Position numbers and translations under genes: made by a program. A model generated the notes under the pieces. That model saw nothing but the letters and a program-made list of their open reading frames with translations. It had not been told where the DNA came from and ran no database searches. Positions 1-64,000 of a DNA stretch of 64,000 nt are shown piece after piece. The DNA is from Nitrosomonas sp. Nm132 (GTDB lineage: Bacteria; Pseudomonadota; Gammaproteobacteria; Burkholderiales; Nitrosomonadaceae): assembly GCF_900100485.1 (NCBI RefSeq), contig NZ_FNDH01000004.1:1-64000 (forward strand). The letters run 5' to 3'. Position 1 is the first letter of the stretch; every line of letters starts with the position of its first letter.

Positions 1-135
1 CGGACAACCAACCCGCATTCGGTATAGCACACCCTCCACCGTCATGCGCAGATTGCGCTTGTTATAAATCGCTTCTTGAAGCAGAATCTTCTCCAGCTTC
101 GGCCAGAATTCATCGGTGAGCATCAGTCGGGGCAT
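1..135 (-). CDS. IS5-family transposase, N-terminal part (partial)
   Basis: An open frame begins with ATG at 135 and runs off the left edge without a stop (45 codons). It begins MPRLMLTDEFWPKLEKI and continues through a segment ending in RMRVGCP. This resembles the DUF4096-type N terminus of IS5-family transposases (xLTDxxWxxLxxxL, then VEGxLYRxRxGxPW). The catalytic DDE domain would lie outside the window, so it cannot be said whether the gene is intact. Confidence 0.6.
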   Translation of the reverse strand, partial: MPRLMLTDEFWPKLEKILLQEAIYNKRNLRMTVEGVLYRMRVGCP

Positions 136-230
136 CGTAAACTCGTTTTGTGGGGGGGTGTAAAAATCTCTCAATATTACGAGTTTACTTCGATTTATGA
201 AATACTTACCTCAAAACGTCAACAGACCCT
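1..230 (-). mobile_element. End of an IS5-like insertion sequence, cut by the window edge
   Basis: The minus strand carries the first 45 codons of a transposase, preceded by about 95 bp of non-coding DNA. That leader ends in a sequence that reads, on the minus strand, AGGGTCTGTTGACGTTTTGA. Elements of the IS5 group often have terminal repeats of this GGGTCTGTTGACG type, so the element boundary is placed near 230. The other end lies outside the window, so the inverted repeat and target duplication cannot be checked. Queuosine genes start 50 bp beyond the boundary. Family assignment is from memory of IS5-type N termini and is moderate. Confidence 0.6.
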
Positions 231-278
231 AGCACATTCCACCCATAATTTAACCTGAAACTGGAGAACCAGACTGCT

Positions 279-968
279 TCATATTAGTTCTAAGGCATTT
301 CTATACCGTGTCGGATCGGGTATCTCTGCTACCAAAAATCCCGCCATGCGTAAGCGGCAGGCGTCACAGAGACCACAAGCAAATCCACTTTCATCAGCCT
401 GATAACAGGATACAGTTAAGCCATAATCGACCCCTAGCTCTATGCCTAAGCAGATGATCTCTTTCTTAGATAAATGCATAAGAGGTGCATGCAGAGTCAG
501 CTTATTCCCCTCCCTAGCAGTTTTGGTTGCGAGATTCGACATTTTCTCGAATGCTTCAATATAATCTGGCCGGCAATCTGGATAACCAGAATAATCAATA
601 GCATTAATACCGATAAATATATCGTGACTTTCGAGTACCTCTGCCCAGGCTAATGCTAAGGAAAGCATAATCGTATTTCTGGCAGGAACGTAGGTAACAG
701 GAATACCAGCCATTATTCCTTCAATAGGAATAGCAATGGATTCGTCAGTAAGTGCAGACCTCCCCAATATACTCAAGTCAATGCTGACGGTACGATGCTC
801 TTGTACGCCCATGGATTGGCCAATCTTCAGTGCTGCTGCTAACTCAGATTGATGACGTTGACCATAATCAATACTCAACGCATAGCATTCAAATTGCTTG
901 GCACGAGCAATAGCAAGTGTCGTCGTAGAATCTAATCCACCCGATAAAAGTACGACCGCTTTTCTCAT
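279..968 (-). CDS. queC: 7-cyano-7-deazaguanine synthase QueC
   Basis: QueC converts 7-carboxy-7-deazaguanine to preQ0 using ATP and ammonia, in the queuosine (tRNA wobble base) pathway in the cytoplasm. The 229-residue protein has the N-terminal PP-loop SGGLDS (residues 9-14), which binds ATP. A C-terminal cysteine cluster, [19 protein letters not shown], provides the zinc site. Length fits the family (about 220-230). It is the last gene of the minus-strand run and lies 57 bp after queE, its pathway partner, so co-transcription is likely. The IS5-like element end lies just downstream. Confidence 0.95.
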
Positions 969-1025
969 AAATCTATAAGACTTCTAAAGAAAAAAACAAT
1001 TCTCAGAATCGTATTTGCTGGATCA

Positions 1026-1715
1026 TTATCGCCCCGCGACTTCTCCCCAAAGCATTTTATGAAGCTGAAGCTGCAATCTAACCGCTAAGCGATCTTTTAA
1101 TATCCAGTCCGCAAGCAAAGCTGGGTCAAGCTGACCATGCACCGGTGAAAACAATACCGGACAAATCTGATCGAGGTGCCGCTCATAAAACACACCAACC
1201 GCCCATTGATAATCTGCTTTATCACATAAAACAAATTTCAATTCATCATGACAGGTTAAATATTCAAGATTAGACCACAGATTCTTCGTAACTTCACCTG
1301 AACCAGGTGTCTTGATATCCACGATCTTGGAAACCCGTTTATCCACTTTGGATACATCGAGTGCTCCGCTTGTTTCAATAGATACTGAATAGCCCGCATC
1401 ACATAAGACGGTAAGCAGTGTCAGACAAGCTTTCTGCGCCAGAGGCTCACCGCCAGTAACCGTAATGTAGCGAGATGCATAACTTGAAGCTTCATCCAAC
1501 ACCTCAGCAATTGACATGTTTCTGCCTCCCGAGAATGCATACTCAGTATCACAATATCCACACCGTAGCGGGCAACCAGTCAAACGGATAAACACTGTCG
1601 GCAAACCGACGCGACTGGTTTCTCCTTGCAAAGAATAAAATACCTCACTAACACGCAATACTTCTGTTTCGGGCTTGTGTGTAGAATGTTGTTGTAGCGA
1701 AAAGGGGAAATGCAT
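1026..1715 (-). CDS. queE: 7-carboxy-7-deazaguanine synthase QueE (radical SAM)
   Basis: QueE is the radical SAM enzyme that contracts 6-carboxy-5,6,7,8-tetrahydropterin to 7-carboxy-7-deazaguanine, one step before QueC. The [4Fe-4S] motif CPLRCGYC (CxxxCxxC) is seen near residues 48-55 within the segment RLTGCPLRCGYCDTEYA. A SAM-binding TGGEP follows at about residue 88. The N-terminal SLQGE segment is typical of the family. The protein is 229 residues. It sits between cpoB and queC; pairing of queE/queC with tol-pal is common in proteobacteria. Confidence 0.95.
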   Translation of the reverse strand: MHFPFSLQQHSTHKPETEVLRVSEVFYSLQGETSRVGLPTVFIRLTGCPLRCGYCDTEYAFSGGRNMSIAEVLDEASSYASRYITVTGGEPLAQKACLTLLTVLCDAGYSVSIETSGALDVSKVDKRVSKIVDIKTPGSGEVTKNLWSNLEYLTCHDELKFVLCDKADYQWAVGVFYERHLDQICPVLFSPVHGQLDPALLADWILKDRLAVRLQLQLHKMLWGEVAGR

Positions 1716-1763
1716 TACATCTTAAGAGACGGCTTCAACAACCGCCTCTTTCATTGTTAAATT

Positions 1764-2564
1764 TTATTTTAAGCTAGCGAGGCGACGCTTAGCTTTTTCG
1801 GCAGCCTCACTATTGGGATATTTTGTGATTAAATTTTGTAGTATTTTTTTGGCTGCGGGAACCTCAGCCATTTCCAATTGACTGCTTGCAATATTAAGCA
1901 TGGCATCAGGTGCTTTTGAGCTGTTAGGATAATGCTCGACCACTTTTTGCTGGGTGCTGATGGCTGCTTTGAAATCACGTAGCGCATAATATGCATTCCC
2001 TATCCAATAGGTCGCCCCTGGTGCCAAATTAGAGGTAGGGTAACGTTTGAGAAAATTTTCAAACTGAGCGATAGCTCCCGAGTAATCACCTTCTTTGAAC
2101 AAATTATAACTCGTGTTATACGTATCACGTTCTGACATGTCTGTAGGTTGTGCTACAGGACTCGCCCCAGCTGTCACTGCGGTAGCAGGAAGTGGCGCAT
2201 GTAGTGGAGAATCCAGGCTAATCGGTGTATCGCGGGATGCTGGCTCTACCTGTCTCAGTCGGCCATCCAGATCGATGTAGAAATCCTTCTGCTGTTTTTT
2301 CAGAAGCTTATTTTCTTCACTCAGTATTTCAATTTGCCCATGCAGTTTTCCAAGCTCGATTTTAAACGCTTCGATCTGACTATAAAGCTCTAATATTGCC
2401 TGATTTTTAAGCGTTTCCTCCATACTACCAATACGCGCTTCCACCTCTTGTATTTGTTTATTTAATAGCTCAATTTGCTCACGCGCTTGTGCGTCATCAA
2501 ATAATCCGGCGAAACTTACATTACAACTAAACAAAAACAATAGTATGGAAGCGCGTACAAACAT
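1764..2564 (-). CDS. cpoB: Cell division coordinator CpoB (YbgF), periplasmic TPR protein
   Basis: CpoB is a periplasmic partner of TolA that, in E. coli, coordinates peptidoglycan synthesis with outer-membrane constriction. The 266-residue protein has an N-terminal signal peptide (hydrophobic run about residues 5-19, ending VSFAG). A coiled-coil trimerisation region follows (about 30-105, rich in Glu, Lys and Leu), then a proline/alanine linker. The C-terminal TPR repeats (about 145-266) include the YNxxxxLFKEGDYxxAIxxFxxFLxxYP pattern typical of Tol-Pal system protein YbgF. Its start overlaps the pal stop as TGATG, so the two genes are translationally coupled. Confidence 0.92.
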   Translation of the reverse strand: MFVRASILLFLFSCNVSFAGLFDDAQAREQIELLNKQIQEVEARIGSMEETLKNQAILELYSQIEAFKIELGKLHGQIEILSEENKLLKKQQKDFYIDLDGRLRQVEPASRDTPISLDSPLHAPLPATAVTAGASPVAQPTDMSERDTYNTSYNLFKEGDYSGAIAQFENFLKRYPTSNLAPGATYWIGNAYYALRDFKAAISTQQKVVEHYPNSSKAPDAMLNIASSQLEMAEVPAAKKILQNLITKYPNSEAAEKAKRRLASLK

Positions 2565-3079
2565 CAGTATTCTCCTTGATAAAGAATATCGGCACGGCGG
2601 TTCTCAGTCCATGAGGACTCATCACGACTTGTTGCACGAGGTTTTTCTTCACCTAAGCTTACAGCCTCAATCTGATGATCGCGCGCGCCCGAGAGCAACA
2701 TGGCATTCTTCACACTTTCTGCACGACGCTGGCCAAGTGCAAGATTATACTCACGGCTTCCACGCTCGTCTGTGTTACCTTGCAGCAATACCTTTGCATT
2801 TGAATTGTCTCGCAGGTACTTGGCATGTGCCAACACTAACTCTCTATACTGGCTTTTTATTGTATAACTATCAAAGTCGAAATAAACACTACGCTGAGAC
2901 AGAATGTTAGAAGGATCTCGCAATGGATTCATGGCAAACCCACCCGATCCCATGCCATCTTGAGCACCCATACCACCGCTCCCCATGGTTCGGTCCTCCA
3001 CTTCACCTGTAGGTTGTGTCGATTGACTTGCGCACGCTGACAATAAACAAATTATCAACACACTCAAAATTTTTTTCAT
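2564..3079 (-). CDS. pal: Peptidoglycan-associated lipoprotein Pal
   Basis: Pal anchors the outer membrane to peptidoglycan and interacts with TolB. The 171-residue protein starts with a lipoprotein signal peptide with lipobox LLSAC (cysteine at about residue 16). A Gly/Met-rich linker follows (about 30-55). The C-terminal OmpA-like domain (about 65-171) contains VYFDFDSYTI and the peptidoglycan-binding signature GNTDERGSREYNLALGQRRA. The gene lies 16 bp after tolB and its stop codon overlaps the cpoB start. Confidence 0.96.
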   Translation of the reverse strand: MKKILSVLIICLLSACASQSTQPTGEVEDRTMGSGGMGAQDGMGSGGFAMNPLRDPSNILSQRSVYFDFDSYTIKSQYRELVLAHAKYLRDNSNAKVLLQGNTDERGSREYNLALGQRRAESVKNAMLLSGARDHQIEAVSLGEEKPRATSRDESSWTENRRADILYQGEY

Positions 3080-3095
3080 TTCTTACCTTATAAAA

Positions 3096-4415
3096 TTAGT
3101 TAACGAAGTTACCCGTACGCTGTGATTTCAGCAAAGGACCCCATACCGGTTCTCTGATATCGCCAGTTTGTGATGAAAGACGCTGCTTCGTTTGTCCATC
3201 GCTCGAAACGGCGGATAATATACCACGTCCGCCTATTTCAGTAGCGTATAAAATCATCTTGCCATTTGGCGCAAAGCTAGGAGATTCATCGAACCTTGAA
3301 TCGGTAAGTAATTGCATTTGCCGTCTAGCAAAATCTTGTACTGCAACATTAAACTTGCCACCATTACGATGAATATAGGCAAAACTTTTCCCATCGGGAC
3401 TATACCGTGGACTTACATTATAGCTTCCTTCAAATGTAAGGCGCTCAGCCACACCTGCTTTATCCCCTGTTATCGCCATGCGATATATTTGTGGACTACC
3501 CCCACGATCAGAGGTGAAAATAATCGACTGCCCATCCGGAGAAAAGCTGGGCTCCGTATCAATTCCCGAGCTTTGAGCAAGTCTTTGCAGTCCACTCCCA
3601 CCCGCATTAATCAAAAAAATTTGCGATCCCCCCTGCATAGTCAATACCACGGCCAGCCTGCTGCCATCAGGGGACCAAGCCGGCGCACTGTTACTGCCCT
3701 TAAAATTAGCAATAGCTTTTCGTTCACGAGTTGACAGTGTTTGTACGTAAACAACCGGCTTTTTGTTCTCAAATGAGACATAGGCAAGTTTGCTACCATC
3801 AGGGGACCAAGCGGGTGAAATAATAGGCTCAGTATATTCGATGACTGACCGAGCATTAAAGCCATCAGAATCGGCTACTTGCAACGCATATTTATTGCCT
3901 TGTTTCATGACATAAGCAATATGGGTGCTAAATACCCCAATATTACCAGTCAATGTTTCATAAATAATATCAGCAATACGATGTGCAACCGCGCGCAACT
4001 GATCGGCCGGGACCGTACCTGCAAATCCAGTCAACTGTGTGCGCTTTGCAACATCCATCAAGCGAAAGCGCACATCGATCCGCCCATCAGGCAAAATCGT
4101 CGTACTGCCTATCACGAGCGCGCTTGCTCCCCGATTCTGCCAATCTGCGTAAACGACCTCTTCCGGTTCATGAGGCGTGAGACCCGATGAATCAGTCAGC
4201 CTGAAACTACCTGTCCGTTCCAAATCAGCTGCCACCACCGTCGTTATACTCTGCGGAAGCCTTGATTCAGCAGAAAACGGGACAATAGCAATGGGGATTC
4301 TGGATGCACCTCCCCCAAATATTTCGATATTAAGCGCAGCATGAAGCGGCGCATGCATGATCGACAAAAACAAAAAGAACACATAAAAAGAAAGGGGATG
4401 TAAATAATTCCGCAT
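3096..4415 (-). CDS. tolB: Tol-Pal system protein TolB
   Basis: TolB is the periplasmic beta-propeller protein that binds Pal and TolA. ATG at 4415 is preferred over an upstream in-frame TTG at 4430. It gives a normal signal peptide (MRNYLHPLSFYVFFLFLSIM.., cleavage near APLHA-A) and has GAGAG about 8 nt upstream. The 439-residue product has the N-terminal domain (IAIVPF, about residues 35-165). A C-terminal propeller follows with repeated WSPDGSxLAYVS / FSPDGQSIIFTSDR / YSPDGKSFAYI blades. Two of these blade sequences are also recognisable at DNA level near 3660 and 3800. It sits between tolA and pal. Confidence 0.95.
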   Translation of the reverse strand: MRNYLHPLSFYVFFLFLSIMHAPLHAALNIEIFGGGASRIPIAIVPFSAESRLPQSITTVVAADLERTGSFRLTDSSGLTPHEPEEVVYADWQNRGASALVIGSTTILPDGRIDVRFRLMDVAKRTQLTGFAGTVPADQLRAVAHRIADIIYETLTGNIGVFSTHIAYVMKQGNKYALQVADSDGFNARSVIEYTEPIISPAWSPDGSKLAYVSFENKKPVVYVQTLSTRERKAIANFKGSNSAPAWSPDGSRLAVVLTMQGGSQIFLINAGGSGLQRLAQSSGIDTEPSFSPDGQSIIFTSDRGGSPQIYRMAITGDKAGVAERLTFEGSYNVSPRYSPDGKSFAYIHRNGGKFNVAVQDFARRQMQLLTDSRFDESPSFAPNGKMILYATEIGGRGILSAVSSDGQTKQRLSSQTGDIREPVWGPLLKSQRTGNFVN

Positions 4416-4451
4416 AGCAGCAACTCTCAAAAAAATTGCATTCTATAAAAA

Positions 4452-5411
4452 TTAAAGCGAGTCACGATAATGTACCGTAAGATTAAAATCACGAAACTCT
4501 CTGAATAACGCTGGATCAGGCGGTATAGGTAGTGGTGTAGACAAGAAAATAGCTCTCTCCACCGCTTCGTCAAATGCAGAATAACCACTTGCTCTGCGTA
4601 ACATCACATTCAACACCTCGCCACCTGGCAAGAGTGTTACCTTGAAGTCAACGACCGGATTACCCGGCAGATCGGGCGGCATGACAATACGACTTCTGAT
4701 TTTTGCCTGAATCATCGCCTTATACTTGGCTACTTCATCCATTTGCTTGGTTTTTTCCGCAGCAGCTTTTTGCGCAATGGCTTCCCGCTCACGTTGCTGC
4801 TGCTTGATCTCCTCAGCCTGTTGCTGCTCCTTGAGCAGCTTCTCTTTCTCCAGATCAGGCTTTTTCGTTGTTTCCTTAACCACTTCTGGTTTTGCTACCT
4901 TCTCCTTGACTGGTTCAAGTTTAGGTTTGGGGGGAGTCTCTTTAACTGGCTCGGGTTGCTTTGTGGCTTCCTTTACTGGCTGAGGTTTTATCGTTTTTTC
5001 CTTGATCTCAATAGTTGGTTTTTTAGGCGGTGGCGGTGATTCCACTTTAATCGGCTCAGGTGTAGAAGGCGTCTCTTTAACTGGCTCGGGTTGTTTTGTC
5101 ATTTCCTTTACCGGCTGAGGTTTTACTGTTTTCTCCTTGATCTCAGTAGCGGTTTTTTTGGGCGGCGGGGGAGCTTCTACCCTGGCTACCTCAGGTTTAG
5201 GCGCCGTTTGTTTGGCAACAGGAATAGGCTTGACGGGTTGTGGCAGATCACTCCACAAATCGACGACCATCGTTTCAGCGGGTTCGTTTTTCCAGCTTAA
5301 ACCAAAAACCATGAATGCAAAAAAGACAAGGTGGACGAGCAAAGCCAGTACGGCAGCCCGCAATAACCCAGGTTCCGCATGTGAAACATCTCGCCAAGCT
5401 GTCACATTCAT
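4452..5411 (-). CDS. tolA: Energy-transducing protein TolA
   Basis: TolA links the inner-membrane TolQR motor to TolB-Pal at the outer membrane. The 319-residue protein has one N-terminal membrane helix (about residues 18-40). A long low-complexity periplasmic domain (about 55-215) is rich in Pro, Lys and Glu, with recurring units such as KPQPVKE and PEPVKE. The C-terminal TonB-like domain (about 220-319) contains YKAMIQAKI and GYSAFDEAVERAI. The proline-rich repeats are imperfect in DNA and may vary in number between strains. Gene order tolQ-tolR-tolA-tolB-pal is canonical. Confidence 0.93.
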   Translation of the reverse strand: MNVTAWRDVSHAEPGLLRAAVLALLVHLVFFAFMVFGLSWKNEPAETMVVDLWSDLPQPVKPIPVAKQTAPKPEVARVEAPPPPKKTATEIKEKTVKPQPVKEMTKQPEPVKETPSTPEPIKVESPPPPKKPTIEIKEKTIKPQPVKEATKQPEPVKETPPKPKLEPVKEKVAKPEVVKETTKKPDLEKEKLLKEQQQAEEIKQQQREREAIAQKAAAEKTKQMDEVAKYKAMIQAKIRSRIVMPPDLPGNPVVDFKVTLLPGGEVLNVMLRRASGYSAFDEAVERAIFLSTPLPIPPDPALFREFRDFNLTVHYRDSL

Positions 5412-5425
5412 CGTTGCTTACATGC

Positions 5426-5842
5426 TTATCTAGGTTTTGTAAGCAGCCCAACTTTATTGACTTGCTCTTGCTGTAATATGTCCATGATGTTAATTACTTC
5501 TTCATAACGAACATTTTTATCAGCAGCGATCACCACAGGCTGCTCAGCATTTTGTGCCTGCTTATTTTTAACTGCTTTTACAAGCTCGGTACGAGTCATT
5601 TTCTGCTCACTACCCGCTTTGCTACGATCACGTAATGTCAGGCCACCATCTGCAGCAACGATGACTTCCATTGGTTCAACCGGTGCTGTTGATGACTTAC
5701 CGATTTGAGGGAGTTCAATTTGACCGGGATGAATAAGGGGTGCCGTAATCATGAAAATAACCAGTAATACCAGCATTACATCAATATACGGTACGACATT
5801 GATTTCGTTCATTAGACGACGTTTAGCTCGACGATTAATCAT
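5426..5842 (-). CDS. tolR: Tol-Pal system inner-membrane protein TolR
   Basis: TolR is an ExbD-family motor subunit that works with TolQ to use the proton motive force. The 138-residue protein has a short basic N terminus and one membrane helix (about residues 17-38). The helix starts at the conserved VVPYIDVMLVLLVIFM; its Asp is the expected proton-path residue. A periplasmic domain follows. It is 15-20 bp from both tolA and tolQ, consistent with one operon. Confidence 0.95.
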   Translation of the reverse strand: MINRRAKRRLMNEINVVPYIDVMLVLLVIFMITAPLIHPGQIELPQIGKSSTAPVEPMEVIVAADGGLTLRDRSKAGSEQKMTRTELVKAVKNKQAQNAEQPVVIAADKNVRYEEVINIMDILQQEQVNKVGLLTKPR

Positions 5843-5859
5843 GCGATGGCCATGTTCTC

Positions 5860-6543
5860 TTATAATTTTGCTGCCCGTCGCTGCAACACATTGGATAGCT
5901 CCTCCATAAAACTTTCATACCGTGTTGCTAACTGACTGGTATCACTTGCATAACGATTATAAGCAATAACTGCCGGAATCGCTGCAAACAAACCCATCGC
6001 TGTCGCAATTAACGCTTCTGCAATGCCAGGCGCGACATGCGCAATCGTCGCTTGTGTTAAATTAGACAATTCGCGAAATGCATTCATAATACCCCAAACC
6101 GTGCCAAATAAACCCACATAGGGACTCACTGACCCTACAGTCGCCAAAAAAGACAGATGGGACTCCAGTCTATCCATTTCACGTTGATAAGCAGCACGCA
6201 TTGCGCCCCGTGTACTATCCATCATCGCACCAATATCCATGCCAGCTTGATGCTTGGTAAATTCACGGAACCCTGCCTCAAAAATACGCTCCATACTCCC
6301 CGCCATGTCACGTGCGCCAGCCGCCCGCTGGTACAGCGCGTTTAAATCTACTCCTCTCCAGAAAGTATTTTCAAACTCGTCACTTTGTTTGATCGCCAGT
6401 CTAATTGCAAACATCTTACGAAAAATAAACCACCATGATAACAATGACGCAATCAATAAAAGTAGCATAACCAGTTGAACAGGCAGGCTGGCGCTGCTAA
6501 CCAGGTAAAAAAGCGATAAATCTTGGGTAACAGTCGTGTTCAT
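5860..6543 (-). CDS. tolQ: Tol-Pal system inner-membrane protein TolQ
   Basis: TolQ is the MotA/ExbB-like proton-channel subunit of the Tol-Pal motor. The 227-residue protein has three hydrophobic segments (about residues 16-38, 133-157 and 170-195). The ExbB/TolQ core signature LATVGSVSPYVGLFGTVWG, followed by IAEALIATAMGLFAAIPAVIAYN, is present. It follows ybgC by 6 bp and precedes tolR. Confidence 0.96.
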   Translation of the reverse strand: MNTTVTQDLSLFYLVSSASLPVQLVMLLLLIASLLSWWFIFRKMFAIRLAIKQSDEFENTFWRGVDLNALYQRAAGARDMAGSMERIFEAGFREFTKHQAGMDIGAMMDSTRGAMRAAYQREMDRLESHLSFLATVGSVSPYVGLFGTVWGIMNAFRELSNLTQATIAHVAPGIAEALIATAMGLFAAIPAVIAYNRYASDTSQLATRYESFMEELSNVLQRRAAKL

Positions 6544-6549
6544 AATAAT

Positions 6550-6984
6550 TTATTTCTCGATTTTTTGACGAAGCGGCATCGGTACACTCACTGGCTTGAG
6601 ACTGTCCACGCCCACACATACCACATGAATAATTGCACTGACTAACATGACCTGATCTCGTAATACTTGCTGAAATAATGTAATGCGGCTTCTGCCTATC
6701 TCTGTTACTTGAACGGTAACATGTAATAAGTCATCGAGAAGCGCTGGCTTGAAATATTCAATATTAAGTGACCGCACCATAAAAATTATTTTATGGTCTT
6801 GAATCAATGTATTAACGGCAAATCCTATTTCTCGTAGCCATTCGTAGCGGGCGCGCTCCATAAAATTAAGATAGGTGGCATGATAAACGACTCCTCCTGT
6901 GTCGGTATCCTGATAATAAACCCGTACTGAATAAGAGAAGATATCGCCAGATAAAGCAAACTGTGTTTGATGCTGAGAGCTCAT
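6550..6984 (-). CDS. ybgC: Tol-Pal-associated acyl-CoA thioesterase YbgC
   Basis: YbgC is a hotdog-fold thioesterase that acts on acyl-CoA or acyl-ACP and is encoded with tol-pal in most proteobacteria. The 144-residue protein contains the 4-hydroxybenzoyl-CoA thioesterase signature YYQDTDTGGVVYHATYLNFMERAR (about residues 23-46); the Asp of YQDTD is the expected catalytic residue. It is the first gene of the tol segment and lies 6 bp before tolQ. Confidence 0.93.
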   Translation of the reverse strand: MSSQHQTQFALSGDIFSYSVRVYYQDTDTGGVVYHATYLNFMERARYEWLREIGFAVNTLIQDHKIIFMVRSLNIEYFKPALLDDLLHVTVQVTEIGRSRITLFQQVLRDQVMLVSAIIHVVCVGVDSLKPVSVPMPLRQKIEK

Positions 6985-7023
6985 TTAATCTAATGTTTAT
7001 TATTTACAAAAGTTATCAACACT

Positions 7024-8064
7024 TTAACACTCTCCCCATAGATCATCCACCACATTACTTTTCGATGGAATAATGTTGAAATGCTGATAAGTAATAGCTG
7101 TAGCCATGCGGCCACGCGGCGTGCGCTTCAAGAATCCTTGCTGAATTAAGTATGGTTCCAAAACATCTTCAATTGTGTCACGCTCTTCGTTGATGGCTGC
7201 AGCAAGATTATCTATACCGACAGGACCACCTTCAAATTTTTCAAGTACGGCCAATAATAGCTTTCTATCTAACACGTCAAGCCCGATCGCATCCACATCC
7301 AGCATTTTTAAAGCTGCATCTGCCACAGGTTGCGTAACACATCCTTCGGCCTTGATTTCTGCAAAATCTCGGACCCTTCGCAACAACCGGTTCGCAATAC
7401 GAGGCGTGCCTCGCGATCGGCACGCAATCTCCTTTGCCCCCTCTAAAGAAGCTCTGACATTCAGCAATCCCGCCGAACGCATCACGATTTTACTTAATTC
7501 ATCAGCAGTATAAAACTCCAATCGTGACACAATGCCAAAACGATCTCTCAGCGGATTTGTCAACATGCCCGCGCGCGTAGTGGCCCCCACCAAAGTAAAG
7601 GGCGGTAAATCAATCTTGACTGAGCGAGCAGCTGGCCCTTCCCCAATCATGATATCGAGCTGATAGTCTTCCAGTGCAGGATAAAGAATCTCCTCCACTA
7701 CTGGTGAAAGCCGGTGAATTTCATCGATAAACAAAACGTCATTAGGCTCAAGATTAGTTAACAACGCAGCCAAATCACCCGCTCTCTCCAAAACGGGACC
7801 TGAAGTTTGACGCAAGTTAACGCCCATTTCCCTGGCAATAATATGCGCCAATGTCGTTTTGCCTAAACCGGGGGGACCGAATAACAATACGTGATCTAAA
7901 GATTCCTTTCGTCGTCGTGCTGCTTCGATAAATATTTGTAGTTGCCCCCGAATCTTTTCCTGTCCGACATATTCTTCAAGTTGCTTGGGACGTAACGCGC
8001 GTTCCGATACCTCTTCTTGAGAAGAAAACGATGTTGCGGCAATGATTCGATCTGTCTCTATCAT
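7024..8064 (-). CDS. ruvB: Holliday junction branch-migration ATPase RuvB
   Basis: RuvB is the hexameric AAA+ motor that, with RuvA, drives Holliday-junction branch migration. The 346-residue protein contains Walker A GPPGLGKT (about residues 64-71) and Walker [10 protein letters not shown]. The sensor region GATTRAG and the arginine-finger segment LRDRFG are present. A C-terminal winged-helix domain ends with FLKRTPRGR and QHF. It follows ruvA by about 20 bp, in the order ruvC-ruvA-ruvB. Confidence 0.97.
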
Positions 8065-8084
8065 TCAGTTATTCGGGAAATGCG

Positions 8085-8669
8085 TTATTTTTCTTTTGAA
8101 AGAAGCTTTAATGCTTGTTTGATGCCATCTGAAACAGTGATATTTTGGGGCAATTGTTTGACTGCCCAATCTACTTCCCGGTCATTATAGCCCAGCGAGC
8201 GCAATGCATTGAATATGTCATTATCACTTCTAGCAGAAGCAGTCACTACATCAAAATGGCTTTCATCAAAATCAAGTTTGTCCCGCAACTCTAAAAGTAA
8301 TCGCTCAGCAGTTTTTTTCCCTATTCCCGGGATTTTGATAAGACGTACAGCATCCTGGGTTGCTACTGCATGATGGATATCTGATACACTTAATCCGGAT
8401 AAGAGAGCCAAAGCAGTTCTTGCACCAATCCCAGAAATTTTCATTAGCTGGCGAAAAACAAGTCGTTCAGCCTCAGTACCAAATCCATACAATAAATGGG
8501 CATCGTCCCTGACGATGAATTGAGTATAAAGTGTTACGGCTTCTCCAGTAGCAGGTAGATGATAGAAAGTACTCATCGGCACATCTATTTCATAGCCAAT
8601 TCCTTGCACATCTATCAGCACGAGAGGAGGACGTTTCTCAAGCAAAACGCCTGTTATCTTCCCTATCAC
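8085..8669 (-). CDS. ruvA: Holliday junction DNA helicase subunit RuvA
   Basis: RuvA is the tetrameric junction-binding protein that loads RuvB. The GTG at 8669 is chosen because it gives the family N terminus [16 protein letters not shown] longer reading starting at 8747 would add 26 residues unlike RuvA and would overlap ruvC extensively. With this start the GTG overlaps the ruvC stop as GTGA, the classic coupling arrangement. The 194-residue protein has the OB-fold (1-65), helix-hairpin-helix motifs ([15 protein letters not shown] and [16 protein letters not shown]) and a C-terminal RuvB-binding domain. Confidence 0.95.
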
Positions 8670-9181
8670 ACCACCCTTCCACGCTTTAGGTAATAATACA
8701 TAGCTGCGGCAGATCCTGACCCGCCATGAGCATGACAAATCGCGCAAGCAAGCGCATCAGAGGCATCGATCCCAGGTTTTCCCTCAAGTCTTAATAGCCT
8801 TACAACCATTTCCTGTACTTGCTCTTTTTTGGCATGACCATTGCCAACCACTGCTTGTTTGATCTGCAACGCAGTATATTCAGATACTTCGAGACTATTA
8901 AGCACAGCAGCACAAATTGCTGCACCGCGCGCCTGCCCAAGTAATAAAGTTGATTTTGGATTAATGTTAACAAAGACTTGTTCTATTGCAACATAATGGG
9001 GGTCATGTTGCAGAATAATGCTATTAAGGCCATCAAGAATCAGTTTTAAACGGGGTGGCAGCTTACTGTCTGATGATGTTTTGATACAACCACTGCTTAC
9101 ATAAGCCAATTTGCTGCCCATTTTATCGATTATCCCAAATCCAGTAATATGCAAACCGGGATCTATACCAAGGATACGAAT
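8666..9181 (-). CDS. ruvC: Crossover junction endodeoxyribonuclease RuvC (apparent ATT start)
   Basis: RuvC resolves Holliday junctions. The conserved N terminus [17 protein letters not shown] is encoded from 9178 downward, but no ATG, GTG or TTG precedes it: the frame is closed by TGA at 9209-9211. The TTG at 9154 would start after the catalytic Asp. An ATT at 9179-9181 sits directly before this motif. Upstream of it is a good ribosome-binding sequence, GGTGAGG, ending 2 nt before the ATT. Starting there gives 171 residues and puts the Asp at position 7, as in E. coli RuvC. The later acidic motif VAIEQVF and the C-terminal [14 protein letters not shown] are present. The gene lies 20 bp after yebC. 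Confidence 0.9.
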
Positions 9182-9201
9182 TTCCTCACCTTCCCGGTAA
9201 A

Positions 9202-9927
9202 CTAGCCATCAATAACTGCATTAGTGTGAACCTCCTGCACATCATCAATATTTTCTAATGCATCTAATAGTTTTTGCATTCTGACTGCATCATCTCCGGT
9301 CAATAAAATCTCGTTTATCGGTTTCATAGTGACTTCAGCAAGCTCAGCTTTAAAGCCCACTTTTTCTAATCCAGCTTTAACTGTAATAAATTCATAAGGT
9401 GCTGTAATGACTTCTATGCTTTTATCTTCATTACTAATAACGTCTTCAGCTCCTGCTTCCAGAGCCACTTCTATTACTCGCTCTTCATCCGTGCCGGGTG
9501 CAAAAAGTAATTGACCACAATGCTTGAATAGAAATGCGACCGAGCCATCCGTACCCAAGTTACCCCCATATTTGGTGAATGCATGACGTACATCTGCGAC
9601 GGTTCGCGTCCGATTATCCGTCATACAATCTACTATGATTGCAGCACCTGCCACCCCATAACCTTCGTAACGGATTTCTTCATAGCTCACCCCCTCCAGA
9701 TCACCACATCCACGCTTTATCGCGCGCTCTACATTGTCTTTAGGCATATTATGTTCATATGCCTTATCAATAGCGAGCCGCAATCGAGGATTACTCCCTG
9801 GGTCAGCCCCTCCCAATCGAGCTGCAATGGTTATTTCCTTGATCAATCGCGTGAAAATCTTGCCACGCTTGGCATCCTGTGCAGCTTTCTTATGTTTAAT
9901 ATTAGCCCACTTGCTGTGACCTGCCAT
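9202..9927 (-). CDS. yebC: YebC/PmpR family transcription/translation factor
   Basis: This is a YebC/TACO1 family protein. Members have been described as DNA-binding regulators and, more recently, as translation factors, so the exact role here is open. The 241-residue protein begins with the highly conserved [20 protein letters not shown] and contains [11 protein letters not shown] and [13 protein letters not shown]. Length is normal for the family. It is the first gene of the yebC-ruvC-ruvA-ruvB set. Confidence 0.95.
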
Positions 9928-10791
9928 TGGTTTCCTTTCTTATTGAAAATAATACAATCCTATCATCCCATACCCTATGAATAAAGTAGGGACGTTATTA
10001 AACAAACTTTGTTTCCATTCAAAATTTTTTCGAAGAGTAAAATCCCAAAGACATCTGAATTTCGTATCATACAGCCTGATTTACAGGTTTATAAATAAAT
10101 TGAGGGTAATTTCATAAGAAGCTGTTTAGAATCTTTTTACTGAAAACTCCTGTTGCTATTAAATTTGCAGAATGAGGAAATACATCTCAAGCACATCAAT
10201 CGAAAGCAGTTTGAAATTAGTCAGGAATAACTGGGGCACACCAAGAAGAAGCCATGTCCGTGGCAAACGGATCTGGATAGGTATTGTGTATCTGACTGGA
10301 GGTTCCGAAGCGTAGCTACCAATGGTGAATGTTACCGAGTGACTTTCTCCAAAATGGTGTACGGTCTCTGCGTATTTCCGCCTGTGGAACACCTAACCAT
10401 CGGAAAAAGGATTAAGCCTGGCTCTACCAGCCATTAAAAAGCAAATTGTGCGGTTCGCGCCAGTCATGGGTGCAACGTGAAAATGCCATTTTTCCGGATT
10501 GATGCGCGGAATGTGAAAAAGTGTGAAAAATACGGACAGCGCAGAAAGCAAAGGATTGAGGTATGGCTCGACCACGCGTAAGCACCCAAATAGCCTATCG
10601 ACACAACTCGAATTGCTCCACACAACCCGAATTGCTCCACCGAGCTGAGTTTTCTTAAATCGCCTTTTTCCATGCGTCATCAGACCCACAAAATACAGGA
10701 AATTCAATCCATTTGCGGGTCTGATCTATCATTTCTAATGTGTAAGCGTAGTCCAAAATGCAAGGATCGTTAAAGAAAATCTCTCCAACAA
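9928..10791. other. 864-bp gap between glmS and yebC with no convincing gene
   Basis: No open frame here resembles a known protein. Short minus-strand frames at 10159-10392 and 10393-10707 lack family motifs. On the plus strand about 10160-10430 reads as a frame broken by stops, which could be an old gene remnant, but I cannot name it. A 19-bp tandem duplication lies at 10602-10639. The yebC promoter presumably lies just above 9927. No glmS riboswitch-ribozyme would be expected in this lineage, and none was looked for beyond reading the sequence. Confidence 0.5.
10602..10639. repeat. Two 19-bp direct tandem repeats
   Basis: The unit CACAACTCGAATTGCTCCA (10602-10620) is followed at once by CACAACCCGAATTGCTCCA (10621-10639), differing at one base. 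It lies in the non-coding gap between glmS and yebC. No function can be inferred. Confidence 0.85.
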
Positions 10792-12639
10792 TTATTCGAC
10801 TGTTACTGCTTTTGCTAAATTTCTTGGTTTATCTACATCAGTCCCTTTCTGGAGGGCAACATGATAAGCTAGTAATTGTAATGGAATGGTATGCAGAATA
10901 GGGCTTAACATCCCAGCATGCTCTGCTAGTCGGATAATATGCACGCCCTCACTCTCCTGGATTTGGGAATCAGCATCAGCAAAAACGTATAGCTCCCCCC
11001 CCCTTGCTCGAACTTCCTGTAAATTGGATTTAAGCTTCTCCAATAGCGCATCATTAGGTGCGATGGCAATGACAGGCATATCCTTATCAACCAAGGCGAG
11101 CGGACCATGTTTAAGCTCACCAGCAGCATAAGCTTCTGCATGAATATAGGAGATTTCTTTGAGCTTGAGTGCGCCTTCCAAGGCAATAGGATAATGTACT
11201 CCACGCCCAAGGAATAATGCATGACGTTTTTGAAAGAAATTACTAGCCCATTCCATTACCTGCGGCTCAATTTGCAGTGCAAGTTGGATAGCGGCAGGTA
11301 AACGCCGCAATGCTATCATAATTTTCTGCTCAAACTCGTTAGAGAATTTATTACGAAGCTTGGCTAATGTTACGGTCAATAGCATCAATGCAGCCAATTG
11401 AGTTGTAAATGCCTTGGTAGAAGCTACGCCAATTTCAGGTCCCGCGCGTGTAAGAAAACGCAAATCTGTCTGCCGTATCAATGCGCTCTCAGGGACATTA
11501 CAAATAGCCAGACTATGCCGATGCCCTAATGACTTAGCATAATTGATTGCAGCTAGTGTATCTGCAGTCTCACCTGATTGGGAGATTCCCACGACGAGTG
11601 TGTTAGTATCTGCGATTGGATCACGATAACGGTATTCGCTCGCGATCTCTACACTACAAGGTAATCCTGCTATGGTTTCCAACCAGTATTTAGCAACGAG
11701 GCCAGCATGATAACTTGTACCGCAGGCCAATATCAAAATGCCATTAGTCTGTCTAAAAACTTCCTCGGCCTCACTACCGAATAATTGTGGAGAAATGGAA
11801 TGTGCATTTAATACCATTTCCAATGTGTTAGCGACTGCTACAGGTTGCTCAAATATTTCCTTTTGCATGAAGTGCACATAGGGACCCAACTCCACCGCAT
11901 CGCGAGTCAAATTACTCTCTTGAACAGCCCGGATCACTTCTTTACCCTTGGTACCATTAATACAACTCAATATGCGATAACCGTCATGATGTAATTCCGC
12001 TACATCCCCTTCTTCTAAATAAACCATGTTCCGCGTTACCTGTACTAATGCTGAGGCATCTGATGCAACATAGTTACCCTCTGTTCCCACCCCCAATAAC
12101 AAGGGCGCACCATTCCGTGCAACTACAATGTGATCAGGTCGCGATTCTTCAACCACAGCAATAGCATAAGCTCCCTGCAACCCTGCAATGGACAGGCAAA
12201 CTGCTTCCAGCAGATCATGGGTCGTCCTAAGATTGAATGAGATAAGGTGAGCTATCACTTCAGTATCCGTATCCGAAAAAAACTCGAATCCCTCTGATTG
12301 AAGACGTTGGCGTATTGCCTCATGATTCTCAATAATACCGTTGTGAACGACAGCTATTTTCTTTTCATCTCCTGATAAATGTGGATGGGCATTCCGCTCG
12401 CTAGGAGCGCCATGAGTCGCCCAGCGCGTATGCGCAATACCCGTATATCCCTGTGCTTTCTGGCTATGAGCAAGCTTACCCAATTCAGTCACACGCTCGG
12501 TAGTACGCAATCTGTGCAAACTTCCGTTTGCAACAACGATCCCTGCTGAATCGTAGCCCCGATATTCAAGTTTTGATAAACCTTCTAACAAAACTGGCAC
12601 CACGTCGTATTTAGCAATGGCTCCCACTATTCCACACAT
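10792..12639 (-). CDS. glmS: Glutamine--fructose-6-phosphate aminotransferase GlmS
   Basis: GlmS makes glucosamine-6-phosphate from fructose-6-phosphate and glutamine, the entry step to UDP-GlcNAc for peptidoglycan and LPS. The 615-residue protein begins [14 protein letters not shown], with the N-terminal nucleophile Cys2 exposed after Met removal. The class-II amidotransferase domain (1-240) includes RWATHG and HNGIIEN. Two SIS domains follow (about 285-430 and 460-600), with [16 protein letters not shown] and [40 protein letters not shown]. The C terminus ends [15 protein letters not shown], as in the family. It follows glmU by about 40 bp. Confidence 0.97.
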
Positions 12640-12680
12640 AAAATCTCCTTCGCGCTATATTTGTTTAATATAAACATGGA

Positions 12681-14054
12681 CTATGTTTTGTTTTTTTTGG
12701 GCCGTTTCCAGCCAGTAACACTCACTTGTTTTGAGCGGGATAACGTTAGTTGATCTTCAGGCGTATCTCGGGTAATTGTAGAACCTGCGCCAATAGTAGA
12801 ACCTCTCGCTACCCTTATCGGAGCTACCAGTTGCGTATCTGAACCAACAAATACATCATCTTCAATAATAGTCTGATGCTTAAAAGCACCATCATAATTA
12901 CAAGTTATGGTACCCGCACCAATATTAACCTTTGTACCAATTATGGCATCACCTATGTAACTTAGGTGATTTGCTTTACTACCCATGCCAATATTACTGT
13001 TTTTTACCTCGACAAAATTACCAATATGAGCTTCATCATAAAGCCTAGTCCCTGGACGGATGCGCGAGTAGGGCCCTACATGGCAATTTTTTCCTATCTC
13101 TGCGTTTTCTATCAGGCTAAATGGAAAAATCGTCGTTCCTGAAGAAACGACGACATTCCGTAAAATGCAATGTGCACCAATTTTAACGTCGTCACCGAGG
13201 TGCACAGTCCCCTCAAAAATACAATTGATATCTATTTCAACGTTGCGGCCACAAACAAGCTGCCCCCGCACATCGATACGGGAAGGATCCGTGATCATAA
13301 CCCCCTGTTCCAAAAGCTCATTTGCATATTCACGCTGATTAATACGTTCAAGTTTAGCTAAATTCGCTTTACTGTTAACGCCCAATATCTCCCAGCCATG
13401 AACAGGATAGGAAGCATCAACCCTGAGACCTGCCTCAACAGCCATCTCAATAATATCGGTAAGATAGTATTCACTTTGAGAATTTTTGTTTTGCAACTTG
13501 GGTAAAAACTCATGTAAATATGAATTGGGCAATACCATAATGCCTGTATTGATTTCCTGGATTTCAAGCTGTGACTTACTGGCATCCTTTTCCTCGACTA
13601 TGGCTTGAATCGTGCCTGTTGCTTCATTTCTGATGATTCTCCCATAGCCAAGTGGTGCGTCCAGTTCAGCCGTCAACAAGGCAAAATTGTTTTCTGTAGC
13701 TTTTGCGATCAACCTGCCTAGTGTATCCACTTTTATTAGAGGCACATCACCCAACAATACCAGTGTCACCCCCTCAGTATCCAAGTATGGTAAGGTCTGC
13801 AATAAAGCATGACCGGTACCTAGTTGAACTTCCTGCTTCACCCAAATAATTTCGCTGTCATTGATCGCTCTCGGCACCCTCTCCCCACCATGCCCATAAA
13901 CTACGCAGATTTTTTTAGGTGAAAGTGCTCTGGCAACATCAAGTACATGCCCTAATAAAGGTTTCCCAGCCAATACATGTAACACTTTAGGCTGCGATGA
14001 TTGCATTCTTTTGCCCACTCCGGCGGCCAAGATAACTATATTTAGATTAGTCAC
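12681..14054 (-). CDS. glmU: Bifunctional N-acetylglucosamine-1-phosphate uridyltransferase / glucosamine-1-phosphate acetyltransferase GlmU
   Basis: GlmU catalyses the last two steps to UDP-GlcNAc. The start is GTG at 14054 (MTNLNIVILAAGVGKRM..). The N-terminal pyrophosphorylase domain contains the LAAGxGxRM nucleotide-binding loop (residues 9-17) and LLGDVPLI. The C-terminal left-handed beta-helix acetyltransferase domain (about 255-457) contains hexapeptide repeats and GAGTITCNYDGAFKHQT. The 457-residue length is typical. It heads a likely glmU-glmS operon. A diverged copy of its first about 95 coding bases and leader lies upstream (14190-14336). Confidence 0.96.
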   Translation of the reverse strand: MTNLNIVILAAGVGKRMQSSQPKVLHVLAGKPLLGHVLDVARALSPKKICVVYGHGGERVPRAINDSEIIWVKQEVQLGTGHALLQTLPYLDTEGVTLVLLGDVPLIKVDTLGRLIAKATENNFALLTAELDAPLGYGRIIRNEATGTIQAIVEEKDASKSQLEIQEINTGIMVLPNSYLHEFLPKLQNKNSQSEYYLTDIIEMAVEAGLRVDASYPVHGWEILGVNSKANLAKLERINQREYANELLEQGVMITDPSRIDVRGQLVCGRNVEIDINCIFEGTVHLGDDVKIGAHCILRNVVVSSGTTIFPFSLIENAEIGKNCHVGPYSRIRPGTRLYDEAHIGNFVEVKNSNIGMGSKANHLSYIGDAIIGTKVNIGAGTITCNYDGAFKHQTIIEDDVFVGSDTQLVAPIRVARGSTIGAGSTITRDTPEDQLTLSRSKQVSVTGWKRPKKNKT

Positions 14055-14189
14055 GACTGAATGTTCCTCTTATATACATCCACTGCAAATTCACTTTGAT
14101 TGAATCAACTTTTTTAGCGCTGCCGTCTGCTTAATTATAAATCTTTTAAGTACCCCGACTTTACTAGGACAATTTAGCTTGTCATCGGC

Positions 14190-14336
14190 CTGTACATGCA
14201 ATACTTTAGGCTGAGATGATCGCATTCTTTTACTCATTCCGGCAGTCAAGATTACTCTATTTAGATTAGTCGCGACTAAATGTTCTCCTTATATGCCTTC
14301 TCCGCACATTCACTTTGATTGGATCAGTCTTTTAGC
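14190..14336 (-). pseudogene. Diverged duplicate of the glmU 5' end and leader
   Basis: The segment 14190-14336 aligns over its whole length with 13971-14117, which spans the glmU leader and first 28 codons or so. Matching stretches include ACTTTAGGCTG, GATGAT, GCATTCTTTT and TTTAGATTAGT. By eye about four of five bases agree, with few gaps. In the duplicate the GTG start has become GCG, and the frame contains substitutions and no downstream glmU body, so it is non-functional as a gene. The similarity stops at TTTAGC, exactly where the IS1380-family element begins, suggesting that insertion truncated a longer duplicate. Confidence 0.75.
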
Positions 14337-15788
14337 CCCAATATTGCACGAAGGGAAGTGGCAATTCCGTAATAATTCTTTATAATTCAGTTATCTACAC
14401 TGAATAAAGAAAAGGAATTGCCAGTGACAAAGTGTACCCAGGAATCCTTTAATTTTCCAGAGGTAAAGAAGCGTACTATTGAAGTAAATTTCCAGGGCGG
14501 AGATATTACTTCAGATGGTGGTGTCATGTTATTACGCCAGGCGGATAAACGCATTGGCTTGAGCAAAGCTGTTGCTCAAGCGCTGGAAGATAATCGACGG
14601 CAGGCAAGTTGTAAGCATGATAGTTTGGCGCTATTGCGCCAAGGGGTTTATGCATTGGCATGTGGCTATGAAGACCTCAATGATCATCAGCAATTACGTC
14701 ATGATCTGGCGATTCAATCAGCGGTTGAACGCGAAGAAGTATTGGCGAGCAGTTCCACCTTGTGCCGCTGGGAGAATCAGGCGAATCGACAAACGGCCTG
14801 GCATATTCATCGAGTAATGATAGACCGGTTTATGGCTTCATTCAAACAGCCACCCAAAGAACTGATTCTGGATTTTGATGCCACCGATGATGCAGTCCAT
14901 GGCAAACAGGAGGGTCGTTTCTTTCATGGGTACTACGACCATTACTGCTTTTTACCGCTGTATGTATTTCGCCAGGATCAACTGTTGGTAAGTTATCTGC
15001 GGCCGAGCAATATTGATGGGGCAAAACATGCCTGGGCTATCCTATCATTGTTGGTAAAACGGTTCAGGCAAAGCTGGCCTGAAGTTCGTATCATTTTTCG
15101 AGGTGACAGTGGTTTTTGCCGCCGCAGAATGCTGGCATGGTGCGAGCGCCATGATGTGGGTTACATCGTGGGTATTGCTCAAAACAAGCGATTGAATGAG
15201 ATCACTGCGCAATGGCAGCAAGCGGCAGAGAAGCAGTATGCTGCATCAGGTGAGAAGGTACGCTGGTTTGACGAATTTCAATATGCGGCAAAAAGCTGGA
15301 AACGGATACGGCGCATCATCGTTAAAATCGAACAGCCTGAGAAAGGCAGCAATCCACGTTATGTGGTTACCAATCTGACAGACAAACCTCAGTCCCTCTA
15401 TGATAAGCTTTATTGCGCACGCGGTGAAATGGAAAACCGTATCAAGGAACAACAACTTGATCTGTTTGCAGACCGCACCCGTTACCATCGGTGGTGGTCA
15501 AATCAATTTCGTCTACTCCTGTCCTCATTGGCTTACATCCTGCTGGAAACCATCCGGCGCCCGGCATTGCAAGGCACCGAACTGGCCCAAGCCTATGTGA
15601 GCACATTACGCCTCAAACTGATCAAAATCGGTGCCGTCGTCCTGCGTAATACCCGCCACATTCGCTTTTTACTTGCAAGTAGCTGTCCCTACCAAGAACT
15701 GTTCTTCCAAGTCGCAGCTCGACTTGCTTCTGGATAACTCATTGCCGGGATTATGAATCGCCGTTTACCGCATAAAATAGCTATGGGG
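14336..15788 (+). mobile_element. IS1380-family insertion sequence (boundaries approximate)
   Basis: A single transposase gene occupies most of this segment. The proposed left end starts CCCCAATATTGCACGAAG (14336). The right end, read from the other strand, starts CCCCATAGCTATTTTATG (15788). Only the first CCCCA and scattered internal blocks such as GGCAATTC/GGCGATTC match, so the inverted repeat is imperfect. No matching target duplication is visible at these limits. The left limit is supported independently because the glmU duplicate ends there. Confidence 0.6.
14424..15737 (+). CDS. IS1380-family transposase
   Basis: This is a DDE transposase of about 437 residues. The GTG at 14424 (MTKCTQESFNFP..) is preferred over the TTG at 14418, because AAGGA at 14413-14417 is correctly spaced from the GTG but almost abuts the TTG. 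The N terminus TKCTQESFNFPEVKKRTIEVNF and GGDITSDGGVMLLR are characteristic of the IS1380 family. Candidate catalytic acids are in LILDFDATDD, IIFRGDSGFCR and EMENRIKEQQLDL. The frame is intact, so the element may still be mobile. It is oriented against the glmU and atp genes on either side. Confidence 0.88.
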   Translation: MTKCTQESFNFPEVKKRTIEVNFQGGDITSDGGVMLLRQADKRIGLSKAVAQALEDNRRQASCKHDSLALLRQGVYALACGYEDLNDHQQLRHDLAIQSAVEREEVLASSSTLCRWENQANRQTAWHIHRVMIDRFMASFKQPPKELILDFDATDDAVHGKQEGRFFHGYYDHYCFLPLYVFRQDQLLVSYLRPSNIDGAKHAWAILSLLVKRFRQSWPEVRIIFRGDSGFCRRRMLAWCERHDVGYIVGIAQNKRLNEITAQWQQAAEKQYAASGEKVRWFDEFQYAAKSWKRIRRIIVKIEQPEKGSNPRYVVTNLTDKPQSLYDKLYCARGEMENRIKEQQLDLFADRTRYHRWWSNQFRLLLSSLAYILLETIRRPALQGTELAQAYVSTLRLKLIKIGAVVLRNTRHIRFLLASSCPYQELFFQVAARLASG

Positions 15789-16107
15789 TGGATGTGCTGC
15801 GCCTGTCAACAAAGAAAAACCTCTTTTCTGCCATAATTTCCACCAAAATGCACAGAAAAATGCATTCCATCACAACAAATTCTCAATAGAGATCTGATTT
15901 ATCCACTTGGAATATGAATCTCTGGCAAATTCACTCTTATTTTTGATGCTCGTGCAATATTCTGGCTAGTGGTTTACACCTTCCGCGAGAAGAAGCCTTC
16001 TCCTAATACTAGATTTTCCCTGGCTCTTCCAGCTGTGGTGTAATGATTTTTATACCGAACTCACGCTAATTAAGCATTAGTACATTCTAGATTACTGCTA
16101 TGTTGTC
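15789..16107. other. 319-bp gap between the IS element and atpC
   Basis: No gene is seen. Around 15912-15945 the sequence ATATGAATCTCTGGCAAATTC weakly resembles the glmU leader (shared GCAAATTCACT), which might be a third and still more decayed copy, but the match is too short to claim. No clear atp operon terminator (stem plus T-run on the minus strand) is visible. Confidence 0.4.
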
Positions 16108-16530
16108 CTAATGACCTCGACTTCTAAGTTTTTGGATGGCAGTAAGCTGAGCTGCAGCTTCAATTAGCTCTGCTTGCGCACGTGCATATTCGATCTCAGA
16201 TGTTTTATTTTTCATAGCCTCTTCAGCTCTTCTCTTAGCTTCTAAGGCTTTGGCTTCATCTAGATCTTTGCCACGTATTGCAGTATCGGCTAGTATTGTT
16301 ATCACGTCTGGCTGGACTTCTAACATGCCACCTGATACGTAAACTGCCTCCTCATCTTTTAAAGGAGCTTTAACTCGCACCATACCAGATCTAATACGAG
16401 TAAGCATAGGCGTGTGATTAGGAAAAATACCGACTTCTCCCATAAGTGCAGGAACAACCATAAACTCTGCTGGTCCAGAATATATTGATTCCTCAGCGCT
16501 TACTATATCCAGATGAAATATCGTGCCCAT
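16108..16530 (-). CDS. atpC: ATP synthase F1 epsilon subunit
   Basis: This is the epsilon subunit of the F1 central stalk, which couples rotation and inhibits ATP hydrolysis. The 140-residue protein begins [19 protein letters not shown] and has the beta-sandwich N-terminal domain, with [19 protein letters not shown] and [26 protein letters not shown]-terminal helical hairpin follows. It is the last gene of the atp operon, 19 bp after atpD. Confidence 0.95.
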
Positions 16531-16549
16531 TTGGTTTATCTAACTTTAA

Positions 16550-17938
<1,389 letters not shown>

Positions 17939-17956
17939 CTAAAACTAAAATATTGA

Positions 17957-18838
17957 TTAAACAGCGGCTGCACCGCCAACAATTTCTGATAATTCTTTAG
18001 TAATTGCGGCCTGACGAGATTTATTGTAAATCAATGTCAATTCATTAATTAAATTACCTGCATTATCTGAAGCAGCCTTCATAGCAACCATTCTAGCAGA
18101 TTGCTCTGATGCCATATTTTCTGTAACTGCCTGATAGATTAATGCTTCAACATATCTGACCATAATATCATCTATTATCGGCTTCGCTTCAGGCTCATAT
18201 AGATAATCCCATAATTGTTTATGGTTGGTTTCCTTCACACCTTCACCAATGCGCTCATCGGATAATGGCAATAATTGCTCCATCATGGGCTCTTGCTTCA
18301 TCGTATTAACAAAACGATTATAGAAAATATAGACTCTATCAAAACGATCTGCAGTATACCCATCAAGTACAATCTTTATAGCACCTATCAATTTCTCGAT
18401 ATTTGGTGTATCGCCAAGACCTATTATCTGAGAAATAATGTTTGCTCCAATGCGCCCCATAAAACCCAGGCCTTTGTTGCCAATGCAACATACTTCTATT
18501 TGCTCACCTTCAGCTTCCCAGGTACGCATTTGATTGACAACTTTACGCAAAACATTAGTATTAAGCCCGCCGCACAAACCTTTATCTGAGGTTACTACAA
18601 TAATGCCAATACGTTTTACCGTATCGCGCTCTATCAAAAAAGGATGACGATATTCCGTACTTGCACGACTCATGTGAGCCGCCACATTGCGAATTTTCTC
18701 CCCATATGGTCGTGCTTTTCTCATACGCTCCTGAGCTTTACGCATTTTTGATGCAGCAACCATCTCCATAGCACGAGTAATCTTCTGCGTATTCTTAACG
18801 CTTCGGATCTTATTGCGTATCTCCCTGCTTCCAGCCAT
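17957..18838 (-). CDS. atpG: ATP synthase F1 gamma subunit
   Basis: This is the rotor shaft of F1. The 293-residue protein begins [32 protein letters not shown], the conserved N-terminal helix. It has [14 protein letters not shown] in the middle and a C-terminal helix with [22 protein letters not shown] and [20 protein letters not shown]. It is 3 bp after atpA. Confidence 0.97.
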
Positions 18839-18841
18839 CGG

Positions 18842-20383
18842 TTAATATGTCCCGTTTTTCTTGAATTCTTCAATTGCTTCTGATAATGCTTGCTCAGTCG
18901 CTTCATCCATATTTTTGGTTGTTTCAATCTTATCCATGATTCCAGCGTGCTGACTACGCATATAACTTCTCAAAGCAGATTCAAATGCCAAACCTCGCTT
19001 GACTTCGACATCATCAAGATATCCTTTATTCAGTGCAAATAGAGTCAATGCCATCTCTGATACACTCAATGTAGCAAATTGTGATTGCTTCATCAGCTCG
19101 GTTGCCATCTTTCCTCGCTCAAGCTGCTTACGTGTTGCTTCATCCAAATCTGATGCAAACTGTGCAAAGGCAGCAAGTTCTCGATACTGCGCTAACGCTA
19201 ATCGTATCCCTCCGCCAAGTTTTTTAATTACTTTAGTTTGTGCCGCACCGCCTACACGTGATACTGAGATACCTGCATTAATAGCAGGACGAATACCTGC
19301 ATTGAACAAGTCTGTTTCAAGAAATATCTGTCCGTCAGTAATGGAAATTACGTTCGTAGGCACGAATGCAGTTACGTCACCTGCTTGTGTTTCAATAATT
19401 GGCAATGCTGTTAACGAACCTGTTTTTCCTTTAACTGTGCCATTAGTATATTTTTCAACATAAGCAGCACTCACTCTGGCTGCACGTTCAAGGAGACGAG
19501 AATGTAAATAAAATACGTCCCCTGGATAGGCCTCCCGACCTGGAGGTCGGCGGAGTAATAAAGATATTTGGCGATAAGCCCAAGCTTGCTTAGTTAGATC
19601 ATCATATACGATGAGCGCATCTTGTCCTCTATCACGAAAATATTCACCCATTGTGCAGCCTGAGTAGGGGGCTATAAATTGCATTGCAGCTGACTCGGAC
19701 GCCGATGCCACGACGACAATTGTGTATTCCATTGCGCCATGTTCTTCTAGCTTGCGAACGACGTTAGCAATTGATGAAGCTTTTTGCCCAATTGCCACAT
19801 AGATGCAAATCATGTTCTCACCTTTCTGATTGATGATTGCATCTATTGCAACAGCCGTTTTTCCGGTCTGGCGATCCCCAATAATTAATTCGCGCTGACC
19901 CCGCCCAACTGGCACCATGGAATCAATAGCTTTAAGTCCAGTTTGAACCGGCTGATCTACAGATTGACGCCATATAACACCTGGTGCAATTTTCTCTATG
20001 GGCTCTGTTCCCTGTGCAGTGATAGGTCCTTTCCCATCTATGGGTTGTCCTAATGCATTAACTACCCTCCCTAACAAGCCTTCACCAACTGGAACTTCTA
20101 ATATCCGCCCTGTACATTTGACTGTATCGCCTTCAGTGAGGTGCTCATATGCACCCAGAATAACCGCACCGACTGAATCCCTTTCTAAATTAAGTGCCAA
20201 ACCGAAGGTATTGCCTGGGAACTCAAGCATTTCACCTTGCATTACATCTGTGAGTCCATGAATTCGGACGATTCCATCCGTTATTGATACAATGGTACCT
20301 TGAGTGCGAACCTCCGAAGAAATTGAAAGTCCTTCAATCCTATTTTTAATCAGCTCGCTGATTTCTGCTGGATTTAACTGCAT
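18842..20383 (-). CDS. atpA: ATP synthase F1 alpha subunit
   Basis: This is the non-catalytic nucleotide-binding alpha subunit. The 513-residue protein begins [18 protein letters not shown]. It has Walker A GDRQTGKT (about residues 169-176), the arginine-finger region [33 protein letters not shown], and the conserved [22 protein letters not shown]. It lies 11 bp after atpH and 3 bp before atpG. Confidence 0.98.
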
Positions 20384-20394
20384 TTTAATAACTC

Positions 20395-20931
20395 CTAGCT
20401 TTTGAGGGCAACAGACATGGTTTCGAGTTTACCGCGTACGGAGCTATCAATAACTTCATCGCCAATTACTATCTTTACTCCGCCTATTAACTCTGGATCT
20501 ATGTTTACTTCTGCTTTGATTTTACATTTGAATTTATTTTCAAGCACCGAAACTAATTTCTCTAATTGATCATCTGAAATAGCGTACGCTGAAATAATGT
20601 TTGCCTCTAGTGTCCCTTCATGTTGAGCCTTTAGTAGTTCATACAAGCCACTCAATTGCGGAAGCACTTCTAAACGATTATTTTCAATCAATAGAGTAAC
20701 TAAATTTCTCCCTTCATTATCGAGCTCATCTCCACAGATTTCTAAAATTATTTCTGATAGCTTATCTGTTGCTATGCTTGGATTAGTCACAAGGGCTTGT
20801 ATTTGTTTTACAGAGGTGACATCTGTAATAACTTTCAGCATATCTGACCAAGACGATAATGTATTCTTTTCTTTTGCTAACTTAAATACTGCCTCAGCAT
20901 AAGGTCTAGCAATTGTTATTTCCTCAGCCAT
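20395..20931 (-). CDS. atpH: ATP synthase F1 delta subunit
   Basis: This is the delta (OSCP-like) subunit that joins F1 to the b-subunit stator. The 178-residue protein begins [19 protein letters not shown], as in the family. It ends with the conserved INPELIGGxxI-type segment, here [28 protein letters not shown]. Its start overlaps the atpF stop by one base. Confidence 0.96.
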
Positions 20932-21404
20932 TACTTCAACTCTTCTTTTATAGATGCAAGTAGATCAGCATGCACTCTGGCATTCACCTCGCGACGCAAT
21001 ATTTTTGTCGCTCCTGCTAACGCCAAGTCCGCAATTTGTTGACGCAACGCCTCTTTTGCTGCAAATACTTCATGTTCAATTTCAGCCTTGGCACCAGTCA
21101 ATATTCGCTCGCCTTCGATCTTCGCATTTTGCTTGGCTTCTTCAACAACTTCTGCTGCTCGCTTCTCAGCTTGCGTGACAATTTCTGCTGCGCGTTGCTT
21201 GGCTTCTTTCAATACTTCTGAAGATCTCTGACTTGCAAGTTCTAGTTCTTTTTTACCACGCTCACCAGCAGCTAAGCCATCAGCAATTTGCTTTTGACGT
21301 TCCTCAATTGCACGCAATAGTGGTGGCCACACGAATTTGATCGTAAACCATATAAATACCGAAAAGGCTACTGCTTGTGATATGAGTGTAAAATTAATAT
21401 TCAT
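20931..21404 (-). CDS. atpF: ATP synthase F0 b subunit
   Basis: This is the peripheral stalk subunit b. The 157-residue protein has a single N-terminal membrane helix (about residues 5-27, [19 protein letters not shown]). A long charged helical domain follows, rich in Ala, Glu and Lys ([29 protein letters not shown]), typical of dimerising b subunits. It sits between atpE and atpH. Confidence 0.95.
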
Positions 21405-21445
21405 AGCCAGCTTCGTGTAAGTTTTTTATTAAATACGAATGAGTA

Positions 21446-22581
<1,136 letters not shown>

Positions 22582-22608
22582 TATTGAATTATTTGTTATC
22601 TAATTTTG

Positions 22609-22992
22609 TCATTTAATATCTTTAGAATCATTTGGTACAAATAAAGCCATGCTAAAGATAATTACTGTCATGATAAATACCCCGATAAACGCGGTTGGAT
22701 TAACTTCTTTATACGCTGCAAATACAGCCCAAAGAGAAGCTATTATTACAATGATTTTTACTGCTTCTGCTCTTAAAGCCGTGCGTATCGCGCCACCCGC
22801 TGTATATCCTTTATGACTCGAGATTATGAGTGCATAGATTGTAGAAGACATTACACTGACCATTCCTCCAAGGAATCCCGAAACAGCACCATGTAACCCT
22901 AATATCCACCCAAATACTAGCGCCATAAATGCTGTTAACAGCACTTGCCAGCGGATCACTACGTGCAGTGATCTATTTCTTATCCAAGGCAT
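22609..22992 (-). CDS. atpI: ATP synthase subunit I (AtpI-like)
   Basis: This is a small hydrophobic protein at the head of the atp operon. Related AtpI proteins help assemble the c-ring. The 127-residue sequence has four predicted membrane helices and the motif GAVSGFLGGMVSVMSSTIYAL. The position directly before atpB supports the call more than the poorly conserved sequence does. Confidence 0.88.
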   Translation of the reverse strand: MPWIRNRSLHVVIRWQVLLTAFMALVFGWILGLHGAVSGFLGGMVSVMSSTIYALIISSHKGYTAGGAIRTALRAEAVKIIVIIASLWAVFAAYKEVNPTAFIGVFIMTVIIFSMALFVPNDSKDIK

Positions 22993-23352
22993 ATAAATTA
23001 TTACCCTCGCTCAGAACCGAAAAAGTATGCAGCTACACGCTCATATAAAAGAACGCGGATTCTACCCTGCTTAGGCCTCATCAGTCAACGCAGAATGATT
23101 CAATTTCTTGATATTTTTAGTACTATTAATATGAAATAGGCAGAGATCATCTGATAGATTCCAAAATATTTAGCGGAATAGATCAAGCATTTTTCGTTTC
23201 AAGCGCAGTAATCGACTTTCAACCACAAGGTGGTTGAAAGAAATATGGTAATGTCAATGAAAATGATGATTTCTATATTCCATATAATCAGTTATATATA
23301 ATTGTTTTTCTGAAAGAAAGTAGAAGAAGTATGCCATTAAAACGAGTTTCCT
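22993..23352. other. 360-bp gap between gyrB and the atp operon
   Basis: No gene is seen. The atp operon promoter must lie in its left part and the gyrB 3' end in its right part, since both are on the minus strand. A perfect 11-bp stem hairpin is at 23216-23240. No parS-like palindrome (TGTTTCACGTGAAACA type) was found here or elsewhere on reading. Confidence 0.5.
23216..23240 (-). terminator. Perfect hairpin downstream of gyrB, possible terminator
   Basis: CTTTCAACCAC (23216-23226) and GTGGTTGAAAG (23230-23240) form a perfect 11-bp stem with the 3-nt loop AAG. It lies about 110 bp past the gyrB stop on the minus strand. There is no strong T-run immediately after it in either direction, so it is a weak intrinsic terminator at best. 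It could also be a protein-binding palindrome or an RNA-stabilising structure. Confidence 0.45.
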
Positions 23353-25770
<2,418 letters not shown>

Positions 25771-25826
25771 TCACTTTTAGTAATGCTTGTTGAAAAAATT
25801 TTTTGCCGAATAGTTTTGAAATTTTT

Positions 25827-26954
25827 TTATAGTCGCATCGGCATTACAACATATTTAAAATGATCATTCCCTGGAATGGTAATCAAAGTACTGCTATTGG
25901 CATTTTCAAAAGCACATTGAACGTTATCACTATTGAGATTATTTAGTACATCCAATAGATAAGTAATATTAAAACTAATATCAATAGTATCCTGGTTATA
26001 TTCGATTTCGAGATCATCTTGAGCTTCTTCTTGTTCACTATTCTTGCAAACAATACTCAATGTGCCGTTTGAAATAATCAGTCTTACACCACGAAACTTT
26101 TCACTTGCATTGGAGAGGATGGCAACTCGTTGCAATCCTTGCAGAAAATTCAAGCGATTTATATTGAATTGCTTAGTATTATTTTCAGGAATAGCGCGAT
26201 TGAAATCGGGGAATTTCCCTTCAATGACTTTGGAAAACAATACCGTATCAGAAAAGTCAAAGCGTACTTTTTTTTGAAAGATTTCTATGATAATAGGTTT
26301 TTCACTATCAACAAGTAACTTTGAAAGTTCCAGCACTGTTTTCCGAGGAATGATGGTTTCCTTTCTCTCCCATTGATCTTCCAATTCAATAGAAGCATAG
26401 CCAAGACGATGACCATCGGTGGCGATCACTTTTAGGTGCTTACCTTCGACTAACAGTAATAAGCCATTTAGATAATAGCGAATATCCTGTTGTGCCACTG
26501 CATATTGGACCAAGTGCAGAAGATTTTTAAATTCTTGTTGCTGAAGTGTCAGTGTGATCTCAGGCACGTCCTCTTTAGCCATTCTCGGAAAATCATCTGC
26601 AGGAAGTATTTGCAGACTGAAGCGGCTTTTCCCCGCGTTTATTTGTAGTCTATTTTCGCGTTTTGTTAAGGTAACTTCAGTATTAGAAGGAAAAGTACGC
26701 AGGATATCTAACAGTTTTTTTGCTGAAACGGTGACTGCGCAGAATTCCTGAACGACTAATGTTTCAGTACCTTGTGAAGTTGAATACGTTTCGATTTCTA
26801 TTTCGAGATCAGTGGTTACAAAAATAATTTTTCCACTCTCTTCCTTGATTAGCACGTTGGAAAGTATTGGCAAGGTATGGCGCCGTTCGACAATTCCACT
26901 AACTGCTTGCAAAGGTTTGAGCAAAAGATCCCGGTTGGCTTTTATTAAATTCAT
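25827..26954 (-). CDS. dnaN: DNA polymerase III beta sliding clamp
   Basis: This is the processivity clamp of the replicative polymerase. The 375-residue protein has the three-domain DnaN layout. It begins MNLIKANRDLLLKPLQAVSGIVERRHTLPILSNVLI and contains ATDGHRLGYASIELE. It ends in the family C terminus (DHFKYVVMPMRL), which forms part of the peptide-binding cleft. It lies 204 bp from dnaA, with a DnaA-box inverted repeat in between. Confidence 0.97.
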   Translation of the reverse strand: MNLIKANRDLLLKPLQAVSGIVERRHTLPILSNVLIKEESGKIIFVTTDLEIEIETYSTSQGTETLVVQEFCAVTVSAKKLLDILRTFPSNTEVTLTKRENRLQINAGKSRFSLQILPADDFPRMAKEDVPEITLTLQQQEFKNLLHLVQYAVAQQDIRYYLNGLLLLVEGKHLKVIATDGHRLGYASIELEDQWERKETIIPRKTVLELSKLLVDSEKPIIIEIFQKKVRFDFSDTVLFSKVIEGKFPDFNRAIPENNTKQFNINRLNFLQGLQRVAILSNASEKFRGVRLIISNGTLSIVCKNSEQEEAQDDLEIEYNQDTIDISFNITYLLDVLNNLNSDNVQCAFENANSSTLITIPGNDHFKYVVMPMRL

Positions 26955-27072
26955 ATTTTAAACTTTAATAATAGTATATAAATGCAGGTCAATTCCGGTA
27001 TATCTCTAAAAATAGATTAAATATCAATCATCTGAATAAAATTTCTGCCCGGTATAAGATGACGACTTGACT

Positions 27073-27134
27073 TGAATAATTTGTGGATAAAATAAAGCAA
27101 TTACTTTTATTTCGAGTTATCCACAAATTATTCA
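27073..27134. promoter_or_regulatory. Inverted pair of DnaA boxes, candidate origin element
   Basis: TGAATAATTTGTGGATAA (27073-27090) and its exact reverse complement TTATCCACAAATTATTCA (27117-27134) form a perfect 18-bp inverted repeat with a 26-bp AT-rich spacer. Each arm contains a consensus DnaA box, TTATCCACA (27082-27090 on the minus strand, 27117-27125 on the plus strand). It lies between dnaA and dnaN. Possible roles are part of oriC, a DnaA-controlled site regulating dnaN, or a hairpin in the dnaA-dnaN transcript. These are not mutually exclusive. Confidence 0.7.
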
Positions 27135-27158
27135 GATTTTTCTCACAAGCTATCGGCA

Positions 27159-28535
27159 TCAACCGCGAAGGATGTGTAATAAAGCATTATAATCACGACT
27201 TATCGTGGGATCAGAAGCTCGTAATTCCGTAATTTTCCGGTAGGCATGCAATACAGTCGTATGGTCCCTTCCGCCAAAAGCTTCACCAATATCTGGCAAG
27301 CTTAATTGCGTAAGTTCTTTGGCAACGGCCATGGCAATCTGTCTGGGCCTTGCCACGATGCGCGTACGTTTTTTAGAGTACATTTCGGCTACTTTGATTT
27401 TGTAGTAATCAGCAACGGTTTTTTGGATATTCTCGATGGAGATTTGGCGGTTCTGGACAGCTAACAAATCCTTCAATGCTTCTTTTGCCAGCTCCAAGGA
27501 TATAGGTTGGCCTATAAAGCGTGAATAAGCCAGTATTCGCTTCAGAGCACCTTCCAGTTCACGAACATTCGAGCGGATATGTTTAGCAACAAAAAAAGCG
27601 ACGTTTTCATCCAGAGCGATTTTTTCTATTGATGCTTTCTTTAATAGAATAGCCACACGCATTTCTAGTTCTGGTGGCTCAACCGCAACCGTTAGGCCCC
27701 AGCCAAACCTTGATACAAGACGTTCCTCTAGCCCCGAAATTTCTTTTGGATAGCTATCACAGGTGATGATGACTTGTTTATGGGCTTCGACGAGTGTATT
27801 GAAAGCATAGAAAAATTCTTCTTGTGTGCGATTCTTGCCACCAAAAAATTGCACATCATCAACAAGCAAAACATCTAGCGAGTGATAATACAGCTTGAAT
27901 TTATCAAATGATTTATGCTGGTAGGCGCTGACCACATCAGAAACATATTTTTCGGCATGAACGTAGCGTACCTTTGCTTCGGGATCGTTTGCTAAAACAT
28001 AATTACCAATAGCTTGAATTAAATGCGTTTTACCTAAACCAACGCCACCATAGATGAATAACGGGTTGTATGCGATCCCGGGGCGTTCAGCAACCTGAAT
28101 GGCACCCGCACGGGCAAGTTGGTTAGCTTTGCCGGTAACAAAGCTATCAAAAGTAAAATTTGGATTAAGATGACTGGCGTTTCTTTTTTTCGATGCAGGC
28201 TTGGCAGCAATGGTTTGGACAGAACGGTTGCTTACATTTACATTGTGTAGGTTTTCATCATTAGAGGTTTTTGCTTCAGCGGTGTTTCCAAGTATTAATT
28301 GAAAGTGAATTTTCTTGGAAAAATGTTGCTGAGCCATTACCTCAATATGAGGTATGAAATTGTCTTTAACCCACTGCAGCACGAATCCATTTGGCGCAAT
28401 CAATACTGGTTGATCGTCACAACCCTCGGAAGTGTCTAATTGTAATGGTTTAATCCAGGTATTGAATTGCTGAGCATTGAGCTCTTTCTTGAAGTGCTTA
28501 AGACAGGAGTACCAGAAAGTTTCTATTGCCTGCAT
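27159..28535 (-). CDS. dnaA: Chromosomal replication initiator DnaA
   Basis: DnaA binds DnaA boxes and melts oriC. The 458-residue protein has the N-terminal DnaB/DiaA-interacting domain (1-80) and a variable linker (about 85-120). The AAA+ domain has [15 protein letters not shown], Walker A GGVGLGKT (163-170) and Walker [13 protein letters not shown]. The C-terminal helix-turn-helix has the DnaA-box-binding signature [15 protein letters not shown]. Divergent from the plus-strand glycan island, it is the first gene of dnaA-dnaN-gyrB. Confidence 0.98.
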
Positions 28536-28630
28536 AGGTGGAAGATTCTAGTTAATCTGAAATTTATTTTAAACTGCAATTTTTTCATGGGGTATTCTAC
28601 ACTGTTGTTTGAAGACGCGCCGAAACCTCA

Positions 28631-28665
28631 TTTCTAATTATCAATAACAGATTGATAATTAGAAA
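28631..28665. repeat. Perfect 15-bp inverted repeat upstream of dnaA
   Basis: TTTCTAATTATCAAT (28631-28645) and ATTGATAATTAGAAA (28651-28665) are exact reverse complements separated by AACAG. The core TTATCAAT resembles a weak DnaA box. It lies about 100 bp upstream of dnaA, so it could be an operator, an origin element or a cruciform-forming site. Confidence 0.7.
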
Positions 28666-28731
28666 TAAAATCAGGGTATTTCCACTTATAAAGATGAAAA
28701 TGGATACCAGATTTTTGGGAGGTCACTGTTT

Positions 28732-28740
28732 TGTGGATAA
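28732..28740 (-). promoter_or_regulatory. Consensus DnaA box
   Basis: TGTGGATAA here is TTATCCACA on the minus strand, an exact consensus DnaA box about 200 bp upstream of dnaA. It could act in autoregulation of dnaA or in oriC. Confidence 0.65.
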
Positions 28741-28914
28741 CAATAGTATAATAGAGGACTATTGATTTAGTCTTTTTTCATGTGGTAATCAGTTTGCTTC
28801 CCCTGTTATCAATATCTTGTTGATCAAAAACGAAACCGCTTCTCGAGTCTTGCTGCCAGTGCTCATGACAGCTGAACGAAATTCTGATTTAAGAAAACAT
28901 ATAAGGAATTGTTG

Positions 28915-30183
28915 ATGAGCTTGGATGTCAGCCCAATATCAACATCCTTACAACCTGCCGTCCATACACAGGGACTGGGTAAATGTTATCAGCTATACGC
29001 ACAACCTAAAGATCGTCTGAAGCAGTTCCTATGGCGGGGAAGACGCCGATATTTTCGGGAATTATGGGCGCTACAAGGAATCAATCTGGAGATCATGCCG
29101 GGCGAAGTAATAGGAATCATTGGTCGCAACGGTTCGGGTAAATCAACTCTGTTACAGCTCATCTGCGGCACATTAACACCAACCTGTGGCGAGGTACGGG
29201 TAAATGGGCGTTTAGCCGCCTTACTGGAGCTAGGAGCTGGATTCAACTCAGAGTTTACCGGGCGTGAAAATATCTGGTTGAATGCTGCCATTATGGGGTT
29301 GACCCAAGAAGAAATCGCAGATCGGATTGAACAAATTATCGATTTTTCAGAAATCAGGGATTTTATTGATCAGCCGGTCAAAACCTATTCGAGTGGAATG
29401 TATGTGCGATTGGCGTTTTCAGTAGCGGTGAGCATTGATCCTGACATTCTGATCATTGATGAAGCACTTTCAGTCGGAGATGGTTCATTTGCACGGAAGT
29501 CGTTTAATCGCATCATGCAGTTGAAGGAAAGTGGCAAGACGATCTTGTTTTGTTCCCATTCGCTTTTTCAAATCGAGTCGCTGTGTTCTCGGGTGCTTTG
29601 GATCAATCAGGGCAAGCTTATGGCAGAAGGAGGTGCAAAGAACGTCGTGTCAGCTTATCAGACGTTTTTAGACAGAAGTGTACTGGAGACAACCGAGCAA
29701 GCCTCTGCCCCCGAAGAGGAGGTTGTGTCGGCTAATTTGCCCCATACTGGCGGATATGTATACGGGCATGCGCGTCTAGATAAAATAGATATTCAGATAG
29801 ATGGGGGAATGGACAGTAACGCTATAGTCAAAAGTGGTCAATCAACAGTTGGGGTGAAAGTATCGTTTGTTTCCGATCCCGCGGTTCCCTGCCCAACAGT
29901 TGCGGTTACCCTCCATGCCATGGATGGGCGGATGCTGACAAGTGCCGCTACCTGGGAAGATCATGTCACGTTGCAGCGTACCTTGAATGGATCGGGGCAG
30001 ATTAGTATTGCTTTTGAACAATTGCCTTTACTCAAAGGGGAGTATTTAATCAGCGTCTATTTGCTTTGCGAGCAGGGCATACACCTCTATGATTCAGCAA
30101 ATGGTGTAGCTACCTTACGTGTACAGCAGGAAGGCAGGTTACAAGGCTATTTCGCAGTACCACATACATGGCAAGCCAATTAA
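28915..30183 (+). CDS. Wzt-like polysaccharide ABC transporter ATP-binding protein
   Basis: This is the ATPase of an ABC exporter for O-antigen or a similar glycan. ATG at 28915 is used because AAGGA lies 7 nt upstream; a TTG two codons earlier is less likely. The 422-residue protein has Walker A GRNGSGKST (about residues 70-78), signature YSSGMYVRLAF and Walker B ILIIDEALSVGD. A C-terminal extension (about 260-420) resembles the Wzt carbohydrate-binding domain that recognises the finished chain end. The membrane partner Wzm is not in this window, which is odd because the two are usually adjacent. It overlaps the next gene. Confidence 0.88.
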   Translation: MSLDVSPISTSLQPAVHTQGLGKCYQLYAQPKDRLKQFLWRGRRRYFRELWALQGINLEIMPGEVIGIIGRNGSGKSTLLQLICGTLTPTCGEVRVNGRLAALLELGAGFNSEFTGRENIWLNAAIMGLTQEEIADRIEQIIDFSEIRDFIDQPVKTYSSGMYVRLAFSVAVSIDPDILIIDEALSVGDGSFARKSFNRIMQLKESGKTILFCSHSLFQIESLCSRVLWINQGKLMAEGGAKNVVSAYQTFLDRSVLETTEQASAPEEEVVSANLPHTGGYVYGHARLDKIDIQIDGGMDSNAIVKSGQSTVGVKVSFVSDPAVPCPTVAVTLHAMDGRMLTSAATWEDHVTLQRTLNGSGQISIAFEQLPLLKGEYLISVYLLCEQGIHLYDSANGVATLRVQQEGRLQGYFAVPHTWQAN

Positions 30184-32024
30184 TGAAAAGTAATATTCTC
30201 CAGTTGGCACAGATGTTAGTTTCAGATACACCTGAAACATCATCCACAAAAACTAACGATGGCATCGATTTGCAGCCTGAGGCAACATCTCCTTATAAAG
30301 ATCTGACCTTTCCTCTCAATGTTTATGCGCACGCTTTACTGTTACAAGAAGGGCGAGTGGATTATCTGCATTACGGATTGTTTCAGGAGGGCCAAACAAA
30401 TCTCGGGGTGGCGCAGCAATATTTGACGAATTTGCTTTTGAGCCGCTTACCTTCCGCGCCTTGTCGTATCCTGGAAGTAGAAATGGATTTGGGAACGATT
30501 TTTTCTTTATTCACCCAAAAAGGCTATCAGGTCCACGGTATCGTCCAGGAGGCTCAACAGATTGCACAGATACATAAGCGTCTCGGTACCCAAGCACAAG
30601 TGACCTGTCAGCGATTGCAGGATTTTGAAGCACCTTCGGGCAGTTTTGATGTCCTGCTATTTCAGGAGTCCAGCCAAGATATCGAGCCCTTGGTCATTTT
30701 TAACAAAGGGCTCGATTTGCTGCCTGATGGCGGGAGTTTGCTGATAGTCGACGAATTTTCCTTACGTCGAGTCGAGGCTAGTGCGGAGGGATTGCATCTG
30801 CTCAGTGATCTGCTGGCATTAGCCAATCGCCTGGGATTTGAGCTGGTCGAGCAGCTAGACTTAGCTGATATGGCTGCACCCACGCTGGCTTATTGGCTTC
30901 GCGTGACAACGCTCCAGCGGGAACGATTGATGAATGATCTTTCCTTGAATGCTGAGTACCTTGCACAATTGGATGAATTTAATCGGAAATGCCAAGAAAA
31001 ATATGCGTGTGGGCGATGGGGTTATGCATTGTTGCATTTCAAAAAAAAATCGAATCCTACGTGGCGTTTGCGTTTGCTCGAAGAAAATCAGGCTCCTGAC
31101 ATGCTTGCTCTGTTTGAGCGGATTTTTGGCCATAGCATGTCGTCTGCGATGTGGCAATGGAAATATGGTGGCGGGCGAGGCCGTGCCATAGGGGTATGGC
31201 GTCAAAACCAGTTGGTTGCGCATTATGGCGGTATGACCCGAAAAATCCTGTTTTTTGGCCAGCCACAAACGGCAGTACAAATTGGCGATGTCATGGTGGA
31301 TAGCAAAGAGCGGAGTGTACTCACAAAAAGAGGCCCTTTTTTTCTTATGGCGGCTACCTTTCAGGAATATTTTGTTGGCTACGGCAAATCCATTTTAACC
31401 GGTTATGGTTTTCCGAATGAACGTGCTATGCGCGTTGCAGAGCGCCTATGTTTGTATACGAATGTTGGATATATGTCGGAATTCGAATGGCCCGCGTTGA
31501 AAGGAACACCACGATGGCTGACGCGATTACAGGCAGTGGATAGCTCAAACATTGAGGAAGCCTGGATCGTTACAGCTATTGATGAATGTTGGCAGAAAAT
31601 GGCGGAAGACTTAAGAGAAGCATTGGTCGGGGTGCGTGATTGGCGTTATTTACGGTATCGTTATCTCGATCACCCCCATCAGCGTTACCAGATCGTATTG
31701 ATAGTCAACCGTTTTGATGGAAAGAAACGAGGTTTGCTTGTAATGCGGCATGATTTGGAAAGTAGTGAAATCATGGATTTAGTTGCGCCATTACGAGAAA
31801 TTCCGCTATTAATAGTGCACGCAAGAAGACTTGCTAAAATCAATGGTTGCAGTAAGGTGTTTTGTCGCATTACGGAAAACTTTGCATCCTGTTTTATCAC
31901 CGCCGGTGGCATAAGGAAAGAACTGGAAATGGCTATTCCTGCTCCTATCTGGAGTGATGCCCCAGCACCAGAGATGATGCATAATCTCTGGTGGCTAATG
32001 AGTGGAGACGCTGACTTTCGTTGA
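30168..32024 (+). CDS. Predicted methyltransferase-acetyltransferase (GNAT) fusion protein
   Basis: The protein is 618 residues from ATG at 30168; an ATG at 30183, overlapping the previous stop as TAATG, is an equal candidate. Residues about 75-215 look like a class I SAM methyltransferase: RILEVEMDLGTIFSLFTQKGYQVHGI as motif I, then FDVLLFQESSQDIEPLVIFNKGLDLLPDGGSLLIVDE. The glycine-rich loop of motif I is degenerate (EVEMDLGT for ExGxGxG), so activity is uncertain. Residues about 305-600 resemble GNAT acetyltransferases of glycan clusters (MWQWKYGGGRGRAIGVWRQNQLVAHYGG, VMVDSKERS). A role in modifying the glycan exported through the Wzt-like system is inferred from location. Confidence 0.6.
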   Translation: MASQLMKSNILQLAQMLVSDTPETSSTKTNDGIDLQPEATSPYKDLTFPLNVYAHALLLQEGRVDYLHYGLFQEGQTNLGVAQQYLTNLLLSRLPSAPCRILEVEMDLGTIFSLFTQKGYQVHGIVQEAQQIAQIHKRLGTQAQVTCQRLQDFEAPSGSFDVLLFQESSQDIEPLVIFNKGLDLLPDGGSLLIVDEFSLRRVEASAEGLHLLSDLLALANRLGFELVEQLDLADMAAPTLAYWLRVTTLQRERLMNDLSLNAEYLAQLDEFNRKCQEKYACGRWGYALLHFKKKSNPTWRLRLLEENQAPDMLALFERIFGHSMSSAMWQWKYGGGRGRAIGVWRQNQLVAHYGGMTRKILFFGQPQTAVQIGDVMVDSKERSVLTKRGPFFLMAATFQEYFVGYGKSILTGYGFPNERAMRVAERLCLYTNVGYMSEFEWPALKGTPRWLTRLQAVDSSNIEEAWIVTAIDECWQKMAEDLREALVGVRDWRYLRYRYLDHPHQRYQIVLIVNRFDGKKRGLLVMRHDLESSEIMDLVAPLREIPLLIVHARRLAKINGCSKVFCRITENFASCFITAGGIRKELEMAIPAPIWSDAPAPEMMHNLWWLMSGDADFR

Positions 32025-32111
32025 TTAGGCTTGCTCCCAGCTTAAATTTCTGAAACATGTTTATTTTTTTATTGTTAATGGTACTCATAATTAGGTTTTG
32101 GCAGTGAAGCT

Positions 32112-33296
32112 ATGAAAATTCTCATGGTTACGCGTGAATCCCAGGCTGATAAACGTTACGGCCTGGGGCGAAGCTTGATACCTTTGGTAGAGGAACTCGG
32201 ACGGCGAGGTTATTCGGTTGGTTATCTCTGCCGGGAGGACTGTGGGCAACGTAGCGAACATCTATTTAGAGGCCTCCACGCTGTGCTCATTCATCTATTC
32301 CAACGAATGTCTGGTGCAACCGCGGATACACCAGCTGTGTTGTGGGCTTTACTGGAGCGACTCAATATGGGGCGTCTGGCTGCCAAGGTAGCGACTTGCC
32401 AAGGGTATACCCATGTCCATTGCCATGATCCCTGGATTGCTCTGGGCTTTAGGCTGTTTTGCCTTTTGCGTCTGAGTAGAAGAATATTTTGGGGTGTGAC
32501 AGAACATGGCTTTGGTTGCTATGCCCAAGCAACTCACGAAGATGGCGGACGGCAGGGAACTACTATGATGTACAGATTCCGCCGACTGGAGGCAGCAGTT
32601 CTCAAGCGTGCTGACTGGGTGATATCCCCCACTTTCAGCGGGATTGGACAGCTGGCACGTGACCTCTGCGTTTTTCCAATCCCCGCTAGTTGGCATGCTG
32701 TGCCACACGCCCGACCCAAAATTACGCACTACGGACGTGCTGAAGCTCGCCGGTCCTTGGGATGGTCAGACGATTTCTTCTATGTCTTAGGAGTGGGTCG
32801 GCTAGCTCCGTTGAAGCAATTCCCCATGCTAATTCAGGCTTGTGCTATGGCCAAGACACCGCGTCCGGTGAGACTCGTGATTTTAGGTGAGGGTGATACT
32901 AAATATCTGCACCATGTGGGGGTCGAAGCTGGATTGGGGCAAGAGATTATGTTCGGAATTACTGACAACATTGGTCTTTATCTCGCTGCGGCAGATGTTT
33001 ACATAAGCACTTCATCCACAGAATCTTTTGGTATGGCTAATTTAGAAGCCTTGGTCGCGGGTATTCCGGCGGTGTGTACTGCAGTGGGTGGTGTGCCTGA
33101 AGTTGTGGGCGCTGGAGCTTGGCTGGTATCGCCGGAGGTAGCCGCGGTAAGAGAAGCTATTGAAACCCTGGCAAAGAATGATACTTTGCGGTCTTGGCTA
33201 TCCAAATATAGTATGGAGAGAGGGGCAGGTTGGCCCGATATTACGGAAATTGCACGACGCTATGAAGAAATTTATCGACAAGCTGAGAAAACCTAA
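32112..33296 (+). CDS. Glycosyltransferase family 4 (GT-B fold)
   Basis: This is a GT4-type transferase of 394 residues, probably adding a sugar during surface-glycan assembly. The N-terminal Rossmann domain begins MKILMVTRESQADKRYGLGRSLIPLVEELGRRG. The C-terminal domain has the donor-binding region (VLGVGRLAPLKQFPMLIQACA) and the EX7E motif in STESFGMANLEALVAGIPAV. No signal peptide or membrane helix is seen. Donor and acceptor cannot be read from sequence. Its 3' end overlaps the next gene by 35 bp, implying co-translation. Confidence 0.85.
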   Translation: MKILMVTRESQADKRYGLGRSLIPLVEELGRRGYSVGYLCREDCGQRSEHLFRGLHAVLIHLFQRMSGATADTPAVLWALLERLNMGRLAAKVATCQGYTHVHCHDPWIALGFRLFCLLRLSRRIFWGVTEHGFGCYAQATHEDGGRQGTTMMYRFRRLEAAVLKRADWVISPTFSGIGQLARDLCVFPIPASWHAVPHARPKITHYGRAEARRSLGWSDDFFYVLGVGRLAPLKQFPMLIQACAMAKTPRPVRLVILGEGDTKYLHHVGVEAGLGQEIMFGITDNIGLYLAAADVYISTSSTESFGMANLEALVAGIPAVCTAVGGVPEVVGAGAWLVSPEVAAVREAIETLAKNDTLRSWLSKYSMERGAGWPDITEIARRYEEIYRQAEKT

Positions 33297-34047
33297 CTTA
33301 GCCGAATTGTCGCTATGCCCCCTGCCAACCCCCTTAATGGTGCCAGAAGGACAGAGAGTGCTCGTCTTTGCTCCTCACCCCGATGATGAGGTACTAGGTT
33401 GTGGAGGAACTCTGGCATTGCTGCAGCAAGCAGGTTGCGAGGTACGGGTGGTAGTGGTGACCGATGGTGGGGGAGCTGGCTTCATCTCTGATCCTGATAC
33501 GACGACAAAGCGCAAAGCTGAGTCCACAGAGGCTTTGAGCTTGCTTGGTATCAGTGCGCCCCAATTTCTGGATCAGCCTGATGGACAGTTTGTGTCTAAT
33601 AAGCATCTCGTTGTCGAGGTAACTAACTTGATCGTTTCAACTCGACCAGATTGGCTTTTTATTCCATCACCACTAGATTACCATCGTGATCATGTGAGTA
33701 TTAGCGAATTTCTTTTAGGGTGCATCTGGAAAAGTGGATATTCGCCGCGAATTTTTCTTTATGAAATTTGGTGCCCATTACCGATTACTCGCGTGGTTAA
33801 CATTAGTACGGTTATCTCTCTAAAAAAAGCGGCCCTTGCCTGCTATCGCATTCCCCAAAACCACAGAGATTACCAACTTGCTAATTTGAGCTTGGCAGCG
33901 TTCCGAGGATTGCTGGTGCAGGGAGCAGAAGCACCTGTTTTTGCCGAGGGCTTCGTCGAATTGGAGATTGCGCAAAGTGGTGGGCGCTTGCATCAGACAC
34001 TGCTTAATTTGCGACTACAACTAGAATCGTTGCTGGGATCATCCTAA
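33262..34047 (+). CDS. PIG-L/LmbE-family deacetylase
   Basis: This is a predicted zinc-dependent N-acetyl deacetylase acting on GlcNAc-type substrates. The 261-residue protein starts at ATG 33262, chosen because an upstream in-frame start at 33160 would overlap the glycosyltransferase by over 130 bp. The metal-binding motif HPDDE is at residues 39-43 (VLVFAPHPDDEVLGCGGTLALL). The second metal motif is HRDH in PSPLDYHRDHVSI. Inferred role: deacetylating a sugar in the glycan pathway. Confidence 0.85.
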   Translation: MKKFIDKLRKPNLAELSLCPLPTPLMVPEGQRVLVFAPHPDDEVLGCGGTLALLQQAGCEVRVVVVTDGGGAGFISDPDTTTKRKAESTEALSLLGISAPQFLDQPDGQFVSNKHLVVEVTNLIVSTRPDWLFIPSPLDYHRDHVSISEFLLGCIWKSGYSPRIFLYEIWCPLPITRVVNISTVISLKKAALACYRIPQNHRDYQLANLSLAAFRGLLVQGAEAPVFAEGFVELEIAQSGGRLHQTLLNLRLQLESLLGSS

Positions 34048-34067
34048 AGCTATTTTTAAGGTGATTG

Positions 34068-34334
34068 ATGCTAAGAATTATGGAGAATCGCAATTTTTTT
34101 GCGAACAGCTACCACCATCACCATGTAGATATTGGCCGTGTGATCCATCTCAAGAAACAAGCAATTTCGAAGGATGCATTGCCACTCGCTCATTGTGATT
34201 ACCTCTCCCCCAGTATTGGGCTGGCCAGCTATCTTGGCCTTTATCTTCCTAAAAAGGAAGGACCTAACTATGCGGAAGTATTTGTCGAAGCCGAAAAGAG
34301 GGCAATGTGGAAAGGATACTACAAGCAATGCTAA
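34068..34334 (+). CDS. Small protein of unknown function, possibly the 5' part of a broken gene
   Basis: An 88-residue frame starts at ATG 34068. It has an HHHH run at about residues 16-19 and no signal peptide or membrane helix. I recognise no family. Downstream DNA (about 34381-34530) contains short runs that still read like protein, such as DEEYLNFLDIG, in other frames with stops between. The frame may therefore be the surviving head of a decayed longer gene. It lies 20 bp after the deacetylase gene. Confidence 0.35.
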   Translation: MLRIMENRNFFANSYHHHHVDIGRVIHLKKQAISKDALPLAHCDYLSPSIGLASYLGLYLPKKEGPNYAEVFVEAEKRAMWKGYYKQC

Positions 34335-34749
34335 GCTTGCACTTCTACCCTGAATCATTTTTAAGGGATTGATTTAGCTAATTTTTTGATCTTTTTCTGG
34401 CTGACCCCGAAATTAAAACATGTTTTGAGAAAAACGGTCTTTCTTTCCTTTTAACGTAAGAGCCTTTATTCGCTGCATGAACCCTATCCAGCATTATCTG
34501 ATGAAGAATATCTGAATTTTCTAGATATTGGGTGATTCACTGCGATATTGATAATGGAGCACACCTTAATAAATCTCTAGAATATGTCACAGTTTATTCG
34601 AGTAGGTAACTTGTCTGTCGAAACCAGTCGCATCTGGAATATTTTCTGATCCGATCAGATACGAGTTTGATAGCCGGCTAATCTTATTTTTAACCGGTAG
34701 AGGGCAATAAAATTATAATTTAGAGAATAGTAAAATCTTAATGCAAGTT
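34335..34749. other. 415-bp gap, likely decayed coding DNA
   Basis: No intact gene is present. On the plus strand 34384-34455 reads without stops as DLFLADPEIKTCFEKNGLSF and a few more residues. A second frame near 34484-34533 reads YPALSDEEYLNFLDIG. Both look like protein sequence, interrupted by frameshifts and stops, and follow the small frame at 34068-34334. Confidence 0.4.
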
Positions 34750-34857
34750 AACTATACTCATCACACTTCAAAATTTGGCAGCTATACCTTCTCCCGCTGG
34801 GAGAAGGTCGGATGAGGGATTATAAAAACCGAATTTTGAAGTGTGATGAGTATAGTT
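34750..34857. repeat. 108-bp inverted-repeat element with REP-like core
   Basis: Arms of 29 bp at 34750-34778 and 34829-34857 are reverse complements with one mismatch (outer part AACTATACTCATCACACTTC). Between them lies a short hairpin, CCTTCTCCC-GCTG-GGGAGAAGG in effect (CTTCTCCCGCTGGGAGAAG), followed by GTCGGATGAGGG. Stem-loops of the type ACCTTCTCCC...GGGAGAAGGT are widespread intergenic repeats in proteobacteria. The terminal repeats suggest a MITE-like unit. It overlaps the apparent start of the HAD gene. Confidence 0.75.
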
Positions 34858-36899
34858 CAAGAAAAACACACCCAGCAGTTTTTGCCAATCATCTTATGCA
34901 CATGATTAATCGCCAGTTCTCCCGTAAGGTACTAAGATACTACCGAACCTATGGCTTGCAAGCGACAATAAGACGTATAGTTGCTGAGACGCTCAATTGG
35001 GTGCGTCGGTCTTTTAGTCAAGCACAAGCGTCGTATTATCCTAAATTTGATCGGCGCCTACTGATAGCCAAGATCGAAGATCCGGAAGTCAAACTAATTA
35101 TTTTCGATATCTTCGATACGCTTGTCACACGCCCTCTCCTAGATCCAGAAAACACCAAACGATGGGTTGCCCGATGTTTAAATTCTGAACGCTACCCGGA
35201 ACGTCGACATGCAGCAGAAGCATCTTTGCGCACGGAGGCTAAGCATGATGTCAGTTTGGCTGAAATTTGTGCTGAATATGTTCGCCTGTTTGGCAATGCG
35301 GAGGGTGAAGCAGCCTATTTGCAGGCACTGGAAGAGTCGGTGGAGCTAGCCCTGGCTTTGCCGCTGCCGAATATGCTCGAGATGATAGATCTGGCAAAGC
35401 GAGCCGGTAAGCGAGTCGTCCTAGCGAGTGATATGTTTCTGTCAGAAGATATTTTGCGACAGATATTGGGAAAGTGTGGTGTAGAAGGCTATGATGCTCT
35501 CTACCTTTCGTCGAGGGTGGGTAAACGTAAATCTACCGGGGCGCTTTATCATCACATCATGGAAAGCGAAGGTGTTCTCTGGGATCAGATCGTTATGATT
35601 GGGGATCATCCGCTTTCGGATCAGCTTATACCAAAACAGCTCGGTTTACATGTTATTCCTCTGGAGAGTCCTTTGGCAGTGGCAAGCTATTTTCCACGCT
35701 TGAAAGGGTGGGTGGAAAAAATCAAATTTGGCGGCTTGCCGACCGATGAGCTGGTGTTAGGCAATATCGTGCGTGCTTTCTTTCAAGTACAAGCTGACGA
35801 GTTTGTGTTAGACCGTGCATCACTTACCCAGCGCGGGCGCTATGGCATTGGTTACGCTATTGTGGGACCGCTGTTAGCAGCATTCAGTGAATGGTTGTCA
35901 GCGCAAGCCAGTGCTGATGGAATTGATCGATTGTATTTTCTCGCTCGAGAAGGTCAATTGATGAAAGATGTATATGATGTGCTGACGACCGGTCTTGATA
36001 CACCTCAGTCAGAATACCTTGTGTTATCAAGGCGAGCCATTTCTGTTGCTATGATCCGTTCACGTGAAGATATCCTTGCAATTGCGAGTACGGATTATCA
36101 GGCAAATTCATTAGCTGAATATTTACTCCGTCGCTTTGGCTTGGATTTGAATGAAGCTGTGCTGGCAAAACTGCATCGCCAAGAAATTTGGCTGCCTGAA
36201 CGTCGGGTCGAAATTCATGCTGGTCAGATCGACGAAGCTCTTATAGCTGTGCTGGATGCATTGGCAGACGATATTTATGATAGAGCAGTTATGGAGCGGG
36301 GCCCAATGTTGTCCTACTTGCGACAGGCTGGTCTGATGGAAGGTAAGGTTGCGCTGGTCGATGTAGGCTATGCTGGTACCATTCAGGGTAGGTTATGTGA
36401 ATTACTGGAGCGAAAAATCCAAGGCTACTACATGGTAACGCGGGCTGCCTCTGCCAGTGTCCGTGCGCGCCACGGTGTGCGCCTTGCTGCTTGTTTTGGA
36501 GAAGAGCTAGCCATACCCGATGAATCTCCCCTGCTGCGCTATAACGTTCCCTTGGAAATGCTGATGGGATCCGATGATCCACAAATCAGTTATTATCGCT
36601 GTCAGAATGATCAGAATGTAGTGGGGGTCTACGCCCCTTTGAGTGAGGACGAGAAAGCTTCAATCCCCTTGCGTCGCGAACTGCGGGAGGGGGCAATGGC
36701 TTTCGCGCGTGATTACCGGGCTATGAAAGATGCTAAGCTGGGCGAACTTCGCATTGACCCAAAAATGGTGGTCGAGCTTTTCCGCGACTTCTGGGAAGGT
36801 GCTTCTGCGTCAGAACGTGCTCAAATCGTAAGTATTGCCGCTGACGATCACTATTGTGGCATGGGGATCGTGCATTTTGCGACGTTTCTGCCGCGCTGA
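34812..36899 (+). CDS. Large HAD-superfamily protein of the glycan cluster
   Basis: The protein is 695 residues from ATG 34812. The N-terminal third is a HAD domain: LIIFDIFDTLVTR (residues 95-107), VVLASDMFLSEDILRQIL and VGKRKSTGALYHHI, then the acidic motif MIGDHPLSDQ. The position two after nucleophile Asp99 is Phe, where phosphatase-type HADs have Asp, so it may not be a simple phosphatase. The C-terminal two thirds (about 300-695) are unassigned; LYFLAREGQLMKDVYD and VALVDVGYAGTIQGRL occur there. Such HAD proteins are seen beside glycosyltransferases. The first 16 codons lie in a repeat element; ATG 34896 or 34902 are alternative starts. Confidence 0.65.
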   Translation: MRDYKNRILKCDEYSSRKTHPAVFANHLMHMINRQFSRKVLRYYRTYGLQATIRRIVAETLNWVRRSFSQAQASYYPKFDRRLLIAKIEDPEVKLIIFDIFDTLVTRPLLDPENTKRWVARCLNSERYPERRHAAEASLRTEAKHDVSLAEICAEYVRLFGNAEGEAAYLQALEESVELALALPLPNMLEMIDLAKRAGKRVVLASDMFLSEDILRQILGKCGVEGYDALYLSSRVGKRKSTGALYHHIMESEGVLWDQIVMIGDHPLSDQLIPKQLGLHVIPLESPLAVASYFPRLKGWVEKIKFGGLPTDELVLGNIVRAFFQVQADEFVLDRASLTQRGRYGIGYAIVGPLLAAFSEWLSAQASADGIDRLYFLAREGQLMKDVYDVLTTGLDTPQSEYLVLSRRAISVAMIRSREDILAIASTDYQANSLAEYLLRRFGLDLNEAVLAKLHRQEIWLPERRVEIHAGQIDEALIAVLDALADDIYDRAVMERGPMLSYLRQAGLMEGKVALVDVGYAGTIQGRLCELLERKIQGYYMVTRAASASVRARHGVRLAACFGEELAIPDESPLLRYNVPLEMLMGSDDPQISYYRCQNDQNVVGVYAPLSEDEKASIPLRRELREGAMAFARDYRAMKDAKLGELRIDPKMVVELFRDFWEGASASERAQIVSIAADDHYCGMGIVHFATFLPR

Positions 36900-37139
36900 T
36901 CTAGTTAATCGCCCCTGAAAAAGTCCGCTTCTTGGAAAGAAACGGGCTCCTGTCGAATTGCAAAAAATGGGAAACGAATCCAGCAGCTGCCTTGCAATAT
37001 GCTGGTAAACACGACCCATGTGAAAAGTTCGCAAAAAATAGTAGTTTTTGAATTGCTCCTTGCGATTCCCATCCCAATATTCTCGTTTCTTCCTTACATC
37101 TTCAATGGTTGAGGATGTTTCAGGAACAACCACTGAGAA

Positions 37140-40100
37140 TTAAGCTGACTTCCCTTTCGCTTGCACGGACAACTGTTTGCGAAAGCTCTCCATCTGTGCA
37201 AGTAATGCAGCAGGGGGAGCTTGATCAAGTACCAAGCCATAACAATAGTTTGCCGCAGCTTCAGCAGGTGCACCCAGGTTAAAGCAGCATAGCGGCACTT
37301 CACAAGCGATTAGCTCGTGTGCAACGTAGGAGAACGTTTCAGGGCAAATTGATGGGAACAAGAAAATATTTGCACCCGACTTTTCAATAAGAGAAGGCAA
37401 CATAGCCCGCTCATAGCGCCCCGTCACATTTAGGCAAGCTGCAGAAAAATTGGGAATTAGGGTGCCGATTACCGTCACCCGGAAGGGCAAAAGGCGAGAA
37501 TCGATTTCCTCGCACAGCTGCTTGACAATATTCCAACCCTTGTGCCAGGCAATCGATCCAACAATACCAATATGAAGGGGTTTATCGAGATCGACCGCAA
37601 TGGGGTGATGGTGAAACTGCTTCATCGAATGGGGTTGAACGATGATCTTTTCTACATATTCCGGATAGATGCGAGCAAAAAGATCGCGGGTACTATTAGA
37701 AAAAACAATAATATCATCTACTACTGCTAACGCCTTTGCCCAAGCCATGCGCCACTCACTAATCGACTGGGCGCCAATAGGAAAATCCATATGCAATTGG
37801 TTAAAGCACCGATTACAAGTCGCGATATCGGGCAGTCCACAGAAATTCCTTTCACTGTCGATGAGAAATAGGCTGGGGCAAAGCATGAAGAAGTCATGCA
37901 GGGCAATCCTTAGGGGAACTTCATTCATGAAGGCTGGCTCATTTGCTAGCCAATGCAGAAAGTCCATCGGCCGGCGAAAAGAATAAAGATTGTTAATTAA
38001 TACGCTTTCAGGCTGAATACCGGTGAGGACTCGACCCCATGCACTGTAGTCACTGAAATTTAAGATAAAACGCTCATCATGTGACAACCATTCAGCGCGC
38101 AATTCACCGGTACGGAAATCATCGAGCAAGTGTAGCACGGGTATTCCTGCCGTAAGGGTATTATCGATTAATTCGTGACTGTAAGCGTATGCTCCACCCT
38201 CGATCACATTGTCGATTACAACCAAGGGGCAACGATCAGCTTGTTGCGCCAGGACCATGAGATACATGAAGTCGCGCAGCGGACGAATCGGGTCGCGCCG
38301 GATGAAATCCTCGTAATATTCGAATAGTCCCGGATGGCGCTTTCGTAAAATTGTCTTATTCCGGTTTGCTAGCGACTGGCGTTCCTGTGACGAGAATGAG
38401 CCGCCATGTTTGTGATGTATGAAGAGGTTGGGTACCAGCACATGGTGGTAACCCAATTCACTGGCCCTTTGACACCAATCATTCTCTTCGCCGTATCCCT
38501 TGCCAAAAGCTGGGTCGAATAGGCCGATACGCTTTGCGGTTTCCAGTCGAATCGCCATGCAGAAGCCGACTCCGGAGGAAATTTCGATAGCTTGAACATC
38601 CTTAAGGCGGGCGAAGACCTTATCCACCTCTACTGCTGTCATCCTCATGGGAAGGGGGTTATCGACAAAAAAATGAGGAAAACTGCAAATTGTTCCCGCA
38701 TTTGTAAAAGGGGTGACACTTGCCGTTTGCGGATTGACAAGAATAGGTGCAAATAGGCGTTCCAGCCAGAATGGAGGAACTTGCACATCGGAATTGAGTA
38801 AGACAAAATCATGCTGGACGTATTCAAAGAGGCGATTTACTGTGCCCACAAAACCCAGATTACTTGTATTTCGCAACAAGACGGTTTCGGGAAGATCATG
38901 CAAACGTTGCTCAAGCCAAGGCCACACACGCTCGTCTGTGCTTGCATCATCACATATGAGTAAGCGGAAGGGAGTACTCGCCGCGCGCTCGAGACCATCG
39001 AACAGCGGTTCAAGAAATTCAAACCCATTGAAGATCGGGATCACGATATCAACGCTCATCGGGAGAGGTGAGAATTTCGGGGGTTCATTATACATAGAGG
39101 GTGTGGCAGCGATCGGTAATAGGGGCATTTTGAGCGATGCCTCTGCACTTTGAGCAGCAAGAGATAGCTTGCGCCGAGCAGGTGCTAGCTGCCCTGTCAA
39201 AAGCCAGCCAATCACCTGCAAACGCCAGCGCCAACCTAGTAAGCAAAATCCGTGCAAGGCCCGCTTGGCTTGCCGTGCTACAGTGGCAGTTCTACGCAAG
39301 GGACTGGTCAGGCGCCACGAGGAAGAATTTTCATAAAGTTCGATCGATGCAGCATGGGCCTGCTGGGCTTCATTCAGCATGCGTTTCAAATCCTTTACCT
39401 GGAATTCTAAGGGATCGTTATTCGATGCAGCATGGACCTGCTGGGCTTCATTCAACATGCGCTTCAAATCCTTTACCTGGAATTCTAGGTGATCGTTATT
39501 AGCCTGCAGCTCCTGAAGTTTGGGCCAAGCGCGCGCCCGTCCAACCACGTTATAAAAAATGGTGGCATCCATGCGAGATTGCCACTTTGCACATACGCTG
39601 AGCTCGGCTGCCCTGGCGTGTTCCGGATCGCCGGTCAAAGCGAATCCACTTCCTCCACCGATGCGATAAATTGCTGTTACTTGATCTACAAAGGTGAATT
39701 CACCATATTGGGCAACTTGTATCCAGAAATCCCAATCCTCGCACAGATCCAATGTCTCGTCGAAGCGTACCTCTGCTGCACGCACTCGGCTCCGGAATAA
39801 CACAGCATGGATCGGTAAGAAATTGTTTAGGTAAAGAGAAAGGGTATCAAACGGAGTGGCGAATTCATGCAGCAAGTGTCCATCCGGATTCTCTGCGCGG
39901 ACACGTGAATAAGCCGCAACAGCATTTGGATGAGAGGATAAAGCTTTTACGAGGCTCGCTACATGATTAGGGAGTAATAAATCATCATCGTCTAGAAAGC
40001 CCAACAGATCACCATTTGCTGCATCCAAGCCCGCATTAGCTGCCGCACTGCGTCCTAACAGGCATCCAGACTGATTAATCAGGCGAAGAGGAAAGCGACC

Positions 40101-40274
40101 ACAACTTAGGCCAAGATCGGTATGATTACCCCCTTTAGCGTTGACTACAATTACTTCGATATGCGGGTAAGCCTGGGCCGCTACCGAATCAAGCGAGGCG
40201 CTGAGTGTTGGGCGATCGATACTGCGGATGATAATGGTCACCCTCGGGAAACTTTCTGGGTAGGGAATGTTCAT
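37140..40274 (-). CDS. Large multidomain glycosyltransferase (GT2-GT2-GT4-like)
   Basis: The protein is 1044 residues, opposite in strand to the rest of the island. Residues about 10-250 are a GT2 domain (VTIIIRSIDRPTLSASLDSV, LGFLDDDDLLLPNH). A coiled-coil region (about 255-315) holds a tandemly duplicated 26-residue unit. Residues about 400-650 are a second GT2 domain (VDIVIPIFNGFEFLEPL, DFVLLNSDVQVPPFWLERL). Residues about 690-1040 resemble a GT4 domain (LHIGIVGSIAWHKGWNIVKQL, FLFPSICPETFSYVAHELIA). It probably builds several linkages of one glycan. No clear ribosome-binding site precedes ATG 40274. It converges with the HAD gene. Confidence 0.8.
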   Translation of the reverse strand: MNIPYPESFPRVTIIIRSIDRPTLSASLDSVAAQAYPHIEVIVVNAKGGNHTDLGLSCGRFPLRLINQSGCLLGRSAAANAGLDAANGDLLGFLDDDDLLLPNHVASLVKALSSHPNAVAAYSRVRAENPDGHLLHEFATPFDTLSLYLNNFLPIHAVLFRSRVRAAEVRFDETLDLCEDWDFWIQVAQYGEFTFVDQVTAIYRIGGGSGFALTGDPEHARAAELSVCAKWQSRMDATIFYNVVGRARAWPKLQELQANNDHLEFQVKDLKRMLNEAQQVHAASNNDPLEFQVKDLKRMLNEAQQAHAASIELYENSSSWRLTSPLRRTATVARQAKRALHGFCLLGWRWRLQVIGWLLTGQLAPARRKLSLAAQSAEASLKMPLLPIAATPSMYNEPPKFSPLPMSVDIVIPIFNGFEFLEPLFDGLERAASTPFRLLICDDASTDERVWPWLEQRLHDLPETVLLRNTSNLGFVGTVNRLFEYVQHDFVLLNSDVQVPPFWLERLFAPILVNPQTASVTPFTNAGTICSFPHFFVDNPLPMRMTAVEVDKVFARLKDVQAIEISSGVGFCMAIRLETAKRIGLFDPAFGKGYGEENDWCQRASELGYHHVLVPNLFIHHKHGGSFSSQERQSLANRNKTILRKRHPGLFEYYEDFIRRDPIRPLRDFMYLMVLAQQADRCPLVVIDNVIEGGAYAYSHELIDNTLTAGIPVLHLLDDFRTGELRAEWLSHDERFILNFSDYSAWGRVLTGIQPESVLINNLYSFRRPMDFLHWLANEPAFMNEVPLRIALHDFFMLCPSLFLIDSERNFCGLPDIATCNRCFNQLHMDFPIGAQSISEWRMAWAKALAVVDDIIVFSNSTRDLFARIYPEYVEKIIVQPHSMKQFHHHPIAVDLDKPLHIGIVGSIAWHKGWNIVKQLCEEIDSRLLPFRVTVIGTLIPNFSAACLNVTGRYERAMLPSLIEKSGANIFLFPSICPETFSYVAHELIACEVPLCCFNLGAPAEAAANYCYGLVLDQAPPAALLAQMESFRKQLSVQAKGKSA
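39345..39500 (-). repeat. 78-bp tandem duplication inside the large glycosyltransferase
   Basis: Units at 39345-39422 and 39423-39500 are nearly identical (few substitutions) and keep the frame. Each encodes 26 residues, LEFQVKDLKRMLNEAQQ plus a short variable tail, in the predicted coiled-coil linker between the first and second GT2 domains. It looks like recent repeat expansion that could lengthen a spacer. Confidence 0.9.
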
Positions 40275-40716
40275 GAGGTATTAACGAGCAGATTGGCTAG
40301 ATTCAGACTGAAATATAATATTTCAAAATAGAATAACCTGATGCGTGATCAGGCTAGATTTAATGGATTTCTGACTTAACGGGATCATTATACGCAACAT
40401 AATCAAACTTTGGCACTGGTTGCGCTTAACCCGATCGATCGAGCTGTGATCAATTAAATCTGCCCTCGCTGAAGTTATTCGTTAGAACATTGGTAAGAAA
40501 TCAGTTAAGTTAGAAATCCGTATGAAAAATGATGTTATTCGATATATTATGCGCTTGTGAGCAGTAGAAAGAGACTAAAGCGATACAATTCAATAATGAA
40601 TATTATTCGGAAATAGTACTGTTTTTTGATGATGTACTGATGTCAATTTTATCCCCTCTGTTATTCAATTTGATTTAATAGACTAAAGGTATTTTTCTCT
40701 TTTTAGAATAGAAAGA
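40275..40716. other. 442-bp gap between divergent glycosyltransferase genes
   Basis: An AT-rich stretch with no gene seen. Promoters for the minus-strand (37140-40274) and plus-strand (40717 onward) genes must lie here; I cannot assign -35/-10 boxes with confidence. Confidence 0.45.
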
Positions 40717-41637
40717 TTGAGTAGATTGTATATTTCCGATATTAAATCTGTATCGTTAGTCATAGTTAACTACAATGCCGGTAGCTTGCTTGCGGATTGC
40801 CTTCAAGCGGCACTAGAGCAAGCCCAGCACGTGATTGTGGTCGACAATGCTTCCTCCGATTCAAGTCTGGTTGAGCTAGAAAAAAGGTTTCCAGCGGAGC
40901 ATCGTTTGCAAATCATTCGTCTCGATAAAAATGTGGGATTTGCTGCGGGTTGTAATATTGGCCTGAAAGCAGCCACAACACCCTTTATCTTGTTTTTGAA
41001 TCCAGATTGTATGTTGACACCCGGCGCTGTGGTGCGCCTGATGCAAGTGATGGAGGCAGATAGCCGAGTGGGTATGGTTGGTGGGCAGTTACTCAATTCA
41101 GATGGGAGTGAGCAAGGCGGTAGCCGGCGCGCAATCCCGACTCCCTGGCGTTCACTGGTGCGAGCAATAGGACTGCATCGCTTGGCTAAATATTGGCCAC
41201 GCCTTTTTTTTGATTTTCATTTACATCATCAGCCGTTGCCGGAGAAACCGATTGAAGTCGAAGCGATCTCAGGTGCGCTAATGCTGGTGCGCCGGGAAGT
41301 CATCGAAGAAGTTGGCGCCTGGGATGAGGGCTATTTTCTTCACTGTGAAGATCTCGACTGGTGCATGCGTTTTCGACAGAAAGGCTGGAAGATATTGTTT
41401 GTCCCCGAAGTGCAGGTATTGCACTACAAGGGCGTGTGCAGCCAGGCCCGCCCTATTTTTGTTGCGTGGCATAAACACCGGGGGATGGTGCGTTTTTACC
41501 AGAAATTTTTTCGCGATCAATATCCTGGTATTTTGATGTGGCTCGTTACTGTGGGCGTATGGGTACGTTTTGGGGCAGTTGTGGCCTTTCACACGATCAG
41601 TCATCTTGGCAGTCTATCGGGATTACGACGTGGCTGA
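40717..41637 (+). CDS. Glycosyltransferase family 2 (rhamnosyltransferase-like)
   Basis: A 306-residue GT-A transferase. The frame opens with TTG at 40717 (a second TTG at 40726); no ATG precedes the conserved VSLVIVNYNAGSLLADCL, so a TTG start is likely. The motif VDNASSDSSL, the NVGFAAGCNIGL segment and the metal-binding LFLNPDC (usually DxD, here NPD as in many rhamnosyltransferases) are present. GYFLHCEDLDWCMRFRQKGW follows. A hydrophobic segment near the C terminus (about 270-290) may touch the membrane. Its stop overlaps the region where the next gene begins. Confidence 0.85.
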   Translation: MSRLYISDIKSVSLVIVNYNAGSLLADCLQAALEQAQHVIVVDNASSDSSLVELEKRFPAEHRLQIIRLDKNVGFAAGCNIGLKAATTPFILFLNPDCMLTPGAVVRLMQVMEADSRVGMVGGQLLNSDGSEQGGSRRAIPTPWRSLVRAIGLHRLAKYWPRLFFDFHLHHQPLPEKPIEVEAISGALMLVRREVIEEVGAWDEGYFLHCEDLDWCMRFRQKGWKILFVPEVQVLHYKGVCSQARPIFVAWHKHRGMVRFYQKFFRDQYPGILMWLVTVGVWVRFGAVVAFHTISHLGSLSGLRRG

Positions 41638-41644
41638 CCGATGC

Positions 41645-42511
41645 ATGGGGGTATTTGGCGCGACCAGTTCTGTTGGAAAGTGCGTGTTATCGTTGTTAGC
41701 ACAGCATGGCTGGCAGGCCGCAGCATTTTCCCGCCAGCAGATTGAAGCGGAAATCATGCTACAGAGCCCGGCCGTGGCCTGGTATCAGCTAGTGTACGGG
41801 TTTTCTATGGAAAAGGGTGATAAAGAAATAACCTCATGGTTATATTTAGCGCCGATCTGGACATTGCCGGCTTACTTCGATTTTCTGGCAGCACAAGGGG
41901 CACGACGGATTGTGGCATTGTCTTCAACGAGTATTTTCACCAAAGATGATTCTTCTGACAGTGGGGAAAAAAAGTTGGCGCAACGCCTCGTAGAAGGAGA
42001 AGCAAATTTACGCGCATGGGCCGAACAGCGCGGTATCACCTGGATTATTCTGCGCCCGACACTCATTTACGGACAAGGTCGGGATAAAAATATTACTGAA
42101 ATAGTCCGATTTATTCGTCGCTTTAAATTTTTTCCCTTGCTTGGGGGCGCGCAAGGCTTGCGTCAGCCGGTTCATGTAGAGGATGTGGCCGCCGCTTGCG
42201 TTGCAGCATTTTTAGCAAGTAATGTAGCCAATCGGGCTTATAATATCAGCGGCGGGGAGATAATGAGTTATCGTGAAATGATCAAACGGGTCTTCAAGGT
42301 ATTGGATCAGCCGACCTGTTTGTTAACGATACCTCGCTGGACTTTTCGATTGGCAGTCAATATATTGCGGCGATTACCCCGTTATCGCCACTGGACAGTG
42401 GCGATGGCCGAGCGAATGAATCGTGATCTGGTGTTTGATTGCTCGGAGGCATCGCGTGATTTCGGCTATACACCCAGGCCATTTCTGCTGGTGAAAGAGG
42501 ACCTGCCTTGA
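41645..42511 (+). CDS. NAD-dependent epimerase/dehydratase-family protein (SDR)
   Basis: This is an extended short-chain dehydrogenase related to nucleotide-sugar epimerases. ATG 41645 gives MGVFGATSSVGKCVLSLL with the Rossmann GxxxxxG loop at the usual distance; GTG 41630, overlapping the previous stop, is an alternative. Later motifs are VALSSTSIF, RGITWIILRPTLIYGQGRDKNI and AYNISGGEIMSYREMI. The classical YxxxK catalytic pair is not seen at the expected place; RIVALSSTSIFTKDDSS replaces it, so catalysis is uncertain. About 288 residues. It follows the GT2 gene, and a role in sugar-lipid or sugar-nucleotide modification is inferred. Confidence 0.75.
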   Translation: MGVFGATSSVGKCVLSLLAQHGWQAAAFSRQQIEAEIMLQSPAVAWYQLVYGFSMEKGDKEITSWLYLAPIWTLPAYFDFLAAQGARRIVALSSTSIFTKDDSSDSGEKKLAQRLVEGEANLRAWAEQRGITWIILRPTLIYGQGRDKNITEIVRFIRRFKFFPLLGGAQGLRQPVHVEDVAAACVAAFLASNVANRAYNISGGEIMSYREMIKRVFKVLDQPTCLLTIPRWTFRLAVNILRRLPRYRHWTVAMAERMNRDLVFDCSEASRDFGYTPRPFLLVKEDLP

Positions 42512-42715
42512 TGGCTGTTTAGAAAAATATTTTTCCCGGGCGAGAGACATTACCCATAGCCTAATAACTTCTCTGCTATAAAAGCAAAAGTAAACTTGAT
42601 TTTATAGTCAAGCCAAGTAATATTCCGCAACGGATAGATTTTTACATGACAGGGCAACTGATTTTTCTGGCATATTGGGTGTCCCGGAAATTCTGTTGCA
42701 CATTAACATTTTCAC

Positions 42716-44455
42716 ATGAAAGCAAAAAATACGCCTTATAACGAACTTGCAGAGATATTAATCAGTTTTAGGCGCGCATTTCGTACTGTTGGTGTTTTCA
42801 GTGCAGTCATTAATTTGCTGATGCTGATGCCAGCTTTATACATGCTGCAGCTCTATGACAGCGTATTGACAAGCCGCAACGAAATGACATTGTTGATGCT
42901 GACGTTGATCATGTTAGGCGCTTATGTATTCATGGGCGCTCTGGAGTATGTTCGCAGTTTTGTTTTGATACGGGTGGGTGCGCAGTTTGATCTGAAAATG
43001 AACAAGCGTGTGTATACCGCAGCTTTCGAGCAAAGTTTGCGACAAGGTAATAGTAATGCGGGCCAGGCTTTGCAAGATTTGACTAATCTACGCCAATTTC
43101 TGACGGGTAACGCCTTATTTGCTTTTTTTGATGCACCTTGGTTTCCGATCTATCTTCTGGTCATTTTTCTGTTTAATGTCTGGCTGGGTGTGTTTGCTTT
43201 GTTAGGCACGGTAGCCTTGGTGTTGCTTGCCTATATCAACGAAAAAGTATCACATAAACCGCTTGCTGAGGCCAATGCCATGGCAGTCGCCTCGACGACG
43301 CTGGCTACCAATAATTTGCGTAATGCTGAGGTGATCGAAGCAATGGGCATGCTGCCCAATTTGCAAGCGCGTTGGTACAAACTCCATGGTAAATTTCTGA
43401 ATTTACAGGCAGAGGCAAGCGAAAAATCAGGGGTGGTCAGCGCGCTTAGCAAAGCGACTTCGGTTGCATTGCAATCACTGATGCTGGGACTGGGTGCACT
43501 GCTGGTACTCGATGACAGTATTTCTCCTGGCATGATGATTGCGGGTTCAATTTTGCTGGGTAAGGCGATTGGTCCGGTACAGTTGCTAATCAGCGTCTGG
43601 CGGCAATTTGGAAATACTCGCAGCGCCTATGAGCGGCTGACAAAATTACTCGAAGAGAATCCTGACCGTCAGCCTGGCATGGCCTTGCCCAAACCGAAGG
43701 GCATCGTGTCGGTTGAAAATGTCATAGCAGCCCCGCCCGGCTCAAAAGTACCCGTTATCAAGGGATTGACATTTGCTCTTGCGGCCGGAGAAGTATTGGG
43801 TGTCATTGGGCCAAGCGGCTCAGGCAAATCTACGCTTGCGCGCTTGCTGGTTGGGGTATGGCCTGCTACCGCGGGGAAGGTGCGGCTCGATGGCGCAGAT
43901 GTATACCAGTGGAATAAGGATGAGCTGGGGCCCCACATTGGTTATTTGCCTCAGGATATCGAGTTGTTTGCTGGCACCATTAGTGAAAATATCGCGCGTT
44001 TTGGTGAGATCGACTCTGAAAAGGTGATTCTGGCAACTAAGCGAGCAGGGGTTCATGAAATGATTCTGAGCATGCCTAAAGGCTATGATACGTTGCTGGG
44101 AGATGGCGGCGGCGGCCTTTCCGGTGGACAGAAGCAGCGTATTGGTCTGGCGCGCGCTTTGTATGGAGATCCCTCACTGATTGTGCTCGATGAGCCCAAT
44201 TCCAATCTCGATGATGTGGGTGAGCAAGCTTTATTGGCGGCAATTATTGATTTGCGCAAGCGGGGTAAAACGATCGTAGTGATCACCCATCGCACCAGTA
44301 TTATTGCTGGGACCAACAAGCTGCTGTTATTGCGCGAAGGTGTGCTTCAGATGTTTGGGCCAACTAATCAAGTTCTGGCTGAATTAGGTAAACAACAGCA
44401 GCAGGCGCAACAAGCGCAATTAGCACAACGGCAGGCTAAGGAACAGACTGCTTGA
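42716..44455 (+). CDS. Type I secretion ABC transporter (PrtD/AprD-like)
   Basis: Inner-membrane ATPase/permease of a type I secretion system, 579 residues. The membrane domain (about 20-300) has helix pairs such as INLLMLMPALYMLQLYDSVLTSRN, typical of the PrtD group. No N-terminal C39 peptidase or inactive C39-like domain is present. The nucleotide-binding domain (about 330-555) has Walker A GPSGSGKST, signature LSGGQKQR and Walker B LIVLDEPNSNLDD. A Gln/Ala-rich tail ends the protein. It begins a three-gene set with an HlyD-type adaptor and a TolC-type channel. Confidence 0.93.
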   Translation: MKAKNTPYNELAEILISFRRAFRTVGVFSAVINLLMLMPALYMLQLYDSVLTSRNEMTLLMLTLIMLGAYVFMGALEYVRSFVLIRVGAQFDLKMNKRVYTAAFEQSLRQGNSNAGQALQDLTNLRQFLTGNALFAFFDAPWFPIYLLVIFLFNVWLGVFALLGTVALVLLAYINEKVSHKPLAEANAMAVASTTLATNNLRNAEVIEAMGMLPNLQARWYKLHGKFLNLQAEASEKSGVVSALSKATSVALQSLMLGLGALLVLDDSISPGMMIAGSILLGKAIGPVQLLISVWRQFGNTRSAYERLTKLLEENPDRQPGMALPKPKGIVSVENVIAAPPGSKVPVIKGLTFALAAGEVLGVIGPSGSGKSTLARLLVGVWPATAGKVRLDGADVYQWNKDELGPHIGYLPQDIELFAGTISENIARFGEIDSEKVILATKRAGVHEMILSMPKGYDTLLGDGGGGLSGGQKQRIGLARALYGDPSLIVLDEPNSNLDDVGEQALLAAIIDLRKRGKTIVVITHRTSIIAGTNKLLLLREGVLQMFGPTNQVLAELGKQQQQAQQAQLAQRQAKEQTA

Positions 44456-44599
44456 TCAGCAGTGAATCCATGCGCAAAGAGGCAGGTTCCGGTTTGGCAT
44501 CATTCACATGACTGGCAAACAGAGAGGTGTATAAAGCCGCCACGTATATGTTTAATGATTTCTTAAGTACGTAACCGTGCAGGGATAGAATAGAAATAT

Positions 44600-45952
44600 A
44601 TGAAGCTCATAAGTCAAAAAGATTCGACAGCGACTGAGGCTGCGGTCATAGATGCCGTAAGTCCGGTCCAGACGGATGAAACAACCCATGCTCGTTTCGG
44701 CTGGTGGATCGTTCTGGTTGGTGTCGGTGGCTTTTTGCTATGGGCAACCTTGGCACCGTTAGACAAGGGGGTGCCGCTATCCGGATCGGTGATGGTGGCG
44801 ACTAATCGTAAAGCAGTGCAACATCAAACGGGCGGCATTGTGGATGATATTCTGGTGAAGGAAGGGGATAGGGTCAAGGCCGGTCAGGTGCTCGTGAAGA
44901 TGAATGATATTCAGGTTAAGGCACTGGCAGAAGTAACGCGCGGTCAGCTCATTACTGCCAGAGCTGTCGAAGCGAGGTTGATTGCCGAGCGGGATAATAA
45001 ACCTGACATTGATTTCCCCCCTTTTCTGCTTTCTTCAGTAGATGATTCCCGCGCTATCGGTAGTGTCGCGTTGCAGAAACAATTGTTCATTTCACGGAAC
45101 GCGGTGCTGAAACATGAATTAGCCGCGGTGGATGAAAATATTGCAGGCCTGAGCGCTCAGTTGCGTGGCTTGGAATCTTCTCGCGGGAGTAAGGAGCAGC
45201 AACTGCAGTTTCTGAAAGAGCAGCTTGATAATATGCGGGAATTGGCACGAGAAGGCTATGTACCGCGAAATCGTGTGCTCGAGCTAGAGCGTACGCATGC
45301 CCAGTTAAATGGCGACATGTTTGCGGATACTGGCAATATCGGTCGTATCCAGCGGCAGATTTCAGAGCTTAATCTGCGCCGAATCCAGCGCCTGGAGGAG
45401 CATCAGAAAGAGGTCCGGCAACAATTGACGGATGTGCAGCGAGAGGCGGAAGCGCTTAATAGTCGACTATTGGCGCAGGATTTTGAATTGGCTAACGTTT
45501 TGGTAAAAGCGCCGGTTGATGGTATCGTGGTGGGGATAAATATCTTCACGCGCGGCGGAGTCATTGGACCAGGGTTTCGTATAATGGATATTGTTCCAAC
45601 AGAAGATTTACTGGTCATTGAAGGGCAAGTGCCGGTTCACCTTATTGACAAAGTACATGCGGGTCTTGACGTGGATTTCATATTTACAGCCTTTAATCAA
45701 AATAAAATCCCGCGCATATCCGGGTTTGTGACGCATGTGTCGGCGGATCGTTTGATCGATGAGCAAACGGGCATCCCTTATTACCAGTTGAAAGCCAAGG
45801 TAACACCGGAAGGCATGAAATCGCTTACTGAATTTCAAATACGCGCAGGAATGCCCGTGGAAATTTTTGTAAAAACCGGCGAACGTTCGCTGATGAATTA
45901 CCTGTTAAAACCCATTCTTGATCGAATTCATACCTCGCTTGTGGAAGATTAG
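44600..45952 (+). CDS. HlyD-family membrane fusion protein of type I secretion
   Basis: Periplasmic adaptor, 450 residues. One N-terminal membrane helix (about 33-52, WWIVLVGVGGFLLWATLAPL) is followed by the lipoyl-like half motif VQHQTGGIVDDILVKEGDRVKAGQVLVKM (about 73-100). A long coiled-coil hairpin follows (about 150-300). The C-terminal beta-barrel has VKAPVDGIVVGINIFTRGGVIGPG. It lies 144 bp after the ABC gene and 2 bp before the TolC-type gene. Confidence 0.92.
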   Translation: MKLISQKDSTATEAAVIDAVSPVQTDETTHARFGWWIVLVGVGGFLLWATLAPLDKGVPLSGSVMVATNRKAVQHQTGGIVDDILVKEGDRVKAGQVLVKMNDIQVKALAEVTRGQLITARAVEARLIAERDNKPDIDFPPFLLSSVDDSRAIGSVALQKQLFISRNAVLKHELAAVDENIAGLSAQLRGLESSRGSKEQQLQFLKEQLDNMRELAREGYVPRNRVLELERTHAQLNGDMFADTGNIGRIQRQISELNLRRIQRLEEHQKEVRQQLTDVQREAEALNSRLLAQDFELANVLVKAPVDGIVVGINIFTRGGVIGPGFRIMDIVPTEDLLVIEGQVPVHLIDKVHAGLDVDFIFTAFNQNKIPRISGFVTHVSADRLIDEQTGIPYYQLKAKVTPEGMKSLTEFQIRAGMPVEIFVKTGERSLMNYLLKPILDRIHTSLVED

Positions 45953-45954
45953 CC

Positions 45955-47310
45955 GTGTCACTGCGCTTGTTTAAGCCATCCCTGTTATCCGTATGCGCTG
46001 TTACCTTGCTGTGGCAGGCGGGGGGCATTCAGGCAATAGGCTTATTAGAGGCTTATGAAGCCGCATTGAGGAATGACCCGACATTTCGCTCGGCTATTCA
46101 TGAAAATGAAGCGGGTCAGCAAGCGATTGCGCTTGGCCGGGCGGGCCTGTTGCCAACCTTATCCGTTACTCATATGCAGGGGATGAGTCGGGGTACACAA
46201 AAGATTGATGATAACAATCGGCTTACTCCCGATAAATCAGATCTCGATTTCAATAGCCAAGTGACGACCCTTACATTGCGGCAACCGCTTTTGAATATGG
46301 AAGCAGCGGCTGCTTATAATCAAGGCTATGCACGGGCTAATTCCAGCCAAGCCAAATTTATGGGCCAAAGCTATGAGCTTGTCGTGCGATTGGTGGAGGC
46401 CTATGCGAAAACGCTGCTTGCTCAAGATCGCCTGAGCCTGGCAAAAGCACAGAATAATGCGTTAGAAGAATTAAAACGGGTCAATGAAAACATGCTGAAG
46501 CGAGGCGAAGGTACTCAGACGGATGTGCTTGAGACACAATCCAGGCATGCTTTGTCAGAAGCTCAAGTGATTGAGACGCAAGATGAACTGGATGTTGCCC
46601 GCTTAGCCTTAGAAAAAATAGTAGGGCATGAGGTGGCGCAGCTTGATTCATTATCCAGCTCTTTTAAAGCACAACCGATTCATCCACCTGATTTTGAGAG
46701 TTGGCGAGAGATGGCGCTTGAACGCAATGCTGAACTGGTGACCCAGCGGCATATCGTGACATCCAGTCAACTTGATGTGAAAAAAAGTCGCGCGGGTCAT
46801 ACCCCTCGCGTTGATTTGGTCGCAAGCCTGAACAAACAGAATTCTGCATCTTTTATTGTGCCAAATCGTGATGCAACTTTTGCCAGCGTTGGTGTAGAAG
46901 TCAGCTTGCCCTTATATGCAGGCGGGAGAGTCGTTGCCACCACCCATCAGGCGCAAGCGAATCATGCACGTGCCCAAGCTGATTTGGATGCAATGAGTGA
47001 TAAAGTTCTTGTGGAATTGCGCAGACAATATCAGCTATTGCAAAGCAGCATTAAACGAATAGAGTCACTGGAACTAGCGGTCGACTCAGCGTTTTTGCTG
47101 GTGCAAGCCACCAAGAAAAGCATTCAGGGAGGCATACGTATCAATCTTGATTTGCTGGACGCGCAAAGCCAGCTTTTTTCCGCACAGGTTGATCTGGCGG
47201 AAGCCCGGTATAATTATCTGCTTGCCTATCTACGATTACGGTTAGTGGCGGGCACGCTGATTCTTGATGACCTAGAAAAGGTTGCCACCTATTTCGTTGC
47301 AAAAAATTAA
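45955..47310 (+). CDS. TolC-family outer-membrane channel of type I secretion
   Basis: Outer-membrane export duct, 451 residues, GTG start at 45955 two bases after the HlyD-type stop. The signal peptide (about 1-24, ending GGIQA-IGL) is followed by LLEAYEAALRNDPTFRSA. Two TolC half repeats are seen (ANSSQAKFMGQSYELVVRLVEAYAKTLLAQDRL; VGVEVSLPLYAGGRVVATTHQAQANH). It completes a PrtD-PrtE-PrtF-like set. No RTX-type or other recognisable secreted substrate gene is adjacent. Confidence 0.92.
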   Translation: MSLRLFKPSLLSVCAVTLLWQAGGIQAIGLLEAYEAALRNDPTFRSAIHENEAGQQAIALGRAGLLPTLSVTHMQGMSRGTQKIDDNNRLTPDKSDLDFNSQVTTLTLRQPLLNMEAAAAYNQGYARANSSQAKFMGQSYELVVRLVEAYAKTLLAQDRLSLAKAQNNALEELKRVNENMLKRGEGTQTDVLETQSRHALSEAQVIETQDELDVARLALEKIVGHEVAQLDSLSSSFKAQPIHPPDFESWREMALERNAELVTQRHIVTSSQLDVKKSRAGHTPRVDLVASLNKQNSASFIVPNRDATFASVGVEVSLPLYAGGRVVATTHQAQANHARAQADLDAMSDKVLVELRRQYQLLQSSIKRIESLELAVDSAFLLVQATKKSIQGGIRINLDLLDAQSQLFSAQVDLAEARYNYLLAYLRLRLVAGTLILDDLEKVATYFVAKN

Positions 47311-47358
47311 TCATCCTAGCCTTGTCAGCTTGACTCGCAGTTTGGAATGCATTGTTTA

Positions 47359-47826
47359 TCAAGCGTTGCTCATTGCAAGCAGCGCAACTTCGTAGCTGAT
47401 CAGCGTGATGTAGCCAGACAATATTAGATAGAGCAAATGCCTGACTTGGAGTTTTGCAATCAGTTCGACATTATGGTGAATAACGAGGAAAATCAGTGCC
47501 AGCGAAGAAAGCGCTAATTTGAAATGAACAAACTTTTCTGTGCTATCTTCAATCAAGCTTGCCATGAAGCTGTTAAGCTCTACCCCTCCCCTGGCTAGAA
47601 TATTAAGCGTCAATAAGGCATCCATTGCGCTGAACAGAACGATTGCAATCGTGCATAGCATGAGATGGTTTGCATAAACATCAACATATGCGGGCCCTGT
47701 GCCCGAGCGTCGCTTGTGAATACGCCTTCCTTTCTTGATTCCCAATTGATAAGGGCAGAAAAAAGGTATGGCTGATCGACGATCCTGAGATCGCTGCTCA
47801 ATGGTGGTACTCATATTAGTCATCAT
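47359..47826 (-). CDS. DUF5658-like small membrane protein
   Basis: 155 residues with a polar N terminus (1-50) and three hydrophobic helices (about 58-80, 105-122 and 130-150). The pattern LFSAMDALLTLNILARGGVELNSFMA resembles DUF5658, a family of small membrane proteins without known function. ATG 47826 has AGGAG 6 nt upstream. It is convergent with the TolC-type gene and isolated from the rpmH block. Confidence 0.65.
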   Translation of the reverse strand: MMTNMSTTIEQRSQDRRSAIPFFCPYQLGIKKGRRIHKRRSGTGPAYVDVYANHLMLCTIAIVLFSAMDALLTLNILARGGVELNSFMASLIEDSTEKFVHFKLALSSLALIFLVIHHNVELIAKLQVRHLLYLILSGYITLISYEVALLAMSNA

Positions 47827-48223
47827 GGGTGCTCCTAAAAAATGAACGCAAAACGATGCTCATTGCCATCAATGATTAAAACTGTAGCAAAATGATTTCG
47901 AGTCGTGATTATTTGTTTAAGATTTAGTGAGTTCAAGTGTACTGGTGTACAGGTATTGCAATGAATTGAGGGCTTCTGCCAGGAAAGCGCTGATTAATTG
48001 CCTACACAAGCAAATTTCTGTATTGATGCTCAGGAATTCGCCTATCTGTCTGATAGGTGACAACGCCGAAATTCGCAAAGCTCGTGTTCTCGTTAATGAG
48101 CGCTTCCTCAGTCCTATCTTGCCTGTACTGTGAAAATAAGGTTGACATCAATGCCCATAACAGGTTGTAATACGCGGTTCTATTGGGTGAGTATTATCAA
48201 TTAATTAAATTTATATATAAAAA
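47827..48223. other. 397-bp gap carrying the rpmH promoter region
   Basis: An AT-rich region between divergent DUF5658-like and rpmH genes. A short hairpin CCTATC-TGTCT-GATAGG is near 48042-48058. A plus-strand frame at 47927-48133 lacks any recognisable motif and is not called. The TTAATTAAATTTATATATAA stretch just before rpmH could include its promoter, or an origin-type AT-rich segment. Confidence 0.45.
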
Positions 48224-48358
48224 ATGAAACGCACATACCAACCATCTGTTATTCGCAGGAAACGTACACACGGCTTCCTTGTACGCATGAGAACCCGCGG
48301 TGGCGCAGCAGTCATTCGCGCGCGTAGGGCCAAAGGCCGGACGCGTTTGGGTGTCTAG
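48224..48358 (+). CDS. rpmH: 50S ribosomal protein L34
   Basis: A 44-codon gene encoding [20 protein letters not shown], then [20 protein letters not shown] and RLGV, an almost invariant L34 sequence. It heads the rpmH-rnpA-yidD-yidC-mnmE block and is the proximal housekeeping gene on the other side of the origin from dnaA, but displaced from it by about 19.7 kb. Confidence 0.97.
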
Positions 48359-48404
48359 AAGATGGCTAAGTAACATAAAACAAGCGCCACCATCGAATGG
48401 TTAG

Positions 48405-48764
48405 GTGAGGAATTATTCACTATCTAAGAAACATCGGTTGCATAAAGCGACGGAGTTTCAGTCTATTATTCGTTTTAGGTGCACGGTGAGTGGTGATTTT
48501 CTCCAGTTCTATGTAAAACCGAGTAGTTTAGATTATCCCCGACTGGGGTTGATCGTTGCAAAAAAGCTGGAGCGACATGCAGTAAGGCGAAATCGATTGA
48601 AACGTTTGTTGAGAGAAGTATTTCGTATGCATCAGCAAGAACTGGATAAAATGGACTGTGTTTTTCGGCTACAGCGCTCATTAACTCAGATTGATTCCGT
48701 TCGTATTAGGCGGGAGGCCGAGATGCTGATACTTAGACTTAGGATGAAACAATGTCGCGATTGA
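48405..48764 (+). CDS. rnpA: Ribonuclease P protein component
   Basis: This is the protein subunit of RNase P, which matures tRNA 5' ends. 119 residues from GTG 48405 ([21 protein letters not shown]). It contains the RNR signature in [23 protein letters not shown]. It starts 46 bp after rpmH and overlaps yidD by 13 bp. Confidence 0.94.
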
Positions 48765-48961
48765 TGATAGGTCTTATCAAGCTATATCAATACTGCATTA
48801 GTCCTTTTTTTCCACCCTCCTGTCGTTTTAGCCCAACTTGCTCAAGTTATGCAAGAGAGGCACTGATAAAATATGGGTTTATCAAAGGAACGATATTGAG
48901 CATAGGCCGTATTTTACGTTGTCATCCGTGGAATCGGGGTGGATACGACCCTGTCCCCTAA
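48752..48961 (+). CDS. yidD: Membrane protein insertion efficiency factor YidD
   Basis: 69 residues, [20 protein letters not shown] followed by [18 protein letters not shown] and [14 protein letters not shown], with the conserved cysteines ([19 protein letters not shown]). YidD is a small amphipathic protein that assists YidC-dependent insertion. It overlaps rnpA and precedes yidC by 50 bp. Confidence 0.95.
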
Positions 48962-49011
48962 AGACCTTTTTTAAACAAGATTATCGCTATAACTCGTTTG
49001 GCCGGATCAAG

Positions 49012-50742
49012 ATGGAAACAAAAAAAATTGTACTGATCATCATTTTTAGCACATCGCTGTTATTTCTTTGGAATTCCTGGATAAATGAGCGGGAGAAACT
49101 AGACAAATCGGCTGCTGACTCACCGGTCAGCACAGAAAATGTACCGTCTCAGCAGAGTCGTGATGCGCTCCCTGTTCCGGGCGATGCGCTGATTTCTTCA
49201 CAGTCAGATAACGCTCAGGTGCCCGGGATAGAAGAGGCACCATCAATGGTAACGCCACGTTTGCTGGCAACAGGCGAGCAAGTTAAAGTTGTTACTGATA
49301 TGGTGGTAGCCGAGATTGATACCGTAGGCGGAGATCTGCGTCGCCTTGAATTACTCCACCATCCATCCAGTGAAAGTAAAAATATCCCTTATGCATTATT
49401 GCAAAGCCAGGCTTCTCACATTAGCGTAGCGCAATCCGGGTTGATTGGAGATGGATTTCCTAACCATAAAACAGAATACAAGCTAGATTCGGATACGCAT
49501 AGTTATAACTTGGCGGCTGGCCAGGACAAAGTTGTGGTTCGTCTTGTCGCTCCGGAAGTAAACGGCGTACAGGTTGCTAAAATCTATACTTTCCATCGTG
49601 GAAGCTACGTCATCGATGTTCAATTTGAGGTAAAAAATCTTGGAGAAGCAACCGTTCGACCGTTTGCTTATTTCCAGATATTGCGCGATAACGTTGCGCC
49701 TGCTGGCGCAACCATGATGATTCCTACTTACCTAGGTGCTGCCATTTATACCGAGGAAGGGAAGTTTCAGAAAATACAGTTTTCTGATCTGGACAAAAAT
49801 AAAACAGATTATCCACAAAATGCAGATAACGGCTGGATAGCCATGCTGGAGCATTATTTTGTTTCAGCCTGGCTTCCCGAGCAGAAAACACCCCGGGAGT
49901 ATTTTACAAAACGGATAAATGAGAATCTGTATGCTGCGGGTGTGATCGCTCCGGTTGGCTCAATTGCGCCGGGTCAAACAGCGGGTGTGACGATGCCGCT
50001 CTATGAAGGACCACAGGAGCAGGATAAGCTTGCAGCGTTAGCGCCAGGTCTCGAGCTTACAGTCGATTATGGATGGCTTACGGTGATTGCGGTGCCATTA
50101 TTTTGGCTGCTCTCGTTTTATCACGAGTGGGTTGGTAATTGGGGTATCGCCATCATTCTTCTCACGATGACGGTCAAGATTTTATTTTTCCCGTTGTCAG
50201 CAGCAGGTTATCGATCCATGGCAAGACTGCGCTTGGTGACGCCTAAGCTACAACGTATACAGGAACAGTACAAAGGCGATCGCCAACAGATGCATCAAGC
50301 GATGATGCAGCTTTACAAAGATGAAAAAATCAATCCGATGGGCGGGTGTCTTCCTATCCTGGTTCAAATCCCCGTGTTCATCGCGCTATTCTGGACATTG
50401 CTGGCTGCAGTTGAGTTACGTTATGCGCCGTTCGCAATGTGGATCACGGATTTGTCTTCTCCGGACCCTTACTACGTATTGCCTGTTCTCATGGGGATTT
50501 CAATGTTCATTCAACATAGATTGAATCCCAAACCGACTGATCCAATACAGGCAAAGGTCATGCAGGTTATGCCGCTCATGTTCAGTGCATTTTTCTTCTT
50601 CTTCCCAGCGGGTCTCGTATTGTATTCGTTGGTGAACAATGTGCTATCTATTTTGCAGCAGTGGCAAATAACACGGTTGTATGGACAACCTGCTGCGGAA
50701 ACAGTCAGCAAAAAGATAGTAAAAGAAAAAAGAAAATCTTAA
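49012..50742 (+). CDS. yidC: Membrane protein insertase YidC
   Basis: YidC inserts and folds inner-membrane proteins. ATG 49012 (METKKIVLIIIFSTSLLFLWNSW) is the family start; an upstream in-frame start at 48838 would run through yidD. The 576-residue protein has an N-terminal anchor helix (about 6-22) and the large periplasmic domain (about 60-335). The conserved membrane core includes NWGIAIILLTMTVKILFFPLS, MGGCLPILVQIPVFIALFW and FFFFFPAGLVLYSLVNNVLSILQQW. It belongs to the rpmH block. Confidence 0.97.
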   Translation: METKKIVLIIIFSTSLLFLWNSWINEREKLDKSAADSPVSTENVPSQQSRDALPVPGDALISSQSDNAQVPGIEEAPSMVTPRLLATGEQVKVVTDMVVAEIDTVGGDLRRLELLHHPSSESKNIPYALLQSQASHISVAQSGLIGDGFPNHKTEYKLDSDTHSYNLAAGQDKVVVRLVAPEVNGVQVAKIYTFHRGSYVIDVQFEVKNLGEATVRPFAYFQILRDNVAPAGATMMIPTYLGAAIYTEEGKFQKIQFSDLDKNKTDYPQNADNGWIAMLEHYFVSAWLPEQKTPREYFTKRINENLYAAGVIAPVGSIAPGQTAGVTMPLYEGPQEQDKLAALAPGLELTVDYGWLTVIAVPLFWLLSFYHEWVGNWGIAIILLTMTVKILFFPLSAAGYRSMARLRLVTPKLQRIQEQYKGDRQQMHQAMMQLYKDEKINPMGGCLPILVQIPVFIALFWTLLAAVELRYAPFAMWITDLSSPDPYYVLPVLMGISMFIQHRLNPKPTDPIQAKVMQVMPLMFSAFFFFFPAGLVLYSLVNNVLSILQQWQITRLYGQPAAETVSKKIVKEKRKS

Positions 50743-50758
50743 ATGTTGTTCTGTCTGG

Positions 50759-50798
50759 GTGAGCATCTTTTGATTCATAGATGCTCACTGATATTTTT
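50759..50798 (+). terminator. Intrinsic terminator after yidC
   Basis: GTGAGCATCT (50759-50768) and AGATGCTCAC (50779-50788) form a perfect 10-bp stem with a 10-nt loop. They are followed by TGATATTTTTAG. It lies 17 bp after the yidC stop. The T-run is short and starts a few bases after the stem, so termination may be partial. Confidence 0.6.
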
Positions 50799-50829
50799 AG
50801 AGAAGAAACCTCACTGTCACAAGCATTAA

Positions 50830-50852
50830 CCCGAATATTTCATAAATTCGCG
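50830..50852. repeat. Solo copy of the 23-bp end of the 63.5-kb inverted-repeat element
   Basis: CCCGAATATTTCATAAATTC plus GCG (50830-50852) is identical to 63466-63488, the left end of the MITE-like element at 63461-63632. No inverted partner is seen nearby, so this is a solo end or remnant between yidC and mnmE. Confidence 0.8.
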
Positions 50853-50920
50853 TTAAGTATTACGTTCTATCAATTCCTTTATTAAATAGTAAGGCTTAAA
50901 ACCTTACGCTCAAGAACCGT

Positions 50921-52276
50921 ATGCAAAGCAATGACATCATTGCTGCCATCGCCACTCCACCCGGACGAGGTGGCATTGGGATCGTCCGGATTTCCGGCAG
51001 AAATCTACAAACCATCGTTGAAGCCATTCTTGGCTCGATTCCTCCTCCGCGTAGTGCACATTTGAGTCATTTTCTTGATGAAAATGATCAATCAATCGAT
51101 CAAGGAATTGCCATTTACTACCCTTCCCCCCATTCTTACACTGGCGAAGATGTGCTGGAATTACAAGGTCATGGCGGTCCGGCGGTAATCAATCTATTAT
51201 TATCACGCTGCCTTCACCTAGGCGCCAGATTCGCCGAACCAGGCGAATTTACCCTGCGTGCCTTTCTCAACAATAAACTCGATTTGATACAGGCTGAAAG
51301 CGTGGCGGATCTGATCGATGCGAGTACAACAGGCGCAGCACGCTGCGCCATGCGCTCGTTGCAAGGGGAGTTTTCTGCAACGATTCAGGCGCTGGTACGT
51401 GCGTTGATCGATTTACGGATGCTGGTCGAAGCCACCTTGGATTTTCCAGAGGAAGAAATCGATTTCCTGGAATCGGCGCGTGCGGCAACCCAATTACAGG
51501 ATATCCGTAAAAAGCTGGAGCACGTCTTGCGTTCGTCTCGCCAAGGCAATCTGTTACAAGAAGGAGTGAACGTCGTGTTAGTAGGACAGCCTAATGTCGG
51601 TAAATCCAGCCTGATGAACCGATTGGCGGGTGATGATGTCGCCATTGTGACGGAAGTACCCGGGACGACACGCGATACCATACAGCAATTAATTCAGATC
51701 GAGGGTATCCCGCTGCACATTATTGATACCGCCGGCTTGAGAGAAACTACGGATATTGTTGAAAAAAGTGGTATTGCACGCACCCACGCAGCCATCAGGA
51801 AAGCAGATCTGGTATTGTTGCTAATCGACAGCCGTTATGGCCTGACCGATGCCGATCAGCAGGTACTGCAAAGCTTGCCGGCCGGGCTACCGCTACTTAC
51901 TGTTTCTAACAAAATTGATTTGGTGAGTGAAAGTGCCCGGATCGAGGAAGAACCAGGCAAGCCTATGGTTTATCTTTCTGCTAGAACAGGTGCTGGCTTA
52001 GCGCTACTGCGTGCAAAAATGCTCGAGATGATCGGTTGGCAGTCCAATATTGCAGGAGAAGGCATGTTTATGGCGCGGCAGCGACATCTGCAGGCGCTGA
52101 GCAAAGCCAGAACACACCTTGACAATGCAACCGCGTGGGTGGAAAGTGGTGGGCAATTGGAGTTATTGGCGGAGGAATTACGGCTTGCTCAACTTGCATT
52201 GTCCTCGATTACCGGAGAGTTCACCGCAGATGATTTACTAGGCGAGATTTTTTCCAGATTTTGCATCGGGAAATGA
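50921..52276 (+). CDS. mnmE: tRNA modification GTPase MnmE
   Basis: MnmE (TrmE), with MnmG, makes the 5-aminomethyl- or carboxymethylaminomethyl-uridine at wobble U34. 451 residues: N-terminal folate-binding domain (1-120, [20 protein letters not shown]), helical domain, and an inserted G domain with P-loop GQPNVGKSS (222-230), [12 protein letters not shown] and NKID. The C terminus is FCIGK, with the catalytic cysteine. It is the last gene of the rpmH block. Confidence 0.97.
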
Positions 52277-52449
52277 CAACATTGCCAATTTTTCGGCAAG
52301 ATAGCGCACCTACCCTATTGAGGCATCGGCTTTGGTTGCCTCACCGGCTAACATAAAGGGGACGTTCTGGATAAACGCGAGGAATGCAGGATCGTTACTA
52401 ATCAGCAAGAATAGCTGTTCGTAAGCTAACCTTTTCATTGGAGATCATC

Positions 52450-52776
52450 ATGTTACTCACAACAACCCCCAATATCGATGGCAAACGCATCACGAAATAC
52501 TGCGGTATCGTTGCTGGCGAAGCCGTGCTGGGCGCCAATGTGTTAAAGGATCTTTTTGCAGGAATCCGGGATTTTGTCGGCGGGCGTTCCGGAACCTACG
52601 AGAAAGAACTTCAGCGCGCGCGAGCTATAGCCCTGGAAGAACTACAGGAACGCGCCCGGGAGCTCGGTGCAAACGCAGTGATTGGCATCGATATCGATTA
52701 TGAAGTGCTCGGCAAGGAAAATGGCATGTTGATGGTTTCCGTTAGCGGGACTGCGGTTTTAGTTGAGAGCTTGTAA
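52450..52776 (+). CDS. YbjQ/UPF0145-family protein
   Basis: 108 residues from ATG 52450, chosen over a TTG at 52438 because GGAGAT lies 5-10 nt upstream. The sequence [20 protein letters not shown] and [21 protein letters not shown] is characteristic of the YbjQ (UPF0145) family, whose members assemble as pentamers and have been linked to metal binding without a settled function. It stands alone downstream of mnmE. Confidence 0.85.
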
Positions 52777-53111
52777 AAACCAAGTTTCGCTAAAACGCAC
52801 TGTGTTCAGCCCACCTTGCTCTCGAACTGCTCGATTGCCGAGGAATTCACCACCAACGATTAGTTGGGTGGAATTTTTTCTCACTTTTACATTCAAATAG
52901 TTGTATTCCTTCGACGCGATAGAACACTTTAATCGGCAGAGATAATCGGGTTCTTGATCGCTTGTCACCGTTTTTGACGTTGAGTCGGTTCTTTGCTTCT
53001 TTGCAGGAAGTTGTTTATTTTTCGTATACCCGTCTATGCGACCCATCTAAAAAATGGTGAGTTAGTTCCTGGAGGCATCAACTTGATTATCAATATCAGG
53101 AGGGGGAAAAG
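52777..53111. other. 335-bp gap between the YbjQ-like and secreted-protein genes
   Basis: No convincing gene. A minus-strand frame at 52759-53046 has no recognisable motif. AGGAGGGGG at 53099-53107 is the very strong ribosome-binding site of the next gene. Confidence 0.4.
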
Positions 53112-53546
53112 ATGAAAAAGCTGATTGTTGTTTTAGGTAGTTTCATTGGACTATTGTTACCCTTTACGCTCCATGCCCAAAGCATGGGAGTGTTTTGCTG
53201 GAGAATTAATCCTTTTTCCGATGTTTTGTGTTTTGATATCGCGAGCAAAGGATTTGTTTTTGAGCTTACAGGCACCCAAAAAACCTCCGCTTACGAAGTC
53301 CCCTCGCATGGCGCAGCTAATTTTGACCGTCTATCTAATCGATTCCATGTTGGGTTTACCTCCCATTTAAGTGGTGGGTTTCTCGGGCAATTTTTTGTGT
53401 CTATGAACACGGAATCACTCAATGGTACTTGGACAGACATCACGGGGCTTTCTGGAAATTTTACTTTCTTAGGAGAAGGGCCTTTAAACCCGGTGATATC
53501 AAGTAGTCAGGAGGGCAATTATTTGAGCCATATAGTTTCCCCATGA
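53112..53546 (+). CDS. Secreted protein of unknown function
   Basis: 144 residues from ATG 53112, with a strong AGGAGGGGG site upstream. A clear signal peptide (MKKLIVVLGSFIGLLLPFTL, cleavage near HAQ-S) is followed by a soluble, beta-rich sequence with many Gly, Phe, Ser and Thr. Cysteines lie in FCWRINPFSDVLCFD, possibly a disulphide. I recognise no family. Base composition matches the housekeeping part rather than the GC-rich block that follows. Confidence 0.7.
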   Translation: MKKLIVVLGSFIGLLLPFTLHAQSMGVFCWRINPFSDVLCFDIASKGFVFELTGTQKTSAYEVPSHGAANFDRLSNRFHVGFTSHLSGGFLGQFFVSMNTESLNGTWTDITGLSGNFTFLGEGPLNPVISSSQEGNYLSHIVSP

Positions 53547-53878
53547 TGTTACTTTTTGGGTTTTTTCTTACTACCAAGATCGAATGGGCTTCTCCCTGCC
53601 CCGCTGTCTTGCCGACTGCAAGAGGCGGCATCAAATATTGCGACCTTGCATCGCGCTTGCGTTTCCCCTAAAGATACGGAAGGCTGATTGCCCCATAGGT
53701 TTTCAGCCACAAACATCGTTTGTCATCATCGACCTCTGTCCGTTCCCTTTCTGCCGTGAAAGAAAGAAAGGTATATGGTCTAACACAGAAACGAATAGAA
53801 TCATATCTAATCCTAGATTGACACTCGTTCGTTGACCTTCCTGGATCAGGGTGACAGCGGGCGGCGCCGGAGAAGAAA
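53547..53878. other. 332-bp gap holding the junction to the GC-rich block
   Basis: No gene is called; a frame at 53584-53835 lacks motifs. Base composition changes sharply near 53840-53860, from AT-richer native-looking DNA to GGCGGCGCCGGAG, which also supplies the mgtA ribosome-binding site. No tRNA gene, integrase or direct repeat marking an insertion junction is visible. Confidence 0.45.
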
Positions 53879-56644
53879 ATGAAGCTGAACATCCTGAAAG
53901 AATTCTTCGCGAGGTTCCTTCGCACTCGCCATATTGCCCGTCATTTCCGCCGACGCGCGCTGTTGGAGAGCTTAGCTGGCACCGGTATCAGCCGCGAGGC
54001 GCCGCCCAGCCTCACCAAGGCCCTGGTCAGCGCTGCCATCAGTGATGTGGGGGCCGTGTTCAAGCAGCTCGATAGCCACAGCGACGGACTATCCGAAGCA
54101 CAGGCTGAGACCATCCGCAAGCATGTGGGCCTCAACGAAGTCGAACACGAGAAGCCGCTGCCGTGGTGGATTCACCTGTGGCACTGCTATAAGAACCCGT
54201 TTAGCCTGCTGCTGACGCTGCTGGCCGTCATTTCCTACCTGACTGAGGATATCAAGGCTACCATCGTGATCGGCTCGATGGTGGCGCTCTCGACCCTGTT
54301 GCGCTTCTGGCAGGAGGCCAAGTCCAACAAGGCTGCCGACGCCTTGAAAGCGATGGTCAGCAATACGGCCACCGTGGTCCGCCGCGACCTGTCCGAGGAT
54401 GCCGCGCCAGTGTTCGAACAGTATTACGGTGTACACTTGCACGTTAGAGCCGCCCAGAGAATCGAACTGCCCATCAGACTGCTGGTGCCCGGTGATGTGA
54501 TCGTCCTGTCGGCAGGCGACATGATTCCCGCGGACTGCCGAGTATTGACCGCGAAGGACCTGTTCGTGTCACAGGCGGCAATGACCGGTGAGTCGATGCC
54601 GGTGGAGAAGTTCGCCGTGCAACACGATGCCAAGGCGATCAACCCGCTGGAGCTGGACAACATCCTGTTCATGGGCACCAACGTGGTGTCCGGCGCGGCC
54701 ACGGCCGTCGTGCTCAGCACCGGCAACGGTACTTACTTCGGGGCATTGGCCAGCCGCGTCACCGCCACCGACCGCGCGCCGACCTCATTCCAGGCAGGCG
54801 TGAACAAGGTGAGCTGGCTGCTGATCCGCTTCATGTTCGTGATGGTTCCCCTCGTTTTGTTCATCAACGGCTTTACCAAGGGCGACTGGATGGAGGCGCT
54901 TTTGTTCGCGCTGTCCATTGCCGTGGGGCTGACACCGGAAATGCTGCCGATGATCGTCACGTCAACATTGGCCAAGGGCGCAGTGTTTCTGTCGCGCAAA
55001 AAGGTTATCGTCAAGCGGCTTGATGCGATCCAGAACTTCGGTGCGATGGACGTGCTATGCACCGACAAGACCGGCACGCTAACCCAGGACAAGATTTTTC
55101 TGACACGGCACATTGATGTCTGGGGCAAGGATTCCGATGACGTCTTGGAGATGGCCTACCTCAACAGTTACTACCAAACCGGCCTCAAGAATGTGCTGGA
55201 CGTGGCTGTACTGGAGCACGCCGACGTTCACCGCAAGCTGGAAGTCGCTACGGCCTTCCGCAAAATTGATGAGATCCCGTTCGACTTCACCCGCCGCCGC
55301 ATGTCAGTAGTGGTAGCCGAGCGCGACAAGCACCATCTGCTCATTACCAAAGGTGCAGTCGAGGAGATCTTGTCCGTTTGTACACAGGTGCGTCACGGCG
55401 ATGCCAGCGAGCCGCTGACGCCCGACCTACGGACGCATATCCACACGATGACGGCAGGCCTCAACGAGCAAGGGCTGCGGGTGGTGGCTGTGGCCGCCAA
55501 GGAACTGCCGCCCACGCAGGAAATCTATGGGGTGACCGACGAGCACGCGCTGATTCTGGTCGGCTATGTCGCCTTCCTCGATCCGCCGAAGGAATCCACC
55601 GCGCCGGCGCTCCAGGCGCTGGCCGAGTATGGTGTGGCGGTCAAGGTGCTGACCGGCGACAACGAGTTGGTCACCGCCAAGATCTGCAAGGAGGTGGGGT
55701 TGGAGCCCAACGGCGTGCTGCTCGGCTCGGACGTGGAGCGCATGAGCGATGCCGAGCTGGCGCAAGCGGTGGAGACCCATGACGTCTTCGCCAAGCTAAC
55801 CCCGGCGCACAAGGCGCACATCGTGCGGCTGCTCAAAACCAACGGCCATGTGGTCGGCTTCCTGGGGGACGGCATCAACGACGCCCCGGCGCTGCACGCG
55901 GCGGACATCGGCATTTCAGTGGACACCGCGGTGGACATCGCCAAGGAGGCAGCGGATATCATTCTGCTGGAGAAGAGTCTGATGGTGCTGAAAGAAGGCG
56001 TGGTGGAGGGCCGCAAGACCTTTGTCAACATGCTTAAGTACATCAAGATGACGGCCAGTTCAAATTTCGGCAACGTGTTCTCGGTGCTGGTGGCCAGCGC
56101 CTTTATTCCGTTCCTGCCGATGTTGCCAATGCATTTGCTGGTGCAGAACCTGCTCTATGACATCTCGCAGATCGCGATCCCGTTCGATCACGTGGATGAA
56201 GAAATGATCAAAAAGCCACAGCACTGGCAGCCAAGCGACATCGGCCGTTTCATGGTGTTTTTCGGGCCGATCAGCTCCATTTTCGATATCACCTGCTATT
56301 TCGTGATGTGGTTCGTATTCTCAGCCAATACCCCGGAAGAACAGACCTTGTTCCAGTCCGGCTGGTTCGTCGTCGGGCTGCTGACCCAAACCCTGATCGT
56401 GCACATGATCCGCACGCCCAAGCTGCCGTTCATCCAAAGTCGTGCGGCGGCGCCGCTTCTGATCATGACAGGCGCCATGATGGCCGTCGGCATCTTCCTG
56501 CCGATGGGACCGCTGGCGCACTACTTCAAGCTGCAGGCGTTGCCGCTGAGCTATTTCCCGATCCTGGTGATGATCCTGCTGGGCTACATGGCGCTGACGC
56601 AGCTCATGAAGGGTTTCTACACGCGCCGCTACGGCTGGCAGTAA
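53879..56644 (+). CDS. mgtA: Magnesium-transporting P-type ATPase (MgtA/MgtB family)
   Basis: Inner-membrane P-type ATPase importing Mg2+, 921 residues from ATG 53879 with GGAG 7 nt upstream. It has the actuator motif MTGESMPVEK, the phosphorylation motif DKTGTLTQD and GDGINDAPALHAADIGISVD. Membrane helices flank these (NPFSLLLTLLAVISYLTED; ISIAVGLTPEMLPMIVTSTLA). The N terminus EFFARFLRTRHIARHF is basic, as in MgtA. The gene is GC-rich with strong G/C third positions, unlike the rest of the chromosome here, so acquisition by transfer is likely. No Mg2+-sensing leader can be recognised. Confidence 0.93.
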   Translation: MKLNILKEFFARFLRTRHIARHFRRRALLESLAGTGISREAPPSLTKALVSAAISDVGAVFKQLDSHSDGLSEAQAETIRKHVGLNEVEHEKPLPWWIHLWHCYKNPFSLLLTLLAVISYLTEDIKATIVIGSMVALSTLLRFWQEAKSNKAADALKAMVSNTATVVRRDLSEDAAPVFEQYYGVHLHVRAAQRIELPIRLLVPGDVIVLSAGDMIPADCRVLTAKDLFVSQAAMTGESMPVEKFAVQHDAKAINPLELDNILFMGTNVVSGAATAVVLSTGNGTYFGALASRVTATDRAPTSFQAGVNKVSWLLIRFMFVMVPLVLFINGFTKGDWMEALLFALSIAVGLTPEMLPMIVTSTLAKGAVFLSRKKVIVKRLDAIQNFGAMDVLCTDKTGTLTQDKIFLTRHIDVWGKDSDDVLEMAYLNSYYQTGLKNVLDVAVLEHADVHRKLEVATAFRKIDEIPFDFTRRRMSVVVAERDKHHLLITKGAVEEILSVCTQVRHGDASEPLTPDLRTHIHTMTAGLNEQGLRVVAVAAKELPPTQEIYGVTDEHALILVGYVAFLDPPKESTAPALQALAEYGVAVKVLTGDNELVTAKICKEVGLEPNGVLLGSDVERMSDAELAQAVETHDVFAKLTPAHKAHIVRLLKTNGHVVGFLGDGINDAPALHAADIGISVDTAVDIAKEAADIILLEKSLMVLKEGVVEGRKTFVNMLKYIKMTASSNFGNVFSVLVASAFIPFLPMLPMHLLVQNLLYDISQIAIPFDHVDEEMIKKPQHWQPSDIGRFMVFFGPISSIFDITCYFVMWFVFSANTPEEQTLFQSGWFVVGLLTQTLIVHMIRTPKLPFIQSRAAAPLLIMTGAMMAVGIFLPMGPLAHYFKLQALPLSYFPILVMILLGYMALTQLMKGFYTRRYGWQ

Positions 56645-56693
56645 GGGTAATGAGGGGAGCGCAGATTCAACACCCATCAGCAGGCCCTTGAGC

Positions 56694-56717
56694 GCCTTGC
56701 ATGCCACCGTGCAAGGC
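56694..56717 (+). terminator. Hairpin after mgtA
   Basis: GCCTTGCA (56694-56701) and TGCAAGGC (56710-56717) form an 8-bp stem with an 8-nt loop 50 bp after the mgtA stop. No T-run follows, so it is a weak candidate terminator. Confidence 0.4.
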
Positions 56718-56901
56718 ATCAGGTAGTATCACGCGACTGATTTATCAGGTGTCTTTGGGCGCGGACTGGATGGTACTTGATTCAGGCGCTGGGTGATCAA
56801 GACGCCAGGCAAGCAATCTTCCGTGGACAGCAAACCTTGGCTGTAGTTGTGCCACATTGCTATACTTCCGCCTTTATGCCCATGCCATCTGGTAAGACAA
56901 G

Positions 56902-57084
56902 ATGAAACGCTGTGTTGTTGATATCCGCCGCCCCGATGCGCCTGAAATGCCTGAACCAGCCGCATTGGCAGGGCGGCGGCTGCCGATCATGAAGCAAGGC
57001 TACGGGCTTGTAGCGCTCAAGCGCAATGTGCGCAAAATAGAGCTGGTTGCGCTGATCACCGGTTTCAAGATTCTGATTGACTGA
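56902..57084 (+). CDS. Possible 60-residue protein upstream of hsdR remnant
   Basis: A short basic frame, MKRCVVDIRRPDAPEMPEPA then a C-terminal half with KRNVRKIELVALITGFKILID. It ends 10 bp before the hsdR remnant start, which could mean coupling. No family is recognised, no strong ribosome-binding site precedes it, and GC-rich DNA produces chance frames. The rest of 56645-57094 shows no gene. Confidence 0.25.
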   Translation: MKRCVVDIRRPDAPEMPEPAALAGRRLPIMKQGYGLVALKRNVRKIELVALITGFKILID

Positions 57085-57094
57085 GGGGGGAAGA

Positions 57095-57922
57095 ATGACG
57101 GGAGGGACAATGTGTGAAGGCGTGATGACCGAAGCAGATACCTGCCGCAAATTTGTCACGCCTCGGCTGGCCGAGGCAGGTTGGGCCGCTGCGCCGCACG
57201 CCCTCGGTGAGCAACGCAGCTTTACCAGCGGCCGCATTATCGTGGCTGGCGGCAAGGTACGCCGCAATAAACAGAAGCGCGCCGACTACCTGCTGTACTA
57301 TCGCCGTGACTACCCGCTCGCCGTGGTCGAGGCCAAGGAGATCAGCCTGCCCGCTGAAACGGGTGTGCAGCAGGCGCGCGAGTATGCCGAAATCCTCGGG
57401 CTCAAGTTCGCTTACGCTACCAACGGCCACCGCATCATCGAGATCGACTACATTAACGGCACCGAACGCGAGGTGGATCGCTATGCCACGCCTGACGAGC
57501 TGTTTGCCCGCCTGACGGCCGCGGCGCAATGGCCGCAAGACGCGGCTTCGCACCTGTTGGAGCCGTTTAACCTCGGCTCCGGCAAGGTGCCGCGCTACTA
57601 CCAGCAAATCGCCATCCACCGTGTGATCGAAGCCATCCTGCTGGGTCAAAAGCGCATCCTCGCCACCCTGGCCACCGGTACCGGCAAGACCTGCGTGGCT
57701 TTCCAGATCTGCTGGAAGCTATGGAGCAGCCGCTGGAACCGCACCGGAGAATACCGCCGTCCGAAGATCCTGTTCCTGGCCGACCGCAACATCCTGATTG
57801 ATGATCCAATGGCCAAAATGTTCGCGCCGTTTGGCGACGCGCGGCACAAGATTACTGGCGGTGAAGTCAGCCAGAGCCGGGACGTGTACTTCGGCATAAC
57901 CGCCACCCCGCTGGCCATATAG
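57095..57922 (+). pseudogene. hsdR: Amputated type I restriction endonuclease R subunit (hsdR remnant)
   Basis: A 275-residue frame from ATG 57095 (GGGGGGAAGA just upstream; ATG 57125 is an alternative) matches the N terminus of EcoEI/EcoR124-type HsdR. EADTCRKFVTPRLAEAGW comes first. The PD-(D/E)xK nuclease core follows, Asp in KRADYLLYY and VVEAK 14 residues later. Then comes Walker A LATGTGKT of the DNA translocase. The sequence SQSRDVYFG is joined directly to ITATPL, whereas HsdR normally has roughly 100 residues including the DEAD/DECH box between. It then stops at TAG 57920. The rest of the translocase (normally several hundred residues), hsdM and hsdS are absent. Not functional as a restriction motor. 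Confidence 0.88.
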
Positions 57923-57960
57923 CAAACCTTCGAGCGACTGTTCTCGGCAACCACCTGACC

Positions 57961-60900
57961 ATGCAGTTCGTCACCCACGGCCCTGACATTCCCGAAGGGC
58001 TCTTGCAGGCGCACGAAGAAGGCCGTGTGGTGTTCTTCTGCGGCGCGGGCATTTCTTACCCGGCCGGCTTGCCGGGGTTCCAAGGCCTGGTGGAAGACAT
58101 CTACCGGCGTGTGGGCACAACCCGCTCGCTCATCGAACAGGATGCCTATGGACGCGGCCAGTTCGACGCCACCCTGAATTTGCTGGAAGATCGCTTGCCC
58201 GGGCAACGACAGGGACTGGCGTTACGCAAAGCGTTAGCTCAGGCCTTGCAACCAAAGTTGCGCCGCAAGGGTGCCACCGACACCCACGCGGCCCTGCTGC
58301 AATTGGCCAAATGTCGCGAAGGCACGCTGCGGCTGGTCACCACCAATTTCGACCGTGTGTTCGAACTGGTAGCCAAGCGTAACAAGCAAGCTTTGAGCGC
58401 CTATGCTGCGCCGATGTTGCCGATCCCGAAGAATAGCCGCTGGAATGGGCTGGTTTACTTGCACGGCGTGTTACCAGAAGAGACAGACGACAGTGCGTTG
58501 CATCGACTGGTACTCACCAGTGGCGACTTTGGCCTTGCCTACCTCACCGAGCGCTGGGCGGCACGTTTCGTCAGCGAGTTGTTTCGCAACTACGTGGTTT
58601 GCTTCGTCGGTTACAGCATCAATGACCCGGTGCTACGCTACATGATGGATGCGCTTGCCGCGGACCGCATGCTGGGAGAGGTTACCCCGCAGGCCTACGC
58701 GCTGGGCGACTGCGAGCCCGGGCAGGAACACGACAAGACCATCGAATGGAAGGCGAAGGGCGTCACACCCGTTCTCTACGAGGTGCCCGTAGGCAACCAT
58801 GACCACCCGGCGCTGCACAGAACCTTGCAGGCCTGGGCAGAAACCTATCGCGACGGCATCCTCGGCAAAGAACGCATCGTCGTGGATTACGCCCTGGCGC
58901 GTCCTTCCGCCAGCATACGGCAGGATGACTTCGTGGGACGGATGCTCTGGGCGCTGTCTCACGAATCGGGGTTGCCCGCCAAGCGCTTCGCGGACTTCAA
59001 CCCCGCGCCGGCACTCGAATGGCTGGAGGCGTTCTCAGAGGATCGCCATCAACACGGCGACTTGAATCGCTTCGGTGTTCCGCCGCGCGCGGACGTGGAT
59101 GACAAACTGCGGTTCAGCCTGATCCGCGGCCCGGCGCCGTATCGGAACGCGCCGTGGATGGCATTGGTATCGGGTGGCGTTGCCGCCAGCCAATGGGATG
59201 ACGTGATATTCCATCTGGCTCGCTGGCTCACGCGGCATCTCAACGACCCGGCTTTGATCATTTGGCTGGCACAGCGAGGGGGGCAGTTGCACGAGCGCTG
59301 GTCGTGGCTGATTGAGGACGAGCTGAACCACTTTGCACACCTGGTGCAGGAAGGGAAGACAACTGAGCTGGACGAAATCCGCACTCACGCGCCCAATGCC
59401 ATCCCTGGGCCGCTGATGCACACGCTGTGGCGCTTGCTGCTCACCGGGCGAGTGAAATCGCCGTGGCGTGACCCAGACCTCTACCGCTGGAAGGATCGGC
59501 TGAAGCGCGATGGCTTGCGCGCCACACTGCGGCTGGAACTGCGCGAGTTGCTGGCGCCCAGGGTGGCGTTGAAAAAACCGTTTCGCTGGGGCACCGAGGA
59601 AGAAAGCACAGATGAACCCACGCACATCCGGCAACTGGTGGACTGGAAACTGGTGCTGGCCGCCGACCATGTGCATTCCGCTCTGCGTGATCTGGCGGAT
59701 GAACGCTGGCGCGCGGCGTTGCCAGCGCTGCTGGATGACTTTCAGCAACTGCTGCGCGACGCTCTGGATTTGTTGCGCGAACTAGGCGAGGCTGATGACC
59801 TCAGCGATCATTCGCACTGGTATTTGCCATCGATCAGACCGCATTGGCAGAATCGGGGTTTCCATGACTGGGTGACGTTGATCGAGCTGTTGCGCGATGC
59901 GTGGCTGGCGACGCGCGACAGCAACCCTGAGTGCGCCCGCCGGATTGCGTTGAGATGGTTCGATGTGCCGTATCCGACGTTCAAACGACTGGCCCTGTTT
60001 GCCGCCAGTCAGGACGGCGGCATCGATCCCGCGCAATGGGTCGAGTGGCTGGTGTTGGACGGCGCCTGGTGGCTGTGGTCCGTGGATACTCGGCGGGAAA
60101 CGATGCGTCTACTGGTGCGACAAGGAGCGAAACTCTCGCCGGAAGCCCGGATCACGCTGGAAACGGCGATTCTTGCTGGCCCACCACGGCACATGTACCA
60201 GGATGATCTCGAACCCAAACGCTGGCAATCGCTGGTGGATCATTCGGTCTGGCTGCGTCTTGCCAAACTGCGCGAAGGGGGCGGCCAGCTCGGCGAGACT
60301 GCTTCATGGTGTATCGACAAACTGTCCGAGGCAAATCCCGAGTGGAGGTTAGCCAGCAACGAACGGGACGAGTTCTCTCATTGGATGAGCAGCACCGACG
60401 ATCCAGACTACGAGGCCAGCCGCACTGTCGATATCGCACCTCGTAGGCGGGCGGACCTGGTCCAATGGCTCAAGCAGTCCCCACCGGGGCGGCACGACAC
60501 CTGGCGCGAGACCTGTCGCACGCGGTTCTTCCACAGTTTCCTGGCCTTGTGTGACTTGGCCCAAGAAGGGCTCTGGCCGGTCGGACGCTGGAGAGAAGCC
60601 CTGCTGGTGTGGAGCGAGGAAGGTCAGGTGCTGCGCTCGTGGCGCTATGCCGCCCCCTTGGTGAAAACCATGCCTGACGCCGTGCTGAAAGAGATGGCAC
60701 ACGGCGTCACCTGGTGGCTGAAGGCAGCATCCAAGTCAATTAATTGGCACGAAACTATCCTGCTGCACTTGTGCCGTCGCGTACTGGCACTGCCTCATCA
60801 GGATGGCGTCGACACGGATAACCATCCCATTGGCCATGTCACGCAGGCGCTGCTGAATCTTTGGTTCAAGCGCAAGCCCAACGACAATGATTCCTTGCCG

Positions 60901-61737
60901 GGTGATATTGAGCCGTTTTTCACGCAGCTTTGCGACGTAGGGGTCGAACAGTTCCGCCACGGCAGAGTACTGCTGGCATCGCAACTGATCGCATTGTTCC
61001 GAGTAGACCGGCCATGGGCGGAGATGCACTTACTGCCGTTGTTCGATTGGACTCGCAGTTCGGTCGAGGCAAAGGCGGTCTGGGAAGGGTTCCTTTGTTC
61101 TCCGCGACTGTACCGACCGCTGCTGATCGCGTTCAAGTCTCAGTTTCTTTCCACGGCACATCACTACACAGATCTTGGGATGCACAGCCGCCAGTTCGCC
61201 GCGTTCCTCACCTACGCCGCGCTGGACTCTGTGGATGACTATACTCCGGAGGATTTCCAGTCAGCGATTGGCGCGTTGCCGCAAGAGGGATTGCAGGAAG
61301 TGGCACAGGCCCTCTCGCAAGCGCTCGAGGGTGCAGGGGAACAACGGGAAAACTACTGGAAGAATCACGTCCAGCCGTTCTGGCAAAGGATCTGGCCCAA
61401 GTCACGCGATCTCGCCTCAAATAGCATTGCTAAGTCCTTGGCTCGCCTGAGCGTCGCAGCGCGCGGTGAGTTTACTGCAGCGCTGTCGGCAGTCCTGGAT
61501 TGGCTGCGGCCGATTGAACATCCGGACAATGTTGTCCATCTGCTACATGAATCCGGATTGGCAGGACGATTTCCGCAGGATGCGTTGCGCTTCCTGAATG
61601 CTGTTCTCGACAATCAGCCTTTGGCGCCTCGGGAGTTGAGGCAGTGCCTTGAAGCCATTTCTCAAGCATTGCCCACTCTGCGTCAAGATCATCGATATCA
61701 GAGATTGGCCGAGTACGCACGTCGGCGCGGGATTTGA
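57961..61737 (+). CDS. Large SIR2-domain protein (SIR2-DUF4020 type), putative anti-phage defence effector
   Basis: 1258 residues. The N-terminal SIR2-like domain (about 20-230) has VVFFCGAGISYPAGLPGF (GAG at 28-30), LVTTNFDRVFE (TNFD at 128-131), YLHGV (HG at 168-169) and FVGYSINDP (217-223), matching NAD-binding motifs of bacterial SIR2 defence proteins. Such domains often deplete NAD+ in infected cells (known for other families). The remaining about 1000 residues are helical and rich in Trp, Leu and Arg; I believe the C-terminal part is DUF4020, from memory. No signal peptide or membrane helix. ATG 57961 follows the hsdR remnant by 38 bp with no clear ribosome-binding site. GC-rich like mgtA. 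The frame is intact. Confidence 0.85.
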   Translation: MQFVTHGPDIPEGLLQAHEEGRVVFFCGAGISYPAGLPGFQGLVEDIYRRVGTTRSLIEQDAYGRGQFDATLNLLEDRLPGQRQGLALRKALAQALQPKLRRKGATDTHAALLQLAKCREGTLRLVTTNFDRVFELVAKRNKQALSAYAAPMLPIPKNSRWNGLVYLHGVLPEETDDSALHRLVLTSGDFGLAYLTERWAARFVSELFRNYVVCFVGYSINDPVLRYMMDALAADRMLGEVTPQAYALGDCEPGQEHDKTIEWKAKGVTPVLYEVPVGNHDHPALHRTLQAWAETYRDGILGKERIVVDYALARPSASIRQDDFVGRMLWALSHESGLPAKRFADFNPAPALEWLEAFSEDRHQHGDLNRFGVPPRADVDDKLRFSLIRGPAPYRNAPWMALVSGGVAASQWDDVIFHLARWLTRHLNDPALIIWLAQRGGQLHERWSWLIEDELNHFAHLVQEGKTTELDEIRTHAPNAIPGPLMHTLWRLLLTGRVKSPWRDPDLYRWKDRLKRDGLRATLRLELRELLAPRVALKKPFRWGTEEESTDEPTHIRQLVDWKLVLAADHVHSALRDLADERWRAALPALLDDFQQLLRDALDLLRELGEADDLSDHSHWYLPSIRPHWQNRGFHDWVTLIELLRDAWLATRDSNPECARRIALRWFDVPYPTFKRLALFAASQDGGIDPAQWVEWLVLDGAWWLWSVDTRRETMRLLVRQGAKLSPEARITLETAILAGPPRHMYQDDLEPKRWQSLVDHSVWLRLAKLREGGGQLGETASWCIDKLSEANPEWRLASNERDEFSHWMSSTDDPDYEASRTVDIAPRRRADLVQWLKQSPPGRHDTWRETCRTRFFHSFLALCDLAQEGLWPVGRWREALLVWSEEGQVLRSWRYAAPLVKTMPDAVLKEMAHGVTWWLKAASKSINWHETILLHLCRRVLALPHQDGVDTDNHPIGHVTQALLNLWFKRKPNDNDSLPGDIEPFFTQLCDVGVEQFRHGRVLLASQLIALFRVDRPWAEMHLLPLFDWTRSSVEAKAVWEGFLCSPRLYRPLLIAFKSQFLSTAHHYTDLGMHSRQFAAFLTYAALDSVDDYTPEDFQSAIGALPQEGLQEVAQALSQALEGAGEQRENYWKNHVQPFWQRIWPKSRDLASNSIAKSLARLSVAARGEFTAALSAVLDWLRPIEHPDNVVHLLHESGLAGRFPQDALRFLNAVLDNQPLAPRELRQCLEAISQALPTLRQDHRYQRLAEYARRRGI

Positions 61738-62200
61738 AGCCTGGATGCTGTAGGCGCCTGCAGCACCCCGCGCCAGCGCTGATAAACTCGGAAGCCCATT
61801 GTACACTCCGCTACCCATATCAACGGCCAATCTTCATCCGGTTGGTTTTTTTCGCCGAGTACTACGTGGTCTGCCTGGATTCTCGCGAAATAACGATGCC
61901 AAGCCTGATTTCACTTCACCGACGATCTAAACAGCAAATCTTCTCTTTTAGATTTCTTCTTCGATCGGCGCATGCATGGTGCCGGGCATGCTCACTATCG
62001 CTGTGAGCGCTGTTGCCTTGCGCCACCTTGGCACGGTGCTTACCATTATGCTGATGTCGAACCAGATTGCTTATCGAATACGCACTTCAAAAACAGTCAC
62101 ATGCTAGTCGAGTCATGCATCAATCTGCGCGGAAAAGTGTCTAACCTTCGTAATAGGCTCGATCATTTTTAACCATCAAACGGACATATCATTAGCTCAA
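61738..62200. other. 463-bp gap after the SIR2 gene
   Basis: No gene is called. A near-perfect palindrome, GCTGTAGGCGCCTGCAGC (61747-61764), lies just after the SIR2 stop. A plus-strand frame at 61734-62006 contains FIRLVFFAEYYVVCLDSREI, which might be a gene fragment, but no family is recognised. Composition drifts back toward the native, AT-richer state here, marking the right edge of the accessory block. Confidence 0.45.
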
Positions 62201-63142
62201 ATGGCGCATCATCATACTCCTCAACAGGATCTTGCTGAAGGATTCTGGCATGGGCACGGCAATCATCGGCATCCTGAGCCAGATCGTAATGGGCGCGCTT
62301 TCGTTATTGCCATCGCCTTGAATATCACTTTTGTTGTGGTCGAGTTTGCTTACGGTTTTATCGCTAACTCTACGGCGCTGATGGCGGATGCGAGCCACAA
62401 TTTATCTGATGTGCTCGGACTGGCGCTTGCGGCTGGCGCATCCATTCTGGCGCGCAAAGCAGCGAATGAGCGCTATACCTATGGATTACGCAGCAGCTCG
62501 ATTCTGGCTGCCCTGATCAATGCCATGTTGCTGCTGGTCACGTGCGGGGCGCTCGGCTGGGAGGCGATACAACGCTTTTCCCACCCGCCTCTTGTCGCCG
62601 GTGTTACGGTTACCGTCGTTGCGCTTATTGGGGTGATCATCAACAGTTTTTCTGCCTGGCTGTTTTTCAAAGGCAGTCAAAGTGATCTGAATATCCGCGG
62701 TGCTTATCTGCATATGGCCGTTGACGCTGCTGTGTCAGTGGGCGTCGTGATGGCGGGGGTAGCGATCGTTTTTATAGACTGGAATTGGCTTGATCCCGCT
62801 GTCAGTCTGGTTATCGTCACCATCGTGATCATCGCTACCTGGGAATTTTTGCGCGATTCAGTGCGGCTTGCTTTGGATGCAGTCCCTCCTCATATCGAAG
62901 TCGCTGCAATTGATGCCTATTTACGCGAGCAACCTGGCGTCGCCGACATTCATGATCTGCATATCTGGGGACTCAGCACCACCGAAAGCGCTTTGACTGT
63001 TCACTTGGTGATGCCTGACGGTTACCCGGGCGATGCCTTTATGGAGGATATCAGGGAAACCCTCCATCTGCGCTTTTTAATTCATCACAGCACGATTCAG
63101 ATTGAGCAAGGGACGGTCAGCCATCTCTGCTCGCTGGAATAA
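62201..63142 (+). CDS. Cation diffusion facilitator (CzcD/ZitB-like) metal exporter
   Basis: Inner-membrane exporter of Zn2+ and similar divalent metals driven by proton exchange, 313 residues. A His-rich N terminus (MAHHHTPQQDLAEGFWHGHG) is followed by six membrane helices. The metal site is HxxxD in TM2 (ADASHNLSDV) and in TM5 (YLHMAVDAAVSV). The cytoplasmic C-terminal domain has DIHDLHIWGLSTTESALTVHLV. It stands alone; a metal-responsive regulator is not adjacent. Confidence 0.9.
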   Translation: MAHHHTPQQDLAEGFWHGHGNHRHPEPDRNGRAFVIAIALNITFVVVEFAYGFIANSTALMADASHNLSDVLGLALAAGASILARKAANERYTYGLRSSSILAALINAMLLLVTCGALGWEAIQRFSHPPLVAGVTVTVVALIGVIINSFSAWLFFKGSQSDLNIRGAYLHMAVDAAVSVGVVMAGVAIVFIDWNWLDPAVSLVIVTIVIIATWEFLRDSVRLALDAVPPHIEVAAIDAYLREQPGVADIHDLHIWGLSTTESALTVHLVMPDGYPGDAFMEDIRETLHLRFLIHHSTIQIEQGTVSHLCSLE

Positions 63143-63460
63143 TCGTGGGCGGGGTTGGCCGTGCTTGCTCAAGTGGGCGGAGTGCAGCGCCCAATGCTTG
63201 CTTCAGCTTCAGCTACGTGATACGGCATCGTCTGCACCGCATTTCGTTTTTTATGTTAAATCTCCCAAACCGGGAAAGGTATGTTCCGGCTGGGTTAATT
63301 CCGTTTCTGAATCAAACTTGACTTTGTCGACTTCTCCTTGCCGTATTATTTATACTGTCTGCTGCTCGCCTTCGCGTCATGTTTGATTTGGAAATGGAAT
63401 AAAATAGCATTTGTGCTTTCCGCTCGCTTTTTGTATTGCCTGCGGATGAATATCTTTGAC
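63143..63460. other. 318-bp gap before the inverted-repeat element
   Basis: No gene is seen between the CDF exporter and the repeat element. A frame at 63102-63386 lacks any motif. Confidence 0.4.
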
Positions 63461-63632
63461 CCTAGCCCGAATATTTCATAAATTCGCGTGATGATCACCC
63501 AGGATTTTGATTAATAGGGAAGTTTTGAGAAGGAGGGGTGTAGTGATTCATACACCTGACTGAGCAAAATCTTTCTTATTAATCAAAAGGCAAGTGAGGA
63601 CACGTGCCAATTTATGAAATATTCGGGCTAGG
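63461..63632. repeat. 172-bp MITE-like element with terminal inverted repeats
   Basis: The ends CCTAGCCCGAATATTTCATA (from 63461) and its reverse complement (ending at 63632) match over 24 bp and partly beyond (CGCGTG against GGCACGTG). Inside, TTTTGATTAATA near 63514 pairs with TATTAATCAAAA near 63579, so the whole unit can fold as one long hairpin. It contains no gene. The left 23 bp recur at 50830-50852. The end sequence also partly resembles the left end of the IS1380-family element at 14336 (CCC, AATATT, CA in register), hinting at a shared transposase. Confidence 0.75.
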
Positions 63633-63661
63633 TCAGTAAGCAATTAAATAAAGGAACTCAT

Positions 63662-64000
63662 ATGAAATTTCAGACCGATGATTTACGCATTATCGGCATG
63701 CACGAACTCACCCCACCGGTGGAATTGCATCGCGAATATCCTGTGACCGAGACCACGACCGAAACGGTTTACGCAGCACGGCAGGCCATTCACCGTATTT
63801 TGCATGGTGAAGAGGATCGCTTGCTGGCAGTGGTCGGCCCTTGCTCCATCCATGATGTGGATGCAGCGCTGGAATATGCAGCCCGCTTGAAGCATCTGCG
63901 CGAGGTTTTCAAGGAGCAGTTGCACATTGTGATGCGGGTGTACTTCGAAAAACCACGGACCACCATCGGCTGGAAAGGATTGATCAACGACCCTGATCTG
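63662..64000 (+). CDS. 3-deoxy-7-phosphoheptulonate (DAHP) synthase, class I (partial)
   Basis: First enzyme of the shikimate pathway, condensing PEP and erythrose-4-phosphate. The frame starts at ATG 63662, with AAGGA at 63651-63655, and runs off the right edge after 113 codons. It contains GPCSIHDVDAALEYAARL and VMRVYFEKPRTTIGWKGLINDP, diagnostic of the AroF/AroG/AroH family. Which isozyme it is, and its feedback specificity, cannot be told from this part. Confidence 0.93.
   Translation, partial: MKFQTDDLRIIGMHELTPPVELHREYPVTETTTETVYAARQAIHRILHGEEDRLLAVVGPCSIHDVDAALEYAARLKHLREVFKEQLHIVMRVYFEKPRTTIGWKGLINDPDL

Follow-up and report, generated by a model that had tools for sequence, protein, structure and literature searches.

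The gap between dnaA and dnaN in Nitrosomonas sp. Nm132 contains a perfect inverted repeat that carries a DnaA box in each arm, and it raises the question of whether this symmetry belongs to a replication origin, to DnaA-dependent control of dnaN, or to a hairpin in the transcript. We examined the repeat within a 64,000-nucleotide stretch of DNA (hereafter 'the window') and in relatives of this strain, of which the nearest named one by its DnaA protein is Nitrosomonas sp. Nm33 (93% identity). The coordinates of all features are collected in Table 1.

The inverted repeat and its DnaA boxes

The two arms, TGAATAATTTGTGGATAA (positions 27073-27090) and TTATCCACAAATTATTCA (27117-27134), match as reverse complements at 18 of 18 bp and are separated by a spacer of 26 bp; each contains one exact TTATCCACA DnaA box. 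A perfect 18-bp repeat with two consensus boxes in the dnaA-dnaN gap, as first described from the letters of the window, was thus borne out. The same description had the boxes facing each other; they in fact both point outward, with their ACA ends directed away from the spacer. Three perfect inverted repeats with arms of at least 14 bp (and loops of up to 100 bp) are present in the window, among which this one ranks second in length, whereas the longest such repeat in 20 dinucleotide shuffles of the window measured 14 bp and occurred once. Arms identical to those of the repeat were not found in 84,980 species genomes searched, a set that possibly does not include the window's own genome.

Table 1. 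Features of the dnaA-dnaN region, with positions in the window
Feature	Position	Strand	Evidence or remark
dnaN	25827..26954	-	NCBIfam TIGR00663, E 3e-87
dnaA-dnaN intergenic region, predicted oriC, 204 bp	26955..27158	.	GC skew sign change; DnaA boxes kept in 80 genus members
DnaA-trio-like run ATACTATTATTA, candidate unwinding element in AT-rich stretch	26966..26977	-	Genus trio score raised
Box-like ATATACCGG, weak candidate (4/9 matches)	26995..27003	-	Place where several other Burkholderiales have TTATCCACA before the trio-like run
Box-like TTATACCGG, offset 33 of 11-bp-pitch array	27049..27057	-	Offset 33 scores 5.2/9 in relatives
Weak DnaA box TTATTCAAG, offset 11, 2 bp beyond strong box	27071..27079	-	Mean match 6.1/9 in 71 genomes
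Strong DnaA box TTATCCACA, dnaN-proximal	27082..27090	-	Consensus exact in 70/80 genomes
AT-rich 26-bp spacer	27091..27116	.	Length kept across genus; mean GC 26%
Strong DnaA box TTATCCACA, dnaA-proximal of inverted pair	27117..27125	+	Exact in 23/80 genomes, one mismatch in 53/80
Weak DnaA box TTATTCAGA, offset 11, 2 bp beyond strong box, outer arm part	27128..27136	+	Offset-11 peak in relatives, dnaA side
Third box-like site TTTCTCACA, offset 22 (6/9 matches)	27139..27147	+	Offset-22 peak 6.5/9 in 19 relatives long enough to score
dnaA	27159..28535	-	NCBIfam TIGR00362, E 6e-174

Nine bases of each arm had been taken to lie beyond its box. Mean matches to TTATCCACA on the dnaN side in relatives are 8.9, 6.1, 4.3 and 5.2 of 9 at offsets 0, 11, 22 and 33, as against roughly 1-3.7 of 9 at offsets outside this array; on the dnaA side they are 8.1, 5.0 and 6.5 of 9 at offsets 0, 11 and 22, the last of these from 19 genomes. 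Because the box matches peak every 11 bp outward, the bases beyond each strong box are better described as a 2-bp linker and the larger part of another DnaA box, a weaker one (TTATTCA..). Both arms are therefore double DnaA boxes, in the sense of a tandem pair 2-3 bp apart of which one member is near consensus. The DnaA protein of E. coli prefers to bind boxes 2 or 3 bp apart (PMC11317965), and each 18-bp arm resembles the E. coli double box in comprising a strong and a weak box with 2 bp between them; unlike the E. coli example, two doubles are here placed as an inverted pair inside a predicted origin.

With arms of 26 bp, the repeat at 34750-34857 is the longest perfect inverted one in the window; it encloses the short repeat CTTCTCCCGCTGGGAGAAGGTCGGATGAGGG, which occurs in 26 genome copies at up to three mismatches (none in a reversed control) and perhaps represents a small dispersed repeat family, REP- or MITE-like. 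A second, facing pair of boxes elsewhere in this genome (C79:7431-7484) differs from the present pair in spacing, shares no arms with it and lies in DNA that is richer in G+C and resembles coding sequence; it was set aside as a chance occurrence.

The dnaA-dnaN gap as a predicted origin

The layout of the box pair was counted in 80 genomes of the genus, the genome of the window included. The pair is outward-facing in the genus, and the gap between its boxes measures 26 bp in 66 genomes, 27 bp in four, 25 bp in one and 37-38 bp in nine; the spacing thus lies at 25-27 bp in 71 of the 80 and is one 11-bp turn wider in the other nine. Divided by 11, the gap leaves a remainder of 4 or 5 in 79 of the 80 genomes and in every pair found among 18 members of the family and 18 of the order; since these genomes share ancestry, the common register is to be read as conservation and not as a series of independent events. 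The best pair in other Nitrosomonadaceae and Burkholderiales is found at 26-27, 37-38 or 48-49 bp, and because the search takes the best box of an array, such one-turn steps show which array member is strongest. The single mismatch in the dnaA-side strong box is mostly at its fifth base (80 genomes), and a strong box is weakened in some near relatives (the right box, TCATTCGCA, in L010; the left box, TTATCCTCA, in L011, L013 and L014). Conservation of both arms and of their spacing had been proposed as a check on the repeat: both boxes and the spacing are conserved, but the perfect symmetry of the arms is absent outside this genome.

An exact DnaA box is present in 97.5% of the 80 dnaA-dnaN gaps from the genus, and at least two boxes within one mismatch are present in 96%. 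Intergenic clustering of DnaA boxes, as expected of a bacterial oriC, is accordingly seen at this gap, and the gene neighbourhood (dnaA, dnaN, then gyrB) also fits a bacterial oriC. Within 400 bp upstream of dnaA, by comparison, an exact box occurs in one of 79 genus regions, that of the window itself (28732-28740). With nearly no boxes there in the genus, an origin upstream of dnaA was rejected.

The GC skew of the window is negative on the left and positive on the right and switches at approximately 25.5-28.5 kb, with a flat and broad cumulative minimum (~3 kb) that extends from about 25.5 to 28.1 kb. Most of 19 other genomes (20-40 kb around dnaA) change skew sign near dnaN or a few kb from it, several of them with noisy profiles, and in some relatives from this sample the minimum lies several kb off the gap. 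The inflection that had been named as a further check is therefore seen at the dnaA-dnaN gap, as a broad minimum that varies among relatives. Of the roles first offered for the repeat, that of a core of oriC is well supported, by the change of skew sign, by boxes and a register kept across about 80 genomes of the genus and also outside it, and by the nearly box-free upstream regions. The literature searched yielded no experiments on a Nitrosomonas origin, and the region may already stand in DoriC as a prediction.

Toward dnaN the AT content is mostly 70-93%. The trio score of the genus in the last 60 bp is 4.9, compared with 3.1 in shuffled sequences and 2.0 in the adjacent stretch; the order sample gave 3.7 versus 1.9 in shuffles, and enrichment was absent from the family sample (2.75 versus 2.97). 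The run ATACTATTATTA contains four trios (score 6) and has the composition of a trio element in a basal unwinding system, or BUS (at least three trios, the central A corresponding to T on the complementary strand, GAT-rich). Several relatives from the order have TTATCCACA 12-14 bp before the trio-like run, an arrangement that resembles the basal unwinding system (PMC8287927), and the BUS pattern of a box with no more than two mismatches within 16 bp of the trios was found in L099, L107, L121 and L122; the corresponding site in the window matches at only four of nine positions, and Nitrosomonas genomes have TATACAG or TATACCG at that place.

Symmetry, hairpins and the control of dnaN

The nine outer bases match from arm to arm at all nine positions only in this genome (one of 76 distinct arm pairs; mean, 5.6). 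If the two arms varied independently, each according to its own column frequencies, the probability of such a match would be 0.0075 per genome, which corresponds to 0.48 expected in 64 genomes. Complementarity is lost at the fifth base of the left box in 43 of 68 genomes, with the right box still consensus, and arm bases 16-17 are also unpaired in many genomes. The proposed selection for symmetry or hairpin formation is unsupported by these counts, and we read the exact match of the 18-bp arms as two similar half-sites that happen to coincide rather than as a hairpin under selection. Permutation within clades gave 5.88 versus 5.69 outer-arm matches of 9 (p 0.0005) at a cut of 0.15, and p 0.33 at a cut of 0.05. 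This excess may arise because the two half-sites follow one and the same protein, or through a correction of near-palindromes; its small size lends no support to a conserved hairpin.

Symmetry that is actively maintained, whether because selection favours a symmetric DnaA complex or because template switching corrects near-palindromes, would account for the excess seen at that one clade depth; the effect, however, amounts to ~0.2 base in 9, disappears in the tightest clades, is absent from the box itself and emerged from several tests, and the fit is equally good if the two half-sites have co-evolved with one DnaA protein, so that we regard active maintenance as unlikely. We find it very improbable that the arms were selected as a hairpin in a dnaA-dnaN transcript (a terminator, attenuator or RNA-stability element). 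The window RNA does fold strongly (-24.1 kcal/mol, z -5.0), and the median relative folds better than its shuffles (z -2.7), but inverted boxes are complementary by definition and RNA folding is therefore expected, while the outer bases are fully paired only here and the broken fifth base recurs in most relatives. The repeat showed no T-run terminator and matched no Rfam family; it conforms neither to an intrinsic terminator (a G+C-rich stem plus a T run) nor to an RNA hairpin with conserved pairing. Since pairing is not conserved, the reading as an RNA hairpin or terminator was rejected, and the transcript hairpin of the original prediction is left without support.

It is also quite improbable that DnaA acts here mainly as a regulator of dnaN transcription, with the origin elsewhere, for example upstream of dnaA. 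The boxes do lie between the two genes, and a dnaA-promoter box that is conserved in other families is missing from Nitrosomonas, so that control could have moved; against this, the upstream regions of the genus are nearly box-free and the skew switches sign at the gap, the multi-box array with its 11-bp pitch and AT-rich end resembles an origin rather than a simple operator, and promoter-like sites are no commoner in the region than in shuffles. DnaA-dependent control of dnaN is possible as a side effect. The explanation we prefer, with a probability of roughly 0.85, is that the dnaA-dnaN gap is the chromosomal oriC and the repeat its DnaA-loading part, with two divergent oligomers and a coincidental symmetry.

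The region upstream of dnaA was compared between relatives L099-L145 and the window (28536-28740). In 17 of 19 other Nitrosomonadaceae a lone exact DnaA box, TGTGGATAA, precedes the dnaA start by 76-100 bp, near an apparent promoter, and most relatives from the order have a box within one mismatch upstream of dnaA; at the same place, the 79 Nitrosomonas genomes have no box of fewer than two mismatches. It seems that a likely dnaA self-control site was lost in the genus. The exact box of the window ~200 bp upstream of dnaA (minus strand) occurs in this genome only and is not conserved. Between dnaA and a divergent gene for a polysaccharide-export-like ABC ATPase (28909-30183, plus strand) lies a 16-bp perfect inverted repeat with a 5-bp loop (28630-28666), which the closest relatives lack. 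Many Nitrosomonas relatives, judged by eye, instead have a panC-like gene reading into dnaA, and the differing neighbour would seem, on that inspection, to mark a rearrangement at the border of the origin.

A model of DnaA loading and its relation to known systems

From the positions, register and conservation of the boxes and from the skew, all of which are read directly from the sequences, we infer how nucleation, outward extension and melting might proceed. DnaA would sit on the two strong boxes, back to back across the fixed 26-bp spacer, and would from there recruit DnaA-ATP to the adjoining weak sites, giving rise to two divergent oligomers. The oligomer on the dnaN side would then reach the AT-rich, trio-like stretch beside dnaN and melt it. 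We regard the locus as a predicted origin that belongs to a known kind but has an unusual, apparently helically locked layout.

By analogy, the closest system in place and plan is incC of Bacillus subtilis (PMC6669920), the unwinding region that oriC has there in the dnaA-dnaN gap. Like incC and the BUS (PMC6669920, PMC8287927), the Nitrosomonas region lies between these two genes, with DnaA boxes grouped distally and a trio-like run at its far end. Nitrosomonas differs from these systems in that the strong boxes form the distal inverted pair, ~100 bp from the trio-like run, and the box beside that run is degenerate. The oriC of E. coli has two oppositely oriented low-affinity arrays between the strong boxes R1 and R4 (PMC4285127). 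Strong boxes as likely nucleation sites and weak sites in two opposed arrays are common to both, but the Nitrosomonas arrangement is inside out, with the strong boxes in the centre at a distance of 26 bp and the weak sites extending outward; E. coli oriC, moreover, does not adjoin dnaA. A dedicated experimental study of betaproteobacterial origins was not found in the literature searched. We tentatively suggest, as a doubtful extension, that Burkholderiales might share such an 'inside-out' orisome, with back-to-back strong boxes at a gap of 26 + 11n bp and two divergent DnaA filaments, one toward an unwinding site on the dnaN side and the other into the end of dnaA.

The repeat illustrates that a striking perfect palindrome can come from ordinary protein-binding half-sites. 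The analysis places the predicted replication origin of Nitrosomonas, a genus of slow and experimentally difficult organisms that are important as ammonia oxidisers, and offers for betaproteobacterial origins a conserved, testable layout of double boxes, an 11-bp pitch and a gap of 26 + 11n bp.
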